A DNA stretch of 64,000 nucleotides from Victivallales bacterium (GTDB lineage Bacteria > Verrucomicrobiota > Lentisphaeria > Oligosphaerales > Oligosphaeraceae). The stretch lies in the NCBI GenBank assembly GCA_017535315.1, contig JAFXUD010000078.1, forward strand, positions 1-64,000. Reading direction: 5' to 3'. Shown piece by piece: positions 1-64,000 of this stretch; within the stretch, counting starts at the first letter, position 1, and every line of letters begins with the position of its first letter. The position numbers were made by a program, and so were the translations under genes. The notes beneath the pieces were generated by a model, which searched no databases, had not been told where the DNA came from, and worked only from the letters and a program-made list of their open reading frames with translations.

Positions 1-71
1 CCCGTCCAAAGTCCCCCGTCCAAAGTCCCCCGTCCAAAGTCCCCCGTCCAAAGTCCCATGTCCAAAGTCCC
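1..71. repeat. 14-bp tandem repeat upstream of mraZ
   Basis: Five consecutive copies of a 14-bp unit (CCGTCCAAAGTCCC), with G of the unit at 4, 18, 32, 46 and 60; the last copy has one change (ATG for CCG). The array probably continues beyond the left edge. It lies about 80 bp before the mraZ promoter. Its function is unknown; the unit does not match the mraZ-proximal TTTCACCA motif. Confidence 0.85.
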
Positions 72-148
72 AATTGTCAAAAAAAGCACTTTTTTATAAA
101 AAAAAACACTTTTTCACGAATTTTTTATAAAAAATGATAACAATCGGC

Positions 149-176
149 TTGACAGGGCATTTTATGCTTGTATATT
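149..176 (+). promoter_or_regulatory. sigma70-type promoter of the mraZ cluster
   Basis: TTGACA at 149-154, a 16-bp spacer, and TATATT at 171-176, in an AT-rich stretch about 100 bp before mraZ. The same -10 hexamer and 16-bp spacing recur before other genes in this window (47652 and 26188), which supports it. Confidence 0.6.
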
Positions 177-193
177 TGTGTTGTGGATGAAAA

Positions 194-280
194 TCACCAC
201 TGTTTCACCAACATTTGGATGACTTTCACCATAGTAAATCGAAACGCGCGCAATTTTCTGATTTTACGACTATTTCACCA
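194..280 (+). promoter_or_regulatory. repeated TCACCA motif, candidate MraZ operator
   Basis: TCACCA occurs at 194-199, 205-210, 226-231 and 275-280, three of them as TTTCACCA. The first three are 11 and 21 bp apart, close to one and two helical turns. They lie between the promoter and the mraZ start. MraZ is known in other bacteria to bind arrays of short direct repeats upstream of its own gene, so autoregulation is a plausible inference; the motif differs from published MraZ boxes. Confidence 0.4.
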
Positions 281-753
281 TGGCTGAAGAAACTCCACGA
301 GTTAGGCGAGTATTTGAGGGCAGCAGTTCCTGCACCCTTGATACGCAGCGTCGTGTCTTGTTTCCGAAGTCCTGGCGTCTGGAGACAGACACTGCTGTCA
401 CCAAGTTCTATGCGGTTGCATCCGCCCCGAATGTCATAAAGATCTATGATCAGGAGCACTTCAACGCATATTACGATTATCTCACCAGCCTTGATGAAAA
501 CGACCCCGAGGTACTCCAGGCACTTACGCTTGCAGGAAATCTCACGATGACCTTCACGCCTGACAGGCAGGGGCGCTTCATCCTCTCGAAGGAACTCATC
601 GAGCATGGACAACTTGGCGCGAACATTGTCCTGGTCGGCTGCATCACCTTCGGCAGAATTGTCTCCAAAGAAGAATGGGAAAGCTGCAAAGGCAATCCCA
701 TGATACTTCAAAAACTGAACAAGCCCCTGCGTTCTCCATCGCAGCCAACATAA
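280..753 (+). CDS. mraZ: transcriptional regulator MraZ
   Basis: 157-residue MraZ-family DNA-binding protein, normally the first gene and autorepressor of the division/cell-wall cluster. The two SpoVT/AbrB-like half domains are visible: a diverged first one (about residues 10-60) and a second one with the typical DRQGRFILSKEL segment near residues 95-107. Position directly before rsmH agrees. The ATG at 280 has no clear Shine-Dalgarno sequence but lies just behind a TTTCACCA motif that may be its own operator. The first half domain is less typical than the second. Identification rests on motif plus synteny. Confidence 0.9.
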   Translation: MAEETPRVRRVFEGSSSCTLDTQRRVLFPKSWRLETDTAVTKFYAVASAPNVIKIYDQEHFNAYYDYLTSLDENDPEVLQALTLAGNLTMTFTPDRQGRFILSKELIEHGQLGANIVLVGCITFGRIVSKEEWESCKGNPMILQKLNKPLRSPSQPT

Positions 754-760
754 ATAATCC

Positions 761-1702
761 ATGCCATTTGAACACAAATCAGTCATGTTAGATGAAGTCG
801 TAACCATGTTCCGTGAACATGGCGTCACGCGTTTCATCGACGGCACCCTCGGCGGCGCTGGTCATTCCAGCGCTTTGCTGGAGGCGTTGCCCCATGCCTG
901 TATGCTGGGCATCGACCAGGATCCCGTTGCTATTGAGGCGGCGACAGCAAAGCTTGCACCCTACGGAAACCGCGTTTCCATCGCAAAAGGCAACTTCTCC
1001 GACATGGAGACCATCGCCAATGAGCACTATTTCCATGACGTTGATGGCATCCTGCTGGACATCGGGGTTTCTTCCCCTCAAATCGACTCCCCTGAACGGG
1101 GATTCTCCTTCCGCTTTGACGGACCATTGGACATGCGGATGAATCCAGATGCACAGATGACAGCTGCTGATATCCTGAACAGCTTTAGCGAAAAGCCACT
1201 GGCAGACCTCTTCTTCCAATTCGGCGAGGAACGCAAGTCCCGCCAGGTTGCCCGTGCAGTAGTGGCAAGACGTGAACAAAAGCCATGGGAACGCACAGGC
1301 GAGTTTGCAGAGCTGGTCACCTCCATCGTCGGCAAGGCGCATCAGCACGGCCTCAATCCAGCGACACGTTGCTTCCAGGCCCTGCGCATCGTGGTGAACA
1401 ACGAGCTCGGATGCCTTGACAAGGGACTGAAAGCGGCCCTTTCGCTTCTCAAGGAAGGCGGCATCATCGTTGTCATATCTTTTCATTCACTCGAAGATAG
1501 AATCGTCAAGGAGTTTTTCAACTATGAGGCGCTCTCCTGCACCTGCCCGCCTGGGATGCCGATATGCACCTGCGGAAAGGTCCAGCGTCTGAAGGTACTC
1601 ACCAAAAAACCTCTCAGGCCAACGCCAGAGGAATGTGCGGATAATCCAAGAGCCGCATGCGCAAAGCTGCGTGCCGCTCAGAAAAAAACGGGGAAACAAT
1701 AA
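761..1702 (+). CDS. rsmH: 16S rRNA (cytosine(1402)-N(4))-methyltransferase RsmH
   Basis: 313 residues, the usual length for RsmH (MraW). The SAM-binding signature GTLGGAGHS is at residues 28-36, followed by LGIDQDPVA. Further family blocks include GILLDIGVSSPQID, the ERGFSFRFDGPLDMRM region, the RCFQALRIVVNNEL segment and VVISFHSLEDRIVK. It N4-methylates C1402 of 16S rRNA in the cytoplasm. The start lies 7 bp after the mraZ stop, so the two are co-transcribed. Second gene of the cluster, as in most bacteria. Confidence 0.97.
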   Translation: MPFEHKSVMLDEVVTMFREHGVTRFIDGTLGGAGHSSALLEALPHACMLGIDQDPVAIEAATAKLAPYGNRVSIAKGNFSDMETIANEHYFHDVDGILLDIGVSSPQIDSPERGFSFRFDGPLDMRMNPDAQMTAADILNSFSEKPLADLFFQFGEERKSRQVARAVVARREQKPWERTGEFAELVTSIVGKAHQHGLNPATRCFQALRIVVNNELGCLDKGLKAALSLLKEGGIIVVISFHSLEDRIVKEFFNYEALSCTCPPGMPICTCGKVQRLKVLTKKPLRPTPEECADNPRAACAKLRAAQKKTGKQ

Positions 1703-1749
1703 CACGGTAAAACTAGACGGGTGTTCACATATTACAGGAGGCAGTTCAA

Positions 1750-2166
1750 ATGGGAAACAACACAATGGTCAACAAGAAAAAAACGGAGCAAAGCGAGCCA
1801 TCTCCATATTGGCTGGAGATGTTCTTTGTCCTGAGTATCTGCGTCGCATTCGCGGGAGTTACCATCTACGTGATTAACGTCAACAAGGAAATCGCCACAT
1901 TTGACAAGGCAATCGCAGACATTGAGACAACCATCGAAAACAACAAAACTATCATTGAGAACCTTAAAAAGCAACAGGAGAGGCTCAAGACTGAAAAGGT
2001 TCTGGCGTTTGCAAGAAAATATAATATGATGACACCGATGCAAGGCCAAATCTGCATGGTTGATCCGCACGACATCATGCCAAGAGAACAAAGCCCCTAC
2101 ATGTACGCCAAGCGCCAGCAGCAAGGGACAGCTGTCAATGTCGCTACAGTACAGAAAAATCCATGA
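1750..2166 (+). CDS. ftsL: FtsL-like septal membrane protein
   Basis: 138 residues with one membrane segment (about residues 20-40, after a charged cytoplasmic N-terminus), then a coiled-coil-like stretch (about 44-85, rich in E, K, N and I at heptad spacing) and a short tail. This is the bitopic plus leucine-zipper-like architecture of FtsL/FtsB divisome proteins, and the slot between rsmH and ftsI is where ftsL sits. FtsL diverges strongly in sequence, so the name rests on topology and synteny. A strong Shine-Dalgarno sequence (AGGAGG) lies 10 nt before the ATG. Confidence 0.7.
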   Translation: MGNNTMVNKKKTEQSEPSPYWLEMFFVLSICVAFAGVTIYVINVNKEIATFDKAIADIETTIENNKTIIENLKKQQERLKTEKVLAFARKYNMMTPMQGQICMVDPHDIMPREQSPYMYAKRQQQGTAVNVATVQKNP

Positions 2167-2179
2167 TTTAGTTCTCTCG

Positions 2180-2209
2180 GTTGCCGTGTAGGATCTCCTA
2201 CACGGCAAC
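2180..2209 (+). terminator. strong hairpin between ftsL and ftsI
   Basis: Perfect 14-bp inverted repeat: GTTGCCGTGTAGGA (2180-2193) pairs with TCCTACACGGCAAC (2196-2209), separated by 2 nt. There is no T-tract after it, so it may be an attenuator, an RNA-processing site or a factor-dependent stop rather than a simple terminator. It lies 14 bp after the ftsL stop and before the minisatellite. Confidence 0.5.
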
Positions 2210-2285
2210 ACTGTTACTGAGGATTAAAACAGAAAAGAGAGGCGAGAGAGAAGGAAAAACGAGAGGAAAAGACGAAGGAGACAGT

Positions 2286-2512
2286 GAAGGCGAGGGAGAC
2301 GAGAGGAGAAGGTGACGGTGAAGGCGAGGGAGACGAGAGGAGAAGGTGACGGAGAAGGCGAGGGAGACGAGAGGAGAAGGTGACGGTGAAGGCGAGGGAG
2401 ACGAGAGGAGAAGGTGACGGTGAAGGCGAGGGAGACGAGAGGAGAAGGTGACGGTGAAGGCGAGGGAGACGAGAGGAGAAGGTGACGGTGAAGGCGAGGG
2501 AGAAGGAGAGGA
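2286..2512 (+). repeat. 34-bp purine-rich minisatellite in the ftsI leader
   Basis: A 34-bp unit starting GAAGGCGAGGGAGACG begins at 2286, 2320, 2354, 2388, 2422, 2456 and 2490, seven copies that are almost identical; the last is cut short and runs into the ribosome binding site of ftsI. The coding strand is nearly all purine. Each unit contains AGGAGAAGGTG, a Shine-Dalgarno-like sequence next to a GTG. Because 34 is not a multiple of 3 and the unit contains TGA, the array is probably untranslated leader. The apparent opposite-strand reading frames over it are repeat artefacts. Confidence 0.95.
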
Positions 2513-2528
2513 AATGGAAGGCGAGACA

Positions 2529-4784
2529 ATGGATACCCTGCAGAAAAAGTTTAGAATCGATTGGAGAAAAATACTGCAATACATACGCTCCTTTTTTAAG
2601 GAAGTTTTGCTTACTGCTCCAATTCCAGCGGAATCCACTAAAGCGCTGGAATTGAAAAAATACTCCCGTTTTGAATTAACAGTCCGATTCTGCTTCATTA
2701 TTTTCCTTCTGTGTTGCCTTGGCGGTGCCATGCTCACCAAAATGTGGTTCATTCAAGTCAAAGAGCATGGAAGCCATTACAAGGATGCGGACAGACTCCT
2801 AGGTCTCCGCCAAAAACTCGTCGGAAGCCGTGGCGAGATTTTCGACTTTGACAACAACCTCCTGGCAGGCAATGTCCGCACCAAAGACCTCTACCTGACC
2901 CCACGTCACATCGTTGGCCCGACAAATAAGATGCAAATGCTCCAGGAGTTCAGTAGTTTTCTCGCTCCAAGAGTAGGTCTGAAGCCAAGCGAAGTGGAGG
3001 AGAAATGCGGTGAAGTCCTCGGGAAACGTATTCCCGTTACCCTTGCCAAGAACGTATCACGCGACACAGCCAACAAAATCAGCAGCCTGAACTTCAAGGG
3101 TGTGGAGATTCAAAACCATGATACGGACATTATCATACAAAATGTTAAAGGAGCTCTTGTCAGAAAAGACATCGTCTTCTATCCACAAGATATAACTGAC
3201 TATAAGGTACGTGACACCACCATCTGCGCCCTGAGTGCGCTTCTTTCCCTGGATGAGGCCACCCTGTTCCAGGAGTGCAACAAGGCCCTGAACACCATGT
3301 CGCCTCTGAAACTCGTCAGATTCCTCTCCATTGACGACACCAACAAACTTCAGGCTGCCTTCAACGAATGGAATGAAATCAAGAACAACTATGGACGAGT
3401 CATCAAGCGGAAAATCCCCAAGGACGCCATCTTCTTCGAGGATTCAACCAAACGCGTCTATCCACGCGACAGGGTACTCTCTAATCTGATTGGCTTCTGC
3501 GATGTTGACAACGTCGGCATCACAGGCATCGAATGCCTGATGAACGCCCAAATGAAGGAATCCACACAATTCCGCAACATCGTCCTAGACGGTACAGTCG
3601 GCAAAAACCGCTACCCAAAATCCATTTATGACAGCAACTTGAACGGAGCCAACGTCTATCTGACCATCCAGCTCCCCATCCAGCAGATGGTGGAGATGCA
3701 TCTCGCACGTCTAGTGGCAGAACACAAGCCCAAGCGTGCTTACATCGTCATGATGAATCCGCACACAGGTGCCATCATGGCACTGGCACAATACCCAAGT
3801 CACAGCTATGTCAATAGGCAGCCAACCGACAATGCCTCCTTCCATGCTCTCGTCGATGGTTATGAGCCAGGCTCCATCATGAAGGCTGTCTCCGTTTCAT
3901 CCGCCATGGACTTTGCCAATCTTACACCACAAAGCGTCATCTTCTGTGAAAACGGCTCCTGGAGATATGGGGGAACAAGGCCTCTCAAGGAACACGGCAA
4001 CATTCGTTTCGGTGATTTGACCCTGATGCAGATCATCCAAAAATCCAGCAATATCGGAAGCGCAAAGGCAGTCATCGAAAACATGAGTGAAATGGAGTTC
4101 TACACCTATCTCCGCGCATACGGGATGGGACAGCGGACAGGAATCGGATTCTACCCAGAACAAGGAGAGCCTGTCGTCTTTAGGGAAGAGGCAAACGGCA
4201 TCCTGCATCCAGTCCAGCGCTGGCACCGACCTGACATCTCACGCATCGCCATTGGCCACTCGATTGTCGTCACCCCCTTCCAAATGGTGCAGGCATACGG
4301 GGCCATTGCCAATGGCGGACGAATGATGCAGCCCTATATCATCGACCGCATTGTCAAGGCGGATGGCGAGGTCATCCCATCGGTTCCCCTTCAGAAAGGT
4401 GCCCCCATCTCTGCTGACACAGCACAGAAAATCATGGAGTGCATGTGCGCCACCGTTGAAACAGGAGGCACTGCCACATCTGCGCAGGTGAAAGGCTACC
4501 GCGTCTGCGGCAAGACAGGCACAGCCGAAAAGGTTGAGCATGACGCCAATGGCAAAGCCTACTACTCCCACAGCAAACACACAACTTCTTTTCTGGGCAT
4601 AGCTCCCGTTGATAATCCCGCATTTGTACTGCTGGTCACGGCTGACGAGCCATCGGGTCCCAAACGCTACGGTGGCTCCGTATGCGGCAAGACCTTCAGC
4701 AACATAGCAAGCGAAACCCTTCAGCTGTTGCAGATTCCTCAAAGTGAAACGGAATCCACGGATGATACTACGGCATTAAGATAA
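2529..4784 (+). CDS. ftsI: FtsI/PBP2-type peptidoglycan transpeptidase
   Basis: 751 residues from the ATG at 2529. One N-terminal membrane anchor (about residues 53-71), a PBP dimerisation domain (about 85-350) and a C-terminal transpeptidase domain. Active-site motifs: SIMK with nucleophile Ser449 and Lys452, SSN (506-508) and KTG (662-664). It cross-links septal peptidoglycan in the periplasm. The start is uncertain: ATG 2514 is also in frame, but GGAAGG lies 7 nt before 2529. A GTG at 2448 would add repeat-encoded residues and is unlikely. No PASTA domain is seen. It is separated from ftsL by 362 bp, unusual for this cluster. Confidence 0.93.
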   Translation: MDTLQKKFRIDWRKILQYIRSFFKEVLLTAPIPAESTKALELKKYSRFELTVRFCFIIFLLCCLGGAMLTKMWFIQVKEHGSHYKDADRLLGLRQKLVGSRGEIFDFDNNLLAGNVRTKDLYLTPRHIVGPTNKMQMLQEFSSFLAPRVGLKPSEVEEKCGEVLGKRIPVTLAKNVSRDTANKISSLNFKGVEIQNHDTDIIIQNVKGALVRKDIVFYPQDITDYKVRDTTICALSALLSLDEATLFQECNKALNTMSPLKLVRFLSIDDTNKLQAAFNEWNEIKNNYGRVIKRKIPKDAIFFEDSTKRVYPRDRVLSNLIGFCDVDNVGITGIECLMNAQMKESTQFRNIVLDGTVGKNRYPKSIYDSNLNGANVYLTIQLPIQQMVEMHLARLVAEHKPKRAYIVMMNPHTGAIMALAQYPSHSYVNRQPTDNASFHALVDGYEPGSIMKAVSVSSAMDFANLTPQSVIFCENGSWRYGGTRPLKEHGNIRFGDLTLMQIIQKSSNIGSAKAVIENMSEMEFYTYLRAYGMGQRTGIGFYPEQGEPVVFREEANGILHPVQRWHRPDISRIAIGHSIVVTPFQMVQAYGAIANGGRMMQPYIIDRIVKADGEVIPSVPLQKGAPISADTAQKIMECMCATVETGGTATSAQVKGYRVCGKTGTAEKVEHDANGKAYYSHSKHTTSFLGIAPVDNPAFVLLVTADEPSGPKRYGGSVCGKTFSNIASETLQLLQIPQSETESTDDTTALR

Positions 4785-4796
4785 AGATTTACGGCA

Positions 4797-6266
4797 ATGA
4801 AACTCGGGGAACTGGTTACCTATATTTCAGACTACGTTGTCAGCACGTCAGGCAATTTGAACATCATTATCCAGCAAGCCTGTTCAGATTCCCGCCAAGT
4901 ACGCCCTGGCACTCTCTTCTGTGCAATGAAGGGCGCAAAACTTGACGGTCATCAGTTCATTCAGGATGCCATCGCCCGTGGTGCCGTCGCCCTCCTTGCT
5001 GAACATGCAGTGAAGACATCCATCCCCTGCGTGGTCATTCAAAACGCCTATCACGCCCTGGGTGCCGTCGCCGAATTCATGGAAGGCAAACCGACAGATA
5101 GCCTGAAGCTACTGGCGGTGACTGGCACCAACGGCAAGACAACCACTGCATTCTTCATGCATGAGATTCTGACTGCATGCCATCACAAGACAGGCATGGT
5201 CGGCACCGTCATCTACGATGTGGCCGATGGTTCCCCCAAAGTGGCGGACAGGACCACCCCGACCCCGTTTGAACTCCAAGCACTCTTCGCCGAGATGCGC
5301 AAAAACCACGCGGAATACGCCTCCATCGAGGTCTCCAGTCATGCCCTGCACCAACGGCGATTGGGCTCTGCAAAATGCGCAGCTGCCATATTCACCAACC
5401 TGACACAGGACCACCTTGATTACCATGGTGACATGGAGAACTACTATCAGGCAAAAAAACTGCTCTTCACGCAGCATCTGCAGACGAATGCCCCAATTGT
5501 ACTCAATGGAGACGACCCCTATGGCGCGAGATTTGCAAAGGAACTAGCGGGAAATAACCTATATGTATATTCCTTCAAGGGAAATGCCGCTAACGTAAAG
5601 GCGGAAAACCTGCGCCTCGCATCTCACGGCTCCTCCTTCGACCTGCAATTTGCAAATGGAGAATCGTGGCATGTCGCCATACGTCTGCCTGGAGCCTACA
5701 ATGCCGCCAACGCGGCGGGTGCCGCCATTGCGGCATACGCCCTCGGTCTTCCAAAAGAGACCGTTCTGAAGGCTCTAGCCAATTCCATCGGTGCTCCAGG
5801 CAGGATGCAGCCCATCCCTGTACCTGGCAACCGTTTTGCCGTCTATGTCGATTATGCTCACACAGATGATGCATTGCGCAATGCACTTGGCTGCCTGAAG
5901 GAATTGCCACACAACCGTCTCATTGTCCTCTTTGGCTGCGGCGGTGACCGTGACCGCACAAAACGCCCAAAGATGGGGGCAGCAGCAGCGAAACTTGCGG
6001 ACATCGTAGTCGTCACCAGCGACAATCCGCGCACAGAATCCCCCGATGCCATCATTCAGGAAATCCTGCCTGGCATCCCAAGTGGCACAAAAAGCCTGAC
6101 CATCCCAGACCGACGCGAGGCCATCCAGTATGCCATCGCCCATGCGCAACCTGGCGACATCATCCTTATCGCAGGCAAAGGTCACGAGGACTACCAGGAA
6201 ATCAACGGCATCAAGCACCACTTCAACGACTGCGAGGAAGCACAGGCCGCCATTGACGCATTATGA
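4797..6266 (+). CDS. murE: UDP-MurNAc-L-Ala-D-Glu:meso-diaminopimelate ligase MurE
   Basis: 489 residues, normal for MurE. The ATP-binding motif TGTNGKTTT is at residues 109-117, and the EVSSHAL and DYAHTDDALRNAL blocks of the Mur ligases are present. The DNPR motif (about 409-412) is the known determinant for meso-DAP rather than lysine, so the peptidoglycan is expected to be DAP type. A C-terminal ligase segment with LIAGKGHEDYQ follows. It starts 12 bp after the ftsI stop and is the last gene of the cluster here; murF, mraY and the rest are not in this window. Confidence 0.97.
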   Translation: MKLGELVTYISDYVVSTSGNLNIIIQQACSDSRQVRPGTLFCAMKGAKLDGHQFIQDAIARGAVALLAEHAVKTSIPCVVIQNAYHALGAVAEFMEGKPTDSLKLLAVTGTNGKTTTAFFMHEILTACHHKTGMVGTVIYDVADGSPKVADRTTPTPFELQALFAEMRKNHAEYASIEVSSHALHQRRLGSAKCAAAIFTNLTQDHLDYHGDMENYYQAKKLLFTQHLQTNAPIVLNGDDPYGARFAKELAGNNLYVYSFKGNAANVKAENLRLASHGSSFDLQFANGESWHVAIRLPGAYNAANAAGAAIAAYALGLPKETVLKALANSIGAPGRMQPIPVPGNRFAVYVDYAHTDDALRNALGCLKELPHNRLIVLFGCGGDRDRTKRPKMGAAAAKLADIVVVTSDNPRTESPDAIIQEILPGIPSGTKSLTIPDRREAIQYAIAHAQPGDIILIAGKGHEDYQEINGIKHHFNDCEEAQAAIDAL

Positions 6267-6299
6267 CTCTCCTCCCGTGCTGACTATCAGAGTTTTGTT

Positions 6300-6485
6300 G
6301 TAACATTTCAGAAGAGGCATATTGAGATATTTCACTTGTTTTTCTGCGCCTTGCCGCTACGCTACGCGGCGCAAAGGAACAGGAGGTACTGTCTGCCCGT
6401 GGGTTTCGCTCGCGCCAAAGGCGCTCGCTCCACCCACGGCTAGGTTCTTGCTGCCGCTACGCGGCTTACTCTTCTGAATAGTTAC
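6300..6485. mobile_element. MITE-like element, copy A
   Basis: 186-bp non-coding element with imperfect terminal inverted repeats: GTAACATTTCAGAAGAG at the left and, read on the other strand, GTAACTATTCAGAAGAG at the right. Inside are an imperfect GC hairpin (about 6345-6373) and a second hairpin with arms CCGTGGGT (6397-6404) and ACCCACGG (6432-6439). The internal sequence is closely matched by copy B at 22471-22669. No transposase is encoded. No convincing target duplication is visible. The right terminus forms the last codons and stop of the minus-strand gene ending at 6466. Confidence 0.7.
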
Positions 6486-9400
6486 TGTCTTTTTTCTCTG
6501 TCTCAAGAACAAGCAACGTATAGTGCAATAGTGCCTTGCCTGGCAGGGTTACACGGGTGCGGCCCTGCACGACTGCACACTTCAACGGAAGATGCTCCTC
6601 GAAATCAGGGGAAACAGCGTAGGCACGGATAAACTCACCATCAAACTCCATCTCCATGTCAACGGCGTCCTTGAAGGCATCTTGCGGTAGTTCCGCTGGA
6701 GGATTTTTCCCCACGATGTCCCCACGGGTGCCACTGAGATTGATCCAGTGGCAATAGAGGCGTCCATTCCTGTTGTCGCGATAGACCTCAACGCGTTGCT
6801 CCTTGGGCACCGTACCGCCCACGCTCACAGGGAATGCCCCCTGATGCACAGCACCCACCACGGCAGGTGCCCAGACACTAAGCACCGCATCATAGTTGAA
6901 CTCATAGCGTTGCCCTCGGAAGAACTGTTTTTCGCACTGCGCCTCGCCAAGCGGAAGCGCAGACGTCCATACCTCGCCTTCCCCTATACGATGCCGTGCC
7001 AGCCACACGTTGCCGTCAGCCAGACACGCTATTGGTTCCGCACCAGCCAATTCAAAAGGCACCATTCGCGGTGGTAGCGACAGCTTTTGTCCGAATACCT
7101 CGGCTTCGTCGGATTGCAACTCCATAAACTCATTCGAGGTTTTCACGCCCGTCAGTTCTGCGAGAACAGCACTGTCCCGTGGCTCATAGTCACCAGTCAC
7201 TTGTGCAAACGTACCTGAAACAAGCAGCCGCCCCCCTGCCCTCACCCAATTCGCCAGAACACCCAATTCACCACCAGACAGGATGTTCACATTGCCCAGC
7301 ACAAGCACCTTGTAGCGTGCCAGACGCTCGGGGCGAGCCAAGTCGGCCTGCGTGACAAAAACATGGGGCAGATGGCGGTCGCTGAGCGTTTCCGAAATTC
7401 CGACAGCCTCCATGTACGGCTGCCAACGCGCCCCCACGAAACTGCGGGCATCAGGGCGGTAGAGGACGGCGACATCCGCGATGCTTTCGACATGGCGTGC
7501 ATCCATGCGCTCCTTCCAGGCGAAAGCGGGGTTGACGAGTTCCTGTCCAAACCATCCACCATGTGCGGAGAATGCAGCCAACATCCAGCCCAGCAGCCCC
7601 TCGACGCTTTTATCCTGCATCCCCCAAGAGTAGGTCAACGCCCAAACTGGATGACCGTAGGCGCGCGAAAATGCCAGCATGATTTTACGAAGAGCCAAAT
7701 AGTTACGGTAATTCACATAGAGGTTGATGGCGCATGGTTCACTGCCGAAAAAGTCAGTGGTCTGCGAGAACCTGTCGACACGGTAGCCAGTCCGTCCTCC
7801 CCCATCGCAGAGCTCCCTGTCAATGTCATAGGCTGTAACCAAAGTACCTGGACGCACCTTCGCAAGATATTCCCTCATGTCGCGATAGAACTCGGCGTTG
7901 CAGCACAGCTTCCACTCCACCCAGCGGGCGTGCAAGGACGAGGCATCATCGAAAGGCAGAGAGTTGTCTCCAGGGAATGGGAGAATGCATCCTGTCTCCG
8001 CGAAGAACTTGCGGCGGCAGTGAATGCAGGCGCACTGATCGCGTCCCGTGAGAATGCACTCGTCAATCATCACGCCGTCCGCATCCGTTGCCGCAACATA
8101 GTCGCCGATGCGGTGAAAAATCCAATTGCGCAGGGATGGGTTGTTGATACAGCCGATTCCCATAAAGCTCTGCATGGAGGAAACGTGCTGCTGAAAGCCG
8201 CCAGGAAAACGCGCAAAGTTCGCCAGCCCCTCCGCCATCAGGCTGCATGAGGGTCCATCGACGTGCCGTATGACTTTTAGACCATACTCATGCACGATGC
8301 GGTTGACCTTTTTCTGGTGCTCAATCAACCCCTCGAAGCTCTTGTCACCATAGCTGGCGTGCCAGAAGAGTCCCTGTTCGTTCACGGCATTGAAGCCCTT
8401 GGCACGCAGTTCCTCCAGACGTTGCCGAAGAAACGCCTCGTCAGTGAAAGCAAAACCGCTTTCTGCATTGCCCAATGAAAGGCTGGTGAGGCAAAGGTTC
8501 CACGCCCACGCCACGCTGGCATCCGTCTTGGAAAGCGGCGGCACTACCATGGTTTTCGGCGCCAGGCCTTTGCCGAGGGTGGCCTTCGTCACGCGCAGAG
8601 GCGGCGTCAGCTCGGTGCCAAGCACCACGCAATGCTTCACGGGTGGTGCAGGCAAATCTGGAGCCCATACATCGCTTCTGTAGCCGAAGGCAGGCAGTTC
8701 AGGCACGCTCCAGAAGCCACGTCGGATGCAGAAATCCTCCTCCTGCGAGGCGGCATTGCGCCAGACAAGCTGGTTCAGCGACCAATTGCACCCGCGCACA
8801 GTGAGCATTGCTTCCTGCGTGGGTTCCGCGAGATAGAGGGAGACCAAGAGCTGGCGGTACTCGCCTGCTTCCAGCGTGATATTTTCCGCAACAAGCTCGT
8901 CATTGAGCAGGATTGAATAAGGGCCTTGTGGTTGTTCGGGATGTCCCATCGTCAGTTGCAGTTGATAAACGCCTGGCAGCGCGGGGATGGTGAAACGGGC
9001 TTCCGCCTCGCCTTGCGCCGCCACGCCCGCCGCCACGGGAAAAAGCCCCTGCCGTGCATAGCTGCGCACATTGTCTGGACAGCTCACCCAACCCGCCTGG
9101 AGGTTCGGTAGATAGGGTATGCCATCCACGCTCTGGAAAGGCATACACCCCCAAAGTGCGTTCCTGTTCGGTGCAGGCAGTGTGGCATTTCGCCGTGCAA
9201 CGGCCTCCTGCGGACCGAAGAAAAGCCGCAGGCCAGGATTGCCGATGAAAGGGCCGACGTAGTAGGAGGCCGCCGTATTGTAGTGGCGGAATGCAAAGTC
9301 ACTGTCGCCAATGCTGATGCGTATCTTCGCCGCATAGCGTTCGGCTCTTGGCCGCTTGGTGATGTAAAAGCGTACCTCGTCCCCTACCTTGTTCACATGC

Positions 9401-10392
9401 GTAACGATGCCGATGGGATTCCCCGCATAAGGCACCCTACTATACCAGTCGCATGAACCATACGGGTTAAAGTCAAGATTCAAACGCAAATCACCCTTTT
9501 CCAGATGCAGATAGCGTATCTCCTTCTGGGTGAAGACAACGCCATTCTCTGCAATGTCGGCCAGTCTCAAGACACCGCTGTGCTTTTGGAAGCCGCCCGC
9601 GCTGCCGCTGCGCGTCTCCCATGCGGCCCCCTCCAGCAGGTCAGCGGAAATACCAAAGCTATACCACTCGTAGTTGTTCGGGAAATCCTGCTTGTAAGCG
9701 ATGCGCATCGACAGCTCCACTGCGCCTTGCGGGTCCAATGCCAGCTCACGGCGAAAATCCGCCACAGGATGCTTCACAAGGAAATTGGCGGCGATGGTCG
9801 CGCCCGTTTCGTCGCGGTCGCATTTCAGCTCGCCATCAAGCACCGACATGGGACCAATGCCAACCATCTCATCACCGTATATGAGCGGCTTTCCCTTCCA
9901 GAGCAGACGCAACTCGGGGCCTGGCTCTATCGACAAAGCACCTTTTTCGGGCAGAGGTGCATGTTGCAGCGCAGAAGGACCTTCGGGTACCAGCAGCAAC
10001 TCTGGGTGAAGCAGAGTTATGCTTCTATCAGCTTGCACCGTCAACGTACACTTTGCTTTCAAAAGACCCGCTAGGCTCAGCTCCACGATCTGCGCCCCCT
10101 CCGTTTCCAGCACGCCGCCCTCCTGCCAACGCCCAGCCGTGCGCAACCGCGGCACGCCATCCGCATCCAAACGCGACAGTGGTGTACCGTCAATCTGGAA
10201 ACGAAGACGCACTGTGTCTTGCACCTCAAAGCGCAGCGCGGGCTGATAGCCAAACAGCTCTGGGCAAGCTGGAAGCTCAACGGTTATTTGTTCCCCTGTC
10301 AAATTCGGTGTGCCCAGTTGCACACGCTCATTCGGCTCCAGTCCAAAGACTGCAAGAACGAGCAAAAACAATGAAAGATACAAGGATTTCAT
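6466..10392 (-). CDS. very large exported glycosidase-like protein (GH42 trimerisation-like domain)
   Basis: 1308 residues from the ATG at 10392 with a signal peptide (hydrophobic residues about 4-17). The N-terminal half looks all-beta. Around residues 610-830 there is a TIM-barrel-like stretch with VMIDECILTGRDQ (near 775), an acidic strand end followed by a CxxC pair (CACIHC). Around 975-1075 the sequence resembles the beta-galactosidase trimerisation domain of GH42 enzymes (VAVLYRPDARSF, then KVLVLGNVNILSGGEL). The specificity is unknown. The last residues NYSEE and the stop are contributed by the terminal repeat of the MITE-like element. A TTG two codons upstream is a possible but less likely start. 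Confidence 0.75.
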   Translation of the reverse strand: MKSLYLSLFLLVLAVFGLEPNERVQLGTPNLTGEQITVELPACPELFGYQPALRFEVQDTVRLRFQIDGTPLSRLDADGVPRLRTAGRWQEGGVLETEGAQIVELSLAGLLKAKCTLTVQADRSITLLHPELLLVPEGPSALQHAPLPEKGALSIEPGPELRLLWKGKPLIYGDEMVGIGPMSVLDGELKCDRDETGATIAANFLVKHPVADFRRELALDPQGAVELSMRIAYKQDFPNNYEWYSFGISADLLEGAAWETRSGSAGGFQKHSGVLRLADIAENGVVFTQKEIRYLHLEKGDLRLNLDFNPYGSCDWYSRVPYAGNPIGIVTHVNKVGDEVRFYITKRPRAERYAAKIRISIGDSDFAFRHYNTAASYYVGPFIGNPGLRLFFGPQEAVARRNATLPAPNRNALWGCMPFQSVDGIPYLPNLQAGWVSCPDNVRSYARQGLFPVAAGVAAQGEAEARFTIPALPGVYQLQLTMGHPEQPQGPYSILLNDELVAENITLEAGEYRQLLVSLYLAEPTQEAMLTVRGCNWSLNQLVWRNAASQEEDFCIRRGFWSVPELPAFGYRSDVWAPDLPAPPVKHCVVLGTELTPPLRVTKATLGKGLAPKTMVVPPLSKTDASVAWAWNLCLTSLSLGNAESGFAFTDEAFLRQRLEELRAKGFNAVNEQGLFWHASYGDKSFEGLIEHQKKVNRIVHEYGLKVIRHVDGPSCSLMAEGLANFARFPGGFQQHVSSMQSFMGIGCINNPSLRNWIFHRIGDYVAATDADGVMIDECILTGRDQCACIHCRRKFFAETGCILPFPGDNSLPFDDASSLHARWVEWKLCCNAEFYRDMREYLAKVRPGTLVTAYDIDRELCDGGGRTGYRVDRFSQTTDFFGSEPCAINLYVNYRNYLALRKIMLAFSRAYGHPVWALTYSWGMQDKSVEGLLGWMLAAFSAHGGWFGQELVNPAFAWKERMDARHVESIADVAVLYRPDARSFVGARWQPYMEAVGISETLSDRHLPHVFVTQADLARPERLARYKVLVLGNVNILSGGELGVLANWVRAGGRLLVSGTFAQVTGDYEPRDSAVLAELTGVKTSNEFMELQSDEAEVFGQKLSLPPRMVPFELAGAEPIACLADGNVWLARHRIGEGEVWTSALPLGEAQCEKQFFRGQRYEFNYDAVLSVWAPAVVGAVHQGAFPVSVGGTVPKEQRVEVYRDNRNGRLYCHWINLSGTRGDIVGKNPPAELPQDAFKDAVDMEMEFDGEFIRAYAVSPDFEEHLPLKCAVVQGRTRVTLPGKALLHYTLLVLETEKKDSNYSEE

Positions 10393-10424
10393 AGGCAAGC
10401 GTTAATGCTAAGGGCTAAAACTAA

Positions 10425-10456
10425 GAACTGGGGCGCGCCAATACGCGCCCCAGTTC
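10425..10456 (-). terminator. hairpin between the two large exported genes
   Basis: Perfect 13-bp stem: GAACTGGGGCGCG (10425-10437) with CGCGCCCCAGTTC (10444-10456), 6-nt loop. On the minus strand it follows the stop of the 957-residue gene and is followed by TTAGTTTTAG, a weak T-rich tail, consistent with termination after that gene. Confidence 0.6.
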
Positions 10457-10494
10457 GCCATGTTGCCTCTATCTGTTAGCAGAAGAAGACAGGC

Positions 10495-13368
10495 TTACGG
10501 CTTATAGACGAGTTTCGTGCCCCAGATGCCAGTACCGTATGCGCCGATGATGTGCGGCGGAGCGAAGCCGTCCAGGTTGGAGGGCGTTTCATCGTTGGAT
10601 TTGGCAGGCTTCACGCGCCAGGCAACGTCCGTGACAAGAAAGCTCTTGCCGTCGATGAGCAAATCAACGAGCAATCCGCATGGAAGCGCACCTAAATCTT
10701 CCGCCTTGATGAGGATTGTATTTTCACCAGGCTTGAGCTTGCCCTTCAGGTCATACTGCCCCATGAAGTTCCATGCATCGGTCTTGCCTAGCAGGGTGCC
10801 GTTGAGATAAACGGAGGCCATGTCGTCGGCGCCGACGAGCAGCATGGCAGGTTTCGTCACGTCCTCCACGGTAAAAGTGCGCGTCGCCCAAATGGCTGAA
10901 GAGGCCACGTTCACGCCCTCCTTGCTCCAAATCCAAAAGGCTTTCCCATTGTAGAACGCTGAATTGGAATACCTGTTGAGATCCTTCTGGATTTCGGCGT
11001 CAATCGGGCGACCGCCATCGACCTTCTCCAGCTCCGCGTTCACGACGGGCAATTCATAGACGGGCGGCGGCAGAGGGGCCGTACCAAACATCATCACCTC
11101 AAGCGGAGCAAGTTCCAACTTCAAGATCCCATTGACAGGGTGCAACTTCGCACCGCTCTGATAGACAGTCAAGCCATCCGTCTGAATTCCCTGCAAGGTG
11201 CAGATTGTACGGCCATCGGTGAGGTTCATCACGGCGTAATAGGTGCTGCCGCCACATGTCAACGGAACGACGCGCACATCCTTGTTGCCGCAGTCGATGT
11301 CGGGCTGCTGCGTTCCATGCAGGAATAGCCCAGAGAGCTGATACAGTTCGCTGGTCGTCGCGTGGATGGAGTCATAAAACTCCTTGGAAACAGCGTAATG
11401 GGTACCCCAGAGGCCATAGCCTGTGCAGCCGTTAAGCATCGTGTCATACGCCATGAAGCGCATTTGGACGGTGTTGGGATAGACCTGTTTCTCAAGCGGC
11501 GTACCGCGCTTGAGGCCTGCCCACGCAAAGCCCTGGAGGGCCATCCAGGTGGGCTTGCGCCAGAAGGTGATGTCGCACATGCGGGAAGTGTATTTGCCGA
11601 CACTGGTGATACCCTTGTCGTCCAGGCCCGAATGAGAGTTCGGGTAGGGAATCGGGTAGATATCGACACCGTAGATGTCGCACGCCTCGCCATAGGGTAT
11701 CAAATCCTCCACTTCGTTTCGCGGTGCAGCATTGATCCAGGTGGGATGGTAGGGGTCGAACTCCTTGTAAATTTCCTGTGAGGCCGCCAGCGGGATGTGG
11801 GACTTGCCGCCCCAGAGCGGCTCATCTATCATAAAATACCCGAAGAAAGCGGGATGATTGCGCACTTCAGGCGGGAAGAGTATCTCCAGCCGCTTGCGGA
11901 AGGCCTGCAATTCCGAAGCGGCCACAGAGGGTGACGACTTGCCGTAGAGAATCACCTTGATGCCATAGCGGTTGAACATCTCCAACGTCTCAAGCAGAGA
12001 GGGAATGTCCTTGTAGCCGAAGAGAATCGTGCTGTTGATGCCCTTCTTTGCGCTGTAATAAACGGCCGCCTCGTTCTTGAAAAAGTTCATCGACCACTGC
12101 GTAACGGGGAAGAAGGGCTTGCCGTTGATGGTGAAGTAGCGATTCGGAGTGCAAAGCACCTCCATCGGTGCTTTCGGTACCTTGGCAACCATCTTGTTGA
12201 AGGACTTCAGAAGCGTGCCAGCCGCATCCTGTACGTTGCATGTCAATGCATACTTGCCGACAGGCAGGTTCTTGGCAGGGATGATGAAGTTGCCCTTCCC
12301 GTCAACGAGGTCGATGGTTGACATAAAACCTTGTTTGGCGGCAACCTGTCCAAAGGAAATCTGCGCCTTGGTAGCGGGAGGTGTCGCCAGAATCTGCCCC
12401 TTTATCACGCCTGCGTCGCGGCATTCATAGATGATATCGCGATAGCATGGCTCGTCCAGCACGAAGCGCCAGCCATCTTTCGGGTCGGGCACATACTCGC
12501 CGAACTTGAAATCGTAGAACTTCACGCGACCCTTCGTGTTCGCGTTGAAAGTGATGTTGATTTTGGTGAAGTTTGCCTTGGCGGGAATCCCAATCTTCTG
12601 CGCCTTGGGCATGGGAACGTTGCGCACATCGTTGAAGAAGTAACCGCCTTGAACCTCGCGCGGCGTCACGCGCACCGTCATCTCGTGGAAGGGATAGTCG
12701 TTGCCAGTCTCACCGATGCCTTCGGCAACGTATGTCAGCATATAGACCTTGCCAGGCTCCACGGGAAGGCCAATGAGCGTTGCGGGCTTGTCCTTCGTGG
12801 CAACGGCGCCATTGTTGATAAGCTCCACCTGATCCTCCAAATCCCAATAGCCACCTAACGCGGACCGCACACGCGATGTTCTTACCACAATCTCCTTGAT
12901 GCTCAACGCCACCCCCGTCGTGCTCACAAATGCCATGTAGGAGGCCGTCGCCCCTTCGGGAATGATGAAGCTGAAGCGCCGTTCCAACCATTTTTTGCCA
13001 ATGGTGAACTTCTTTGTCTCCACGCCATGCCACTTCATCTTGCCCGCGTCCATGGTGGTGCTTTCGACATACGCCTGCACGGAGGTCTCTTCAGCCGCCT
13101 TGAGCTTGCAGGAGAAGATGTACTTCGTTCCAGGAGTCAGCTCCTTCAGCATCTGATGAACCATCAGAACAGCCTTGCCATCTTTATTGGATATGGTGGC
13201 GATGCCATCCTCAAAGGCATAACTCGCCCCCTGCGTGCGCAGCAACCACCCCTTCGGGAGACCGTTGGCATCCAACTCCCTGAAATCGCTGTTCTTTATC
13301 AGATTCTCATCCTGTGAGAAGCAAAACAGGGAGATTGCGATAGAAAAGAAAAACAACAGTTTTTTCAT
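10495..13368 (-). CDS. exported multidomain glycoside-hydrolase-like protein
   Basis: 957 residues with a clear signal peptide (MKKLLFFFSIAISLFCFSQ). Order: an N-terminal CBM-like jelly roll (about 20-165, starting NLIKNSDFRELDANGLPKGW), a second beta region (170-400), a TIM-barrel catalytic-like domain (about 405-700) in which GYFMIDEP places a candidate acid/base Glu near 516, and a C-terminal sugar-binding-like domain (about 800-957) resembling galactose-binding modules of GH2 enzymes. Family not assignable by eye; it is related to GH2/GH5-clan barrels. Good Shine-Dalgarno AAGGA before the ATG at 13368. Upstream member of a minus-strand pair with the 1308-residue protein. Confidence 0.8.
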   Translation of the reverse strand: MKKLLFFFSIAISLFCFSQDENLIKNSDFRELDANGLPKGWLLRTQGASYAFEDGIATISNKDGKAVLMVHQMLKELTPGTKYIFSCKLKAAEETSVQAYVESTTMDAGKMKWHGVETKKFTIGKKWLERRFSFIIPEGATASYMAFVSTTGVALSIKEIVVRTSRVRSALGGYWDLEDQVELINNGAVATKDKPATLIGLPVEPGKVYMLTYVAEGIGETGNDYPFHEMTVRVTPREVQGGYFFNDVRNVPMPKAQKIGIPAKANFTKINITFNANTKGRVKFYDFKFGEYVPDPKDGWRFVLDEPCYRDIIYECRDAGVIKGQILATPPATKAQISFGQVAAKQGFMSTIDLVDGKGNFIIPAKNLPVGKYALTCNVQDAAGTLLKSFNKMVAKVPKAPMEVLCTPNRYFTINGKPFFPVTQWSMNFFKNEAAVYYSAKKGINSTILFGYKDIPSLLETLEMFNRYGIKVILYGKSSPSVAASELQAFRKRLEILFPPEVRNHPAFFGYFMIDEPLWGGKSHIPLAASQEIYKEFDPYHPTWINAAPRNEVEDLIPYGEACDIYGVDIYPIPYPNSHSGLDDKGITSVGKYTSRMCDITFWRKPTWMALQGFAWAGLKRGTPLEKQVYPNTVQMRFMAYDTMLNGCTGYGLWGTHYAVSKEFYDSIHATTSELYQLSGLFLHGTQQPDIDCGNKDVRVVPLTCGGSTYYAVMNLTDGRTICTLQGIQTDGLTVYQSGAKLHPVNGILKLELAPLEVMMFGTAPLPPPVYELPVVNAELEKVDGGRPIDAEIQKDLNRYSNSAFYNGKAFWIWSKEGVNVASSAIWATRTFTVEDVTKPAMLLVGADDMASVYLNGTLLGKTDAWNFMGQYDLKGKLKPGENTILIKAEDLGALPCGLLVDLLIDGKSFLVTDVAWRVKPAKSNDETPSNLDGFAPPHIIGAYGTGIWGTKLVYKP

Positions 13369-13387
13369 AGATGGTTCCTTTTTTGTG

Positions 13388-13458
13388 GGGTAGGTGCCGC
13401 GCTATGCGCCCCGCCAGTTCAGTGCCCAGCACTTTAGCGGTGGGAAAGCCCCCTACCC
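13388..13458. other. structured intergenic spacer
   Basis: GGGTAGG (13388-13394) can pair with CCTACCC (13452-13458), enclosing a GC-rich stretch that includes AGTGC..GCACT. It lies between the ABC-F gene stop and the start of the 957-residue gene, within the leader of the latter. It may be a processed member of the intergenic hairpin family described at 15361 and 62347, but it lacks the conserved leader. Confidence 0.35.
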
Positions 13459-13462
13459 TGCC

Positions 13463-15349
13463 CTATTGCTTCAGGCTCTCCAGTTCCTCCCAGCGGGCGT
13501 AGAGGCGGGCGACTTCGGCTTTGGCGGCGTCGAGCTGTGCCATCAAGTCATTGACCTGGCGGCCATATTTGGCGTGGAAGTCAGGCAATGCGAAAATGGC
13601 CTCCAAATCGGCAACCTTCTGCTCTGCCGACATAATCGTCTCCTCCATCTTCTCCAGTTCCTTCTTCTCTTCCCACTTCAGCTTGCGGACAACTGGCTTT
13701 TGGGGCTTAACCTGCTCCTTCGCCGAAGTCTGCTTCGCCACTTCCTCCTTGCGGGCTTCCAGAAGACGCTCCTGCCGTTTTTCCGCATAGTAGCTGTAGT
13801 TGCCTGGAGTGAAGACCAGGTGGCTATCATCCTCGAAGGCAAGGATATGGGTGCAGACACGATCCAGAAAGTAGCGGTCGTGGCTAACAACTGCCAGGCA
13901 GCCATCATAATCGATGAGTGCTTCTTCAAGAATGCGCAGGGTGGGCAAGTCCAAATCATTGGTGGGCTCGTCCATCAGAAGGAAGTTGCCTCCCCGCTTC
14001 AGAATGATGGCCAGCACGAGTCGGTTCCGTTCTCCGCCCGAAAGCCGCCCCACCTGGGAGTTAATCTCGTTGTCCTGGAAGAGGTAGTTGCGCAAATAAG
14101 TCCAAAGCGAGACCTTGCGGTTGTCAAACATGACGAAGTCGTTCCCTTCGCCGACCTCCTCGAAGACGGTCTTCTCGTCGTGGAGCGTCACGCGATGCTG
14201 GTCCGCGTAGTTGAAGCGCACACGGTCACCGATGCGGATGGAACCACTGTCGGGTTGAAGTTCGCCGAGTATCAGCCGCAGCAGACTGGTCTTGCCGAGA
14301 CCGTTCCGTCCAACGATGCCCAGGCGCATTCGCGGCTCAAAATCCAAATCCAAGTTGGAGATGAGCGGCTTGCCGCCAAGGGCCAGGCTGACCTTTTTCA
14401 GCGAGCAGATAATATTGCCGACAGGCGGCGCGGGCGGTATGAGCAACTCGACAAATTGCTCACGCTTCAATGCCTCCTTGTTGACCGCCTCCTCAAAACG
14501 CTGGATACGACTCCAGGACTTGGTGCCGCGCGCTTGCGGACCACGACGTATCCAGTCGATTTCACGGCGGATAAAGGCGAGGCGCTTCTCCTCCTGTACC
14601 TCCGCTTCGCTGACGCGTTCCGCCTTGCGGCGAAGGTATTCGGAGTAGTTTCCGTCGTATGAGTAGATTTTGCCGTAGGAGAGTTCGAGAATTCGCGTGG
14701 CGATTTTGTCCAGGAAATAGCGGTCGTGGGTAATGAGCAGGAAAGTGCGGTCGGATTTGCGGATGTAGCCTTCAAGCCACTCAATGGTTTCAGCGTCAAG
14801 ATGGTTGGTTGGCTCGTCCAACAGCACCATGTCTGGCAAATCCACCAGCACTTTGGCTAGGCCGACGCGACGCTTTTCGCCGCCTGACAACGTATCGACG
14901 CAGCGTTCCATCGGAGGGATGAAAAGGGCGGTCGCAAGCGTCTGGACGGTGTTCTCCAAATCCCAGCCATTTCTATTTGTGATTTCGAGCTCCAGTTCGT
15001 GCTGCCTCTTCCCCTCCGTGCGTCCATATTCATCAACAAGGGACAGCAGGTCGGCAGCACCCTCCATAATGCACTGGCGGACGGTGGCGCCAGGGGTAAG
15101 GTTCACCTCCTGCGGCAGATAAGCCATGCGCAACCTCTTTCGGGTGCTAATCTCCCCTGTGAAAAACTTCTCATGCCCCGCAAGTATCTTCAACAGCGAC
15201 GATTTGCCTGTGCCGTTACGCCCCACCAAGGCGACACGCTCGCCTTCGCGTATAATCAAATCCTGCTCGTCAATGAGCACATTTTCCGCGATTTGATAAT
15301 GCAACGCTGTCGCAGACAGCATCACGGGATTGGAATCCAACGGGTTCAT
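13463..15349 (-). CDS. ABC-F family ATPase (Uup-like)
   Basis: 628 residues from the ATG at 15349. Two ABC cassettes on one chain and no membrane segment: Walker A GRNGTGKS (43-50), LSGGEKRR, DEPTNHLD in the first; GRNGLGKTS, LSGGERNR, DEPTNDLD in the second. A linker rich in charged residues lies between, and a lysine/glutamate-rich C-terminal coiled-coil follows (about 545-628), as in Uup/Etta-type translation factors. Such proteins act on the ribosome or on branched DNA. The ATG at 15322 is an alternative start; neither has a clear ribosome binding site. A longer reading up to 15439 would run through the hairpin repeats and is rejected. Confidence 0.92.
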   Translation of the reverse strand: MNPLDSNPVMLSATALHYQIAENVLIDEQDLIIREGERVALVGRNGTGKSSLLKILAGHEKFFTGEISTRKRLRMAYLPQEVNLTPGATVRQCIMEGAADLLSLVDEYGRTEGKRQHELELEITNRNGWDLENTVQTLATALFIPPMERCVDTLSGGEKRRVGLAKVLVDLPDMVLLDEPTNHLDAETIEWLEGYIRKSDRTFLLITHDRYFLDKIATRILELSYGKIYSYDGNYSEYLRRKAERVSEAEVQEEKRLAFIRREIDWIRRGPQARGTKSWSRIQRFEEAVNKEALKREQFVELLIPPAPPVGNIICSLKKVSLALGGKPLISNLDLDFEPRMRLGIVGRNGLGKTSLLRLILGELQPDSGSIRIGDRVRFNYADQHRVTLHDEKTVFEEVGEGNDFVMFDNRKVSLWTYLRNYLFQDNEINSQVGRLSGGERNRLVLAIILKRGGNFLLMDEPTNDLDLPTLRILEEALIDYDGCLAVVSHDRYFLDRVCTHILAFEDDSHLVFTPGNYSYYAEKRQERLLEARKEEVAKQTSAKEQVKPQKPVVRKLKWEEKKELEKMEETIMSAEQKVADLEAIFALPDFHAKYGRQVNDLMAQLDAAKAEVARLYARWEELESLKQ

Positions 15350-15360
15350 AAATACAAATC

Positions 15361-15447
15361 GCGGCGCATTTGCGCCGCGCACAGGGGGTAACCAGGGCGT
15401 CTTGCCCTGGGGACATCGCCGCGCTGAAGCGCGGCGCACAGAACAGG
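15361..15447 (-). repeat. three consecutive intergenic hairpins with conserved leader
   Basis: Three perfect GC hairpins: 15361-15378 (arms GCGGCGCA/TGCGCCGC), 15392-15410 (CCAGGGC/GCCCTGG) and 15417-15436 (CGCCGCGC/GCGCGGCG, loop TTCA on the minus strand). The last is preceded on the minus strand by CCTGTTCTGTG (15447-15437), identical to the leader of the hairpin at 62429. They lie just after the stop of the minus-strand pseudopilin gene. Confidence 0.85.
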
Positions 15448-15451
15448 TAAG

Positions 15452-16180
15452 CTACGGCAGGCGGATCGTCCAGCTCTTGCCCTGGTACTGCATGGGTCTA
15501 AAGTTGACATAGAAGGAGGAGTTGGTCCACTTGGTGTCGGCGATGCCGATGTCGCCGACGGAGCCATCGTGGCGGCAGACATTGGCGCGATTGAGGTGGC
15601 GTGCGCCGTAGGCATAGCAGGCCCCAGCGGATTCCAAACGGAACTTGGGGTAGCTTCCCGAGACCAGCCAGAAGCAGTCCCAGCTCTCGATGCCCTGTCC
15701 CTTGACTTCACAGGAGTCGGCAAAGATGACAGTATTGTAGCCCCCTTGGTCGTATGACGTTTTGTTGGTCAGCCGTGTGGCGGCCTCCCAGTCGGGAATG
15801 GCGCAGGGAACAGCCTCGTTGTGTCCTGGCCTGTAGCCATAGCAATGGAAGTTCATGCCGTACTGGGTAGGCCAGTCCTTCTGGGTTCCCGACGGGCACT
15901 TCAATGTCTTGAAGTCATAGCCCTTGTATTCATTGACATAGTAATTATACCAGGCCATGGAGGTTGGGTTCGGGCCTGCAGCAGAATAAATCCACTCGTC
16001 ATTGTCCATCGTGTACATGTGGAAGACAAGCCCCATCTGCTTGAGGTTGCTTCGGCAGGAAATCATACGCCCCTTTTCACGCGCCTTTGAAAGCGCTGGC
16101 AACAGCATGGCCGCCAGAATCGCAATGATGGCGATGACGACCAGCAGTTCAATCAGGGTGAAACGGAACATTATTTTCAT
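15452..16180 (-). CDS. pseudopilin-like exported protein (prepilin N-terminus)
   Basis: 242 residues. Short positive leader then the type IV prepilin/pseudopilin signature [16 protein letters not shown], followed by [16 protein letters not shown]. Prepilin peptidase would cut before the Phe. The remainder, with [18 protein letters not shown] and a C-terminal block [21 protein letters not shown], is typical of the H-X9-DG-type (DUF1559-like) proteins that are massively expanded in Planctomycetes, Verrucomicrobia and Lentisphaerae. The function is not established; type II secretion-like export is an inference from the N-terminus. AGAGGAG lies about 10 nt before the ATG. Paralogue of the next gene. 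Confidence 0.88.
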
Positions 16181-16266
16181 GCTTTGGTTTCTCCTCTTTT
16201 CGTATGGCGATGTTTACTTTCGATGAAACTTTTTTTTGTGCTCAGTGCTTTAACAGCAAGAAAAAA

Positions 16267-16995
16267 CTATGGATTATGAAGCACGTATGCCTTGGCCTTC
16301 ATCATCGGTCTGAAGAAGGGGTAGAAGGAAGAATTGGTCCACTTGGTGTCGGCAACGCCGATGTCGCCGACGGAACCATCGTAGAGGACGGCATTGGCAC
16401 GCAACAGGTGACGGGCACCTAGACAATAGCCTTTTGCAGGCCCCAAATGGCGGAAGTAAGGATAACTGCCGTTTATCAGCCAAAAGTGATCCCAACTTTC
16501 GACGCCTTCGCCCTTGACTTCGCAGGTGTCGGCAAAGATGACCGTGTTGTAGGTGCCCCCTGTATCCACAGACGATTTCTTAGTAATGCGCCTGGCCGCC
16601 TCGTATGCGGGGATGGAGGTTGAAGGGCATTCACTGTGTGTTGTGCTGTAACCCCAGCAGTTGTAGTTCATACCGTACTGTGAAGGCTCGGCATCCTGGG
16701 TGCCCGACGGGCATTTCAGAGTCTTGAGGTCATATCCCTTGTATTCATTGACAAAATAGGAATACCAAATCATGCCAGTTGGATTCGGACCTGCGGCAGG
16801 ATAGACTTGCTCATCATTGTCCATCGTGTACATGTGAAAGACGAGCCCCAGCTGCTTGAGATTGCTTCGGCAGGAGATCATACGTCCCTTTTCACGCGCC
16901 TTGGCAAGCGCTGGCAACAGCATGGCCGCCAGAATCGCGATGATGGCAATGACCACCAGCAACTCAATCAATGTGAATCGAAAAAAACGCTTCAT
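16267..16995 (-). CDS. pseudopilin-like exported protein, paralogue
   Basis: 242 residues, the same length as its downstream neighbour and collinear with it. Same prepilin signature [16 protein letters not shown], and the same [22 protein letters not shown] and [20 protein letters not shown] blocks. Sequence differs mostly in the central part (residues about 105-140) and at the C-terminus. The two genes are a tandem duplicate. Predicted to be inserted in the inner membrane and processed by a prepilin peptidase, which is not encoded in this window. Confidence 0.88.
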
Positions 16996-17212
16996 GAATC
17001 AAACACTCCTATAGGTTATATACAAAAAAGAAACTCAATTAAATTATACCCTAAAATAAATATAAAAGCAAATGGTCAACTCACTTTTTTCTCATCTTTA
17101 ATTAGCACCTGAAGCCGTGAAGTTTTTGCGCCATAACTTTTTCACTATCGGCGTGACCTGTCCGCCTGACGGCATGATACGTCCTCATTCGTCGTTCTGA
17201 CGCAACACTCTC

Positions 17213-19480
17213 TCACTTCATGGGTTTAGGTCTAACCAAAAGCAGCCTGTCGGAATAGATTGAGCTGGTTTTCTGCGTAGAGCCTTTTACGTATGCTGGA
17301 CCAACTGCCTTAAGCGAAATGTATGCAATGTAATCATTGTCGCCATCAGGTGAGAACAGTCCGTGAGTGTACCATTGCAGGCGCCATGACGCATGGGCAT
17401 AGAAATATCCCCTGGGGGCCAACGTCACCTTGCCCAGCCTGTAGAAATGGTATTTCTCGTCCTGAGGAATCAGATCAATGGGCAGTGGTTTCATAATTGC
17501 GGCGTGTTGCTTTGTATGCGGGTTATAGTATCCTGCGGTAAAGCCGCTATATTTGGCGTCATCTGCAAAGAGTGCATACCCACCAAAGGCATCCTTGTCC
17601 TCTATTATCTCACGTTTCACACCAATGTAAATATCGTGCCAGGTCAATTGATGCACGACCTTCATGCCGTCGTATTCTTCTGGCACAGGAAGGGGAACCG
17701 CTATTTCTTCAAATCTGTTCATCATTTTCAAGAAGTTATTTTTTCTATCTGTGGTTGCCCAATCCCGCCATACCGTCATACAATCTTCTTTAAGTTGTTT
17801 TGCAAGCCCCTGTCCCTCCTTATCTCTATGACGTCTTAGATTGCACAGGTTCAATGCCAGGCGCTCTTTGATGATATGTTTCCTGTAATCGGGATTTGTG
17901 GTTGTGGTAAGGGCTTTTTCAAGCAGTTCATTGCAGTGGGCGAAGTACTCTTTTGTTAGGTCATATCGCTGGAAGATTGTAAGACTGCCAAGTTTTTCAG
18001 GCACTGCATCTTGACATGCACGGATGTACATTAGCAGTTCCTTCATAATAGGAGCCGCGTTTTCACCGTAATAGGCAGGCATGAATTTGTCCGTCAGCTC
18101 AAATATATCATGGGATGTATCATTCAGGAACTTCCGTCCAAGCCAAATTCTCAGAGGATAAAATGGTATTTCAAGGGAGCGTTCATGTTCTACGAAGATG
18201 CTTTTCAGCCCCATCTTGTGGTATATGCGGAGATTATCCTGTATTGGGTCGAAGCAAAGTCCAATGGCAGTTTTATTGTAGGTTATCCAATAGTCCCAAA
18301 TGGAGAGTCGTGCCAAGGCGGACCATCCTTCAAGTTCACTCAGGGCAAGTTTATTGTTTGGATGATGCAGTGTACGAAGGGAATCCCTATGGCCAATGGA
18401 AAATTCTGAACCGAGCTGGGCAAGGCGAACCAGAACATTGTGACGTGCTTTAATTCCAGACGTGGGTGGCTTTGTCGCAGTTTCGTATGCAAACATCTGA
18501 ATCAGTATTTCAGGGTAGTCCTTTTCTATACGCCCGCCCAGTTTGTTCATGAATTCCAGGACAGCACCGCCGTAGCTGCCGTGCTTTTTCACCAGCGCCC
18601 TGCAACCTTCGCATTGACACTCTGAGGAATTGTCGTTGGCTGAAATGTCATATAGAAATGGCGGACATTCAGGATTTTCCTCCCTATCTTTGGCGATGAA
18701 CTCCCGTAATTTCTTTTCAAAATAATCAACGGTCTTAGGGTTGGAAAGGCAAATCTGACCAGGACCGACATTGGATGTTGCCTTAACACGCTTGCCATTT
18801 GAATCCATGGAAAGGCAATCTTCATATTCAGGCGGGATATCCTTGGTGTATAGGTGATAGGTATGGCATGGACGGGGCAGCCCATAAATGCGGAATAGAC
18901 CGTATTTTTGCATTACCTTGAACTCTTCCTTGTTCTCCTCGTCATGAAAGAGATTATTGCGGTTTCTGGCTTCGCAAAGCCAGCGTTTGGTGGTTTCGTC
19001 ATTGTAGTATGTATGGATGTCCCGTACCAGAAAGGCTGGCTTGCCAGTAAGGTCAATTGCAGGCCATTTGTCCAGCGTTGAGTTCGGGACAACAGTGAAA
19101 CTCTCGTCAAGCCACATCACACCATAAAGTCTTTCCAGAAGTTCGTATGCGCTGTAGAGGACGCCTCTTGGACTGCCACCAGCAGCAATAAGTCGCTTGC
19201 CATCAACGGATTTTAGTACCCATTCCTCCCTGTCTAGCGCAGTACAATCTATGCCCTGGCTGGCGGCTAGCTCTGTTTTTCCTACATATATTGCCAGCTG
19301 TCCTGTGGCCTTGCCTTCGGAAACAACTGAAATATTCGTGCCGTATGCCTTATTGAGGTGAAGCGTCAATTCCTCCGCCGCAGTTTGCTCAAATGTCGTT
19401 GGTTCCTTTGGTAATATTACTTCCATTGCCATTGTACTTAGTATTGATGCCATGAGTAGGAAAATGAAGCTTTTTTTCAT
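17213..19480 (-). CDS. exported DUF4838-type protein (GH20-like N-terminal domain)
   Basis: 755 residues with a signal peptide (MKKSFIFLLMASILSTMAME). Residues about 20-130 resemble the alpha/beta domain 2 found before GH20/GH67 barrels (EPTTFEQTAAEELTLHLNK, LAIYVGKTELA). From about 140 to 500 the pattern of DUF4838 proteins follows: YNDETTKRWLCEARNRNN, then SANDNSSECQCEGC near 280-295 and a barrel-like run. DUF4838 proteins are associated with polysaccharide loci, but the activity is not known to me. Residues 610-755 form an extra beta-rich domain. Distances to both neighbours (217 and 60 bp) allow co-transcription with the pseudopilins. Confidence 0.8.
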   Translation of the reverse strand: MKKSFIFLLMASILSTMAMEVILPKEPTTFEQTAAEELTLHLNKAYGTNISVVSEGKATGQLAIYVGKTELAASQGIDCTALDREEWVLKSVDGKRLIAAGGSPRGVLYSAYELLERLYGVMWLDESFTVVPNSTLDKWPAIDLTGKPAFLVRDIHTYYNDETTKRWLCEARNRNNLFHDEENKEEFKVMQKYGLFRIYGLPRPCHTYHLYTKDIPPEYEDCLSMDSNGKRVKATSNVGPGQICLSNPKTVDYFEKKLREFIAKDREENPECPPFLYDISANDNSSECQCEGCRALVKKHGSYGGAVLEFMNKLGGRIEKDYPEILIQMFAYETATKPPTSGIKARHNVLVRLAQLGSEFSIGHRDSLRTLHHPNNKLALSELEGWSALARLSIWDYWITYNKTAIGLCFDPIQDNLRIYHKMGLKSIFVEHERSLEIPFYPLRIWLGRKFLNDTSHDIFELTDKFMPAYYGENAAPIMKELLMYIRACQDAVPEKLGSLTIFQRYDLTKEYFAHCNELLEKALTTTTNPDYRKHIIKERLALNLCNLRRHRDKEGQGLAKQLKEDCMTVWRDWATTDRKNNFLKMMNRFEEIAVPLPVPEEYDGMKVVHQLTWHDIYIGVKREIIEDKDAFGGYALFADDAKYSGFTAGYYNPHTKQHAAIMKPLPIDLIPQDEKYHFYRLGKVTLAPRGYFYAHASWRLQWYTHGLFSPDGDNDYIAYISLKAVGPAYVKGSTQKTSSIYSDRLLLVRPKPMK

Positions 19481-19540
19481 TGACAGATACCTATTGAAGT
19501 TTTCTTCACGAATTCAGGTAGCAATTAGCAGAGGTAATTG

Positions 19541-22441
19541 CTAACTCTTTTTTCCAAGCCAATGGATTGTATTCTTCAACAGGACTTTCTCGATGTCTGT
19601 CATTGGGCAGTCCCTGTCTTTTGGACCGATGGCAAGCCCTAGTCCACAGGGGACGTAGCGTCCTCGTCCTAGGGAGCCAGCCGCCATCACGCAAGTACCC
19701 TTTTCGGTGACGAGCAAAGGCACCGCACCTTTCGCCAACTTCATCCCGACCATGTCGCCAAAGGTGGATTTCTGCTGCTCTATCGGAAGACCCTTTACAA
19801 TTGGATGCCGTCCAGATACCTTCCAGAAAGAGGTGGAGATTGCCTCGGGAATCGGCTCCTGCACAACCTGCGGAACCGCATTGACAAACTCCCTGATGCC
19901 CACCAACGCATGGGTGGTCAGAAGCCCGCCACCACGCTTCACGTAATCCGCCAGCAACTTGGCCATCGCCTCGTCCTTGAAGAGCGACTGATGCCTTCTG
20001 GGTTGCGGAATGATAAGCACTTGAACGTTTCGCAGATTCTCCGCTGTAAGCTTGTAGATGACAGTGGCATCAAAGGATTTGTCCCCCTTAATTGCCTCCA
20101 GAATGTATTTTGCGCCGTAGGCTCCATCGTCCCAAAGGGCGACGCGGAGGTCGCCGTTCATGGCAAACTGCGGTGGGCCATTGTGCTTGAGATAATCCTG
20201 CTTTTCCTCCTCGCCAAAGACAGTCAGAACGGGCGAGCGTGCCAGCAGGTGATTTTTCTGGTCCGTCACCAGCAGCCTGTAGCGTCCTGGATACTCCAGT
20301 CGCATCTGGCAGGTCACGCCCTTGTTGGAAATCCTGCTTTTCACGGGGATACGCTCCTCAAGCACTCCATTCCGTTCAAGCTGGATGACAGTGTTCTGGG
20401 TAAAACGGCCCCCAGGCGGCAGTACGACCTCCACCGTGAGACTGTCATTCTGCAGGAGATTTCCACCATAGTCCTTGCGAATTCCGCTGAAGGCAAACTC
20501 GACATGCGAGGAGTGGTGCGGCAACAGGGTGCCAGTGGGAACAGAGGCAATGCCCCTCTTCAAGGCGGGTAAATCTCTCGTGGCGAAGTTGTTGTCCAAA
20601 CAGAAGCAGACAAAGCCGTCACCACCGAGTCTCCTGGTCAACAGCAACTGCTCTGCGATTTCGACGGGGGAATCCAGAAGATAAGAGCCCACGCCTGGAT
20701 AGTAGGGGATGCGGTACTTTACAGCATCCATCTGCGCCTGGATGTAGTTCTCAAGCGAGGAAACCTCGGTCGTGTAGTCCATGGGACAGACGAAATCAAG
20801 CCAGCCATTTTCAATCCATTTGGCTGCATCCTGCCCAATGCTGACCTTGGAACTGCCCCAGTCCGAAAAGACCGCCGCCGAGACACGGATATCCTTGCGA
20901 ATCCGATGCGCCTCCTTGCTGACGACTTCGACCAGGCGAGAGATGTTGTCCTGCCGCCACTGGATGAACTGCTTGTAGTATTTGCCGCCTTCCCTGCAAT
21001 CGCCAGGCCAGTTCTCCATCTTCGAACCGACGTTATTTTCAAAGGCCTTTTGCGCGGATGGACTATAGTCTGAATTGGAGCCAGGGTAACGGATATAGTC
21101 GAAATGGATACCGTCAACGGGGTACTTCTTCACGATTTCCAGGAACGCATCTCGCTCCAGATCGAAGTTTTCGCGGATATGCGGTGCAAGATAGCGCGAC
21201 TTCGTTCCATCGTAGGTGAGTTGGGTCCGCTCAGCCTCCTGCATCTGCTTGACAAGGGCCTCGGGCGTGCGGTGCCCCATGTTCCAGCAGACGTGCCAGA
21301 CATGCAACTCCACGCCATATTTGCGGCAGGCCTTCAGGCACTCCTCAATCTGGTCGCCGCGCGTCGCAACATCGGGATGGACGGGCAGCACCTCGCTCTG
21401 GTAGTCGGCCACATATGACCAGCTCATATTGGCAAAGATGGCATTGAAGCCATTCTCCGCCAGCACCTTGATGGTCTCGTCCCAGGTTTTGCCGCGCAGA
21501 CCGTATGCGGAATGAATCCAAGCGCCACGCAACTCGCCAGTCCGTGAGGGACAGGCGAGAAGATAAGCTTCGCCATTGATCTTCCTGGCGACCAGCAGCT
21601 TGTCGTAAGCTTCGGGGTAGTTTCGCATGTTCAAGGCGTGCCTGGCCTCATCGACCAGTTTCCCTGCCTGACTCAAAAGCGGGTTTGCCTCCGCATTGGC
21701 GGCCTTGCGGACATGCTCGACAAACTGCTCCTTGGTTTTCATGCCGCCGATGGCATAAACACGCTCCAACTCCTTGCGAACAGCCTTCTCCCATACATCA
21801 GGGAGATAATGGCCGACGAGCGAGAGGAAGAAAAGCTTTCCTGCAGGGGCATCGTTGTCCAGATAGACATGAGTGAAATAGATGCCGTTGTCGTTCAAGG
21901 TGACGGCAATCCTCGGCAGCTCCTTTCCCTCGGTATCAGCCCAATGCCCCAAGGCTTTCGTGCCATCCATCAACTCGGGGTCAAGTACATTGCGGGACAT
22001 CTGCACCATGCTTTGCGGCAGGCCGCCAATCTGCTTTTGGTCAAAGGCGATGCTTTGCACATCCCCCAGCGCCTTGCTGTCCAAGTAGGTGGTTTTCTTG
22101 ACGCCCACCAGATTCAGGAGCCGTGGACTGCTGTTATAGAAGACGGCCAGCTTGCCGCCCTTCGCCACAAACTCCTCCACGGCCTTTAGGGATTCAGGCA
22201 GAATCTGCTTGTTGTAGGGGAAAAACGCCAGACTGATTCCCTCAAACGACTTTGCGGTCAACGCATTGTCCTTTGCAGATTTGTACTCCACGCCGACATC
22301 GGTCAGCCGTCTTTTGACCTTGTCCGCGAAGTTCGCCAGTTCATTCTGTGCTTTTGTGTCAGACGCACTCCCCTGAACAACCAAAACACCCTGCGCACTT
22401 GCAAGCAGGGACAACATCAGACACAGCATTGTCAATCTCAT
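19541..22441 (-). CDS. exported GHL10/DUF187 glycosidase-like protein with ThuA/GATase-like C-terminus
   Basis: 966 residues with signal peptide (about 1-18). Residues about 300-625 match the glycosyl-hydrolase-like 10 (DUF187) family: RGAWIHSAYG, FNAIFANMSWSYV, ELHVWHVCWNMG, VDGIHFDYIRYPG, WLDFVCPMDYT. The N-terminal region (20-225) and the C-terminal region (about 755-966, with LRVALWDDGAYG, VLIIPQPRRHQS, YVKRGGGLLTTHA) both look like class-I glutamine-amidotransferase/ThuA-type alpha/beta domains. The family is thought to act on saccharide chains of glycans; the exact activity is unknown. AAGGGG lies 5 nt before the ATG. A MITE-like element sits 22 bp upstream. Confidence 0.82.
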   Translation of the reverse strand: MRLTMLCLMLSLLASAQGVLVVQGSASDTKAQNELANFADKVKRRLTDVGVEYKSAKDNALTAKSFEGISLAFFPYNKQILPESLKAVEEFVAKGGKLAVFYNSSPRLLNLVGVKKTTYLDSKALGDVQSIAFDQKQIGGLPQSMVQMSRNVLDPELMDGTKALGHWADTEGKELPRIAVTLNDNGIYFTHVYLDNDAPAGKLFFLSLVGHYLPDVWEKAVRKELERVYAIGGMKTKEQFVEHVRKAANAEANPLLSQAGKLVDEARHALNMRNYPEAYDKLLVARKINGEAYLLACPSRTGELRGAWIHSAYGLRGKTWDETIKVLAENGFNAIFANMSWSYVADYQSEVLPVHPDVATRGDQIEECLKACRKYGVELHVWHVCWNMGHRTPEALVKQMQEAERTQLTYDGTKSRYLAPHIRENFDLERDAFLEIVKKYPVDGIHFDYIRYPGSNSDYSPSAQKAFENNVGSKMENWPGDCREGGKYYKQFIQWRQDNISRLVEVVSKEAHRIRKDIRVSAAVFSDWGSSKVSIGQDAAKWIENGWLDFVCPMDYTTEVSSLENYIQAQMDAVKYRIPYYPGVGSYLLDSPVEIAEQLLLTRRLGGDGFVCFCLDNNFATRDLPALKRGIASVPTGTLLPHHSSHVEFAFSGIRKDYGGNLLQNDSLTVEVVLPPGGRFTQNTVIQLERNGVLEERIPVKSRISNKGVTCQMRLEYPGRYRLLVTDQKNHLLARSPVLTVFGEEEKQDYLKHNGPPQFAMNGDLRVALWDDGAYGAKYILEAIKGDKSFDATVIYKLTAENLRNVQVLIIPQPRRHQSLFKDEAMAKLLADYVKRGGGLLTTHALVGIREFVNAVPQVVQEPIPEAISTSFWKVSGRHPIVKGLPIEQQKSTFGDMVGMKLAKGAVPLLVTEKGTCVMAAGSLGRGRYVPCGLGLAIGPKDRDCPMTDIEKVLLKNTIHWLGKKS

Positions 22442-22462
22442 AAAGACCCCTTAAAATTGGAC

Positions 22463-22677
22463 TGTAAAAAGTTACTATTCAGAAAGGAAGCATTTTGGCA
22501 CGAACCGCTAGACTTTTTGCGCCGTGCCGCTCCGCTTCGCTACGCGGCACGGCGCAAAAGGACTCTGTGAACTGCTTATCCCGTGGGTTTCGCTCGCGCC
22601 TTGGCGCTCGCTTCACCCACGGCTATGTTCTTGCCGCCGCTAAAACGGCTTACCCATCTGAACAGTTACTGTAAAAA
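22463..22677. mobile_element. MITE-like element, copy B with flanking 8-bp repeat
   Basis: 199-bp element (22471-22669) bounded by an 8-bp direct repeat TGTAAAAA at 22463-22470 and 22670-22677. Terminal inverted repeats: GTTACTATTCAGA at the left, GTAACTGTTCAGA at the right read on the other strand (11 of 13 match). Internal hairpin 1: TTTTGCGCCGTGCCGC (22515-22530) with its perfect complement at 22544-22559. Hairpin 2 has CCGTGGGT..ACCCACGG arms. Same order and sequence type as copy A at 6300-6485. No coding capacity. It lies in the leader/promoter region of the GHL10 gene. Confidence 0.75.
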
Positions 22678-22772
22678 ATCTTTTTTCAACTATAATGATT
22701 TCCTTGGCAGTTTCAAACAGGAAAGAGCTTTTTTCTGGGCAATTGGACGCAGAAAACCTTTTCCATGCACAC

Positions 22773-22800
22773 TTGCATAACGCAAAAGGACTGGTATTGT
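22773..22800 (+). promoter_or_regulatory. candidate promoter of the GH5-like gene
   Basis: TTGCAT (22773-22778), 16-bp spacer, TATTGT (22795-22800), 46 bp before the start codon. The spacing matches other promoter candidates here, the -10 box is weaker. The rest of the 404-bp divergent gap is the MITE-like element plus AT-rich sequence. Confidence 0.4.
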
Positions 22801-22845
22801 ATTTGGGAAAATGCACAAGGGCATTATAAATAAAGAGGCAAACAC

Positions 22846-24750
22846 ATGATGGACTATCCCTATTTTGAATCTGGACGCTTTTACGTGGGTTGCAACTACT
22901 GGGCCTCCCATGCAGGCACCTATATGTGGCGCAACTGGCGCCCCGAGATCGTCAGGCAGGACTTCGAGATGATGGCAAAGGCAGGCCTGAAGCTGGTCCG
23001 TATGTTTCCGCTCTGGCCAGATTTTCAGCCGCTTGAGCAGATGTACAGCGGTGGAGGCACGCGCTGCGAATACAGCCTGAAAGGACGTCCCCTCCCCGAC
23101 ACCTGGGAGGGGCAGTGCGGCGTTGATGCAGAAGCCCTTGAAAAACTCGCCTTCCTGCTGGAATGCGCGGATAAAAGCGGCATCAAGCTGATGATCGGTC
23201 TCGTCACGGGCTGGATGAGCGGACGTCTTTTCGCGCCACCCGCCTTCGAGGGGCGCAACCTCCTGACAGACAGCGAAGTCATCAAATGGCAGGTGCGCAT
23301 GGTGCGCTGCATCGTCAGGCGATTCAAGGACTCACCCGCCATCGTCGCCTGGGATTTGGGCAACGAATGCAACTGCATGGCCCCCCTCGCCTCCGCTGCG
23401 GACGCCTGGTGCTGGAACAACGCCATCGCCTCCGCCATCCGTCTGGAGGACACTACCCGCCCCGTCGTCTCTGGAATGCACGGCCTCAGCTGCGACGCCC
23501 ACAAGAACTGGCGGCCATGGGATGTCGGCGAGCTCAACGACATCCTGAACACGCACCCCTACCCTATTTTCACCCCCTACTCTGGCCTACAGCGCGTCAA
23601 CACCCTGCGCAACGCCATGCATGCCGCCGCTGAATCCAGGCTGTATGCGGAAGTTGGCGGCAAGCCCTGCACCGTCGAGGAAGCGGGCAACCTGGGACCG
23701 ATGTACTCCAGCCCGCAGACTGCATCCGCCTATCTGAACAATATGCTTTGGAACGCCTACGCCCACGACTGCCGCAGCCTTCTCTGGTGGTGCGGCTTCG
23801 ATCAGACGCAGCTTCCCTTCCCACCATACGAGTGGAACGCCATGGAACGCGAACTGGGACTGTTCGATGCGGACAAAAAGGAGACGCTACCCCTCAAGAC
23901 CCTGGGTGCCTTCCAGCAGACCATCGACAGTCTGAACACCACCCTCCCAAAATACCGCCGCAATGCAGTCTGTATCCTAAGCCAAGGGCAGGATACGTGG
24001 GGCGTCGCATTCGCCAGTTTCATCCTGGCAAAGCAGGCTGGCTTCGACATCGAGTTCCAGTATGCAAAGCAACCGTTGAAGGAGGCATCCGCCTACATTC
24101 TGCCCTCTATCGCCACCGACACCGCCATCTACCAGTACCGCTACAAGGAGTTGCTTGCCAAAGTGGAGGCGGGAGCCAGTCTCTTCGTCACCTGGGCTGG
24201 AGGCAGTCTGCAACCCTTTGAAAAGGTCTTTGGCGCACGTCCTGAATGGCGTTATCAGGAGAGTTCTCCCAGAAGCATCACACTTGAGGAGACATCCATC
24301 ACCTTGACACAGTCCCTGCGCATGGGGCTAAGCACCCCGAACGCCGCAGTCTGCGCCACCGATGAAAAAGGGATGCCGATCCTGACGCTGGGACGCTATG
24401 GCAAAGGACAGGTCGCCTTCCTTGCATCTGGCATTGAAAATGAACTGGCCCCCAAGCCTGACGCCTTTCTGCCAGAAGCCACTCCAGTCTGGCGATTCTA
24501 CGCCTGGTTCGCCAAAGTCGCGGGCATCCAGCGCATCCTTGTCTCCAATGACCCCTTCATCACCTGCACAGAGCATTTTCTCGAAACGCAACAAGCCATC
24601 GTCATTGCCGTCAACAACACACCTAAGGAACGCACCTTCAAGCCCACTCTGGCAGAAGGCTGGACTATTGAACAGCATCTCTTTGGGGGGCAAGGCAAAA
24701 TCGCAGCCAATTCAGCCGTCATGCTGCGGCTAAGGCAGAAACACGCTTGA
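22846..24750 (+). CDS. GH5-like (mannanase/cellulase-type) glycosidase
   Basis: 634 residues without a signal peptide, so cytoplasmic. A TIM barrel spans about residues 10-330: VGCNYWASHAG, then ARG/pocket segments, AWDLGNECNC with candidate acid/base Glu174, and CTVEEAGN with candidate nucleophile Glu279. The layout follows GH5/GH-A clan enzymes, especially mannanase-like members. Residues about 360-520 resemble the alpha/beta domain seen in beta-galactosidase-type proteins (ASAYILPSIATDTAIYQYRY). A short beta C-terminus follows. GAGG lies before two alternate ATGs (22846, 22849). Substrate presumably an imported oligosaccharide; family number tentative. Confidence 0.82.
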   Translation: MMDYPYFESGRFYVGCNYWASHAGTYMWRNWRPEIVRQDFEMMAKAGLKLVRMFPLWPDFQPLEQMYSGGGTRCEYSLKGRPLPDTWEGQCGVDAEALEKLAFLLECADKSGIKLMIGLVTGWMSGRLFAPPAFEGRNLLTDSEVIKWQVRMVRCIVRRFKDSPAIVAWDLGNECNCMAPLASAADAWCWNNAIASAIRLEDTTRPVVSGMHGLSCDAHKNWRPWDVGELNDILNTHPYPIFTPYSGLQRVNTLRNAMHAAAESRLYAEVGGKPCTVEEAGNLGPMYSSPQTASAYLNNMLWNAYAHDCRSLLWWCGFDQTQLPFPPYEWNAMERELGLFDADKKETLPLKTLGAFQQTIDSLNTTLPKYRRNAVCILSQGQDTWGVAFASFILAKQAGFDIEFQYAKQPLKEASAYILPSIATDTAIYQYRYKELLAKVEAGASLFVTWAGGSLQPFEKVFGARPEWRYQESSPRSITLEETSITLTQSLRMGLSTPNAAVCATDEKGMPILTLGRYGKGQVAFLASGIENELAPKPDAFLPEATPVWRFYAWFAKVAGIQRILVSNDPFITCTEHFLETQQAIVIAVNNTPKERTFKPTLAEGWTIEQHLFGGQGKIAANSAVMLRLRQKHA

Positions 24751-24761
24751 CCTCCCTTCCA

Positions 24762-25190
24762 TCATTTGTCCCGAAAAACCAATCGTTTGTCCGTGCGTGC
24801 CTCAGACGCAATAACCTCTGGGGAAGACCAGCAGACAATTCTCGCATCGTGACGGCATTTGGAGAGGAAATCGGCGGTTATCATGTTCGCTGTAGCGAAT
24901 TTCCCCTCGTGCGTCAAAGGCACCTGGATGGAGATGACAGTGGCACGGGCAAGGTTTTCCAGGGGCACGAACGTCTCCATGCCGACATTGGTAAGCTGAC
25001 AGCCGCCCATGCCGTTGCCCCAGAGGTCGAAAAAGGTCTCGCTGAGCTCATCCGCCTCCGCCAAGGCGCGAGGCGGGTCGCAGAGGATGACCTCGCAGCC
25101 TGCCGCCAAAGCCTCATCGCGCAGTTTTGTTCCAAGATGTCCCACGCCTACAAGTCCCACGATATCGCCTGATTTGAAGATATTTCCCAT
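24762..25190 (-). CDS. truncated NAD-binding fragment of a D-2-hydroxyacid (PdxB-like) dehydrogenase
   Basis: 142 residues holding only the Rossmann domain: GLVGVGHLGTKL (GxGxxG type) at residues 12-23, VILCDPPRA ending in the NAD-specific acidic residue, then ISIQVPLTHEG and a helix with FLSKCRHDARIV. This is the nucleotide-binding part of the 2-hydroxyacid dehydrogenase family, most like erythronate-4-phosphate dehydrogenase. The N-terminal catalytic half and the C-terminal part with the catalytic His are absent, so activity is unlikely. It begins 5 bp after the stop of the upstream minus-strand gene and ends 11 bp from the GH5 stop. It is either a decaying remnant or a domain used for something else. 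Confidence 0.6.
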   Translation of the reverse strand: MGNIFKSGDIVGLVGVGHLGTKLRDEALAAGCEVILCDPPRALAEADELSETFFDLWGNGMGGCQLTNVGMETFVPLENLARATVISIQVPLTHEGKFATANMITADFLSKCRHDARIVCWSSPEVIASEARTDKRLVFRDK

Positions 25191-25195
25191 ATCAT

Positions 25196-26107
25196 TTATT
25201 CGAAGAAGCTAAAGCAGAAATCACGTTCGGAGGCGTCAGCCTCGGCGAAGGCAAGGAACTCGGTGCCGTGCTGGTTGCCCCAACTGTACGTAAGGAAAAG
25301 CTTTCCCTGCCACTCGCACATGTCCAGGTCGGAGTTGTTGTAGTTCTCCGCGTTGGCAATGGTCTGGAGCTGCTCGGCTGTCAGGTTCGCCTTGGGATGT
25401 ATCAGCTTGTCCTTCTCGTCATATACAAGCACATCTGTTTTGCCAGGTTCCCAGCTAACCAAATCTCGTGAGCGCATGACGCGGTTGACGTAGTGTTTCG
25501 CAGGGTCGGGATCATTGGCAAGATAGAAGAAAAAGCACCAGCCGTCGTAGTAGCGAATCATGGGGCCGCCCGTGTAGATCTCCTTCACGAGGGACTTATC
25601 TGGGCCAAGCCACTTCCAGTTCATCAGGTCGGTTGATTCGGCGAAGAACATGGTGAAAGGCTTGCCGACCATCTCCGTCGGTGCGCTAAGCTCGAAGGTC
25701 AGCAGGAAGTGGTCATCCACCTGGCAGACGCTGGTATTGTAGCCTTTCCAGCCCTTACCCTGAAGGATGACACGGGGCTCTGTCCAGTGGATTAAATCAT
25801 CGGATTCCATCTGGTAGAAGCGGCTCATCCCCCAGTTCTCGACGGCGGTGACAATCACCTTGTCATTGTGTACAAAGGCGTTGCCGAAATGCAATCCTTT
25901 TCCAAAGGATGGCGTGACCGTTCGGTAATCCTCCAGGCTGCGGAAGCGGAAATAGGAATCGCCCGTATGGTTGGCGTAGTAGCGGTGATGGGGCTTGTCG
26001 AAGTTGCGGATGTACTCCATCAGCCAGAGTTTTCCCTTGAAGACCACGGGATTGATTTCCACGATGTCCAGGTCAAATGTGCCTAGTTTTCTGATTTCGA
26101 TTGACAT
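25196..26107 (-). CDS. five-bladed beta-propeller glycosidase-like protein (GH43/GH117-like)
   Basis: 303 residues from the ATG at 26107; a longer reading to 26236 would cross the divergent promoter. No signal peptide. Repeated propeller motifs: VFKGKLWLMEYIR, FRSLEDYRTVTPS, FYQMESDDLIHWTEP, FFAESTDLMNWKWLG, MRSRDLVSWEPG and SDLDMCEWQGKLFLTYSWG. This spacing and the D(D/S)LxxW signature are typical of GH32/43/62/68/117 superfamily proteins. Catalytic residues cannot be placed with confidence. It reads divergently from the lyase operon at 26268, so the two may share regulation. Downstream it is nearly joined to the PdxB-like fragment. Confidence 0.75.
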   Translation of the reverse strand: MSIEIRKLGTFDLDIVEINPVVFKGKLWLMEYIRNFDKPHHRYYANHTGDSYFRFRSLEDYRTVTPSFGKGLHFGNAFVHNDKVIVTAVENWGMSRFYQMESDDLIHWTEPRVILQGKGWKGYNTSVCQVDDHFLLTFELSAPTEMVGKPFTMFFAESTDLMNWKWLGPDKSLVKEIYTGGPMIRYYDGWCFFFYLANDPDPAKHYVNRVMRSRDLVSWEPGKTDVLVYDEKDKLIHPKANLTAEQLQTIANAENYNNSDLDMCEWQGKLFLTYSWGNQHGTEFLAFAEADASERDFCFSFFE

Positions 26108-26187
26108 GTTTTTTGATGAGCAATATTCAAGTGATTTTTTAAGGAGCATCATGCGACATAATCCATAACAAATCCGCATGACTGATG

Positions 26188-26215
26188 TTGAACTATCTGA
26201 TTTTCGTAATATATT
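26188..26215 (+). promoter_or_regulatory. candidate promoter of the heparinase operon
   Basis: TTGAAC (26188-26193), 16-bp spacer, TATATT (26210-26215), 52 bp before the start codon. It lies in the 160-bp gap between the divergent propeller and lyase genes. Confidence 0.5.
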
Positions 26216-26267
26216 GTGTAATTTAGGTAATGTCAACAGCCAAATTGCAAATCAAGGTGGAATTATC

Positions 26268-28838
26268 ATGCTCAAGAATCTATTGACGTCTATCTGTTTG
26301 CTGGCAGCTTGCGCTTTCTGTCAGGAACTGGCTTTTCCAAAGGAATGGACTGTCTTCGGCCCGTTCGATGTGAGCAAATACCCAGAACGCACAGCTGGCG
26401 AACTGAAGGAAATCCCCTCCACCCTTAAAATCGGGCCGATCGAATACGCGGGCAAAAAACACACGATGATAAACAACAAGCTGGACTTCAGCGAGACCAT
26501 CTTCAACCACGATGCCGTCTGGATGTTCGCGGAACTTGAGGCAAAAAAGGCTGAAAAACTGATCATCGGCGCGGGCTGCGACTGGTGGATGAACTGGTTC
26601 GTCAACGGCAAGCGGGTCTTCGGCACAGGGCTGAGCGGCAACAACGAATGGCCACCCTCCACCACTGACTTTTCCTTCGAGGCCAATCTGAAATCGGGAA
26701 AGAACATCATCGCCGTTCTCTTCCAAAGAGGAAGCGCCTCTGCAGTCATCTGCGCAGAACGCCTCGCCGCCAAAAACGTCAAAGTCTATAAGGAACCAGC
26801 CATGTTCGCCAACCTCACCCTCACCAGACCCCGCCTTTTCTTCAATCCCGACATCATCGCCGCACGCAAAAAGAATCTCACCCCCTTCCAGCAGGAATTC
26901 CTGACGACCCTTCGCAAACGTCTGGACACCCTATCCGCAGACCCGAACCAGAACTACCCTGGTGAAAAGTGGAAACGCCCCGTCGAGTATGGACATAACG
27001 CCGCCTACGCCGCCCTGCTCTGGCTCTTCACGGGCGAAGAACAATACAAGTTGAAAAGCATTTCGTGGCTCTCCTGGTTCACCGACTGGTGCAACGACAG
27101 GTTCGCAAACAAGCTCGCCGTCTCGTGGTACTCCTACAGCCGCATTGCCGCCCTCTGCGCATACGACTGGCTCTACAACGACTTGACGCCTGAACAGCGG
27201 ACGGACATCGGCAACAGGCTGCTCAAGCACCTCCGTGACACCCTTGACACACGCACCATTTTCAGTTACAACGGCGAAGGCTCCAGCGGACCGACGGCAG
27301 GCTACTACGGCACCCCCAACCTCTGGTGGTACGCAGGCATCGTCTTCCATAAGACGGGACTGGATGACGCGCTGGCCGTCCGTATGCTCGACGACGGTTA
27401 TACAGGTCACATCGCCATGTTCGAGCACCGTTCCAGGCTGGCAGGGGCCGACGGCGGCCCCTTGACACAGTCCGAAGGCTATGTGCTTGGCGACTACTGG
27501 AAGCAGGAGTTCCGCTTCTTCTACGCCTGGAAGGCGCTTTTCGGGGAGAACTATTCGGACCACACGCCCTTCCTAGCGGGGCTACCCATCTGGATATCCT
27601 ACTGCTCCATCCTGCCCAAAGAGGACAGTATCCATGTCAACTGCTTCGGCAGCGGCGACTGCACACACTTCAACAACAAGTTCCCCATGCCCGCCGCCTA
27701 TTTGCTCCAGTTCCCCTTCTTCTATGCCGACAAGCACCCGCTAGAGGCGGGCATCGCTAGGTGGCTCTATCAGAAATGCGGTTCAGACATCGACAGAAGG
27801 ATGATGGACTACTTCACCAACGGCTGGGGCTGCGGAACGCCAGGCGCTCCCCTGCTCTTCGACAGGGTGGAAAGCAAGCCACAGATGCCCAAACTTGACA
27901 ACGCCAAATACTACCACGGAATCGGCATGGTCTATATGCGCAGCGGCAACAGCCCCGATGACACCTATGTCCTCTTTACCGCAGGCGGAAACAATACGGG
28001 ACACAAACACTATGATGAAGGCAACTTCATCATCTACAAGAAAGGCTATCAGGTGATGGATACAGGCGCTCGCCTCATCTACTCGGGGATGCAGATGTCC
28101 GAACGATACATGATCAACTGCTACCACAACAGCAACTACTTCAGGCGCACCATCGCCCACAACTGCCTCCTTATCGAACAGCCCGACGAGGATTTCGGCA
28201 TGGGTTCCCAGCCCAATGGCGTCCGCATCAAACTGGCAAACGACGGTGGCATGAAAAACAGTATCGGCTCCAAGATGCTCCATTATGAATCCAACGAAAA
28301 ATACACCTACTGCCATGCAGACCTGACTGCACCATATGCAAAAAGCAAGGCGGAAAAGGTGGAACGCAGGTTCCTTTTCCTCTACCCCAACACCGTCGTC
28401 ATCAAGGACACGGTGAAATCCGTCAAGCCCGAATACCGCAAGGCCTTCATACTGCATCCAGGTGCGCAGCCGATCGTCAGCGGAAACTCATATTCCTACA
28501 ATGAAGTGCGCGTGACCGCACTTCTCCCAACCAACGCCCGCCTTGAGCCAATCGGCGGTCCAGGCAAGGAGTACTGGGTTGATGGACAGAACTGGCCCAC
28601 CGCACCAGAAGACGATGCAGACAAGAAGAACAAAGGCTACCTCTACGGCGACTGGCGCGTCGAAACCCGACCAGCTGACGACACGCAGGCCGAGACAACT
28701 TTCCTGCATGTCATCGACCTGGACAACGGTGTCGCATCACCCATACTCAACCAGGACGGCTCAATCACTGTCTGCACCCGTACTGGCAACATAAACATCC
28801 TCTTTGCGGATGACGGAACAATCCAGGTCCAACCATAA
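26268..28838 (+). CDS. exported heparinase II/III-family polysaccharide lyase
   Basis: 856 residues from the ATG at 26268, which has AAGGTGG 7 nt upstream and begins a clear signal peptide (MLKNLLTSICLLAACAFC). After a beta sandwich (about 20-175) comes an alpha/alpha-toroid (about 180-500, including EYGHNAAYAALLWLFTG) and the heparinase II/III beta-sandwich domain with GGNNTGHKHYDEGNF near residue 575-590, which carries the conserved His, plus a TIAHNCLLIEQP block. Such proteins eliminate uronic-acid linkages in glycosaminoglycans, alginate or related glycans. First gene of a five-gene plus-strand series ending at 32544. Confidence 0.88.
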   Translation: MLKNLLTSICLLAACAFCQELAFPKEWTVFGPFDVSKYPERTAGELKEIPSTLKIGPIEYAGKKHTMINNKLDFSETIFNHDAVWMFAELEAKKAEKLIIGAGCDWWMNWFVNGKRVFGTGLSGNNEWPPSTTDFSFEANLKSGKNIIAVLFQRGSASAVICAERLAAKNVKVYKEPAMFANLTLTRPRLFFNPDIIAARKKNLTPFQQEFLTTLRKRLDTLSADPNQNYPGEKWKRPVEYGHNAAYAALLWLFTGEEQYKLKSISWLSWFTDWCNDRFANKLAVSWYSYSRIAALCAYDWLYNDLTPEQRTDIGNRLLKHLRDTLDTRTIFSYNGEGSSGPTAGYYGTPNLWWYAGIVFHKTGLDDALAVRMLDDGYTGHIAMFEHRSRLAGADGGPLTQSEGYVLGDYWKQEFRFFYAWKALFGENYSDHTPFLAGLPIWISYCSILPKEDSIHVNCFGSGDCTHFNNKFPMPAAYLLQFPFFYADKHPLEAGIARWLYQKCGSDIDRRMMDYFTNGWGCGTPGAPLLFDRVESKPQMPKLDNAKYYHGIGMVYMRSGNSPDDTYVLFTAGGNNTGHKHYDEGNFIIYKKGYQVMDTGARLIYSGMQMSERYMINCYHNSNYFRRTIAHNCLLIEQPDEDFGMGSQPNGVRIKLANDGGMKNSIGSKMLHYESNEKYTYCHADLTAPYAKSKAEKVERRFLFLYPNTVVIKDTVKSVKPEYRKAFILHPGAQPIVSGNSYSYNEVRVTALLPTNARLEPIGGPGKEYWVDGQNWPTAPEDDADKKNKGYLYGDWRVETRPADDTQAETTFLHVIDLDNGVASPILNQDGSITVCTRTGNINILFADDGTIQVQP

Positions 28839-28853
28839 TTTAGGAGGCAAATC

Positions 28854-29306
28854 ATGCGTCATCTCATTATCATCTCTTTTTTTCTCGGTTGCATCTGCGC
28901 CTTCTCCCAGCAGGCAAACCAGCAGATGAAACACCAGACAGGGCAGCAGAACTCCCGTTTCTATGATGCATCAGGCAAATATGACGGCTACTCCAGAAAC
29001 AACGGCAACACCACGCGTTTCTATGGACCAAACGGTAAATCGGAGGGACGCTCCGTAACAACGGGCAACGTTACCCGCTATTATGACGCAAACGGCAGAT
29101 ACGCTGGGCAATCCACCACCAACGGCAACACCACCCGCTTCTACAATGCCAACGGGACCAATGCGGGCAGAAGCGTCCAAAACGGCAATACCACCAACTA
29201 CTACGATGCCAGCGGAAAGTTCTCTGGGCGCGCCAACACCAATGGCACGGGAACCACTCGCTTCTACAACTCCAACGGCACCAACGCGGGGCGCAGAACA
29301 AAATGA
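28854..29306 (+). CDS. small exported protein of six 20-residue repeats
   Basis: 150 residues: signal peptide (about 1-18), a Gln-rich linker (19-30), then six repeats of exactly 20 residues (31-50, 51-70, 71-90, 91-110, 111-130, 131-150; the last is shifted by one). The consensus is roughly GNTTRFYDANGKYAGRS plus TTN. Each carries an aromatic pair, a D/N-x-N/S-G turn and a G-R/Q-S turn, suggesting a small beta solenoid or beta roll built from two strands per repeat. No family is recognised by me. A strong AGGAGG precedes the ATG; it lies 15 bp after the lyase stop and so is co-expressed. It may bind saccharide at the cell surface, but that is a guess. Confidence 0.85.
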   Translation: MRHLIIISFFLGCICAFSQQANQQMKHQTGQQNSRFYDASGKYDGYSRNNGNTTRFYGPNGKSEGRSVTTGNVTRYYDANGRYAGQSTTNGNTTRFYNANGTNAGRSVQNGNTTNYYDASGKFSGRANTNGTGTTRFYNSNGTNAGRRTK

Positions 29307-29331
29307 CGATTCAACCAAGGAGAATCATAAT

Positions 29332-30279
29332 ATGAAGCCTGTCACCTATAATTTCGGTTTGGTCAAAAAAAGCGACGAGGAGCGCAGGGAAACCCTCCGT
29401 CAACTGGCCGAAAGCGGCATCCAGCACCTCAACTTGAACAACGCCCTGTTGGAGCACCTCATCGTCACACCAGACGCCGTCCCCAAGTACGAGAAGGATA
29501 TGAAGGAGTTCGGACTCTCCTTCATGGATGCACACGCACCATGGGGTACCTGGAAAGATCCTGGCGTGCCAGTCGAATCGGAGCATCCGCAGATTGTGAT
29601 GCGTCAGAAGATGTCCCTTCGCCTTTGCAACCGCTTTGGCGTGACAAGCATCGCCTACCACACCGCCAACACTTTCAACTCCATCTATGGTGTCGACCTG
29701 ACGCTGAATGACTACTACAAGATGCTTCTCCGCACGATGGAGGAGCTGCTGCCTGACGCCCAGCAACTGGGCGTTGTCATGGCCCTTGAAAACCAATGGA
29801 CCCCCCTTAACCAATCAGCCTGCCTCCTGAACGCCGTGCGGCACTTCGACACCAAATGGCTGGGAATCTGCTATGACTCAGGACACGGCAACCTGACTGA
29901 ACATGGTCAGGAGTTCCCTGGCAAAACCGTCGTCCCCACCATCTGGAATGACATCAAGTTACCCGTCGTCTGGGAGGAACAGTTCATCGAAAAGGTGCGC
30001 CCGTACCTCGTCAACTGCCACCTGCACGACAACAACGGCATCAATGACCTGCACAACCTCCCTGGCACGGGCACCGTCGATTGGAAGCGTATCATGGATA
30101 ACCTTGTAAACGCCCCGCGCCTCCAATGCATCCAATGCGAGGTCAACATGACCAAGGAGGAGGCACCCACCATTGAAAAACTTGTCAGCACCTTCGACAG
30201 CCTCACCGACGGCTCCTTCTTTAAGTCAAAGCAGAAAAGCACAAAAGCCAGACGAAACACCCCCAGAAAACGCAACTGA
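29332..30279 (+). CDS. sugar phosphate isomerase/epimerase-like TIM barrel
   Basis: 315 residues from the ATG at 29332 (AAGGAG 9 nt upstream). Xylose-isomerase-like/AP-endonuclease-2 fold: SFMDAHAPWG, FGVTSIAYHTANTF, GVVMALENQW with metal-ligand Glu, WLGICYDSGHGNL with Asp and His ligands, VNCHLHDNNG with His-x-Asp, and QCEVNM with a terminal Glu. These fit the metal site of sugar isomerases/epimerases and related dehydratases. Cytoplasmic. The substrate is unknown; operon position suggests it isomerises a sugar released by the lyase. The open frame extends upstream into the repeat gene but that is not a credible start. Confidence 0.85.
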   Translation: MKPVTYNFGLVKKSDEERRETLRQLAESGIQHLNLNNALLEHLIVTPDAVPKYEKDMKEFGLSFMDAHAPWGTWKDPGVPVESEHPQIVMRQKMSLRLCNRFGVTSIAYHTANTFNSIYGVDLTLNDYYKMLLRTMEELLPDAQQLGVVMALENQWTPLNQSACLLNAVRHFDTKWLGICYDSGHGNLTEHGQEFPGKTVVPTIWNDIKLPVVWEEQFIEKVRPYLVNCHLHDNNGINDLHNLPGTGTVDWKRIMDNLVNAPRLQCIQCEVNMTKEEAPTIEKLVSTFDSLTDGSFFKSKQKSTKARRNTPRKRN

Positions 30280-30288
30280 GATACAGCT

Positions 30289-31296
30289 ATGAGACGTATC
30301 ACTTTAGGCAAGACAGGGTTGTCTGTCAACGCCAACGGCTTCGGTGCCCTCCCCATCCAGCGCATCAGCAAGGAGGAGGCAGCCAGGCTGCTCCGCAAGG
30401 CGTTCGACGGCGGCATCGACTACTTTGACACGGCCCGCTACTACACGGACAGCGAGGAGAAGATGGGACTGGCCCTGGCCGACGTACGCGATAAACTCAT
30501 CATCTCCACCAAAACGGCCGCAAAGACGGCAGATGAATTCTGGAAGGATCTCCACACCAGTCTTTCTCTCTTGAAGACAGACCATATTGACATCTACCAG
30601 TTCCACAACCCCAACTTCGTGCCCAAACCAGGAGACGGCACAGGCTTGATAGAGGCGATGACTGAGGCGAAACAGCAAGGAAAAATCCGCTTCATTGGCA
30701 TCACCAACCACGGTCTGCCTCGCGCAAAGGAGGCCATTGAAAGCGGGTTGTACGACACGCTACAATTTCCCCTGTCCTACCTCTCGACCGACGCAGAGCT
30801 GGAACTTTCCTGCTTTTGCAAACAGGCCAACATGGGACTCATTGCAATGAAGGCGCTTTCAGGCGGTCTCATCACTGATTCGGCAACCGCCTGCGCATTT
30901 CTGGCACAATACGGCAATATCGTCCCCATCTGGGGCATCCAGCGCGAAAAGGAGCTTGATGAGTTTCTTTCGTACAACCTCAACACCCCCGTGCTCACAG
31001 AGGCTATGAAACAGCGCATCACACAAGACCGCCAGGATCTTTCAGGCGAGTTCTGCCGTGGCTGCGGCTACTGCATGCCCTGCCCTGCTGGCATCGAAAT
31101 CAATAACTGCGCAAGAATGAGCCTGCTTCTGCGTCGTGCGCCACAAAGCGTCCACCTCAATCCCGAATGGCAGGCGAAGATGATGAAAGTCAAGGAGTGC
31201 CGCCACTGCGGACGTTGCAAAACCAAATGCCCTTATGGACTAAACACCCCAGAACTTCTCCGCAAAAATCTGGAAGACTACCTGACTTTTCTGTGA
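30289..31296 (+). CDS. aldo/keto reductase with C-terminal ferredoxin domain
   Basis: 335 residues. The N-terminal AKR barrel (about 1-260) begins MRRITLGKTGLSVNANGFG and shows DYFDTARYYTDSE (Asp and Tyr of the catalytic tetrad), ISTKTAAK (Lys) and IYQFHNPN (His). The C-terminal ~75 residues carry two cysteine clusters, CRGCGYCMPCP and CRHCGRCKTKCP, matching the 4Fe-4S domain fused to many AKRs of anaerobes. It probably reduces a ketose or keto-sugar intermediate, with the clusters passing electrons; the partner is unknown. Starts 9 bp after the isomerase stop. Confidence 0.9.
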   Translation: MRRITLGKTGLSVNANGFGALPIQRISKEEAARLLRKAFDGGIDYFDTARYYTDSEEKMGLALADVRDKLIISTKTAAKTADEFWKDLHTSLSLLKTDHIDIYQFHNPNFVPKPGDGTGLIEAMTEAKQQGKIRFIGITNHGLPRAKEAIESGLYDTLQFPLSYLSTDAELELSCFCKQANMGLIAMKALSGGLITDSATACAFLAQYGNIVPIWGIQREKELDEFLSYNLNTPVLTEAMKQRITQDRQDLSGEFCRGCGYCMPCPAGIEINNCARMSLLLRRAPQSVHLNPEWQAKMMKVKECRHCGRCKTKCPYGLNTPELLRKNLEDYLTFL

Positions 31297-31305
31297 TTTA
31301 AGACC

Positions 31306-32544
31306 ATGACTGAGTTGCAAACAAATTCCCCGCTGGTTGACTGGCGGCAGAATCTTGTCTTCATCTGGATCTCCCAGTTTCTGGCAATGATAGGCTTCGG
31401 CTGCTGTATGCCCTTCATCCCCCTGATGCTTCGCCAGAATCTCCACATAGAGGACGAACACTTGCGGGGACTCTACATGTCCATCTACTACCTGGCCAGC
31501 ATGAGCAGCCTCTGCGTTGCCACGGCGGTGTGGGGAATGCTTGCAGACCGTTTCGGGCGCAAAATCATGTTGTTGCGCGCAAGTTATGCAGCCGCCCTCT
31601 TCTACCCAATGCTGGCCTTCGCACCCAACTTCTGGACGCTCGTCATCATCCGCTTTATCTGCTCCTTCTTCTCTGGGACCGTTAATCCCGCACAGATTCT
31701 GCTGGTCAGCACCACCCCCTCGGAAAAGCATGGTTTTGTGCTGGGCACCATAAGTACTGCCATCTGGAGCGGCGACGTGCTCGGCTACTGCATGGGCGGT
31801 CTGATGGTCCATTTCTTTGGCTACACGACCGCCTTTGTCACCTGCGGGGTCATCTACTTCATCAGTGGACTCCTCGTGCATTTCTTCGTGAAGGAGGACT
31901 TCGAGGCGGTACGTCGTCTGGTGCGTGAGAAAAAGGCAAAGAACCAGAAGAAACCCTTCAGAGAGTTCGCCACGCCAGGCGTGCTCTGGCTGTTGGCATT
32001 GTTCTTGATCATGGGCATTGCCAGGCGAATCGACACCCCCTATGTCGCGATGCTGGTAGAAAAAGTCTGCGGACTGGATAAGGCTGCCTTCTTTACTGGC
32101 ATCATCCAGGCGGCAGCCGCAATCGGCGGTGTTCTTGCGGGCATTTGCATCGGTCATTTCTGCGACCGTTTCAAGCCGCAACTCATTCTTGTCCCGATTA
32201 TTATCATCGCCACTGCAACAACCCTCCTCCAAGCCTACTCCACAACCCCGTTGATGCTGATTATCGCACGCTTCCTGACCTACTTTGCAAGCGGCGGCAT
32301 CCAGCCCGCCCTACAGTTGATGATAGCAAAAATCACAGCGACCGAGATGCGCGGAACCTTCTTCGGCTGGGCCGCTAGCCTTCAGACGGCAGGCGGCATC
32401 TTCTGCTCCCTGCTCGGAGGTGCCATCACCTACTACCTCAACATACGCGGCATCTTTGTCACAGGTGCCATCATAACTTTCCTGATGCTCCCGATGCTCC
32501 TTCCCACCGCCAGAGCCTGCGAAAAAGAGAAGCTCAAAGAATAA
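31306..32544 (+). CDS. MFS transporter (DHA1-type)
   Basis: 412 residues with about 12 hydrophobic segments. The loop 2-3 motif is seen as GMLADRFGRKIMLLR (residues about 76-90), the MFS signature. N-terminal segment VFIWISQFLAMIGFG and the C-terminal half with GVLAGICIGHFCDRF repeat the same pattern, showing the two six-helix halves. It resembles sugar or drug:proton antiporters of the DHA1 group. Last gene of the lyase operon (10 bp after the AKR stop), so uptake of unsaturated saccharides or export of a by-product are both reasonable; direction is not decidable. Confidence 0.88.
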   Translation: MTELQTNSPLVDWRQNLVFIWISQFLAMIGFGCCMPFIPLMLRQNLHIEDEHLRGLYMSIYYLASMSSLCVATAVWGMLADRFGRKIMLLRASYAAALFYPMLAFAPNFWTLVIIRFICSFFSGTVNPAQILLVSTTPSEKHGFVLGTISTAIWSGDVLGYCMGGLMVHFFGYTTAFVTCGVIYFISGLLVHFFVKEDFEAVRRLVREKKAKNQKKPFREFATPGVLWLLALFLIMGIARRIDTPYVAMLVEKVCGLDKAAFFTGIIQAAAAIGGVLAGICIGHFCDRFKPQLILVPIIIIATATTLLQAYSTTPLMLIIARFLTYFASGGIQPALQLMIAKITATEMRGTFFGWAASLQTAGGIFCSLLGGAITYYLNIRGIFVTGAIITFLMLPMLLPTARACEKEKLKE

Positions 32545-32609
32545 TAGTCTTGCCAACAACTGCGCCCCCTTAAAAAGAAGCTAAAAAAGACAAAATGAAC
32601 TTGACTGAT

Positions 32610-32639
32610 TTGACTTTTCCAAAAAACAATGCATATTAG
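32610..32639 (+). promoter_or_regulatory. candidate tRNA promoter
   Basis: TTGACT at 32610-32615, 18-bp spacer, TATTAG at 32634-32639, placing transcription start just before the tRNA at 32653. A second TTGACT lies at 32601. Confidence 0.4.
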
Positions 32640-32652
32640 TTTGATATAAAAT

Positions 32653-32729
32653 GGGCTCATAGCTCAGTCGGTTAGAGCTGACGACTCATAATCGTCCGGT
32701 CGCTGGTTCGAGCCCAGCTGAGCCCACCA
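32653..32729 (+). tRNA. tRNA with CAU anticodon (tRNA-Ile2 or elongator tRNA-Met)
   Basis: 77 nt including an encoded CCA. Acceptor GGGCTCA pairs with TGAGCCC; D-arm GCTC/GAGC; anticodon arm GACGA/TCGTC with loop CTCATAA, so anticodon CAU; T-arm GCTGG/CCAGC with loop TTCGAGC; A73 then CCA. It is not an initiator: position 1-72 is paired and the anticodon stem lacks the GGG/CCC pairs. The anticodon stem-loop and variable region (CTCATAA, then CCGGTCG) look closer to known tRNA-Ile2 sequences than to elongator Met. The identity would depend on modification by TilS, so it is left open. Confidence 0.93.
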
Positions 32730-32738
32730 TTTTCATTT

Positions 32739-32781
32739 GCCCCTTGCATTTCCCGAAGCGACGAATTGCAAGGGGCTTTTT
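32739..32781 (+). terminator. rho-independent terminator of the tRNA gene
   Basis: GCCCCTTGCA (32739-32748) pairs perfectly with TGCAAGGGGC (32767-32776), followed by TTTTT. It directly follows the tRNA and shows that the AsmA-like gene must start downstream of it. Confidence 0.85.
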
Positions 32782-32848
32782 GACGTTAATGTTTCTACTA
32801 TATGGAGTAGAAGCTTTAGGCTTCAACTCCCCAGACAAAACACGAATC

Positions 32849-35800
32849 ATGCAGTTTCTACGAAAGATAGCAAGGAAAATCCTAAGTCGAGCCGTCCTGG
32901 GCTTCGTGCTGGTTTTGCTGTGCGTAGATTTGCTACTGGAGGGTTTTGGAGTGCCCCGATTTGTCCGTGAAAATCTCTGTGGCATTGCAGAGCATTTCGG
33001 GATGAACATACGCATTGGCCAACTATGCATCGGGATATTTCGGGGAGTGGTCATCAGGGGTGTTGCTATTCACCTTGAAACAGAAGGAGGTATCTTGTGC
33101 ATATCGGCAGATGATATTATGGCGGATTTCAGTCCCATCGGTCTGCTTTCCAGTGACACACCTCTGGAAAAAATCAACGCCATCAATCTGAGTGTGGTAC
33201 TTTTGGACTACCAGGAAACGCAGTTGTTTGAACTCAACTCTGGAGAACTTTCACTCCTGACACCCGAAGACACCAAGGGACATCTTGCCTTCACATCGAC
33301 CTTGAACGGCATTCGCTTTAACTGCTCGGCAGATATCTATCATTTGAACGAGTTCATCCCTATGGTGAAAGGACTCATCGGTCCTCCACAAAAAACAAGA
33401 ATCGGTCGAAATACGATCCTATGCAACGTTCTTGAATCCATCTCCAACAGTATGAAACAGATGGATTTCATCCGCGAAGACACCTCCATAACCCTTGAAG
33501 CCACATTGGACTGCAACGATTCCTCCAGTGCTTTTCTGGAAGGAAGCTTCAGTCTTAGCGACGCCATTTTCCACGATGTGGTCATCTCCCGCCTGCGCGG
33601 GAAGCTTTCCTACCGCGACGGTACAGCTAGCCTGGAGGATTTGATGCTTTTGCTTTCAACAGGGGACATCCTTCGTGCCAACGCCAATTACAACACTCTT
33701 AAGAGGCTCGTCAATTGTGAACTGGATGGAACCATCACTCCAACAACCATCGTCAAGCTTCTGGGACAAGAGCTGGACACCAATGGCCAGTTCAAATCCC
33801 TGGACAAACCATGCCATTGGCATGGAAAACTGACAGATTATTCTCTGAACGCCCCTTCCGACAACGCAAACAAAATGTTCTGGGAGATATCTGAAATCGA
33901 GCTGGGAAGCCTCTCCATCGACAGCTTTAAGTTTGAGGTTTCTCTCAATGAGGAAACAATAGGGCTACACGATATCGTCATCTCCTCGGAAAACGCTTTC
34001 AGTCTCAAAGGACACGTCGAATACTTTTTGAAGGATGCTTCTCTCTCCCTCATACTTGACGGCAACATCCATCTTGCTGGGCTGCTTCGTGCAGCCCAGA
34101 TTGAAGTTCCCCCACTTTTCCGTCCAGGACGTTTTTCCATATTGACGTTCAAGGTAGCCATGCCCAAATCCCCCATCAGGCCTGAACAATGGATGATGAA
34201 TACATCATTCTCGCTACAACAACTTCGCCTGGCCTACTGGGAAATGCATGACCTGCATGGAGTACTTGACTTGGACAAGGGTTATCTAAGGCTCCATGAT
34301 GTCGATTGCAAGCTGGGCTATTACACGGCTCCTTCCAGGATACCGCTTGCTAGCGGCAGTAAGATTCCATTACCCATGCCGACAGAACTGGTTGGTTTTG
34401 ATGCCAATGACAATTTGAACACCAATGTCCAGTCCCCAAAGCCACAAGAACTCCATGCAGCGAGCTTCAGTATCGAACTGGACTTGAACAATCTCATGAA
34501 AAGCAATGAGAACAAGCAAAGCACCAATCAGCTCCTCCTGAAAAACACTCTGAAACTTAGAAGCATCGGAGATAACACTCACTCAGAAATTCTTTTCTGG
34601 GAGGGAGAGCTCTCCTATGACACACGACGAAACACCATGGAGATGAATGGCAAAGCCAACGCGTTCTCAGATTTATTCTACAGCGCATTCCTTGAAAAAT
34701 CTACTATTCCTGATATTGAATATTTCGCTCCATTTTTCAGTCATGATATACCTCAAGAATTCACGATAAAGATTCCCAAATTCCGTCTCCATTCACCACA
34801 GGATTGGCGCATGGAAATTGATATTGCAGGCCAAGATTGCGGTTTCGGTTCCTTCAAGGTACACAAGGCAACGGCACACATGAAATTGGATTCCCAACGT
34901 CTGCTATTCACTGAAATCAAAGGAATTACCCGCGAAGGATATGATGCTTCCCTGAAAATTGAGGTCCAATTTGATCCGTTTTTCCTGAAAATCACCGACC
35001 TAAGCCTGACAGGAGACCCCATGGTTTGTGAATCATACGTCATGTCAAGCGAGGCAAACGAGATCTATAAGGAAATCTGGCGGGATATCGTCTGGTCCCA
35101 TAATGATCTGCCCACCATCAATATCCCCCTTATCTACTATACATCGGATGCACTTGGCTCTCATTGGGAATTCAAACTCGACGGCGATGTCAAGGCAAAG
35201 CGCATGCTTTACCGTGGGCAGGAATTTTCCAATGTTGAATACGCACTTGCACTATCACTTCCAGGCGACCTGGTTATGAAGCCCATCAAAGTCAAAGTCG
35301 GCGACGCAGAACTGGAAGGAGAATGTGACTTCCATTTCTTCGGTTCCATTCCCTGCAACTTCAAAGTCACTGGGAAAAAAGGCGTAATCAAACCAGCCCA
35401 GTTCTTGGCCCTCCTAAACCCTGACCTGAAGGAATCCCTGGAAACGCTTTCCTTCCAGGATGGCACAACATTCGACTGCCAAGGAACCTTCTTCCTGAAT
35501 GGCGCAGACTCCCTTGAAATCACAGGAAATGTCAACTCGCCCAAATGCAGTTTCAGAGATTGGACTTTCTACGACACCAAGGCGACTTGGATCTACGAAA
35601 ACAACCAGGCCTTCTGGAATACGGAAAAGGCAACCTTTATGGGCGGAGAGTTCAGGACTACTGGTGTGCATAATATCATAACCCGTACAACTGACCTGGT
35701 GTGTGTGGGCAAGGAGATGAGCTGGGAGGAGTTCATGAAACGCGTATTCAAAGACAAAAAAAAGGAATACGACAATGTGCCTGGCCGCTTCAACCTTACC

Positions 35801-36280
35801 TGCAACCTTCAGGTGAAACAGGACTGGGCAGGTCATCCCTATCAGTTGGGCGGCGATGGTCATTTCTCTCTGCGCAATGCCGATCTCTGGCAGATGCCGC
35901 TTATGAAACAGCTCAGCCACTTGGTCGAGGTGACCACCTTCAAGCTCTTCTCTTCTAATAAAAATTCTAAGAACAGCAACACCTTCGGCAGCATCAGCGC
36001 ATTGAAGGCAAATGTCGAATTCCATGGTCCGCGGATAGTTGTCACCGATTTCAATACCAACGGCACCATCATCGCGCTTTCAGGCGCTGGCGAATACAAC
36101 ACCTTCAACGACAACGTCCACTTCGAGGTGAATGGCTCGCCTCTCAAGGAGGTCACCATTCTATCGACACTCCTTAAACCCCTCTCCTGGTGCTTCAACG
36201 CAGAACTCCAAGGCAAACGCTCCGAGGCAAAGTGGAAGATGAAAACCGCCCTGAGCAAAATCTTCTCGACAGAAGATTGA
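32849..36280 (+). CDS. giant AsmA/TamB-like envelope protein
   Basis: 1143 residues from the ATG at 32849; the longer reading from 32744 would start inside the tRNA terminator. One N-terminal membrane segment (about 13-30, AVLGFVLVLLCVDLLLEG), then a very long beta-rich periplasmic body without globular-enzyme motifs. The C-terminal ~250 residues show the AsmA C-terminal pattern: GGEFRTTGVHNIITRTTDL, GDGHFSLRNADLWQMPLMKQL and ALSGAGEYNTFNDNVHFEV. AsmA-like proteins of the YhdP/TamB kind form hydrophobic grooves thought to move phospholipid between membranes. Monocistronic, between the tRNA terminator and a bidirectional terminator. Confidence 0.8.
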   Translation: MQFLRKIARKILSRAVLGFVLVLLCVDLLLEGFGVPRFVRENLCGIAEHFGMNIRIGQLCIGIFRGVVIRGVAIHLETEGGILCISADDIMADFSPIGLLSSDTPLEKINAINLSVVLLDYQETQLFELNSGELSLLTPEDTKGHLAFTSTLNGIRFNCSADIYHLNEFIPMVKGLIGPPQKTRIGRNTILCNVLESISNSMKQMDFIREDTSITLEATLDCNDSSSAFLEGSFSLSDAIFHDVVISRLRGKLSYRDGTASLEDLMLLLSTGDILRANANYNTLKRLVNCELDGTITPTTIVKLLGQELDTNGQFKSLDKPCHWHGKLTDYSLNAPSDNANKMFWEISEIELGSLSIDSFKFEVSLNEETIGLHDIVISSENAFSLKGHVEYFLKDASLSLILDGNIHLAGLLRAAQIEVPPLFRPGRFSILTFKVAMPKSPIRPEQWMMNTSFSLQQLRLAYWEMHDLHGVLDLDKGYLRLHDVDCKLGYYTAPSRIPLASGSKIPLPMPTELVGFDANDNLNTNVQSPKPQELHAASFSIELDLNNLMKSNENKQSTNQLLLKNTLKLRSIGDNTHSEILFWEGELSYDTRRNTMEMNGKANAFSDLFYSAFLEKSTIPDIEYFAPFFSHDIPQEFTIKIPKFRLHSPQDWRMEIDIAGQDCGFGSFKVHKATAHMKLDSQRLLFTEIKGITREGYDASLKIEVQFDPFFLKITDLSLTGDPMVCESYVMSSEANEIYKEIWRDIVWSHNDLPTINIPLIYYTSDALGSHWEFKLDGDVKAKRMLYRGQEFSNVEYALALSLPGDLVMKPIKVKVGDAELEGECDFHFFGSIPCNFKVTGKKGVIKPAQFLALLNPDLKESLETLSFQDGTTFDCQGTFFLNGADSLEITGNVNSPKCSFRDWTFYDTKATWIYENNQAFWNTEKATFMGGEFRTTGVHNIITRTTDLVCVGKEMSWEEFMKRVFKDKKKEYDNVPGRFNLTCNLQVKQDWAGHPYQLGGDGHFSLRNADLWQMPLMKQLSHLVEVTTFKLFSSNKNSKNSNTFGSISALKANVEFHGPRIVVTDFNTNGTIIALSGAGEYNTFNDNVHFEVNGSPLKEVTILSTLLKPLSWCFNAELQGKRSEAKWKMKTALSKIFSTED

Positions 36281-36324
36281 ATAATTGCAACTATTAAGGG
36301 TGTAGCAAAGATGTCCACATCCCC

Positions 36325-36367
36325 GCAGGATTATTACCCATACCGAGGGTCTAGGTAATAATCCTGC
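36325..36367. terminator. bidirectional terminator between convergent genes
   Basis: 14-bp perfect stem GCAGGATTATTACC (36325-36338) with GGTAATAATCCTGC (36354-36367), 15-nt loop. It separates the convergent AsmA-like (+) and glycyl-radical (-) genes. There is no long T-tract. Confidence 0.6.
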
Positions 36368-36377
36368 ATACGCCCGT

Positions 36378-38621
36378 TCAGAATTTCCGCCGATTAATGA
36401 CTTCCTGCTGCCATTCGGGGCAAAGAGCGACGAATTTTGCGGAAAAGCCGCAGATACGCACAATGAGGTTCTGGTGCTTTTCAGGATGGATTCGCGCCTC
36501 CTCCAGATCCTGTGATGACATGCAGTTTAGCTGGAGTTGCTGTAAATCAAGAGCAGCAAAACTTCGCAGAAGCGCAACAAGCGTCTCAGGGGTAAAGTTT
36601 TCGCGTTCGACGCAGAGATTAACCACGGAGTTGCCCGCAAAGCGCCTTAGGTTAAGACAGGAGTAGTTTTGCAGGACGGTAGTAAGCGGTTCATGCACGC
36701 GGAAATGCGAGGCATTCACGCTTTGCGAGAGTTCATCGCCAGTATGCCGTCCATCAGGCGTGGCCTTCATCGCATTTCCCCATCGTTTGAATTCACGGTA
36801 GAGCCACATGGCCAACTGGTAGTGCCCGCCGTGTGCATTGGGGATTTCGTCTGCAATTGCGGCAAATTCATCCACAATCCTTTTGGCGAGTTTACACGTT
36901 TGCAGCTGGTTGTCCCCCCAATGTGGTGTTTTCAGAACTCTCTCCCGTAGTTCTTCAGCCCCCTCCCAGTTATTGCGGACGGCCGCAAGCAGTTCAGGCA
37001 AGCTACAACACCTCTCTTCAAAGCAGATTGCTTGGATGGCCAGCAGGGAATCCACGAAATTTGCAAAGGCACCTAGCGACACGGCATGGGGATAGTAGCG
37101 AAGCCCCCCGTCGCCGAAGTCCCGACGCTTTTCCAGGCAGTCAAAGAAGGCAGCTGAATAGGCGGGCGACGGTGAAAGCATCGCCTGGCAGCCGCCGTAG
37201 TCGTGCTGCGCCTGAAGATAATAGCGGAAGATTTCCTTAGCGTTGCCCATGATGGCCTCATAGACCTCCCCAAAGGATTGTGCACCTTCAAGACGGCGTG
37301 GCTTAAACTGGCACCTCTCCAGCTGCTCGTCCGAATAGTGGATGGTGGTCTCCACGATGCGTGCAAGGTTGAAGAAGTTGCTGCCCTCGTTGTCTTCGCA
37401 GCAGGCAACCGAAATGTCCCAGCAGCCGCTGCAGCAGTAGTTTCTGGCATCCTCAAGGGTATGCCCTGTTGCTGTCAGTGCAGGAATGAGACTGTCATCG
37501 TTCAACAGTGAATAGACGCCACGCCCCGAAAAGACATCCTCTCCGATCAGGTTCAGATATTCCTCGCTGGAGGAACGAGAGAAACGACAGAAGAACTTGG
37601 GGTAGATGAGGTTCTGTTCACGGTATGCCTTCAGGAACATTCGAGTCAGTTCATTAAAGACCTCATGCCCCTCGGCATCGCAGCCGCCCAGTGTCAACGT
37701 ATGCTCGTTTTCATGGGAGATGATCATATCGACTTCGTAGTCGCGGTTATAGGCCTGGTCCCCCATCAGCAGAAAGCGACAAATCAAGTCAAATGCCTCT
37801 TCGTGCGTCAACCGCCCAGCAGCCAGATCAGCCTCGTAAAATTTCTGTATCCAAGCATCGGGACGCCCGAGGGTGTTGACGCGCACGCCGTCGATTTCGG
37901 GGAAAACCTCGCGGAAAAAGCCGCAGAGGTTCAATGCCTCGTAGAAGGTGCGCGGTGGCTCCCAAGGCGTGACGGATGCGGCTTCGACCATCATCTGCAT
38001 GAAATGCCGTTCTCTCACGTTTGCAGTACTTGGCAGCATCTGCTTGGCTTTTTCGGCATACAGTCCACTGATGTGTCGGATGACCTCCAGCCCGTGGATG
38101 GCAGTTTCAAGCCACTTCCGCTCGTATGGAGTCTGGCACTTTTCACGTGTGCAGAGTGCCTCCTCGTAGATGCCCTTGAAGCCCGTATTCAGCAAACGAA
38201 AAACAGCAGAGTTATTGTGGCGGTCATCGTAGAACGGTCCCGTGCAAGCATAGAAAAGACTCCCGCGGCTCTGGAAAAGATGCAGAGCATTGGAGAACTC
38301 CCTGTTCTGAAGGAGCCGTTCCTTCATACAGGAGGCAACCACCTGGCCGACTGCGGTGCGGTTCCAGCCACCATACCCGCCGTTTTCGAAGTAGAAAGGA
38401 GACTCGGTGAAAACCACAGGCTGGTAGTTCTCCGCCATGAAGTCATAGGCCTCCCGCCGAAGATCCAATGCATCGCACGACGGATGTTCCTTCGCGTATG
38501 CCTTGATGCGTTCCGAACCCCGCACCGTCATCTCTAGACGTTCCGCATTTGTACAGATATGGATATCCTCACCGTGAAACGCACGAAGCTGTCGCCTAAG
38601 CTCTGTATAATCGTTAGTCAT
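36378..38621 (-). CDS. glycyl radical enzyme of unknown specificity (PFL family)
   Basis: 747 residues. C-terminal glycyl-radical loop RICGFSAKFVAL (Gly725, near the C-terminus as usual), followed by CPEWQQEVINR. The active-site cysteine loop is NYCCSGCWDIS with Cys400; dehydratase-type members usually have GCxE here, and this one has GCWD, with Asp402 in place of the Glu. A further CC pair (407-408) follows. Oxygen-sensitive cytoplasmic radical chemistry is expected after activation by a radical-SAM activase, which is not found nearby in this window. It lies just after the gene for a superoxide reductase. The substrate is unknown. Confidence 0.88.
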   Translation of the reverse strand: MTNDYTELRRQLRAFHGEDIHICTNAERLEMTVRGSERIKAYAKEHPSCDALDLRREAYDFMAENYQPVVFTESPFYFENGGYGGWNRTAVGQVVASCMKERLLQNREFSNALHLFQSRGSLFYACTGPFYDDRHNNSAVFRLLNTGFKGIYEEALCTREKCQTPYERKWLETAIHGLEVIRHISGLYAEKAKQMLPSTANVRERHFMQMMVEAASVTPWEPPRTFYEALNLCGFFREVFPEIDGVRVNTLGRPDAWIQKFYEADLAAGRLTHEEAFDLICRFLLMGDQAYNRDYEVDMIISHENEHTLTLGGCDAEGHEVFNELTRMFLKAYREQNLIYPKFFCRFSRSSSEEYLNLIGEDVFSGRGVYSLLNDDSLIPALTATGHTLEDARNYCCSGCWDISVACCEDNEGSNFFNLARIVETTIHYSDEQLERCQFKPRRLEGAQSFGEVYEAIMGNAKEIFRYYLQAQHDYGGCQAMLSPSPAYSAAFFDCLEKRRDFGDGGLRYYPHAVSLGAFANFVDSLLAIQAICFEERCCSLPELLAAVRNNWEGAEELRERVLKTPHWGDNQLQTCKLAKRIVDEFAAIADEIPNAHGGHYQLAMWLYREFKRWGNAMKATPDGRHTGDELSQSVNASHFRVHEPLTTVLQNYSCLNLRRFAGNSVVNLCVERENFTPETLVALLRSFAALDLQQLQLNCMSSQDLEEARIHPEKHQNLIVRICGFSAKFVALCPEWQQEVINRRKF

Positions 38622-38668
38622 AGAAATCTTTTTTCACGAGAAACGATGTTATCTCGTTTCAGTACAGA

Positions 38669-39055
38669 CTACTCCACGACATATTGCCAGAGACCGTGGA
38701 TGTTGCAGTATTCGCGGACAATCATGCCCTTCTGGAGGGAGACATAGAATTCCGCCTCGGGTTTCTCGCCTGGCTTGAGGTACTTGCGGTTCACGTAGTC
38801 GCCGTTAATGACTTCGATCCAGACGATGTAGTGCTGCTCTGTCATCGGGTGGGCCTGCTCCTTGCCGACCAAAACTTTCATTCCACTGCCGCTGGCCTCG
38901 GGATACGGGACGTGCTTTTCGAACTTGTACTCCGCCGTTTGTGGCTCTAGCTTCTTCATCTCCTTGCCGCAGCAGGTCAATAAACAGTCGCATCCAACGG
39001 CAACATCAATCACTAGCCCGCAATCCTCACACTTGTAAACATCATTCCTTTTCAT
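38669..39055 (-). CDS. desulfoferrodoxin-type superoxide reductase
   Basis: 128 residues from the ATG at 39055 (GGAG upstream). N-terminal cysteine-rich desulforedoxin-like domain (YKCEDCG then LLTCCGKEM) and a C-terminal SOR domain with EKHVPYP (His ligand), QHYIVWIEV (His) and EYCNIHGLW (Cys and His ligands). The family reduces superoxide to peroxide in anaerobes. The start of the glycyl radical gene is 48 bp downstream, so they are probably one transcript and the SOR may guard the radical enzyme; this is an inference. Confidence 0.92.
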   Translation of the reverse strand: MKRNDVYKCEDCGLVIDVAVGCDCLLTCCGKEMKKLEPQTAEYKFEKHVPYPEASGSGMKVLVGKEQAHPMTEQHYIVWIEVINGDYVNRKYLKPGEKPEAEFYVSLQKGMIVREYCNIHGLWQYVVE

Positions 39056-39098
39056 TTCAATCTCCAATCTGATTGTTTTTTGAAAAAGCCTTACTAAA

Positions 39099-39150
39099 GG
39101 GACTGGAGCGACCAGAGGGACAGGAGCGATCAGAGGAACAGGAAAGATGG
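39099..39150. repeat. imperfect 18-bp tandem repeat
   Basis: Three imperfect copies of an 18-bp unit starting GGGACTGGAGCGACC at 39099, 39117 and 39135. An inverted version of the core (CTCCTGTCCC) occurs near 39200. The spacer is 198 bp and holds no gene. Confidence 0.6.
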
Positions 39151-39253
39151 GGCAGAGTTTCTGAAGCTATTCCCCGTCCCTCAAGTCTCTCCCTTCCCTC
39201 CTGTCCCTTTTGGGTCAGGGGAAATAACAAGCCTTCGTCGTTACACCTGCTGG

Positions 39254-40036
39254 CTACTTCAGCAACTCCGCGACAATACGGACATCCTCCTCGACGATAT
39301 TGTCGTTGTCGGCGCGGTTCATGCCAAGGTTGATGACATCGCCTGGCTTGATGTTGCGATAGGCAAAGCCAAGTCCCATATATGCATCAATGCGTCCTGC
39401 TCCAAGCACCTTATATGCGATGCAAGGCTTTGTAATGCTTTGGATTACATCAACGGCACGCTGCATATCCTCAATCCAGAAATGCTCGCCGCCGCCCGCA
39501 TCGTGAAGGCTGCCGCAGTTGAAGAAGGGCACCACATGGAAATCGACAATGTCCATCTTGTTAACCCAGATATGCGTTTTGGGGCTATGACCTGCGATGC
39601 CGACAGGCACGCCCTTCGCCTTTGCATGCTCAACCCACGCACGGACAGTCCGCTCATCGTTTTCCTTGAACAACCTGTCCATTATGCCGCCATGAAAGAA
39701 AAGGGCCTTGCAGCCAGTCTGGACTGCAAAATCAATGGTGCTCTCCATGTTTGGGAACTCGCCTTTGCCAAGTTGTCCGATCCAGTTCATCGGGCCACCT
39801 TCTGCGATGTATTTTTTTGTGGTGGCAACGACGTGCTTTGTCTCCGTGTTGGTAACAAAGGTGTTGATGCCCGCTTTCCACGCTCTATCCCACGTGATGA
39901 GGATCTGCTCGGGAGTGTGGAAATTCCGCATGAAGGCATCTCGTTCACGATTCTGGTGGCTGAACCCGCCAAAGGGATTCGCCCCAATAAGAAGCCGTGT
40001 CATCTGGATACCACAAAAATCAACAGTCGGAAGCAT
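39254..40036 (-). CDS. uncharacterised TIM-barrel-like cytoplasmic protein
   Basis: 260 residues without signal peptide. It opens with VDFCGIQMTRLLIGANPFGGFSH and continues with alternating strand/helix elements: AGINTFVTNTETK, MNWIGQLGKGE, CKALFFHGGIMDRLF, KGVPVGIAGHSPKTH, DIVDFHVVPFFNCG, KPCIAYKVLGAGRID. This is the pattern of an (alpha/beta)8 barrel, distantly reminiscent of aldo/keto reductase-like proteins. I cannot assign an activity. Ribosome binding site AGGAG 8 nt before the ATG. The gene is isolated from its neighbours by spacers of over 100 bp. Confidence 0.7.
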   Translation of the reverse strand: MLPTVDFCGIQMTRLLIGANPFGGFSHQNRERDAFMRNFHTPEQILITWDRAWKAGINTFVTNTETKHVVATTKKYIAEGGPMNWIGQLGKGEFPNMESTIDFAVQTGCKALFFHGGIMDRLFKENDERTVRAWVEHAKAKGVPVGIAGHSPKTHIWVNKMDIVDFHVVPFFNCGSLHDAGGGEHFWIEDMQRAVDVIQSITKPCIAYKVLGAGRIDAYMGLGFAYRNIKPGDVINLGMNRADNDNIVEEDVRIVAELLK

Positions 40037-40051
40037 AATCGTCTCCTATAT

Positions 40052-40093
40052 CCCGTGGGTGGGTTCCACTCGCTCCACCCACTGCTATGTTCC
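40052..40093. repeat. hairpin related to the core of the MITE-like elements
   Basis: CCCGTGGGT, then arms GTGGGTGG (40055-40062) and CCACCCAC (40075-40082), then CTGCTATGTTC. This matches part of the internal hairpin 2 and the CTATGTTC flank of copy B (22590-22630). No terminal repeats of the element are present nearby. It sits 16 bp upstream of the TIM-barrel gene start. Confidence 0.5.
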
Positions 40094-40148
40094 TACGCGC
40101 CTACGACGCTTTTCCACTAATCACTAATCCCTAGTCCTTAACCACACT

Positions 40149-40883
40149 TTACTCGCTGACAGGATTCAGTGCGACGTGGTCGAATTTGACCTGGGTCTTC
40201 CAATCCTCTCCCTCTAAACGCATCTCCTTAACGAACCAAAGGCCGTTCTCGAAGCGCTTGGCTCCCTTGAACTCCAGCTTGCGCCAGGCTTTAGTTTCGC
40301 CTTCCCTAAACCAGCTGGCCTCCATCGGGAAGCCATGCTTTGCGCTGAAGAGCACATTGACCGTCCCCTTTCCCGTCGGGTCCTTCAGTCGCATGACACG
40401 GCATTCGCGTAGGCGACTGCTCTGCCGCGGCAACTCCTCGATAAAATCCCAGTAGATGAACGAGAAGGTCAAATCCTCTGGATCAACTCCAAACTCAAAT
40501 AGACCTGGCCGCTCCTCGGTCTCTGGCATCTCAATGGAGGCAGTGACGGCGTCGCCATCCTTGTGAATCTGCTCCATCGCATAAACATTCTTGTCGTTCA
40601 GCACAATCTGCGTATGCATGGACTTTGGCGTGAAGGTAATGCGCACACGCAGTTCACCCTTCAGAAGCCCCTTGGAAGACTTGTAGTTGATCCGCCCCGT
40701 GAACTCCCCCCAGGCATCTGTGCGAAGCGGCTTTCGGATTTCCGCCAGAAAATCCTGCGCGGAGAGCGTGGTCATCTCCTTTTCAGAAGGGACAGCCACC
40801 GTGACATCCTCCTCCTGCGCAAAGGCTGCAAATGACAGCATCACCAACAGACTGGCGAATAAAACGCGGTGCCTTCCCTTCAT
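40149..40883 (-). CDS. exported LolA-like (outer-membrane lipoprotein-sorting) protein
   Basis: 244 residues with signal peptide (about 3-21, VLFASLLVMLSFAAFAQ). A single half-barrel-type beta domain (LRVRITFTPKSMHTQIVL, VLFSAKHGFPMEASWFREGE, WRKLEFKGAKRFENGLWFVKEM) resembles the LolA/RseB/TIGR-type 'outer membrane lipoprotein-sorting' domain that binds acyl chains or hydrophobic ligands. The ATG overlaps the stop of the upstream membrane-protein gene (TGATG), with its GAGGAG ribosome site inside that gene. Translational coupling suggests the two proteins act together, perhaps in surface-glycan or lipid handling. Confidence 0.75.
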   Translation of the reverse strand: MKGRHRVLFASLLVMLSFAAFAQEEDVTVAVPSEKEMTTLSAQDFLAEIRKPLRTDAWGEFTGRINYKSSKGLLKGELRVRITFTPKSMHTQIVLNDKNVYAMEQIHKDGDAVTASIEMPETEERPGLFEFGVDPEDLTFSFIYWDFIEELPRQSSRLRECRVMRLKDPTGKGTVNVLFSAKHGFPMEASWFREGETKAWRKLEFKGAKRFENGLWFVKEMRLEGEDWKTQVKFDHVALNPVSE

Positions 40884-42985
40884 CACTCCTCCTCAATGCC
40901 CTGCGGCACATACTGTTGGTCGTTGGTGATAAGCAACTGGTCGAACATGATGCCGTCCTCACGGTTCAGCAGGAACAGCGCGTGCTTGCCAGAGGACAAC
41001 TTGTAGATTTTCGGGGCCTCCAGCCAGTGCCATGTCCGATAGGTGCCGTCATTGCCAACGGTAATGGACTTTGGCTCGTCGTCCATCTTCAGATTGATGG
41101 TATTGCCGCAGGAGCCGTCCCACCAGACCCGCAGCCACACCTTGCACTCCGCATCGGAAGGCAGCTCGAAGCTGAACTCTGCGCCGCCAAAATCCATGGC
41201 GGGCTCCTTTTCATCGGGCGGCGTCCCCTTGCCATCCTGAATCTTCAGAACCGTGTTCTTGAAGGCCTGTGAATCCGTTCCCTTCTCGACAGGAGCCGTG
41301 ATATTCACAACGTCTCCAGCATCAATGATCTTGAAGACGCTCTCCTCCTGCGAGGTGGTGCCTGCTTGTGTACCGCCCTCCTCTGCATTGTTTATGAAAC
41401 GGGTGGTACCTGCCAGCGGATCGTCAGTCTTGGCACGTATTGCAACACCGCCAAGAAGCAATGCAAGCACAACACCGCAGGCAATGATGGAGCCAGGGGC
41501 GATGCAGCTCAGGCTGCAAAACTCCTCATCGGGATTCGGCACTGCCGTGGAAGCCAATGCCAAGGCAATCATCCATCCAAGACCACGCGTCATTGGATCA
41601 GAAACAAACATGCCGAGGATGACGACCACCAGCGCCAAAGCTCCGCCAAGGGCGATGCAGTTGCGCCCTTTGCTCTGCATAAAACGACGCACACCATTGC
41701 CAGCAGCACCAGCCAGCAACAGCAGCATCAAGGCAGCCATCGGGAAGCCCATCGTGCCCGCCAGAATTCCCCAACTTGCCTGCGTATCGGTCTCGATGTC
41801 GTTGTAGCTCGGGTTGGGGAGATCGCCATAGCAGCGTCCAACGCACTGCTGATAGCGTCCAGAGCCAATCCCCGAGAATGGACGGCGTGCCGCCATGCTG
41901 AGGGCCGCGGCAAAATCGATGTGATTGGTCTTGAGTTCGCCAGGGTAATCCCCAACCTTCATCGGGTTCAGCGATGCCAGGCGCGCCTGGTTGTGGGTGG
42001 ATGGGAAAACATTCACGGAAAGCACAAAAGCAACAACCAAAGCCAGCACATTCGCATAACCTGCAGCACGCGAATGGATGAACGCGCCAATAATCAGCAC
42101 CATGCCCACGATGAAAAGCATCTGCCCATGCGGAATCGCCAACAAGCAGAGAACCGTCACCACAAAGCCGATGATGATTTCATAGAAGCGTTTGCGTCCG
42201 AACAGAATGGGTTGAATCCACGCCAGCGAGATGGCCAGGAAGAAGGCCAGCGCCATACGGCTTCTGAAAAGCCCTGTGTAGGCGTGGCCAAAGCCCCATT
42301 TCAGCTTCAGGATGTCCGCAGGCGGATAAATGCTTCCGAAGCCGTACACCTGACCCTGCAAAAGAGCCGCCAAAACATTGACCACCATGGCGAGAAGAAC
42401 AGAGGCGGCAGCGGCACTGGGCGCATTTTCAATCAGGAAACCAAGCAGAAGAGTTCCGCAGAAGAGCTGCTGGACAAGCTGCGCAACCTCGACGGCACCG
42501 CCCATCCCTGGAGCCGAAGCCAGATTGGCGAAGCAGGCTACAACAAGCACAATAATCGTGCAAATCGGAAAGAAAAGGCGGCGACGGGCAGTAATTGAAT
42601 AGCCAAGAACAGGCAAAAAAGAGGCCAAAAACGCCAAATCGGCAAAAGCCAGCTTGCCGCCCAACAATGGAATCTTGACCTGATTGAGCATGACAAACAA
42701 AGCGAAAGCCGCCAAAGCCGTCAGCCAGCCAGGAGCCGCCTTCAGCTTGCCACGCTGCAAATCGCCTTCGGCCTCTGGCGGAAGAAACAACCCTTTAAGC
42801 CAGTTACTCGCGTGACAGCAACAACAGCAATGCTCGCCCTCTGCACAACTGTCACCTTCATTCGGCGTTGGCTCCGACACTGTCTTCTCCTCCATAGAAG
42901 TGTTTTCTACGGGAGCCGATGCATCGTCTTCAAGCGGTTTCACCCTGATTTCCTGTTCGTCCTGCGTTTTTTGATTATCTGACAT
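40883..42985 (-). CDS. O-antigen-ligase/polymerase-like membrane protein with C-terminal jelly-roll domain
   Basis: 700 residues. Cytoplasmic acidic N-terminus with a cluster HCCCCCH (52-58). About 12 membrane segments (between residues 80 and 520), and in the large loop AARRPFSGIGSGRYQQC, the pattern seen in WaaL/Wzy-type O-antigen ligases (RP-x-x-G-x-G). Residues about 560-700 are soluble and beta-rich (FGGAEFSFELPSDAECKVWLRVWW), similar to CBM6/35-type jelly rolls. GAGGGG lies 7 nt before the start. A ligase with an attached glycan-binding domain is unusual. Function is inferred from topology plus loop motif only. Confidence 0.7.
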   Translation of the reverse strand: MSDNQKTQDEQEIRVKPLEDDASAPVENTSMEEKTVSEPTPNEGDSCAEGEHCCCCCHASNWLKGLFLPPEAEGDLQRGKLKAAPGWLTALAAFALFVMLNQVKIPLLGGKLAFADLAFLASFLPVLGYSITARRRLFFPICTIIVLVVACFANLASAPGMGGAVEVAQLVQQLFCGTLLLGFLIENAPSAAAASVLLAMVVNVLAALLQGQVYGFGSIYPPADILKLKWGFGHAYTGLFRSRMALAFFLAISLAWIQPILFGRKRFYEIIIGFVVTVLCLLAIPHGQMLFIVGMVLIIGAFIHSRAAGYANVLALVVAFVLSVNVFPSTHNQARLASLNPMKVGDYPGELKTNHIDFAAALSMAARRPFSGIGSGRYQQCVGRCYGDLPNPSYNDIETDTQASWGILAGTMGFPMAALMLLLLAGAAGNGVRRFMQSKGRNCIALGGALALVVVILGMFVSDPMTRGLGWMIALALASTAVPNPDEEFCSLSCIAPGSIIACGVVLALLLGGVAIRAKTDDPLAGTTRFINNAEEGGTQAGTTSQEESVFKIIDAGDVVNITAPVEKGTDSQAFKNTVLKIQDGKGTPPDEKEPAMDFGGAEFSFELPSDAECKVWLRVWWDGSCGNTINLKMDDEPKSITVGNDGTYRTWHWLEAPKIYKLSSGKHALFLLNREDGIMFDQLLITNDQQYVPQGIEEE

Positions 42986-43113
42986 GATTGCCCCTCGGGT
43001 ATATACTTAACATTATGCACGGTTTGTGGTCATTTTACTTCATAGAATAACGAATATTCTCCCAAGTTTATTGAAAAAAAAGACACTCCAACATACCTCT
43101 ATAAAATGAAATA

Positions 43114-43241
43114 TCACTCCAAAAGCGGCTGAAACATAGTATTCAATTCAGGTTCTATACTTTCGCCCGTTACAAGCTTGCGATAACAAGCATCGATTTC
43201 CGCACTTGGTATGCTGTAAAGTACCCTTTGGGGAGGGTCAT
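43114..43241 (-). pseudogene. possible broken small gene after metH
   Basis: On the minus strand an ATG at 43241 overlaps the metH stop as ATGA and reads MTLPKGYF before stopping after 23 codons. Moving one base near CCCAAAGGG gives a 42-residue product ending ACYRKLVTGES, IEPELNTMFQPLLE and stop at 43114. The composition of the second frame looks protein-like. So this is either a small coupled protein with a single-base indel or chance. No homologue is recognised. Confidence 0.3.
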
Positions 43242-45652
43242 TCCTTCAACGCCATGATTTTTTGCGCACAGCGGACGGTCGCCATGGCGTCTGAGGCATA
43301 TTCGGCGCCAATGGAGGCCGCGAATTCCTCATCGACAACGGCCCCGCCTACGATGAAATGCAACTCCAAGCCGCGTTTTTTCGCCAGTTCAATGACGTTT
43401 TTCATCTCGCCCATGGTGGTGGTCATCAGCGCGGAGAGCGCGACAAGAGTGGTTCCCTCGGCGATGGCCCTGTCGAGAATGACCTCGGCGGGCACGTCCT
43501 TGCCAAGGTCAATCACCTCGAAACCGTAGTTCTTCAGCATCATGGCGACGATGTTCTTGCCGATGTCGTGGATGTCGCCCTTTACGGTGGCGATGACTAT
43601 TTTACCTGCACTGGTACCATCCTTTCGCCCCGCCGCCAAGAGCGACTCCAGCTTTGCCATCCCCGCCTGCATCGCCATGGCGCCCGCCATCAGTTGCGGC
43701 AGGAAGAATTCATGTCGTTCGTACTTGTCACCGACCTCCGCTACGGCGGGAATCAGAACCTTGTCAACAATGTCGGAGGCGGTGGTACCCTCTGCCAGAG
43801 CCTCGTCAATCGCCTTGGACATCGCGTTAATGTCGCCTTCCAGCAGGAACTGGCGTATCGCCTCCGTGCTGGATTTTACGGGCTTCTTTTCGACAGGAGT
43901 CGCTGTCACCGCAGTATTGCCATATTTGGCGATGAAGGAAGAGGCGTTTGCATCACGCCCAAAAAGCACATTAGAGGCATAGACCATCTCCATAATGTCG
44001 GCGTTCATCGGGTTCGCAATGACCATTGTCAGCCCCTTGCCGATGGCCGCCCCCAGGAAGGCGCGGTTCACCAGGTCGCGACGAGGCAGCCCAAAACTCA
44101 CATTGGAGAGGCCGCAGACCGTCCCGCAGCCAAAATCATGCGCAGCCCAGTCGATGGTGTTTAGCGTCGTCACCGCCGCCTCCTGATTGGTGGAAACGGT
44201 CATCACAAGGCCATCGACCACCATGTCCGACTTGTTGTAGCCATACTTCTGGGCCGTATTGAAAATGCGGTTGACCCTTTCGGCGCGCCCCGCAACCGTT
44301 GGGGGGATGCCCTCGTCGTCCAACGGCAGGGCAATAATCAGGGCACCGTACTTGGCGGCGATGGGAAGCACCTTCTCCAACCTATTCTTTTCAGCGGAGA
44401 TGGAGTTGAAAAGCGCACGGCCTGGATAGAGGCGCAGAGCCGCCTCCGCCGTCGCTGGATTCGTCGTGTCGATGCACAGCGGCAACTGGGATTCAGCGGA
44501 AAGGATGGAAACGACCTTTCGCAGAGTCGCAGTCTCGTCTATGCCAGGCAGACCACAGTTCACATCGAGCATCACGGCCCCTGCCTCCGCCTGCTCCTTT
44601 GCGAAACGCCTCACCAAATCAAAGACCCCGCCGCGCAGCTCGGCCTGCAATGCCTTCTTTCCCGTCGGGTTCAGGCGCTCTCCAATGATGGAGAAAGGAC
44701 GCTTTTCCCCAAGGGAGAGAACCGTGGTGGCACTGGAGACAAAAGAGCGTTCAACTCCCTTCAATTCAGGTGGTTCCAAATTTGAAACAGCCTGCGCAAG
44801 GCATTTTATGTGCGCTGGTGTCGTTCCGCAGCAGCCACCGACAACGCCCGCACCGACTTCAACCAGCCTGGAGGCAATGGAGCCAAACTCCTCCGCCTGC
44901 ATGTCAAACACCGTCTTTCCCGTGGCCACATCCAGGCGGGGCATCCCCGCGTTGGGCTTTGCGACAATCGGCACCCGCGCATATTCCGCCATCTGGGCAA
45001 CGAGGCCCGCCATCTGGTCTGGCCCCGTCGAGCAGTTGCAACCCACGGCTGAAGCCCCCAGAGCCTGCAAAGCGACAATCGCGGAAGCGGGGGTATTTCC
45101 CGTGAGGGTGCGTCCGCTGGCGTCAAACGTCATCGTGACCAGCACTGGGAGCTCGCAGATTTCGCGGATGGCGATGAGTGCGGCGCGCGCCTCCTGCAAG
45201 TCCATCATCGTCTCGACGGCAAATCCATCCACGCCGCCATCCAGCAGGGCACGTGCCTGTTCCTTATAGACATCGACAACCGTTTCAAAAGGCAAATCCC
45301 CAAAAGGCTCGACGAACTTTCCAGTAGGCGCAATATCGCCAAAGACAAGGGCATGTGAAAGTCCCGTGCGAGCTATCTCCGCCAATCGGCGATTCAATTC
45401 AGCGGTTCTTTTCTCCAAGCCGAATTCAGCCAATTTCAAGCGGTTTGCGCCAAAAGTCGGCGCATAGACTATCTGGGAGCCAGCAGTTTCGTATGCAGAC
45501 TGCACGGCATGGATTGCCTCGGGATGCTCCAAGATCCAGGCTTCAGGGCAGACACCAGCGGGAAGTCCATGCTTGGCAAGCTCTGTCCCAGTCGCACCGT
45601 CCAAAACCACCATACCACGACGGCACAAACATGAAAAATCAGCTGTCGTCAT
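43238..45652 (-). CDS. metH: cobalamin-dependent methionine synthase without reactivation domain
   Basis: 804 residues from the ATG at 45652 (AGGAGG 8 nt upstream). Domains in order: homocysteine methyltransferase (about 5-290) with zinc ligands Cys207, Cys274 and Cys275; pterin (methyltetrahydrofolate)-binding domain (about 320-575, beginning FSIIGERLNPTG); B12-binding cap and Rossmann module (about 590-804) with DxHxxG as GDIHDIGKN (Asp693, His695). The SAM-binding reactivation domain of E. coli MetH (~1230 residues) is missing, as in many anaerobes, so reactivation must come from another protein. It methylates homocysteine from methyl-H4-folate. Confidence 0.94.
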   Translation of the reverse strand: MTTADFSCLCRRGMVVLDGATGTELAKHGLPAGVCPEAWILEHPEAIHAVQSAYETAGSQIVYAPTFGANRLKLAEFGLEKRTAELNRRLAEIARTGLSHALVFGDIAPTGKFVEPFGDLPFETVVDVYKEQARALLDGGVDGFAVETMMDLQEARAALIAIREICELPVLVTMTFDASGRTLTGNTPASAIVALQALGASAVGCNCSTGPDQMAGLVAQMAEYARVPIVAKPNAGMPRLDVATGKTVFDMQAEEFGSIASRLVEVGAGVVGGCCGTTPAHIKCLAQAVSNLEPPELKGVERSFVSSATTVLSLGEKRPFSIIGERLNPTGKKALQAELRGGVFDLVRRFAKEQAEAGAVMLDVNCGLPGIDETATLRKVVSILSAESQLPLCIDTTNPATAEAALRLYPGRALFNSISAEKNRLEKVLPIAAKYGALIIALPLDDEGIPPTVAGRAERVNRIFNTAQKYGYNKSDMVVDGLVMTVSTNQEAAVTTLNTIDWAAHDFGCGTVCGLSNVSFGLPRRDLVNRAFLGAAIGKGLTMVIANPMNADIMEMVYASNVLFGRDANASSFIAKYGNTAVTATPVEKKPVKSSTEAIRQFLLEGDINAMSKAIDEALAEGTTASDIVDKVLIPAVAEVGDKYERHEFFLPQLMAGAMAMQAGMAKLESLLAAGRKDGTSAGKIVIATVKGDIHDIGKNIVAMMLKNYGFEVIDLGKDVPAEVILDRAIAEGTTLVALSALMTTTMGEMKNVIELAKKRGLELHFIVGGAVVDEEFAASIGAEYASDAMATVRCAQKIMALKE

Positions 45653-45716
45653 AGACAACACCTCCTAAGACATTCCCCAACTTTTCAAAGCCCCTCAATC
45701 CTAAGCGGGAATGGAA

Positions 45717-47141
45717 TTACAGACCAGAGAGCTTCTTTTCAAGAAGCGACATGGAGCGCTTGAACTCCTCGTCCTTCTTGACTTTTTCTTCTACAGAGGA
45801 GATGGCATGCAAAACCGTCGCGTGATTGCGCTGAAACTTTACCGCGATTGAAGGAAGCGACAGCCCTGTCAGTTTTCGTGCAAAATACATGGCCACCATA
45901 CGCGGAACAGCGATATTGGCAGGGCGCTTCTTGCTGGTCATGTCCGCAAAACGTATGTCAAAATATTCGGCAACGATTCGCTGAATCTCCTCAATGGATA
46001 TGATAGTTCCAGCCTCTTCGTTGATAATGTCAGCCAGCAGCTTTTCCGCCTGAGGGACATCCATCTTGACATTGGAGATGGAAACCCAGGAAATCAGTTT
46101 GAAAACTGCACTCTCCAAACGACGCACATTGGATTTCAAATGGGTGGCAATGAACTTGATGACGTCGTTGCTGAGCTTGAAATTCTGCTCTTCCTGTTTT
46201 TTCTTGATGATAGCGATGCGGGTCTCCAGATCGGGAGGCAAAATCTCCGTCGTCAGCCCCCACTCAAAACGGGAGCAAAGCCGTTTGTCCAATCCATTGA
46301 TGGCATGGGGCGGGCAATCCGACGTCATCACAATCTGCTTGCGCGCATTAAAAAGCGCATTGAACGTATGGAACAGCTCCTCCTGAAATCCCTCCTTGTT
46401 GGCAAGGAACTGAATGTCATCGATCAGCAATACGTCCAGATGTCGAATCTTGTTGCGGAAAGAGGAAAGGCTGCGATTCAGCATGGCCTCAACATACTGG
46501 TTCATAAGGTCTTCGCTGTTGATGTACATGACGCGAGCGTCCTTGCGGGCGGTCAGAACGCTTCGGGCAATTCCCTGGAGCAGATGGGTCTTGCCAAGCC
46601 CTGTAGAACTGTGAATGAACAGGGGATTGATCTGCTCTCCTGGATTTGTCGCCACTGTCATGCAAGCAGAATAGGCGAACTTATTGGAATCTCCGACGAC
46701 AAAGGAATCGAAAGTAAAACGCCTGTCTAGAGGAAGATTGTCGCTTCCCTTCTCCAAAGAATCACTGGATAGCGCCACCTCCTTGCCTCTGGCCTTGACG
46801 GAACTCTTCTCCTCAACCTTCTCTTCTATGAGATCACTCTTTTGAGTAGGTTCCTTCTGAGTTGACAACCCACCCTCGGCAGAGGCCTCCTTCGTGGACG
46901 AATGTACTTCAAACCGCACGGGAAGCTCCAAATGAGCCGTATTATGGATAGCCTCCTCAATGAACTTCCTGTAGTTCACGTCCAGCCACCACAAAGCAGT
47001 TTCACTTGGGACTCCAAGCACAATACCATCTTTTTCAAGACTAAGTGGCTCTATCTGCGATATCCATAGGTAACTGCACTTTCCCAGTTTGCTGTCCAGC
47101 TCACTGCAAGCCAGTTTCCAAATGTCCTTTATTTCCAACAT
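45717..47141 (-). CDS. dnaA: chromosomal replication initiator DnaA
   Basis: 474 residues from the ATG at 47141. Domain I about 1-75, a low-complexity linker II (about 80-140, E/K/S-rich), AAA+ domain III with GLGKTH (181-186) and LLIDDIQ (238-244), and C-terminal domain IV with the DnaA-box-binding helix near HATVLHAISSVEEK. It opens the origin of replication and regulates transcription. dnaN and recF are not adjacent. It lies next to metH and faces a 600-bp AT-rich gap. Confidence 0.97.
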   Translation of the reverse strand: MLEIKDIWKLACSELDSKLGKCSYLWISQIEPLSLEKDGIVLGVPSETALWWLDVNYRKFIEEAIHNTAHLELPVRFEVHSSTKEASAEGGLSTQKEPTQKSDLIEEKVEEKSSVKARGKEVALSSDSLEKGSDNLPLDRRFTFDSFVVGDSNKFAYSACMTVATNPGEQINPLFIHSSTGLGKTHLLQGIARSVLTARKDARVMYINSEDLMNQYVEAMLNRSLSSFRNKIRHLDVLLIDDIQFLANKEGFQEELFHTFNALFNARKQIVMTSDCPPHAINGLDKRLCSRFEWGLTTEILPPDLETRIAIIKKKQEEQNFKLSNDVIKFIATHLKSNVRRLESAVFKLISWVSISNVKMDVPQAEKLLADIINEEAGTIISIEEIQRIVAEYFDIRFADMTSKKRPANIAVPRMVAMYFARKLTGLSLPSIAVKFQRNHATVLHAISSVEEKVKKDEEFKRSMSLLEKKLSGL

Positions 47142-47741
47142 AAAAACAGAAAAAAACAAAAATCACAGTCTGCATCGGTTATTTTTCGCTATTAAACTTA
47201 ACCCAGCAATCCCGTTTCGCAAGCCGATTCCCCCTCTTTTTTTATTGCCTCAAATGCCTATTCTTCCATAAGTCTTGTTTTTACCGCAAACCTATGCATT
47301 TTTAGAAGGGGCAAAAAAAAATCATTCGCATTTTTGGGAATGTCTAATTTTGGCACAGAGCATACTTTTCCTAGTTGAACAATGCAGATTTTACATTATT
47401 TCTGACATATCTAAAAACATTCAGAAACTTATATCAAAATGCAAATAAAATGCATATTACTTCATATAAAGATTAGCGACTTTCAACTAATATGAAAGCA
47501 TATTATATTTCCAATCCTCTCACAAGAGACTTTCAGAGTAAAGACAATTTTGGCATGATTAGATAGCGTCTGTCGAAATGCACTAGAAAACAAACACAGT
47601 AAAGAACAAAACTCCTTCACACCCTCTGAAATCTCCATATGCAAAACGCACTTGCTTTAATCAGAATCGCGTTTATATTAAGTAGAGTTTATGGTATTAA
47701 ATACCACGTTACTGATAACAAACCAAAAAGGAGATTGTCCA
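47142..47741. other. 600-bp AT-rich gap upstream of dnaA
   Basis: No gene. AT-rich with recurring GCATATTA/ATGCAT-like words (47450-47512). I find no TTATCCACA-type DnaA boxes or their usual variants, so an origin here is not supported. It must contain the dnaA promoter (minus) and the lipoprotein promoter (plus). Confidence 0.5.
47652..47679 (+). promoter_or_regulatory. candidate promoter of the small lipoprotein gene
   Basis: TTGCTT (47652-47657), 16-bp spacer, TATATT (47674-47679), 62 bp before the start codon. Same -10 and spacing as the mraZ and lyase promoters. Confidence 0.5.
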
Positions 47742-47936
47742 ATGAAAAAACTGATGCTGCTTGTTATGATTGCCGCCCTGACTGTTCCGATGGTTGGCTG
47801 CAAGGAAAAAACCACTCTTGAGAAGGCCCAGGATGCCGTCGAACAGGGTGCCAAGGATGCCGAAAAGGCCGCCAATGATGCCAAGAAAGAGGCTGGCAAG
47901 GCCCTAGAAGAGGCTGGCAAGGCTCTCCAGAAGTAA
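47742..47936 (+). CDS. small Ala/Lys/Glu-rich lipoprotein
   Basis: 64 residues. Lipoprotein signal peptide with lipobox VPMVGC (Cys at about residue 20), giving a mature lipopeptide of about 45 residues. It is almost purely A/K/E/D (EKAQDAVEQGAKDAEKAA), a single amphipathic helix likely to form coiled-coil oligomers, as in Lpp-like envelope proteins. No Lpp homology is claimed: the C-terminal Lys could be a peptidoglycan attachment site but this is a guess. Strong AAGGAG, own promoter and perfect terminator: a short, probably highly expressed transcript. Confidence 0.8.
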   Translation: MKKLMLLVMIAALTVPMVGCKEKTTLEKAQDAVEQGAKDAEKAANDAKKEAGKALEEAGKALQK

Positions 47937-47955
47937 CATATCTACAACGTGTTAC

Positions 47956-47990
47956 AAAAAAGGCCGTTGCATTTGCAACGGCCTTTTTTT
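47956..47990 (+). terminator. rho-independent terminator
   Basis: AAAAAAGGCCGTTGC (47956-47970), loop ATTT, and GCAACGGCCTTTTTTT (47975-47990). Perfect stem with A-tract and T-tract, so active in both directions. Confidence 0.95.
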
Positions 47991-48044
47991 CTGCCTGTAT
48001 ATCTGGAAAAAACATTTTTCAGGGATATACTATTAAGAGTAATT

Positions 48045-48073
48045 TTGCGCTAGCTTAAAAACCTCAATATATA
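48045..48073 (+). promoter_or_regulatory. candidate promoter of the GH10 gene
   Basis: TTGCGC (48045-48050), 17-bp spacer, TATATA (48068-48073), 18 bp before the start codon region. A TATAAT overlaps at 48070-48075. Confidence 0.45.
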
Positions 48074-48091
48074 ATATACAGGAGAATCCAA

Positions 48092-49417
48092 ATGTCACCA
48101 CGTCAAGATGTATTGAAGCCGTTTGAAGAGAAAAGAGAGTTCATGAATGACCGAGTCTCGACAGGGATAGAGGCGAACAGAAAAGGTTTCGCCTTCTTGT
48201 CGCTGGTCAACGGACAAGGCGAGGCCGTCAAGGATGCCGTGGTGAAGATCACCCAGAAAAGCCATGATTTCAAATACGGCGCCAATCTGTTCATGCTGGA
48301 CGAAATCCAGGACACCGAAAAAAACGAGCAATACAAGCGCTTTTTTACCGATGCGTTCAACCTCGCCACGCTTCCCTTCTACTGGAACACGCTGGAGCCC
48401 GAAATGGGCAAACCGCGTTATGCAAAGGATAGTCCAAAGATCTATCGCCGTCCTGCCCCCGACCTCTGCCTGGAGTTCTGCGAGGCCAATGGCATTGAGG
48501 CCAAGGCACACTGCCTGAATTATGCAGCGCTTATGCCTGAATGGGCGAAAGGCACGGTGACTTGGGAGAAGCAGTGCCTAGAAAAGCGTTTTCGGGAACT
48601 TGCCGAACGCTATTCGATGTGCATCCCGATGTGGGAGGTAATCAACGAAACCTACTGGGGAGGTTATCTCAGCACGCTTTATACCCAAGATGATTTGGTC
48701 GAATGGAGCTTTGCACTCGCGGAAAAGTTTTTTCCTGCAAACAAACTGATCATCAATGAGGCGCACAGCCGTGTCTGGAGCAATGAATGGTTCTTCCATC
48801 ACAATCGCAGCCCCTATTATATGCAGATTGAACGCGCACTGCTAAAAAGCTCCCGCATCGATTCAATCGGCATGCAGTTCCACATGTTCTACCGACGCGA
48901 GAACGAACTGCAACAGACGGCAGTCTATTACGACCCAGAACAGCTTTACGATGTGATGGATACCTACGCCCGTCTGGGCAAACCTCTCCAAATCACCGAA
49001 GTAACCATCCCCGCCTACTCCAATGCGGCAGAGGACGAGGAAATCCAGGCGCAGATTCTCCGAAACCTGTACAGCATCTGGTTCAGCCATCCTGCCATGG
49101 AAGCAATCATCTACTGGAATCTGCCAGACGGATATGGATATAACGCGGCACCTGGCGACATGACCGCTGGCGAAAACTACTATCATGGAGGATTGGTCCG
49201 CTTTGATTTCACCCCAAAGCCCGCATATCTGGCTATCCGCGACCTCTTTGAAAAGGAGTGGCGGACGAACCTGACGCTGCACACGAACTCTGGAGCCCTT
49301 TCATTCAAGGGATTCTACGGAGAATACGAACTGGAAATCACGGCGTGTGGGCAGAGATTCATCCGCACAATCCATTTGAGCAAGGAAAGGAAAAGGCACT
49401 TCACCGTAATGCTTTAA
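48092..49417 (+). CDS. GH10-family endo-xylanase-like glycosidase (cytoplasmic)
   Basis: 441 residues, no signal peptide. After an N-terminal beta module (about 22-62) comes a TIM barrel with GH10 landmarks: FKYGANLF, LPFYWNTLEPEMG, AKAHCLNYAALMPEW, MWEVINETYWGG with acid/base Glu186, and PLQITEVTIPAYS with nucleophile Glu303. The GH10 signature normally has TE-x-D near the nucleophile; here it reads TEVT. GH10 enzymes cleave beta-1,4-xylan or cellodextrins; the cytoplasmic location suggests an imported oligosaccharide. Strong GGAG Shine-Dalgarno. Confidence 0.85.
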   Translation: MSPRQDVLKPFEEKREFMNDRVSTGIEANRKGFAFLSLVNGQGEAVKDAVVKITQKSHDFKYGANLFMLDEIQDTEKNEQYKRFFTDAFNLATLPFYWNTLEPEMGKPRYAKDSPKIYRRPAPDLCLEFCEANGIEAKAHCLNYAALMPEWAKGTVTWEKQCLEKRFRELAERYSMCIPMWEVINETYWGGYLSTLYTQDDLVEWSFALAEKFFPANKLIINEAHSRVWSNEWFFHHNRSPYYMQIERALLKSSRIDSIGMQFHMFYRRENELQQTAVYYDPEQLYDVMDTYARLGKPLQITEVTIPAYSNAAEDEEIQAQILRNLYSIWFSHPAMEAIIYWNLPDGYGYNAAPGDMTAGENYYHGGLVRFDFTPKPAYLAIRDLFEKEWRTNLTLHTNSGALSFKGFYGEYELEITACGQRFIRTIHLSKERKRHFTVML

Positions 49418-49424
49418 GTGCTTA

Positions 49425-49472
49425 AAGAGTTAATTTCAAAACCAGCGGTCGCTAGTTTTGAAATTAACTCTT
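49425..49472. terminator. bidirectional terminator
   Basis: Perfect 18-bp stem AAGAGTTAATTTCAAAAC (49425-49442) with its complement (49455-49472), 12-nt loop. Between convergent GH10 (+) and CBM9/DUF6067 (-) genes. Confidence 0.75.
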
Positions 49473-49486
49473 AAGGTATCGTTTCC

Positions 49487-52400
49487 CTATTTGGCAAAAG
49501 ACCTATCGGGTTCGGGAGCGGTGAGCATCTCGCCAAACTCCTGCGGGCCGACAAAAATAAGGCGGTAGTCGCACTCCTTGATGTGGAGCTTCTTCTCGCC
49601 GTCCAAGGGAAACTTCTCGTTTGTGGCAACGTCCATCACAACAGCGTCCTTACTGATACCAAGACGTTCCGAATCAATAGACAAGAGCGTGTCGCCCTCC
49701 TTGCCAAGGTTGGTGACGATAAGCAGCAGAGAGTGTCCACGCCTGTAACCGCCGACGATGAACTCGCCCGTCACAGAGAATGGCTTTTCTTTCGTATAAT
49801 AAGGTATAAACTCGCAGTCATCCTTGTGGGTGCCAAATGCCCAAAATGCATAGCGGCTCATCCAGTGCTCGCGGTAGTCGCCGAAAATATTATTGGTCGA
49901 GGTGATTCCGTGCTGAAGCATCAGCCCAAGGCAGGTGCGGTTGATACGCTGGCTGCGCTTGAGGTACTCTTCTACGGAGATTTTCGGCGGCTTGTCCGCG
50001 ATTTTTGGAAGTGTGAGCGCCAAAGGCACCATGCCCGTCTGAAGGCCCGTCGAATGGGCGCGGATATGTTCGAGCGTGACATAGTCCTCCATGTTGGTCT
50101 CCACGTGGTACTCCCAGTCGAGACCGACAGTTGCAAAGGAGAATGCTGGCACGATGAGCGTGTTCGTGAAGTGTATGACAAGCAGCCTTTCGGGGCGCCT
50201 GCGCATATCCAATAGATACGCGATGCGCTTGACGAGCTCGCGCGTCGCCAGGATGCTCATTTCGGGAATCACGCGGTTCTTGTAGTCACGGACAGGCGAA
50301 AGCTCGGGATTGGTCTGCGGAAAGACATAGAGTTCATCGAGGTAGATGCCGTCCATGCCTGCCTCCAGCTGTTTGTCGTAGGTCCAGAGCAGGTAGTCAA
50401 TGTAGCGCGGTGTAAGGAAGCAGCGGTCGGCAATGCCCTCCCAGTAGGGCTTGAGGTTGGCCCATTCCGCCTTGTGGTACTGGTAGGCCTCGTCCTCCAT
50501 CGGGATGATCGTCGGGCAGGAGTAAGGCACGACCCTGTCGATGGTCATCGCGTGCTGTCCAAGCTGCATGTCCAGCATGCGCCAGCGGTTGCTCTTGACG
50601 TAGGCGTCGGCATCTTTGATGTTCCGATGCTGCTTGAAGAAGCCCTCGTGCGCCTCATAGTACTTCCGCATCAGCGGTGCATCGACCTCGTCGAAGTGCT
50701 TCCCGATATCGAATGACGGCACGCGCTTGGTCATCGTCGCCTTGTAGGCCTTCGCATAGGTATAGTCGTTGTTTGGCGGCAGCTTCGCGAAACGAGTCCA
50801 CATGCCCACCGCGCTGTCGTGCTCGTAAGGCATGATGTGAATCATGCCTGGCAGACGGTGACCAAAATGGAAAACCCAATTTTTCCAACCAGGCATGCGC
50901 GGCTTTACAGGTGTGACCTGGAAACAGAACTCGAAATCGATAGGCTTGCCAGCCTTGCCGCCCGCACGGCTGACAATGTCGCACTCAGCCTTGACGGAAT
51001 CAGCCTCGCGCACCAGGCGAATCATCGGCACACCATCCAGCAAATCGAAGCCACGAGGCGAGTTGAAGACCAACGACAAGCCGCGCTCTTCGCCTCCAAA
51101 CCACAGATAGGGGGTAAACTCGCCAGGAATCACGGGCAGCCCCTGCTGGTTCAAGCGACGCGGCAGCTTCGAGGAATCCCACACCTTCCCCTGCCCTGTT
51201 GGGATGGCACCAGCGGGGTTGCCACGTGCCAAATCAACCATGGAGTTGAAGAGGGAGGCCTCCTCTGGACGCAGATGAGCGCAGAGAGTCAAGCGTTCTG
51301 CCGCCTCGTCTGGCGGTGGCGTGAGACGCACCCTCACGCGGGCAAAGCCATCGTACTCCCACACCGTGTCCGCCCGATAGCCCCAATTTCCAATCCTGGC
51401 CGTAGCCAGGGTGCGAACGATATGCGGTGCTGCCTCCAGCACCTTCATTGTGGCATCGTGTTCTTCCAGAAGCTTTCCGCCGACCACCAGTTCAAAGCCA
51501 AGCGGCTGCGTGAAAATCTCCGCCCCCTTGGCATTGACCTGATTAAGCAGGCCATCCTGCGCCAGGTAGTGCTTGCGCAGTACCGTATCCAACTCGTTGT
51601 CCTTCAGCGTAATCGGCTCGAACGGCGCAAGGACTTTTGTGGAGAGGCCCAGTCGCTTCTCCATAAACGGGAAGCTCTTCTCCGTAAAACCAAAGGCGTT
51701 TTCGTAGGTGCTCTCCTTGCCTTCATCCCCCTTCACCACGATTTTTCCCACCCACTCCCCCATGGGGCGTTTTGTAGGCAGGTCGATGATAGTGTGCCAG
51801 AAGCCATCGGTGCGGCGGGTTAGCGCACCTTGGCAGCTCGTGCCGTCAGGTCCGACGACCTCTGCCACAGCAGAGGAGCCTTCACCAATTGAATCCAACA
51901 GGATGGAAAACTTGTTGTACCCAGGGTAATGGCGCAGATAGGAGTAGCCGAGCCCTGCGATCTTCCGTTTTTCGGTGACAGGGCCGTCCGTCAAGGTCTT
52001 TCCCATCTCGAAAGGCACGCCGCCACGAATCTGCACCATGCCCAGCTTCGGATCCTTCACCGTGTAAACCAGCGACTTATAGGGATAGTTCTGCTCGGGA
52101 AGCTCGACGACCTTGCCAGGCACGGCAAAGACATTCTCCGCTCCCTTCTCGCGGACGATGCCCGTCAGCACCCCGCCCTCGTATTCCATACGCAGACTGA
52201 ATTTCCCCGCGATAAGGGAGTTATCGACACCATAGACCTTCACTCCAGGAAAGCCTTCCAAAGCCTTGACGGCAATCTGACGCTTCACATCCATGGGATT
52301 GTCCGTCCCCGTCAGGTTCGCATAGCCCACGCCTGCTCGCACAAAGTTGCGCGCCACGTTGAAGCAAAACTCCTTCGGGTCAATCTCAGGCATGCTGCTC

Positions 52401-52903
52401 CAAGGCAGCTCCACCTCCACCTCCCACTTGGCGTCATGCACCTGTGAGGCGCTTTTGAAGGGAATCTCCTGTTGGGAGGGCTTCGCGTTCGCCTCGCGTA
52501 CAAAAACGACCGTGGCGTTGGCGGCATTCACGATGAACTGGTAGGCCTTCGTGCCATCCGCCTTGAGAACGAAGAACTCCACGCAGTCGTCCGCAAAGAC
52601 CCTGCCGCCCGTCTTGGCCGATGTGATGAAGCCACCCAGTACGTCGGATTCCTCCACAGGATTGCTCATCGTGAGGTAGAGTGCCTTCTCCGTGCTGGTG
52701 ATGAGCACAGAGACGTTGCGGTTGACGAGTCGATGGCTCTTGTATTGCACCATCCCCTCGACCAGAGAAGCACGTGTATATTCCTCCTGGTTCACGATGC
52801 CGTCCAGCTTGATGGGCGATTCCTTCATACGAGGAATAAACACGTTTTCGGCAATGCACGCAAACGCAGTCAAGGCAAGAATAAATGATAGTTTGTTTTT
52901 CAT
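49487..52903 (-). CDS. exported CBM9-like/DUF6067 glycosidase-like protein
   Basis: 1138 residues with signal peptide (MKNKLSFILALTAFACIAENV). N-terminal CBM9-like domain (about 25-210: KLDGIVNQEEYTRA, DDCVEFFVL, WEVEVELPWSSM). A long beta-rich middle section follows (210-600), then a barrel-like catalytic region (about 600-1050) with GMDGIYLDELYVFP near 850 and EYHVETNMEDYV, the pattern of DUF6067 proteins (GH-like). Exact activity unknown; other DUF6067 proteins occur with polysaccharide-degrading loci. A good GGAG Shine-Dalgarno precedes the ATG. Convergent to the GH10 gene, and 13 bp downstream of the YejM-like gene, with which it probably forms an operon. Confidence 0.8.
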   Translation of the reverse strand: MKNKLSFILALTAFACIAENVFIPRMKESPIKLDGIVNQEEYTRASLVEGMVQYKSHRLVNRNVSVLITSTEKALYLTMSNPVEESDVLGGFITSAKTGGRVFADDCVEFFVLKADGTKAYQFIVNAANATVVFVREANAKPSQQEIPFKSASQVHDAKWEVEVELPWSSMPEIDPKEFCFNVARNFVRAGVGYANLTGTDNPMDVKRQIAVKALEGFPGVKVYGVDNSLIAGKFSLRMEYEGGVLTGIVREKGAENVFAVPGKVVELPEQNYPYKSLVYTVKDPKLGMVQIRGGVPFEMGKTLTDGPVTEKRKIAGLGYSYLRHYPGYNKFSILLDSIGEGSSAVAEVVGPDGTSCQGALTRRTDGFWHTIIDLPTKRPMGEWVGKIVVKGDEGKESTYENAFGFTEKSFPFMEKRLGLSTKVLAPFEPITLKDNELDTVLRKHYLAQDGLLNQVNAKGAEIFTQPLGFELVVGGKLLEEHDATMKVLEAAPHIVRTLATARIGNWGYRADTVWEYDGFARVRVRLTPPPDEAAERLTLCAHLRPEEASLFNSMVDLARGNPAGAIPTGQGKVWDSSKLPRRLNQQGLPVIPGEFTPYLWFGGEERGLSLVFNSPRGFDLLDGVPMIRLVREADSVKAECDIVSRAGGKAGKPIDFEFCFQVTPVKPRMPGWKNWVFHFGHRLPGMIHIMPYEHDSAVGMWTRFAKLPPNNDYTYAKAYKATMTKRVPSFDIGKHFDEVDAPLMRKYYEAHEGFFKQHRNIKDADAYVKSNRWRMLDMQLGQHAMTIDRVVPYSCPTIIPMEDEAYQYHKAEWANLKPYWEGIADRCFLTPRYIDYLLWTYDKQLEAGMDGIYLDELYVFPQTNPELSPVRDYKNRVIPEMSILATRELVKRIAYLLDMRRRPERLLVIHFTNTLIVPAFSFATVGLDWEYHVETNMEDYVTLEHIRAHSTGLQTGMVPLALTLPKIADKPPKISVEEYLKRSQRINRTCLGLMLQHGITSTNNIFGDYREHWMSRYAFWAFGTHKDDCEFIPYYTKEKPFSVTGEFIVGGYRRGHSLLLIVTNLGKEGDTLLSIDSERLGISKDAVVMDVATNEKFPLDGEKKLHIKECDYRLIFVGPQEFGEMLTAPEPDRSFAK

Positions 52904-52916
52904 AGTGATATCTCCG

Positions 52917-54815
52917 TTACTTCCGTGCGGTCTTTAAAAAGCGGAACATCTCCTGCTGCGCCTGGTGGAGTTTCGCTGCGTTGTTCTTCAGGAACTCCTT
53001 GTCGTCGCAGGGCTCGTCGTCCAAGGTGGTCAGACGTGTTAACGCAAAGGCTTGTTTCTTGCCCATGGGAAGGAGGTATTTTCGGTTCTGCGTTGCGAAG
53101 ACGGCGACATCCCATCCGAAGCAGAGGAAGCCCGTACGCGTGTAGTCAGGGGAGAAGAGATTACCGCCCACCCCGAAATCCGAGGGCGGATTCGTCACGC
53201 CCAGCAAAGGCGCAATGGTGGGAACGATGTCCGTGTGATGACTCATCTTGTCATAGACGGCGGGCTCCACGTCAGGCGCGTAGATGACAAGCGGCGTGCG
53301 AATCTGCTCCTGCACGAAGGTTGAGTTGTGGCCCAGGCGCCCCTTCTCGAAGAACTCCTCGCCATGGTCGCCCGTCACGACAACAATGGTCTTCGCGGCA
53401 ACTGCTGGCTTCTCTGCCAGCGCATCCAGCAGCTTGCCAATCTGGGCATCGACATGGTGCGCGGCGTTAATGTAGCGGTTCTTCAAAGTGGGCGCGTCGC
53501 TTTTGCGGATAGTGGCGTAATTCACGTTCTTCGCATAGTCGTCCCGCAAAGCCCCCTCCTCGGGGAAGGAATATGGCGCGTGGGTCGATTCAAAGAAGCA
53601 AAAAACAAAGAAGGGGGAGTTCTCGTCATGCTGGCGGACGAAGGCAATGGCGTTGTCGATGTTCGTCATATCCCGCTGCCATGCAATCCCCTTTGGATAC
53701 TCGCGTAGCTCCGCGTCCTTCATGGAGGCGAAAATGGTGCGGTTGAATTCGGGGTAGGAGAACTTGGCGGAGGTCTGACAGAGGAAGCTGTAACCATCCT
53801 CGTGGAGCCAGTCGAAAAGCAGTGGACAGCGCGAGCGGTCGAGGAAGCTGTCCCAGCAGTTGCCATGGAGGCTGTAGAACATGCTGAACATGGCGGGACG
53901 CGTGCCGTGTCCACCGCTGTAGTGCTGGGTGAAGCGCCAGCCGCGGGAAGCCAACTGCCAGGTGCGCGGCATAATCTCCTCCGTCAGCATGTCATTGCGC
54001 AAAGACTCCCCCACCAGCCACACGATGTTGTACTTGGCGTGCTCCTTCCGCACAACCTGCGCAACGGGGTAGCAAAGGCTGGTCATCTTCGCATTTGAAG
54101 AAGCGATGCTGACGGCGTTCTCCCGTTCAGGCTCCTTCATGCCAAACCTGCGCAGCATCTTGCGCATACGCACCTGCGGGAAAAGCGGATATGCATCCAT
54201 GTTTACTAACGAGGCAGCGTCAGCCTTGAAGTCTGCAATGCCTTCGCAAAAGATTGCAACCAAGAAACAGACAACGACCGCTACAGGCCAAACCAGCACC
54301 AGCTTCCACCTCCGATGAATCCAAGTGCCGATACGCTCAGCTACGCTCCAGTTGAAAGCCAACCAGACCAACAGCAGTTCGACAGCGAAAAGCAGGATGG
54401 AAGAGAGAGCAATAAAAACCAGATTCCCTGTTTGCAGCCCCATCGACTCCACGCCGCCAGGCGTCAGGAACAGGTTGACGACCAGCCCGTTGATATGGTA
54501 GCCGAACATCGTGAGCACCACGATGTCCGAGATGAGAAAGAGATGGACGGCAAAGGCAACCAGCGCACATAAAATATAAGTAACGATGCGATACCATTTC
54601 CGCCCCCATAGCTTCCCATTCAAGCAAAGCAATGCGGGCAGAACCGCAGGCAGGGAAAGAAGCATACTCCCCGACACCAGCCCACACACTAGGAAAAGAA
54701 AACTGCAAAGTGTGGAAAACAACGCATGGCCTTTGAGGAATACCCCCATGACCAGAAAGGTGACAACATGCAAAACAGAAAGATAGACGACAGGTTGGAT
54801 TCGTTTTGTTGACAT
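52917..54815 (-). CDS. YejM/PbgA-like membrane sulfatase-fold protein
   Basis: 632 residues. Five or so N-terminal membrane segments (about 12-195), with FGYHINGLVVNLFLTPGG matching the DUF3413 domain of YejM (PbgA). Then a periplasmic sulfatase-fold domain (about 258-560): VGESLRND (metal Glu270), HYSGGHGTRPAMF (Thr305 in the nucleophile position), VVTGDHGEEF, and RLGHNSTFV. The family includes YejM, a regulator of LPS levels in enterobacteria, and phosphoethanolamine transferases. Here the metal-binding motifs look intact, so it may be a catalytic transferase or a regulator. Related to LPS homeostasis by inference. Confidence 0.82.
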   Translation of the reverse strand: MSTKRIQPVVYLSVLHVVTFLVMGVFLKGHALFSTLCSFLFLVCGLVSGSMLLSLPAVLPALLCLNGKLWGRKWYRIVTYILCALVAFAVHLFLISDIVVLTMFGYHINGLVVNLFLTPGGVESMGLQTGNLVFIALSSILLFAVELLLVWLAFNWSVAERIGTWIHRRWKLVLVWPVAVVVCFLVAIFCEGIADFKADAASLVNMDAYPLFPQVRMRKMLRRFGMKEPERENAVSIASSNAKMTSLCYPVAQVVRKEHAKYNIVWLVGESLRNDMLTEEIMPRTWQLASRGWRFTQHYSGGHGTRPAMFSMFYSLHGNCWDSFLDRSRCPLLFDWLHEDGYSFLCQTSAKFSYPEFNRTIFASMKDAELREYPKGIAWQRDMTNIDNAIAFVRQHDENSPFFVFCFFESTHAPYSFPEEGALRDDYAKNVNYATIRKSDAPTLKNRYINAAHHVDAQIGKLLDALAEKPAVAAKTIVVVTGDHGEEFFEKGRLGHNSTFVQEQIRTPLVIYAPDVEPAVYDKMSHHTDIVPTIAPLLGVTNPPSDFGVGGNLFSPDYTRTGFLCFGWDVAVFATQNRKYLLPMGKKQAFALTRLTTLDDEPCDDKEFLKNNAAKLHQAQQEMFRFLKTARK

Positions 54816-54977
54816 TGGCTAAAAGGAAAAAACAGATCTACGGCAAAGAAAAAGAGGCAAATAAACGTTCTATAAATATGGCATAGTCAATGCAAATTGC
54901 AAATCGGCTGTCCTCAAAAATGGAGCAAAGAACCTTCACTGTTCCAGCAACACCTTCCGTAACCCCCAAGGTAAACC

Positions 54978-57506
54978 ATGAACATCAAACTCCTTGCCCT
55001 CACCATGACTCTCTCCATTCTCTCCATGGCAGCCGAGGCTGTCCACCCCATCGTCACACCCGCCACCCCCAAACGCTATGCAGGGGCAACCCTCGACACC
55101 TCCGTCAAAGCGCCTGGTGCTGATTCCTCCATGCTATGGGAGTTCGACAAATCTGCCAACATGTATATCAAGGATTTTCCCCAAAATTTCCTCGACTACC
55201 AGGGCAAAAACAACGCAATCGAACTCTGGCTCTATTCGGAAAAGCCGCAGGAAGGTCAAATCCTCCTGCTCATCTTCTCGGAGAACCCAGCCAGGCCAGG
55301 CTCCGACTACTACGCCCACAGGATTTCATTGAACTTCCAGGGGTGGAAGCAAGTTCGCTTCCTATTCAGCGAAATGAATATCGCACGTGCCCCCCAGGGC
55401 TGGGACAATATCACAGGCCTCAACATCAACTCCAATGGATGGGATCTGCCACAAATCCCTGGACGCAAGCTGCGCATCGGCAACATCAACCTCGTCGATG
55501 CCCCGCCTGTCCCTGGTCCGCGCATAACAGACGAAGAGTTCTACAGCCAGCTCGATTTGGAGAAGCCTGGCTTGGAACCAGTACGTGACGCCTTCCAAAA
55601 GAAGGACTACACCGCCGCTGAGCACGCTCTTGCAGCCTACTACCGCAAGCGCACCACGCCCCGCTGGCGCGTCATGTGGGACCAGATGCCCACGCCCGAC
55701 AAACGCCCCAAGGAGTTCGACACCACCAAAGCCGACAACACCGTAAAGCACCTGCTCACCAGCGTCAATGTCCCCCACCAGTTCGGGGAGCGAATCGACT
55801 GGTCCATCAACCCCACCAAACTGAAATACAATGAGTGGACCTGGCAGCTCAGCCGACATCCCATGTGGGTCAATCTGCAACAGGCCTATTGGGCAACGGG
55901 CAAGGAAATCTATGCCAAGGAGTTCAACGACCAGATGATTGCCTGGGTCGAGGACAACCTCATTCCCATGGAATCCTCGGGCAACCACGCCTGGTCGCGC
56001 TGGCGCACCATCGAGGCGGGCATCCGTACACTGGGCTCCTGGCCCACCTGCTTCTTCGGCTTCCTCTCCTCACCGAGCTTCACCGACCACGGTATCGTCA
56101 CCATGCTCAAGTCCTTCTACGAACACGGCTGCCATCTCTATGCCCACCCAACCCAGGGCAACTGGCTCACCATGGAGATGGACGGCCTCTTCGTCACCGC
56201 CACCCTCTTCCCCGAGTTCAAGCCTTCGTATGAATGGCAGCAGTTCGCCATCAAGAAGCTCTATGACGACATGGCAGTCCAGATCTACCCCGACGGTGCC
56301 CAGACGGAACTCGCCCCAGGCTACCACGGCGTCAGCCTCAACAACTTCCTCGGCCTCGTCAGAACCGCCGCCCTCAACGACGTCAGGCTGCCCGACGACT
56401 ACCTCTCAAACTTGGAGAAGATGTACGTCTATTACGAGAAAATCGCCATGCCCGACTTCAGGATGCCCGCGCTGAACGACTCTGGCTGGGGTCCACTCCA
56501 GGGGATGATGGCTACTGGTTTCTCCTACTTCCCCAACCAGAAGAGCTTCCAGTACATCGCGACCAACCGCAAGGAGGGGCCCAAGCCTTCCTACACATCT
56601 GTCTGGATGCCCTACGCAGGCTGGGCCATCATGCGCACGGGCTGGGAGGCCAACGACAACTACATGCACTTCGAGGCAGGCCCCTTCTCCACAGGCCATT
56701 CGCACGAGGACAAGCTGACGTTCGTCATCCACGCCAAGGGCAGCAGGCTTCTCACAGAAGCAGGCATCTACCCCTACGATACCTCGCAGTGGCGCCGCTA
56801 CGTCCTCTCCTCCTACGCGCACAACATTACCCTCGTCGATAAAATGGAGCAACATCGTCGCCTGCCAGGCAATCCCTACGCCAGGACGAACGAACCGCTC
56901 CCCAACATCTTCCTCACCAACGACCAGTACGATTTCGCGGAAGGGTGGTACAACGAGGGCTTCGGCCCCCAAAACGACACCACCGTCACCCAGTACCGCG
57001 CCTTCCTATTCGTCAAACCGAACTTCTGGGTGATGTTCGACATCTTCACATCGAAGGATGACAAGCCGCACACCTACGAAACGATGTTCCATCTGGAGAA
57101 CGCTGAGGCCACGCTGGATGCCCAGACCCTCGTCGCCACGGGTGCCGACGCTGGACGCGCCAACCTCGCCATCATGCCAGCCAGGGTCGATGGCGGCCTA
57201 TCCGTGGAAATCGTCAAGGGGCAGGAAGCCCCCGTCGTTCAAGGCTGGGTCCCAGCACAGGCGTATAACGTACGAGCCATCCCCACTCCCATCTACACGC
57301 GCAAAACCATCGGCCAGTTCATCGAGCCATACGTGCTCTACCCGCTGGCCGACGGCGAAGCGAATCCCGTGACAAGTATCTCCTTCGCCAACAACACCCT
57401 CATGCTGAAGATGGAGGACGGAACCACTCACACCTTCGCCCTCAAGCTTGATGGCGAACGCCTTGGGGTAATCAACTGGAACGGAACGATTATCAAGATT
57501 CGCTAG
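54978..57506 (+). CDS. exported heparinase II/III-type lyase, first of a tandem pair
   Basis: 842 residues with signal peptide (MNIKLLALTMTLSILSMAAE). N-terminal jelly-roll-like domain (about 25-180), a helical toroid (about 185-520, with SGNHAWSRWRTIEAGIR and HPTQGNWLTMEMDGL), then the beta-sandwich of heparinase II/III (about 530-842) with PFSTGHSHEDKLTFVIHAKG, whose His residues would be catalytic. Proteins of this plan include alginate lyases and heparinases, so uronic-acid linkages are the likely target. AAGGT lies before the ATG. The neighbouring gene downstream is a paralogue. Confidence 0.85.
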   Translation: MNIKLLALTMTLSILSMAAEAVHPIVTPATPKRYAGATLDTSVKAPGADSSMLWEFDKSANMYIKDFPQNFLDYQGKNNAIELWLYSEKPQEGQILLLIFSENPARPGSDYYAHRISLNFQGWKQVRFLFSEMNIARAPQGWDNITGLNINSNGWDLPQIPGRKLRIGNINLVDAPPVPGPRITDEEFYSQLDLEKPGLEPVRDAFQKKDYTAAEHALAAYYRKRTTPRWRVMWDQMPTPDKRPKEFDTTKADNTVKHLLTSVNVPHQFGERIDWSINPTKLKYNEWTWQLSRHPMWVNLQQAYWATGKEIYAKEFNDQMIAWVEDNLIPMESSGNHAWSRWRTIEAGIRTLGSWPTCFFGFLSSPSFTDHGIVTMLKSFYEHGCHLYAHPTQGNWLTMEMDGLFVTATLFPEFKPSYEWQQFAIKKLYDDMAVQIYPDGAQTELAPGYHGVSLNNFLGLVRTAALNDVRLPDDYLSNLEKMYVYYEKIAMPDFRMPALNDSGWGPLQGMMATGFSYFPNQKSFQYIATNRKEGPKPSYTSVWMPYAGWAIMRTGWEANDNYMHFEAGPFSTGHSHEDKLTFVIHAKGSRLLTEAGIYPYDTSQWRRYVLSSYAHNITLVDKMEQHRRLPGNPYARTNEPLPNIFLTNDQYDFAEGWYNEGFGPQNDTTVTQYRAFLFVKPNFWVMFDIFTSKDDKPHTYETMFHLENAEATLDAQTLVATGADAGRANLAIMPARVDGGLSVEIVKGQEAPVVQGWVPAQAYNVRAIPTPIYTRKTIGQFIEPYVLYPLADGEANPVTSISFANNTLMLKMEDGTTHTFALKLDGERLGVINWNGTIIKIR

Positions 57507-57515
57507 TATCATATT

Positions 57516-60041
57516 ATGAAACACATCCTCCTCGCCCTCACCATAACCTTCTCAATTCTCGCCATGGCAGCCGAGGTTGTCCATCCCTTCGCCACACCCG
57601 CCACGCCAGAACGCTATGAGGGGGCGCTCCTCGATAACTCCGTGAAAGCACCTGGTGCCGATGCCTCCATGCTATGGGAACTCGACAAATCCGCCAACCT
57701 CCATATCAAGGAGTTCCCGACGGACTTCCTCAACTACCAGGGCAAAAACAATGCCATCGAGCTTTGGCTCCACGCTGAAAAACCGCAGAATGGAACAATC
57801 ATCCTGCTGGTTTTCTCGGAAAACCCCGCACAAGATGGCGATGACTACTATTCGCACAAGATACCCTTGGATTTTGAGGGATGGAAGTGCTTCCACTTCC
57901 CCTTCACCGACGTGATCATCAATCGTTTCCCCATGGGCTGGAACAAGATCACAGGCTTCGGACTCTGCTCCAAGGGGTGGGAACTCCCCCAGATTCCTGG
58001 ACGCAAGCTGCGCGTCGGCAACATCAGCCTGGTCAATGAGTCCCATGTCCTAGGCCCGCGCATCACCGACGAACAGTTCTACAGCCAGCTCGACTTAGAA
58101 CGCCCTGGGCTGGAAATGGTGCGCGAAGCCATCCAGAATGGGGACTTCGCCACCGCCGAGCACGCTCTAGCAGCCTACTACCGCAAGCGCACAACGCCCC
58201 GCTGGCGCGTGATGTGGGACCAGATGCCCACACCAGACGAACGCCCCAAGGAGTATAACACCACCAGGGCCGACAACGCCGTGAAGCACCTGCTCACCAG
58301 TTGCAGCATTCCCCACCAGTTCGGGGAACGCATCGATTGGTCCATCAACCCTACCAAACTGAAATACAGGGAGTGGACCTGGCAGCTCAGCCGCCATCCC
58401 ATGTGGGTCGATTTGCAGCAGGCCTACTGGGCAACGGGCAACGAAACCTACGCCAAGGAATTCAACGACCAGATGATCGCCTGGGTGGAGGACAACCTTG
58501 TCCCCAAGACCTCCTCGGGCAACATCGCTGGCTCCCGCTGGCGCACTATCGAGACAGGCATCCGCACGCTGGATGCCTGGCCCACCTGCTTCTTCGGTTT
58601 CCTCTCCTCACCGAGCTTCACCGACCACGGCGTTGTCACTATGCTCAAGTCCTTCTACGAACACGGCTGCCACCTCTACGCCCACCCCACCAAGGGCAAC
58701 TGGCTCACGATGGAAATGGACGGTCTCTTCGTCACGGCAACTCTCTTCCCAGAGTTCAAGCCTTCACATGAATGGCAGCAGTTCGCCATCAAAAAGCTAT
58801 ACGACGATATGTCCGTCCAAATCTATCCCGATGGTGCGCAGACTGAGCTGGCCCCTGGCTACCACGGCGTCAGCCTCAAGAACTTCCTCGGCCTCGTCCG
58901 AACCGCCGCACTCAATAATGTCAAGCTGCCCGACGACTACCTCTCCAACCTAGAGAAGATGTACGTCTATTACGTGAAGATTGCGACACCAGACTTCAAA
59001 ATCCCCGCGCTGAACGATTCGGGCTGGGGTCCCATCCAGGAGAAGATGGCTACTGGTTTCTCCTACTTCCCCAACCAGAAGAACTTCCAGTATATCGCGA
59101 CGAATCGCCAGGAGGGGCCGAAGCCCTCTTTCACCTCCGTCTGGCTGCCCTATGCAGGCTGGGCCATCATGCGCTCGGGCTGGGAAGAAAACGACGCCTA
59201 CATGCACTTCGAGGTTGGGCCATTCTCCACTGGTCACTCGCACGAGGACAAGCTCTCTTTCGTCATCCATGCCAAAGGCAACAGGCTTCTGACAGAAGCT
59301 GGCATCTACCCATACGATTCCTCGCAATGGCGCCGCTACGTTCTCTCCTCCTACGCACACAATCTCACCCTCGTCGATAAGATGGAACAGCATCGCCGTG
59401 TGCCCTTCAATCCCTACGGCAGGACGAACGAACCGCTTCCCAACATCTTCATCACCAACGACCAATATGATTTTGCTGAGGGATGGTACAACGAGGGTTT
59501 CGGCCCCCAAAACGACACCACTGTCACCCAGTACCGCGCCTTCCTTTTCGTCAAACCAACCTTCTGGGTGATGTTCGATATCTTCACCTCGAAGGATAAC
59601 AAACAGCACACCTACGAAACCATCTTCCACCTGGAGAACGCCGAGACCAAACTGGATTCCAGCACCCTCGTCGTGACAGGTGCCGACGCAGGCCGTTCAA
59701 ACCTCGCCATCATCCCCGCGCGCAAGGAGGGCCTCTCCGTGGAAATCGTCAAGGGGCAGGAGACTCCCGTCGTGCAGGGCTGGGTGCCCACCAAGGAGTA
59801 TGACGTGCGCGCCATTCCCACCCCCATCTACACGCGCAAGGTTTCAGGCTCGTTCATCGAGCCATACATCCTCTACCCCCTGGCCGACGGCGAGGCAAAT
59901 CCAGTACAGATAATCTCCTTCGCCGACAACACGCTCACGGTGAAGATGGCCGACAGCACCCTCCACACCTTCGCCCTCAAGCTCGACGGCGAACGCCTCG
60001 CGGAAATCATCTGGAACGGAACTCCTATTCATATACGCTAG
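57516..60041 (+). CDS. exported heparinase II/III-type lyase, second of a tandem pair
   Basis: 841 residues, same domain order as the preceding gene: signal peptide (MKHILLALTITFSILAMAAE), jelly roll, toroid with SGNIAGSRWRTIETGIR, and the sandwich with PFSTGHSHEDKLSFVIHAKG. The two proteins are collinear with long identical blocks; the most divergent parts are about residues 25-190. The start is 9 bp after the first stop and lacks a clear Shine-Dalgarno sequence, suggesting coupled translation. Clear product of gene duplication; whether they differ in specificity is unknown. Confidence 0.85.
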   Translation: MKHILLALTITFSILAMAAEVVHPFATPATPERYEGALLDNSVKAPGADASMLWELDKSANLHIKEFPTDFLNYQGKNNAIELWLHAEKPQNGTIILLVFSENPAQDGDDYYSHKIPLDFEGWKCFHFPFTDVIINRFPMGWNKITGFGLCSKGWELPQIPGRKLRVGNISLVNESHVLGPRITDEQFYSQLDLERPGLEMVREAIQNGDFATAEHALAAYYRKRTTPRWRVMWDQMPTPDERPKEYNTTRADNAVKHLLTSCSIPHQFGERIDWSINPTKLKYREWTWQLSRHPMWVDLQQAYWATGNETYAKEFNDQMIAWVEDNLVPKTSSGNIAGSRWRTIETGIRTLDAWPTCFFGFLSSPSFTDHGVVTMLKSFYEHGCHLYAHPTKGNWLTMEMDGLFVTATLFPEFKPSHEWQQFAIKKLYDDMSVQIYPDGAQTELAPGYHGVSLKNFLGLVRTAALNNVKLPDDYLSNLEKMYVYYVKIATPDFKIPALNDSGWGPIQEKMATGFSYFPNQKNFQYIATNRQEGPKPSFTSVWLPYAGWAIMRSGWEENDAYMHFEVGPFSTGHSHEDKLSFVIHAKGNRLLTEAGIYPYDSSQWRRYVLSSYAHNLTLVDKMEQHRRVPFNPYGRTNEPLPNIFITNDQYDFAEGWYNEGFGPQNDTTVTQYRAFLFVKPTFWVMFDIFTSKDNKQHTYETIFHLENAETKLDSSTLVVTGADAGRSNLAIIPARKEGLSVEIVKGQETPVVQGWVPTKEYDVRAIPTPIYTRKVSGSFIEPYILYPLADGEANPVQIISFADNTLTVKMADSTLHTFALKLDGERLAEIIWNGTPIHIR

Positions 60042-60067
60042 AATCTCTAGTACTCTAGAATCTCTAG
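60038..60067. repeat. 13-bp direct repeat after the lyase pair
   Basis: CTAGAATCTCTAG at 60038-60050 and 60055-60067, spaced by 4 bp. The first copy overlaps the stop codon of the lyase gene. Confidence 0.7.
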
Positions 60068-60155
60068 ACATGCTTTTCTGCTTTGCCTTCTAGAAAAATA
60101 AACTTTTCCCCTTATATTATAGATAAGGGTAGAAAGGAGAATACTATTTCCCTGG

Positions 60156-60175
60156 TGCGCGGCTTTTGCCGCGCA
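60156..60175 (+). repeat. GC hairpin in the pdxK leader
   Basis: TGCGCGGC (60156-60163), loop TTTT, GCCGCGCA (60168-60175), preceded by CCCTGG. It may belong to the intergenic hairpin family. A second weak hairpin, CCCTTAT/ATAAGGG (60109-60129), lies upstream. Confidence 0.5.
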
Positions 60176-60216
60176 TCATTTCTCTTTCACCTCATTACAT
60201 TATTAAGGAGAGACTT

Positions 60217-61020
60217 ATGAATCCAAAGAAAGCATTGACGATTGCCGGTTCCGACTGCAGCGGCGGCGCGGGGCTTCAGGCAGACCTGAAGACCTTCCAG
60301 GAGCGCGACGTCTATGGCATGACCGTGGTGACCGTCACCGTGGCCATGGTGCCAGACACCTGGGCGCATATCGTGAAACCCCTACCCGTCGAGACCATCA
60401 AGGAGCAGTTCGCCACCATCATCCCTGGCATCGGAGCCGACGCCATCAAGACAGGCATGCTGCCTACGGTCGAAATCATCGACGCCGTTGGAGCCCTTCT
60501 GGCCAAATCCAACTGCCCGCATATCGTCATCGACCCCGTCATGGTCTGCAAGGGCACCAGCGAACCTCTCTTCCCCGAAAACACCGAGGCGATGAAGCGC
60601 AGCCTGCTGCCCATCGCGGAAGTCGTCACCCCCAACACTTTCGAAGCGGCACAGCTGGCTGGCATGGATGACATCAAGAACAAGGACGACATCCTCGCTG
60701 CCGCTGAGGCCATCCACAAGCTCGGCCCCAAGTACGTGCTCATCAAGGCTGCCCGCATCTTCGCGGACAAGGCCATGGATGTGCTCTATGACGGCAAGCA
60801 GTTCACCATCAAGGAGAACCCACGTATCAACACCACCTGGACCCACGGCGCTGGCTGCTCCTTCTCCGCATGCGTCACCGCCGAGCTGGCGAAAGGCGCG
60901 TCCGTCGAGGAGGCTGCCGCCACTGCGACCGCATTCGTGAACGCAGGGCTCCGCGAATCCTTCCCCTACAACAAGTTCACTGGCCCCATCTACCACAAGG
61001 CGTTTGCAAAGGGGCTATGA
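60217..61020 (+). CDS. pdxK: pyridoxine/pyridoxal kinase (ThiD-like, PdxK type)
   Basis: 267 residues from the ATG at 60217 (AAGGAG upstream). Ribokinase-fold ATP-dependent kinase with ALTIAGSDCSGGAGLQADLKTFQ at the start, VIDPVMVCKG in the middle and THGAGCSFSACVTAELAKG at the catalytic Asp/anion-hole region. It matches the ThiD-like kinase of Bacillus subtilis that was later shown to act as a pyridoxine kinase (QERDVYGMTVVTVTVAMVPDTW region is very close), more than HMP-phosphate kinase ThiD. It phosphorylates B6 vitamers to make PLP. Start of a series with an HNH gene (ATGA overlap). Confidence 0.88.
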   Translation: MNPKKALTIAGSDCSGGAGLQADLKTFQERDVYGMTVVTVTVAMVPDTWAHIVKPLPVETIKEQFATIIPGIGADAIKTGMLPTVEIIDAVGALLAKSNCPHIVIDPVMVCKGTSEPLFPENTEAMKRSLLPIAEVVTPNTFEAAQLAGMDDIKNKDDILAAAEAIHKLGPKYVLIKAARIFADKAMDVLYDGKQFTIKENPRINTTWTHGAGCSFSACVTAELAKGASVEEAAATATAFVNAGLRESFPYNKFTGPIYHKAFAKGL

Positions 61021-61394
61021 GCGAAAATAACGACGAGTTGCCACAGGACGCTCTCCAACAAGAGGATGCGTCCATCTCCGATGGTCTGCTGGACAACTTC
61101 TTCGTTCCAGCGGACGATGAGCACATCGCACGCGAAAAGCGCAAGGCGATGGAGCTGCGCCAGTCGCAGTGGTGGAAAAACGAGCTTGCCAAGGGCAAGT
61201 GCCACTACTGCGGGAAGCGTTTCCACCCCAGTCAGCTCACGATGGACCACATCGTCCCCATCGTTCGAGGCGGCTTCACGCGCAGGCAGAACGTGGTCAC
61301 CTGCTGCAAGGAGTGCAACTCCAAGAAAAAGTACCTCCTGCCCGTCGAGTGGCAGGAGTATCTCGACAAACTAAAACAGGATTCTTCCAAGTAA
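61017..61394 (+). CDS. HNH endonuclease-domain protein
   Basis: 125 residues. The ATG overlaps the pdxK stop (ATGA), so translation is coupled. An acidic N-terminal half (residues 1-60) precedes an HNH domain: CHYCGKRF (first Cys pair), TMDHIVPIVRGG (catalytic His region), NVVTCCKECNSKKK (second Cys pair and Asn). This is the McrA/HNH type found in nicking enzymes, reverse-transcriptase-associated proteins and standalone nucleases. The role beside a vitamin kinase is unclear. Confidence 0.85.
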   Translation: MSENNDELPQDALQQEDASISDGLLDNFFVPADDEHIAREKRKAMELRQSQWWKNELAKGKCHYCGKRFHPSQLTMDHIVPIVRGGFTRRQNVVTCCKECNSKKKYLLPVEWQEYLDKLKQDSSK

Positions 61395-61436
61395 TCCCCA
61401 CCATAACACAACCATCTCAAACCCAAGGAGCAACAA

Positions 61437-62342
61437 ATGGAACCCATCAAAGTCGCCATGATCGGTCTGGACACAAGCCACTGCGTCGAACTCCCGCGCC
61501 GCCTGCACTCCCCCGACCTGCCTGCCAACGAGAAAATCGACGGCATGAAAATCGTCGCTGTCAACCGCTTCGAGACCCCCTTCCAGGGCAAGGAAGGCCT
61601 TGACAAGCGTCAGGCCCAGCTCGAAGAGTGGGGCATCAAGGTTACCGAAGACTTTGAAGAGACCATCGCCGACTGCGATGCCATTATGATGGAAATCAAC
61701 GATCCCTCCTACCACCTGGACTACTTTTCTCGCATCGCCGCCCTCGGCAAGCCCATCTTCCTGGACAAGCCCCTCGCTGGCTGCATTGAAGACGGCAAGA
61801 AGATCATGGAGCTTATGTACAAGCACAACACCCGCGTCTGGTCTGGCTCCAGCCTCCCCTTCTTCCCCACCCTGCTCGAAGCCGTCCGCGAGTTCCACGC
61901 GGAAGTCGATATCGCCAGCGCCTTCGGCCCGCTGGGCAACGCCCCCGCAGGCAACTCCCTCATCTGGTATGGCGTCCACACCTTCGAGATGATGCAGAAG
62001 CTCATCGGCCACATGGGCGCAGAGGAAGTCTGGGCGGTTGACAACGGCGTCAGCGCCGTCGCCGTCACCAGCTACAAGGACGGACGCCGCGGCGTCGCCG
62101 AAACCGTCCGCGGCTCCTGGGTCTATGGTGGGCGTATGCAGGCGAAGGGCAACATCAAGACCTTCAGCTTCAACAGCTCCAGCGCCCTCTACTACAACCT
62201 GCTGCTCCAGATCCGCTCCTTCTTCCGCGGTGCCCCCGCCCCCACCCCGATGGAAAAGACCTTCGAAGGCCTCGCTATCATGTGCGCCGCCAACAAGTCC
62301 ATCGAGACGGGCAAGGTCGCCAAGGTGGAAACACTTGACTAA
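61437..62342 (+). CDS. Gfo/Idh/MocA-family oxidoreductase
   Basis: 301 residues. N-terminal Rossmann domain: KVAMIGLDTSHCVELP (GLDTS replacing the usual GxGxxG), CDAIMMEINDPSYH and GKPIFLDKPLAG, the DKP motif of the family near residues 108-114. The C-terminal alpha/beta domain (about 125-301) holds GVHTFEMMQKLIG, with the conserved His. Such enzymes oxidise or epimerise sugars and inositols with NAD(P). It lacks a typical glycine-rich fingerprint, so nucleotide use should be checked. CAAGGAG precedes the ATG. Probably part of the same catabolic set as the lyases upstream. Confidence 0.86.
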   Translation: MEPIKVAMIGLDTSHCVELPRRLHSPDLPANEKIDGMKIVAVNRFETPFQGKEGLDKRQAQLEEWGIKVTEDFEETIADCDAIMMEINDPSYHLDYFSRIAALGKPIFLDKPLAGCIEDGKKIMELMYKHNTRVWSGSSLPFFPTLLEAVREFHAEVDIASAFGPLGNAPAGNSLIWYGVHTFEMMQKLIGHMGAEEVWAVDNGVSAVAVTSYKDGRRGVAETVRGSWVYGGRMQAKGNIKTFSFNSSSALYYNLLLQIRSFFRGAPAPTPMEKTFEGLAIMCAANKSIETGKVAKVETLD

Positions 62343-62345
62343 CTT

Positions 62346-62448
62346 GTCCTGTGCCCCGCGCTTCTGCGCGGGGTCATTCCGCCTGTGCCTGTTGTAGTAC
62401 CAGTTTTCAGCCCTTAACCTGTTCTGTGCCTGGCACTTCAGTGCCAGG
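62346..62448 (+). repeat. two intergenic hairpins with conserved leader
   Basis: First: leader GTCCTGTG (62346-62353), stem CCCCGCGC/GCGCGGGG (62354-62361, 62366-62373), loop TTCT. Second: leader CCTGTTCTGTG (62418-62428), stem CCTGGCAC/GTGCCAGG (62429-62436, 62441-62448), loop TTCA. The second leader and loop equal those of the minus-strand hairpin at 15417-15447 although the stems differ. Confidence 0.8.
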
Positions 62449-62463
62449 TTCTCCCTTTTCCCC

Positions 62464-63321
62464 ATGCCACAGGATTTCACACAAGAACTATTGCAGCTAG
62501 TCGTCAAAACCTCGACCGAGCTGCCCACCGATGTGCGCCAAGCTCTCCAGCACGCACTAAAGACGGCTGAAAACAGCGCGGAAACCTCCGCGCTCGACAC
62601 GATGCTCAAAAATGCAGACCTGGCGGTTGAACGGTGCCTTCCCGTCTGCCAGGACACGGGCACCCTGCTCTTCTACGTGAAAGCCCCTGTTGGCTTCGAT
62701 GTCCCCTCCTTTGAAAAGAACGCCTGTGATGCCGTGGCGCAGGCCACAGTCATGGGCGTTCTCCGCCAGAACTGCGTAGAGACGCTCACAGGCCACAACA
62801 CGGGAAACAACTTGGGCTATGGCAGCCCCGTCTTCCACTGGCTTTTTGAAGAGCGCGACAATCTTGACGTCACCCTCCTGCTTAAGGGCGGCGGCTCCGA
62901 AAACATGGGCATCCAATACAGCCTGCCCGACAAGAGCTTAAGTGCAGGCCGCGACCTGGACGGTGTCCGCAAATGCCTGCTGGATGCCGTCGTGCGCGCC
63001 CAAGGCATGGGCTGCGCGCCTGGCATTCTAGGCGTCGCCATCGGTGGCGACAGGGCCACTGGCTATGAAGAAAGCAAAGCGCAGTTCCTGCGCAAAATCG
63101 GCGAGCGCAACCCCGTTCCAGAGCTGGCCGCCCTGGAGGAACGCGTCCTCCGCGAAGCCAACTCCCTTGGCATCGGCCCCATGGGCTTTGGCGGGCGAAA
63201 CACCCTGCTCGACGTCTTCATTGGCGTTCGTTGCCGCATACCCGCTTCCTATTTCGTCTCTGTCTCCTATATGTGCTGGTGTTTCCGAAGACAAAACACC
63301 TTGATACCCCTGATGACCTGA
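62464..63321 (+). CDS. fumarate/tartrate hydratase class I, alpha subunit
   Basis: 285 residues, the length of a separate alpha subunit (iron-sulfur hydro-lyase N-terminal domain). Conserved blocks: VCQDTGTLLFYVK (Cys ligand of the 4Fe-4S cluster), LTGHNTGNNLG, KGGGSENMG, GCAPGILGVAIGGDRATGYEESKAQ (second Cys) and MGFGGRNTLLDV. The matching beta subunit, usually adjacent, is not encoded here: the next gene overlaps its stop (TGATG) and encodes an exported protein. No clear ribosome binding site is seen. Whether it is fumarase or tartrate dehydratase cannot be decided. Confidence 0.88.
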   Translation: MPQDFTQELLQLVVKTSTELPTDVRQALQHALKTAENSAETSALDTMLKNADLAVERCLPVCQDTGTLLFYVKAPVGFDVPSFEKNACDAVAQATVMGVLRQNCVETLTGHNTGNNLGYGSPVFHWLFEERDNLDVTLLLKGGGSENMGIQYSLPDKSLSAGRDLDGVRKCLLDAVVRAQGMGCAPGILGVAIGGDRATGYEESKAQFLRKIGERNPVPELAALEERVLREANSLGIGPMGFGGRNTLLDVFIGVRCRIPASYFVSVSYMCWCFRRQNTLIPLMT

Positions 63322-64000
63322 TGCGTCTTTTTATCCTCTCCATATTTGCCTTCATCCTCTCCATCATGGGTGCCACGTTGAAACTTGATTCGTTCCAGCA
63401 GCGCACTTGGAATGAGGAGAAGCCCGTTCTTGCCCCGTTGCAGCACGAACAGGAGCGCCCCGTCATTCCCCTGGCCTTTCCAGCCCGCACCGAAGTTGTC
63501 TCCACCGCCATTGACACAGCTACATGGCGCGAGGCCACCCATTTGCTCTTTACCTTCAAGGCGGATACGCTTCCCAAAGAGACCATTCTGACCATCTTCA
63601 CCAAGGACAATGACAACCTCTGGCGACAGGTGCGGATGCCCTGCCCAGTCCCCAAGGAAGGCCTCATCCAGGCGCGCGTCCCCATTGTCGGCCCCGAGGC
63701 GGTCGCCCTTTGGCAGGCTTGCGGCCACAACCGCCCATGGACCTCACTTACAGCCGCCAATCTTCTCGAATACGGCTGCATATTTGACCTCGATACGGGG
63801 GTGACAACTGCCTTCCAGGGCAAAATCCTGCTGCAATCCATTGAAACGGAAAAAGGAACTGTCGCCAAACGTGCCACACCCGTTCGCGATTTCTCCTACC
63901 GTCCTGCCTCACCTGCCGTGGGCTCCACGCTGGAGCTATCCTTCAGGCTGGACGCATGGCCAACCGCCCCATTCGACTCCGCCAGGACCAAAATCACCGC
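63321..64000 (+). CDS. exported protein, cut by window edge
   Basis: Open frame from the ATG at 63321 (overlapping the fumarase stop by one base) to the end of the window, 226 codons without a stop. Begins MRLFILSIFAFILSIMGA, a signal peptide, followed by a beta-rich sequence (LLFTFKADTLPKETILTIFTK, LELSFRLDA). No family recognised. The missing right end may add more domains. Confidence 0.75.
   Translation, partial: MRLFILSIFAFILSIMGATLKLDSFQQRTWNEEKPVLAPLQHEQERPVIPLAFPARTEVVSTAIDTATWREATHLLFTFKADTLPKETILTIFTKDNDNLWRQVRMPCPVPKEGLIQARVPIVGPEAVALWQACGHNRPWTSLTAANLLEYGCIFDLDTGVTTAFQGKILLQSIETEKGTVAKRATPVRDFSYRPASPAVGSTLELSFRLDAWPTAPFDSARTKIT

Follow-up and report, generated by a model that had tools for sequence, protein, structure and literature searches.

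A glycyl radical enzyme with Asp at the site of the Cys-loop Glu belongs to a very probably undescribed clade and may use a relocated carboxylate

Glycyl radical enzyme (GRE) eliminases carry a CxE motif, which is the signature used to recognise them and the core of their mechanism. The motif is conserved among these enzymes, and the E436Q mutant of HypD and the E470Q mutant of IslA are both inactive (PMC7077986, PMC8473560). A second site concerns the packing of the substrate, which involves an aromatic residue, Phe395 in CutC, Phe340 in HypD and Trp374 in IslA (PMC8473560); an aromatic in this position of the third strand is a common, not a universal, feature of GRE eliminases. Asp339 of HypD, the residue just before Phe340, is essential for activity (PMC7077986).

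We report here on a GRE, an oxygen-sensitive kind of enzyme, encoded in a 64,000 nucleotide stretch of DNA (hereafter the window) from a Victivallales bacterium. The genome (4.9 Mb in 96 contigs, 95.6% complete) encodes nine GREs, with Cys-loop motifs GCWD (twice), GCYE (three times), TCAE, GCNE, GCWE and ACNR. The second GCWD enzyme lies on contig C22 and is 42% identical to that of the window. Features of the locus are collected in Table 1.

Table 1. The GRE gene, its key codons and the surrounding features, in window positions
Feature	Position	Strand	Remarks
Glycyl radical enzyme, GCW clade, GCWD/Glu306 type	36378..38621	-	747 aa, complete, ATG start
Gly725 codon GGC, glycyl radical site in RICGFSA	36447..36449	-	codon read directly, domain match
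Cys700 codon (QLNC)	36522..36524	-	
Asp402 codon GAC, site of the CxE glutamate	37416..37418	-	codon read directly, alignment
Cys400 codon TGC, thiyl radical cysteine	37422..37424	-	codon read directly, alignment
Glu306 codon, proposed relocated catalytic carboxylate	37704..37706	-	aligned with GD Tyr339 and IseG/HpsG Trp (IslA Trp374)
Glu304 codon, nearly invariant in clade (92/95)	37710..37712	-	clade alignment
His135 codon, aligned with eliminase active-site His	38217..38219	-	invariant in clade (91/91)
ORF, 1178 aa	32744..36280	+	convergent with GRE
Perfect 14-bp inverted repeat GCAGGATTATTACC	36325..36367		10 bp after GRE stop, between convergent genes, found by eye
Desulfoferrodoxin (superoxide reductase)	38669..39067	-	47 bp upstream of GRE, same strand
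Protein, 260 aa	39254..40036	-	upstream of desulfoferrodoxin

In Pfam, the window protein exceeded the cut-offs of PFL-like (276 bits) and Gly_radical (49 bits) by a wide margin. An initial annotation had described a GRE with a GCWD active-site motif, an Asp replacing the CxE Glu and an intact radical loop, and all of this was borne out. Cys400, Trp401 (codon TGG) and Asp402 were read directly in the Cys loop, NYCCSGCWDISVACC, and phmmer placed Cys400 on Cys433 and Asp402 on Glu435 of glycerol dehydratase (GD). Gly725 lies in the radical loop, LIVRICGFSAKF, within an RVxG[FWY]-type motif, and the catalytic Cys is located in mid-protein, as in the rest of the superfamily. The AlphaFold2 model, built on a 66-sequence alignment (pLDDT 94.7, pTM 0.94), has the GRE barrel fold. 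Its best PDB matches in Foldseek were GRE eliminases, the first being the B12-independent glycerol dehydratase 1R8W (TM 0.84), with identities to these characterised GREs of 17 to 23% across the list. We regard it as highly probable that the protein is a working GRE. A second well-conserved Cys, Cys700 (56/58 and 33/36), sits in the strand preceding the Gly loop; the aligned GD residue is Val.

None of the NCBIfam GRE equivalogs (CutC, HypD, HpsG, HpfG, HPAD, IAD, PFL) came near its cut-off with the window protein. The best GRE model was the subfamily TIGR01774, with 253 bits for a cut-off of 678; the equivalogs all scored lower, for cut-offs near 1000. Because Cys400 is followed by Trp401 and Asp402, the protein lacks the CxE of GRE eliminases (PMC7077986, PMC8473560) and was not filed among them. 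The packing aromatic of the third strand is also absent, the aligned site being occupied by Glu306. The protein most likely acts in the manner of a GRE eliminase.

Searches of the family, class, phylum and GTDB contig collection yielded more than 80 distinct relatives, mostly from Lentisphaeria and Kiritimatiellae, many of them from rumen and gut, plus Clostridia. A quick maximum-likelihood tree set this group, the GCW clade, apart from the seven other GREs of the genome (SH-aLRT 100). In the material searched, we found no close NCBIfam equivalog, solved structure or characterised member of the clade, nor any characterised subfamily that naturally carries GCWD, a possibility raised in the initial annotation. 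The GCW clade is in all likelihood an undescribed GRE clade. Cys400 is kept in 95/95 sequences and Gly725 in the 93/93 with data, while residue 401 is Trp in 88 and Gln in 7. Residue 402 is Glu, Asp, Asn, Gly or Ala; according to the tree, it changed at least 10 times within the clade, and deep branches separate the D/N, G and E types. GCWD itself is not a product of chance or error: independent MAGs and the isolate Oligosphaera ethanolica DSM 24202 retain it at 81, 73 and 72% identity. This isolate carries both a GCWD/Glu306 member (L043) and an ACWE/Gly306 member (L108); no activase was present in the flanks examined of either.

Two further proposals of the initial annotation stood in part. 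It had taken the Asp to suggest a distinct reaction: CxE is indeed lost, but Asp402 is not diagnostic, since Asn, Gly and Ala occupy the site in close sister sequences. It had also pointed to extra cysteines; NYCC before the motif and CC after it are present, but Cys396, Cys407 and Cys408 are unconserved in the clade and Cys397 occurs in about half of the members without Glu402, so that these cysteines were dropped as a trait. The only cysteines common in the clade besides Cys400 are those at 314, 495, 533 and 700, with 345 and 724 found in most members without Glu402.

The column most strongly associated with residue 402 was 306, which ranked first of all columns tested. This association came from a column scan between types and was not predicted beforehand. 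Among 95 sequences (one broken fragment was left out), Glu306 was present in 59/59 members without Glu402, of which 34 have Asp, the commonest residue of these types, versus 2/36 members with Glu402. In the other 34 of these 36, residue 306 is Gly, Ser, Asn or Gln. The two exceptions (L070 and L077) have Glu at both positions, and not one of the 95 sequences lacks Glu at both. In an ungapped phmmer alignment, Glu306 falls on GD Tyr339, where IseG and HpsG have Trp. The spacing from this residue to the catalytic Cys is 94 in the window enzyme, in GD (Cys433), in IslA (Cys468) and in HypD (Cys434). It is also 94 from Phe395 in CutC, with Cys489 as the catalytic Cys.

How far the coupling can be pressed was estimated on the tree. 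By parsimony, two changes suffice for residue 306 and four for residue 402, with only 3 independent pairs. In these, Glu306 never changed the same way as Glu402, and changed the opposite way in 1.7 pairs on average; the sign test on 3 pairs was underpowered and not significant. The pattern between the aligned positions is therefore suggestive and short of statistical proof. Columns 568, 412 and 231 also separate the 402 types, so that residue 306 may mark a change of substrate rather than a swap of base.

Because residue 306 aligns with the packing aromatic and is coupled to residue 402, we propose that the catalytic carboxylate may have left the Cys loop and may now be supplied by Glu306, which replaces the aromatic, leaving residue 402 free to vary. 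A radical-SAM activase would form the radical on Gly725, which would pass to Cys400; the latter would abstract a hydrogen from a substrate that would be small and polar and perhaps derived from a carbohydrate, after which a base would take a proton and a C-O (or C-X) bond would be eliminated. The Glu of CxE serves as this base in the eliminases known so far. An active, activase-dependent GCW-clade GRE eliminating with a relocated carboxylate is our best overall explanation, held with moderate confidence, and we lean slightly more firmly to the relocation to residue 306, read from the alignments, taken by itself. That Glu306 is catalytic and that the reaction is an elimination we infer. An elimination of carbohydrate type is a tentative extension, and a carbohydrate substrate a guess.

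Among the alternatives, the one that survives best is that the clade does not perform CxE-type elimination at all, residues 306 (Glu, Gly, Ser) and 402 tracking differences in substrate, and the chemistry possibly being another one such as C-C cleavage. The low identity to all characterised GREs would fit with this, as would the additional columns that split the types and the deep separation of these in the tree. We consider it unlikely, as eliminases, and not PFL, decarboxylases or succinate synthases, head the matches in both fold and sequence, and as a member devoid of Glu at both 306 and 402 is missing. Less probable again is that Asp402 acts as the catalytic base, one methylene shorter and tuned to a bulkier substrate, with Glu306 only binding the substrate. 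Asp402 does align with GD Glu435, and Asp predominates among the non-Glu types. Yet residue 402 is Asn, Gly or Ala in sister sequences whose Cys, Gly loop and Glu306 are unchanged, and several of these adjoin an activase gene. With Glu306 constant wherever Glu402 is missing, a shorter Asp base is less likely than the relocated carboxylate.

The window genes examined included no activase, in agreement with the initial annotation, which had suggested looking elsewhere in the genome. Two were found on other contigs, C22:19751 and C30:12649, the only ones to pass the TIGR02494 cut-off; the TIGR02493 profile gave only weak further matches in the genome. The C30 activase adjoins two other GREs. With nine GREs for two clear activases, either one activase serves several GREs or there are others that escaped recognition. 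In 17 clade loci, of types E, D, N and G, an activase starts downstream of the GRE on the same strand, within a few bases of its stop, with small overlaps in some of them. One such GRE (L041) shares 72% identity with the window enzyme; the activase beside it groups with that of C22, at 60% identity. For this reason, the C22 activase is the likely partner of the window GRE, separated from it in this genome, and would be the stand-alone enzyme that forms the radical. A decaying or inactive GRE, to which the missing activase in the window and the excess of GREs over clear activases might point, is very improbable, since the catalytic Cys, the Gly loop and the full length hold down to about 35% identity and the genome holds a relative of a close homologue's activase. 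Outside the GCW clade, one GRE paralogue (L007, G000:C93:11789-13573) has ACNR, with Arg at the site of the CxE Glu and Lys at the 306 equivalent.

The neighbours of the window GRE, desulfoferrodoxin and the convergent ORF, indicated no pathway. Desulfoferrodoxin was rejected as a partner, as it was not seen near the relatives and its linkage may be accidental. The convergent ORF has no Pfam match and is AsmA-like by eye, and the 260-aa protein has a TIM-barrel-like look and no Pfam or NCBIfam match. The inverted repeat is possibly a terminator, though without a T run; the terminator scan did not report it. Around the relatives, neighbourhoods are poorly conserved and include GH42-like, sialate-acetylesterase-like, rhamnosidase, heparinase-like, GH71/99-like and DUF4838 proteins. 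These point loosely to glycan degradation, a weak link because such genomes seem rich in these genes generally. The only widely recurring neighbours are AraC-type regulators (29 loci) and activases (20 loci), and deducing the substrate from the neighbourhood was abandoned.

Some 15 GREs of the clade, on a Kiritimatiellae/Opitutales branch, have signal-peptide-like N-termini at their predicted starts. Eleven are Tat-like (L051, L054, L055, L058, L059, L060, L063, L065, L070, L071 and L147), for example MYISRRDFIKQSAVAAVASGVATGAFA in L065 and MDITRRNFLGTAAMFTAAAG in L055, and four are Sec-like (L067, L075, L078 and L115). TIGR01409 was above cut-off in L055 and L065, just below in L071, L063 and L060, and unreported for the other five GREs scanned; PF10518 remained below cut-off. 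TatC was present in 8/8 genomes tested, including that of the window, whose GRE has no Tat- or Sec-like signal. These predicted N-termini suggest that exported GREs exist in the clade. Since GRE activation is regarded as cytoplasmic, such export, if real, would come as a surprise. The literature searched contained no relevant paper on exported GREs, on Kiritimatiellae or Lentisphaerae GREs, or on GREs with anhydroglucitol. A broader scenario, in which the carboxylate moved to the packing site, the CxE Glu could then be dispensed with (D, N, G, A), and an exported branch (Tat or Sec) acts on glycan-derived substrates outside the cytoplasm, is rather doubtful as a whole.

If the relocation is true, the natural E/D/N/G/A series would show how a radical enzyme can relocate its base, and would caution against annotating GREs by CxE alone. 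As the acid seems to have moved within the active site, the known rules for predicting GRE function may not apply. The 402/306 series offers a ready mutational test, with both forms present in the O. ethanolica isolate.

Compared to known systems, the window GRE resembles GD (1R8W), CutC, propanediol dehydratase, HypD, IslA/IseG and HpsG in its ten-stranded GRE barrel, Cys loop and Gly loop. GD is the best structural match, and its His164 aligns with His135. The window enzyme differs from these eliminases by its 17-23% identity, by CxD for CxE and by Glu306 for the substrate-packing aromatic. PflD and YbiW, whose structures hold the sugar-derived ligands 1,5-anhydroglucitol-6-P or 1,5-anhydromannitol-6-P, have the same GRE fold and are about 20% identical to it, with no sign of a common substrate. 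The relay of the radical from Gly to Cys is as in pyruvate formate-lyase, and CxE is missing in both; the match to that enzyme is weak (34 bits) and limited to the C-terminal part of the window GRE. In contrast to the window GRE, pyruvate formate-lyase carries a Cys-Cys pair. Finally, the aminoacyl radical enzymes are also noncanonical GRE homologues, mostly from MAGs (PMC11528403); they replace the radical Gly, whereas the window GRE keeps it and changes the acid of the Cys loop.
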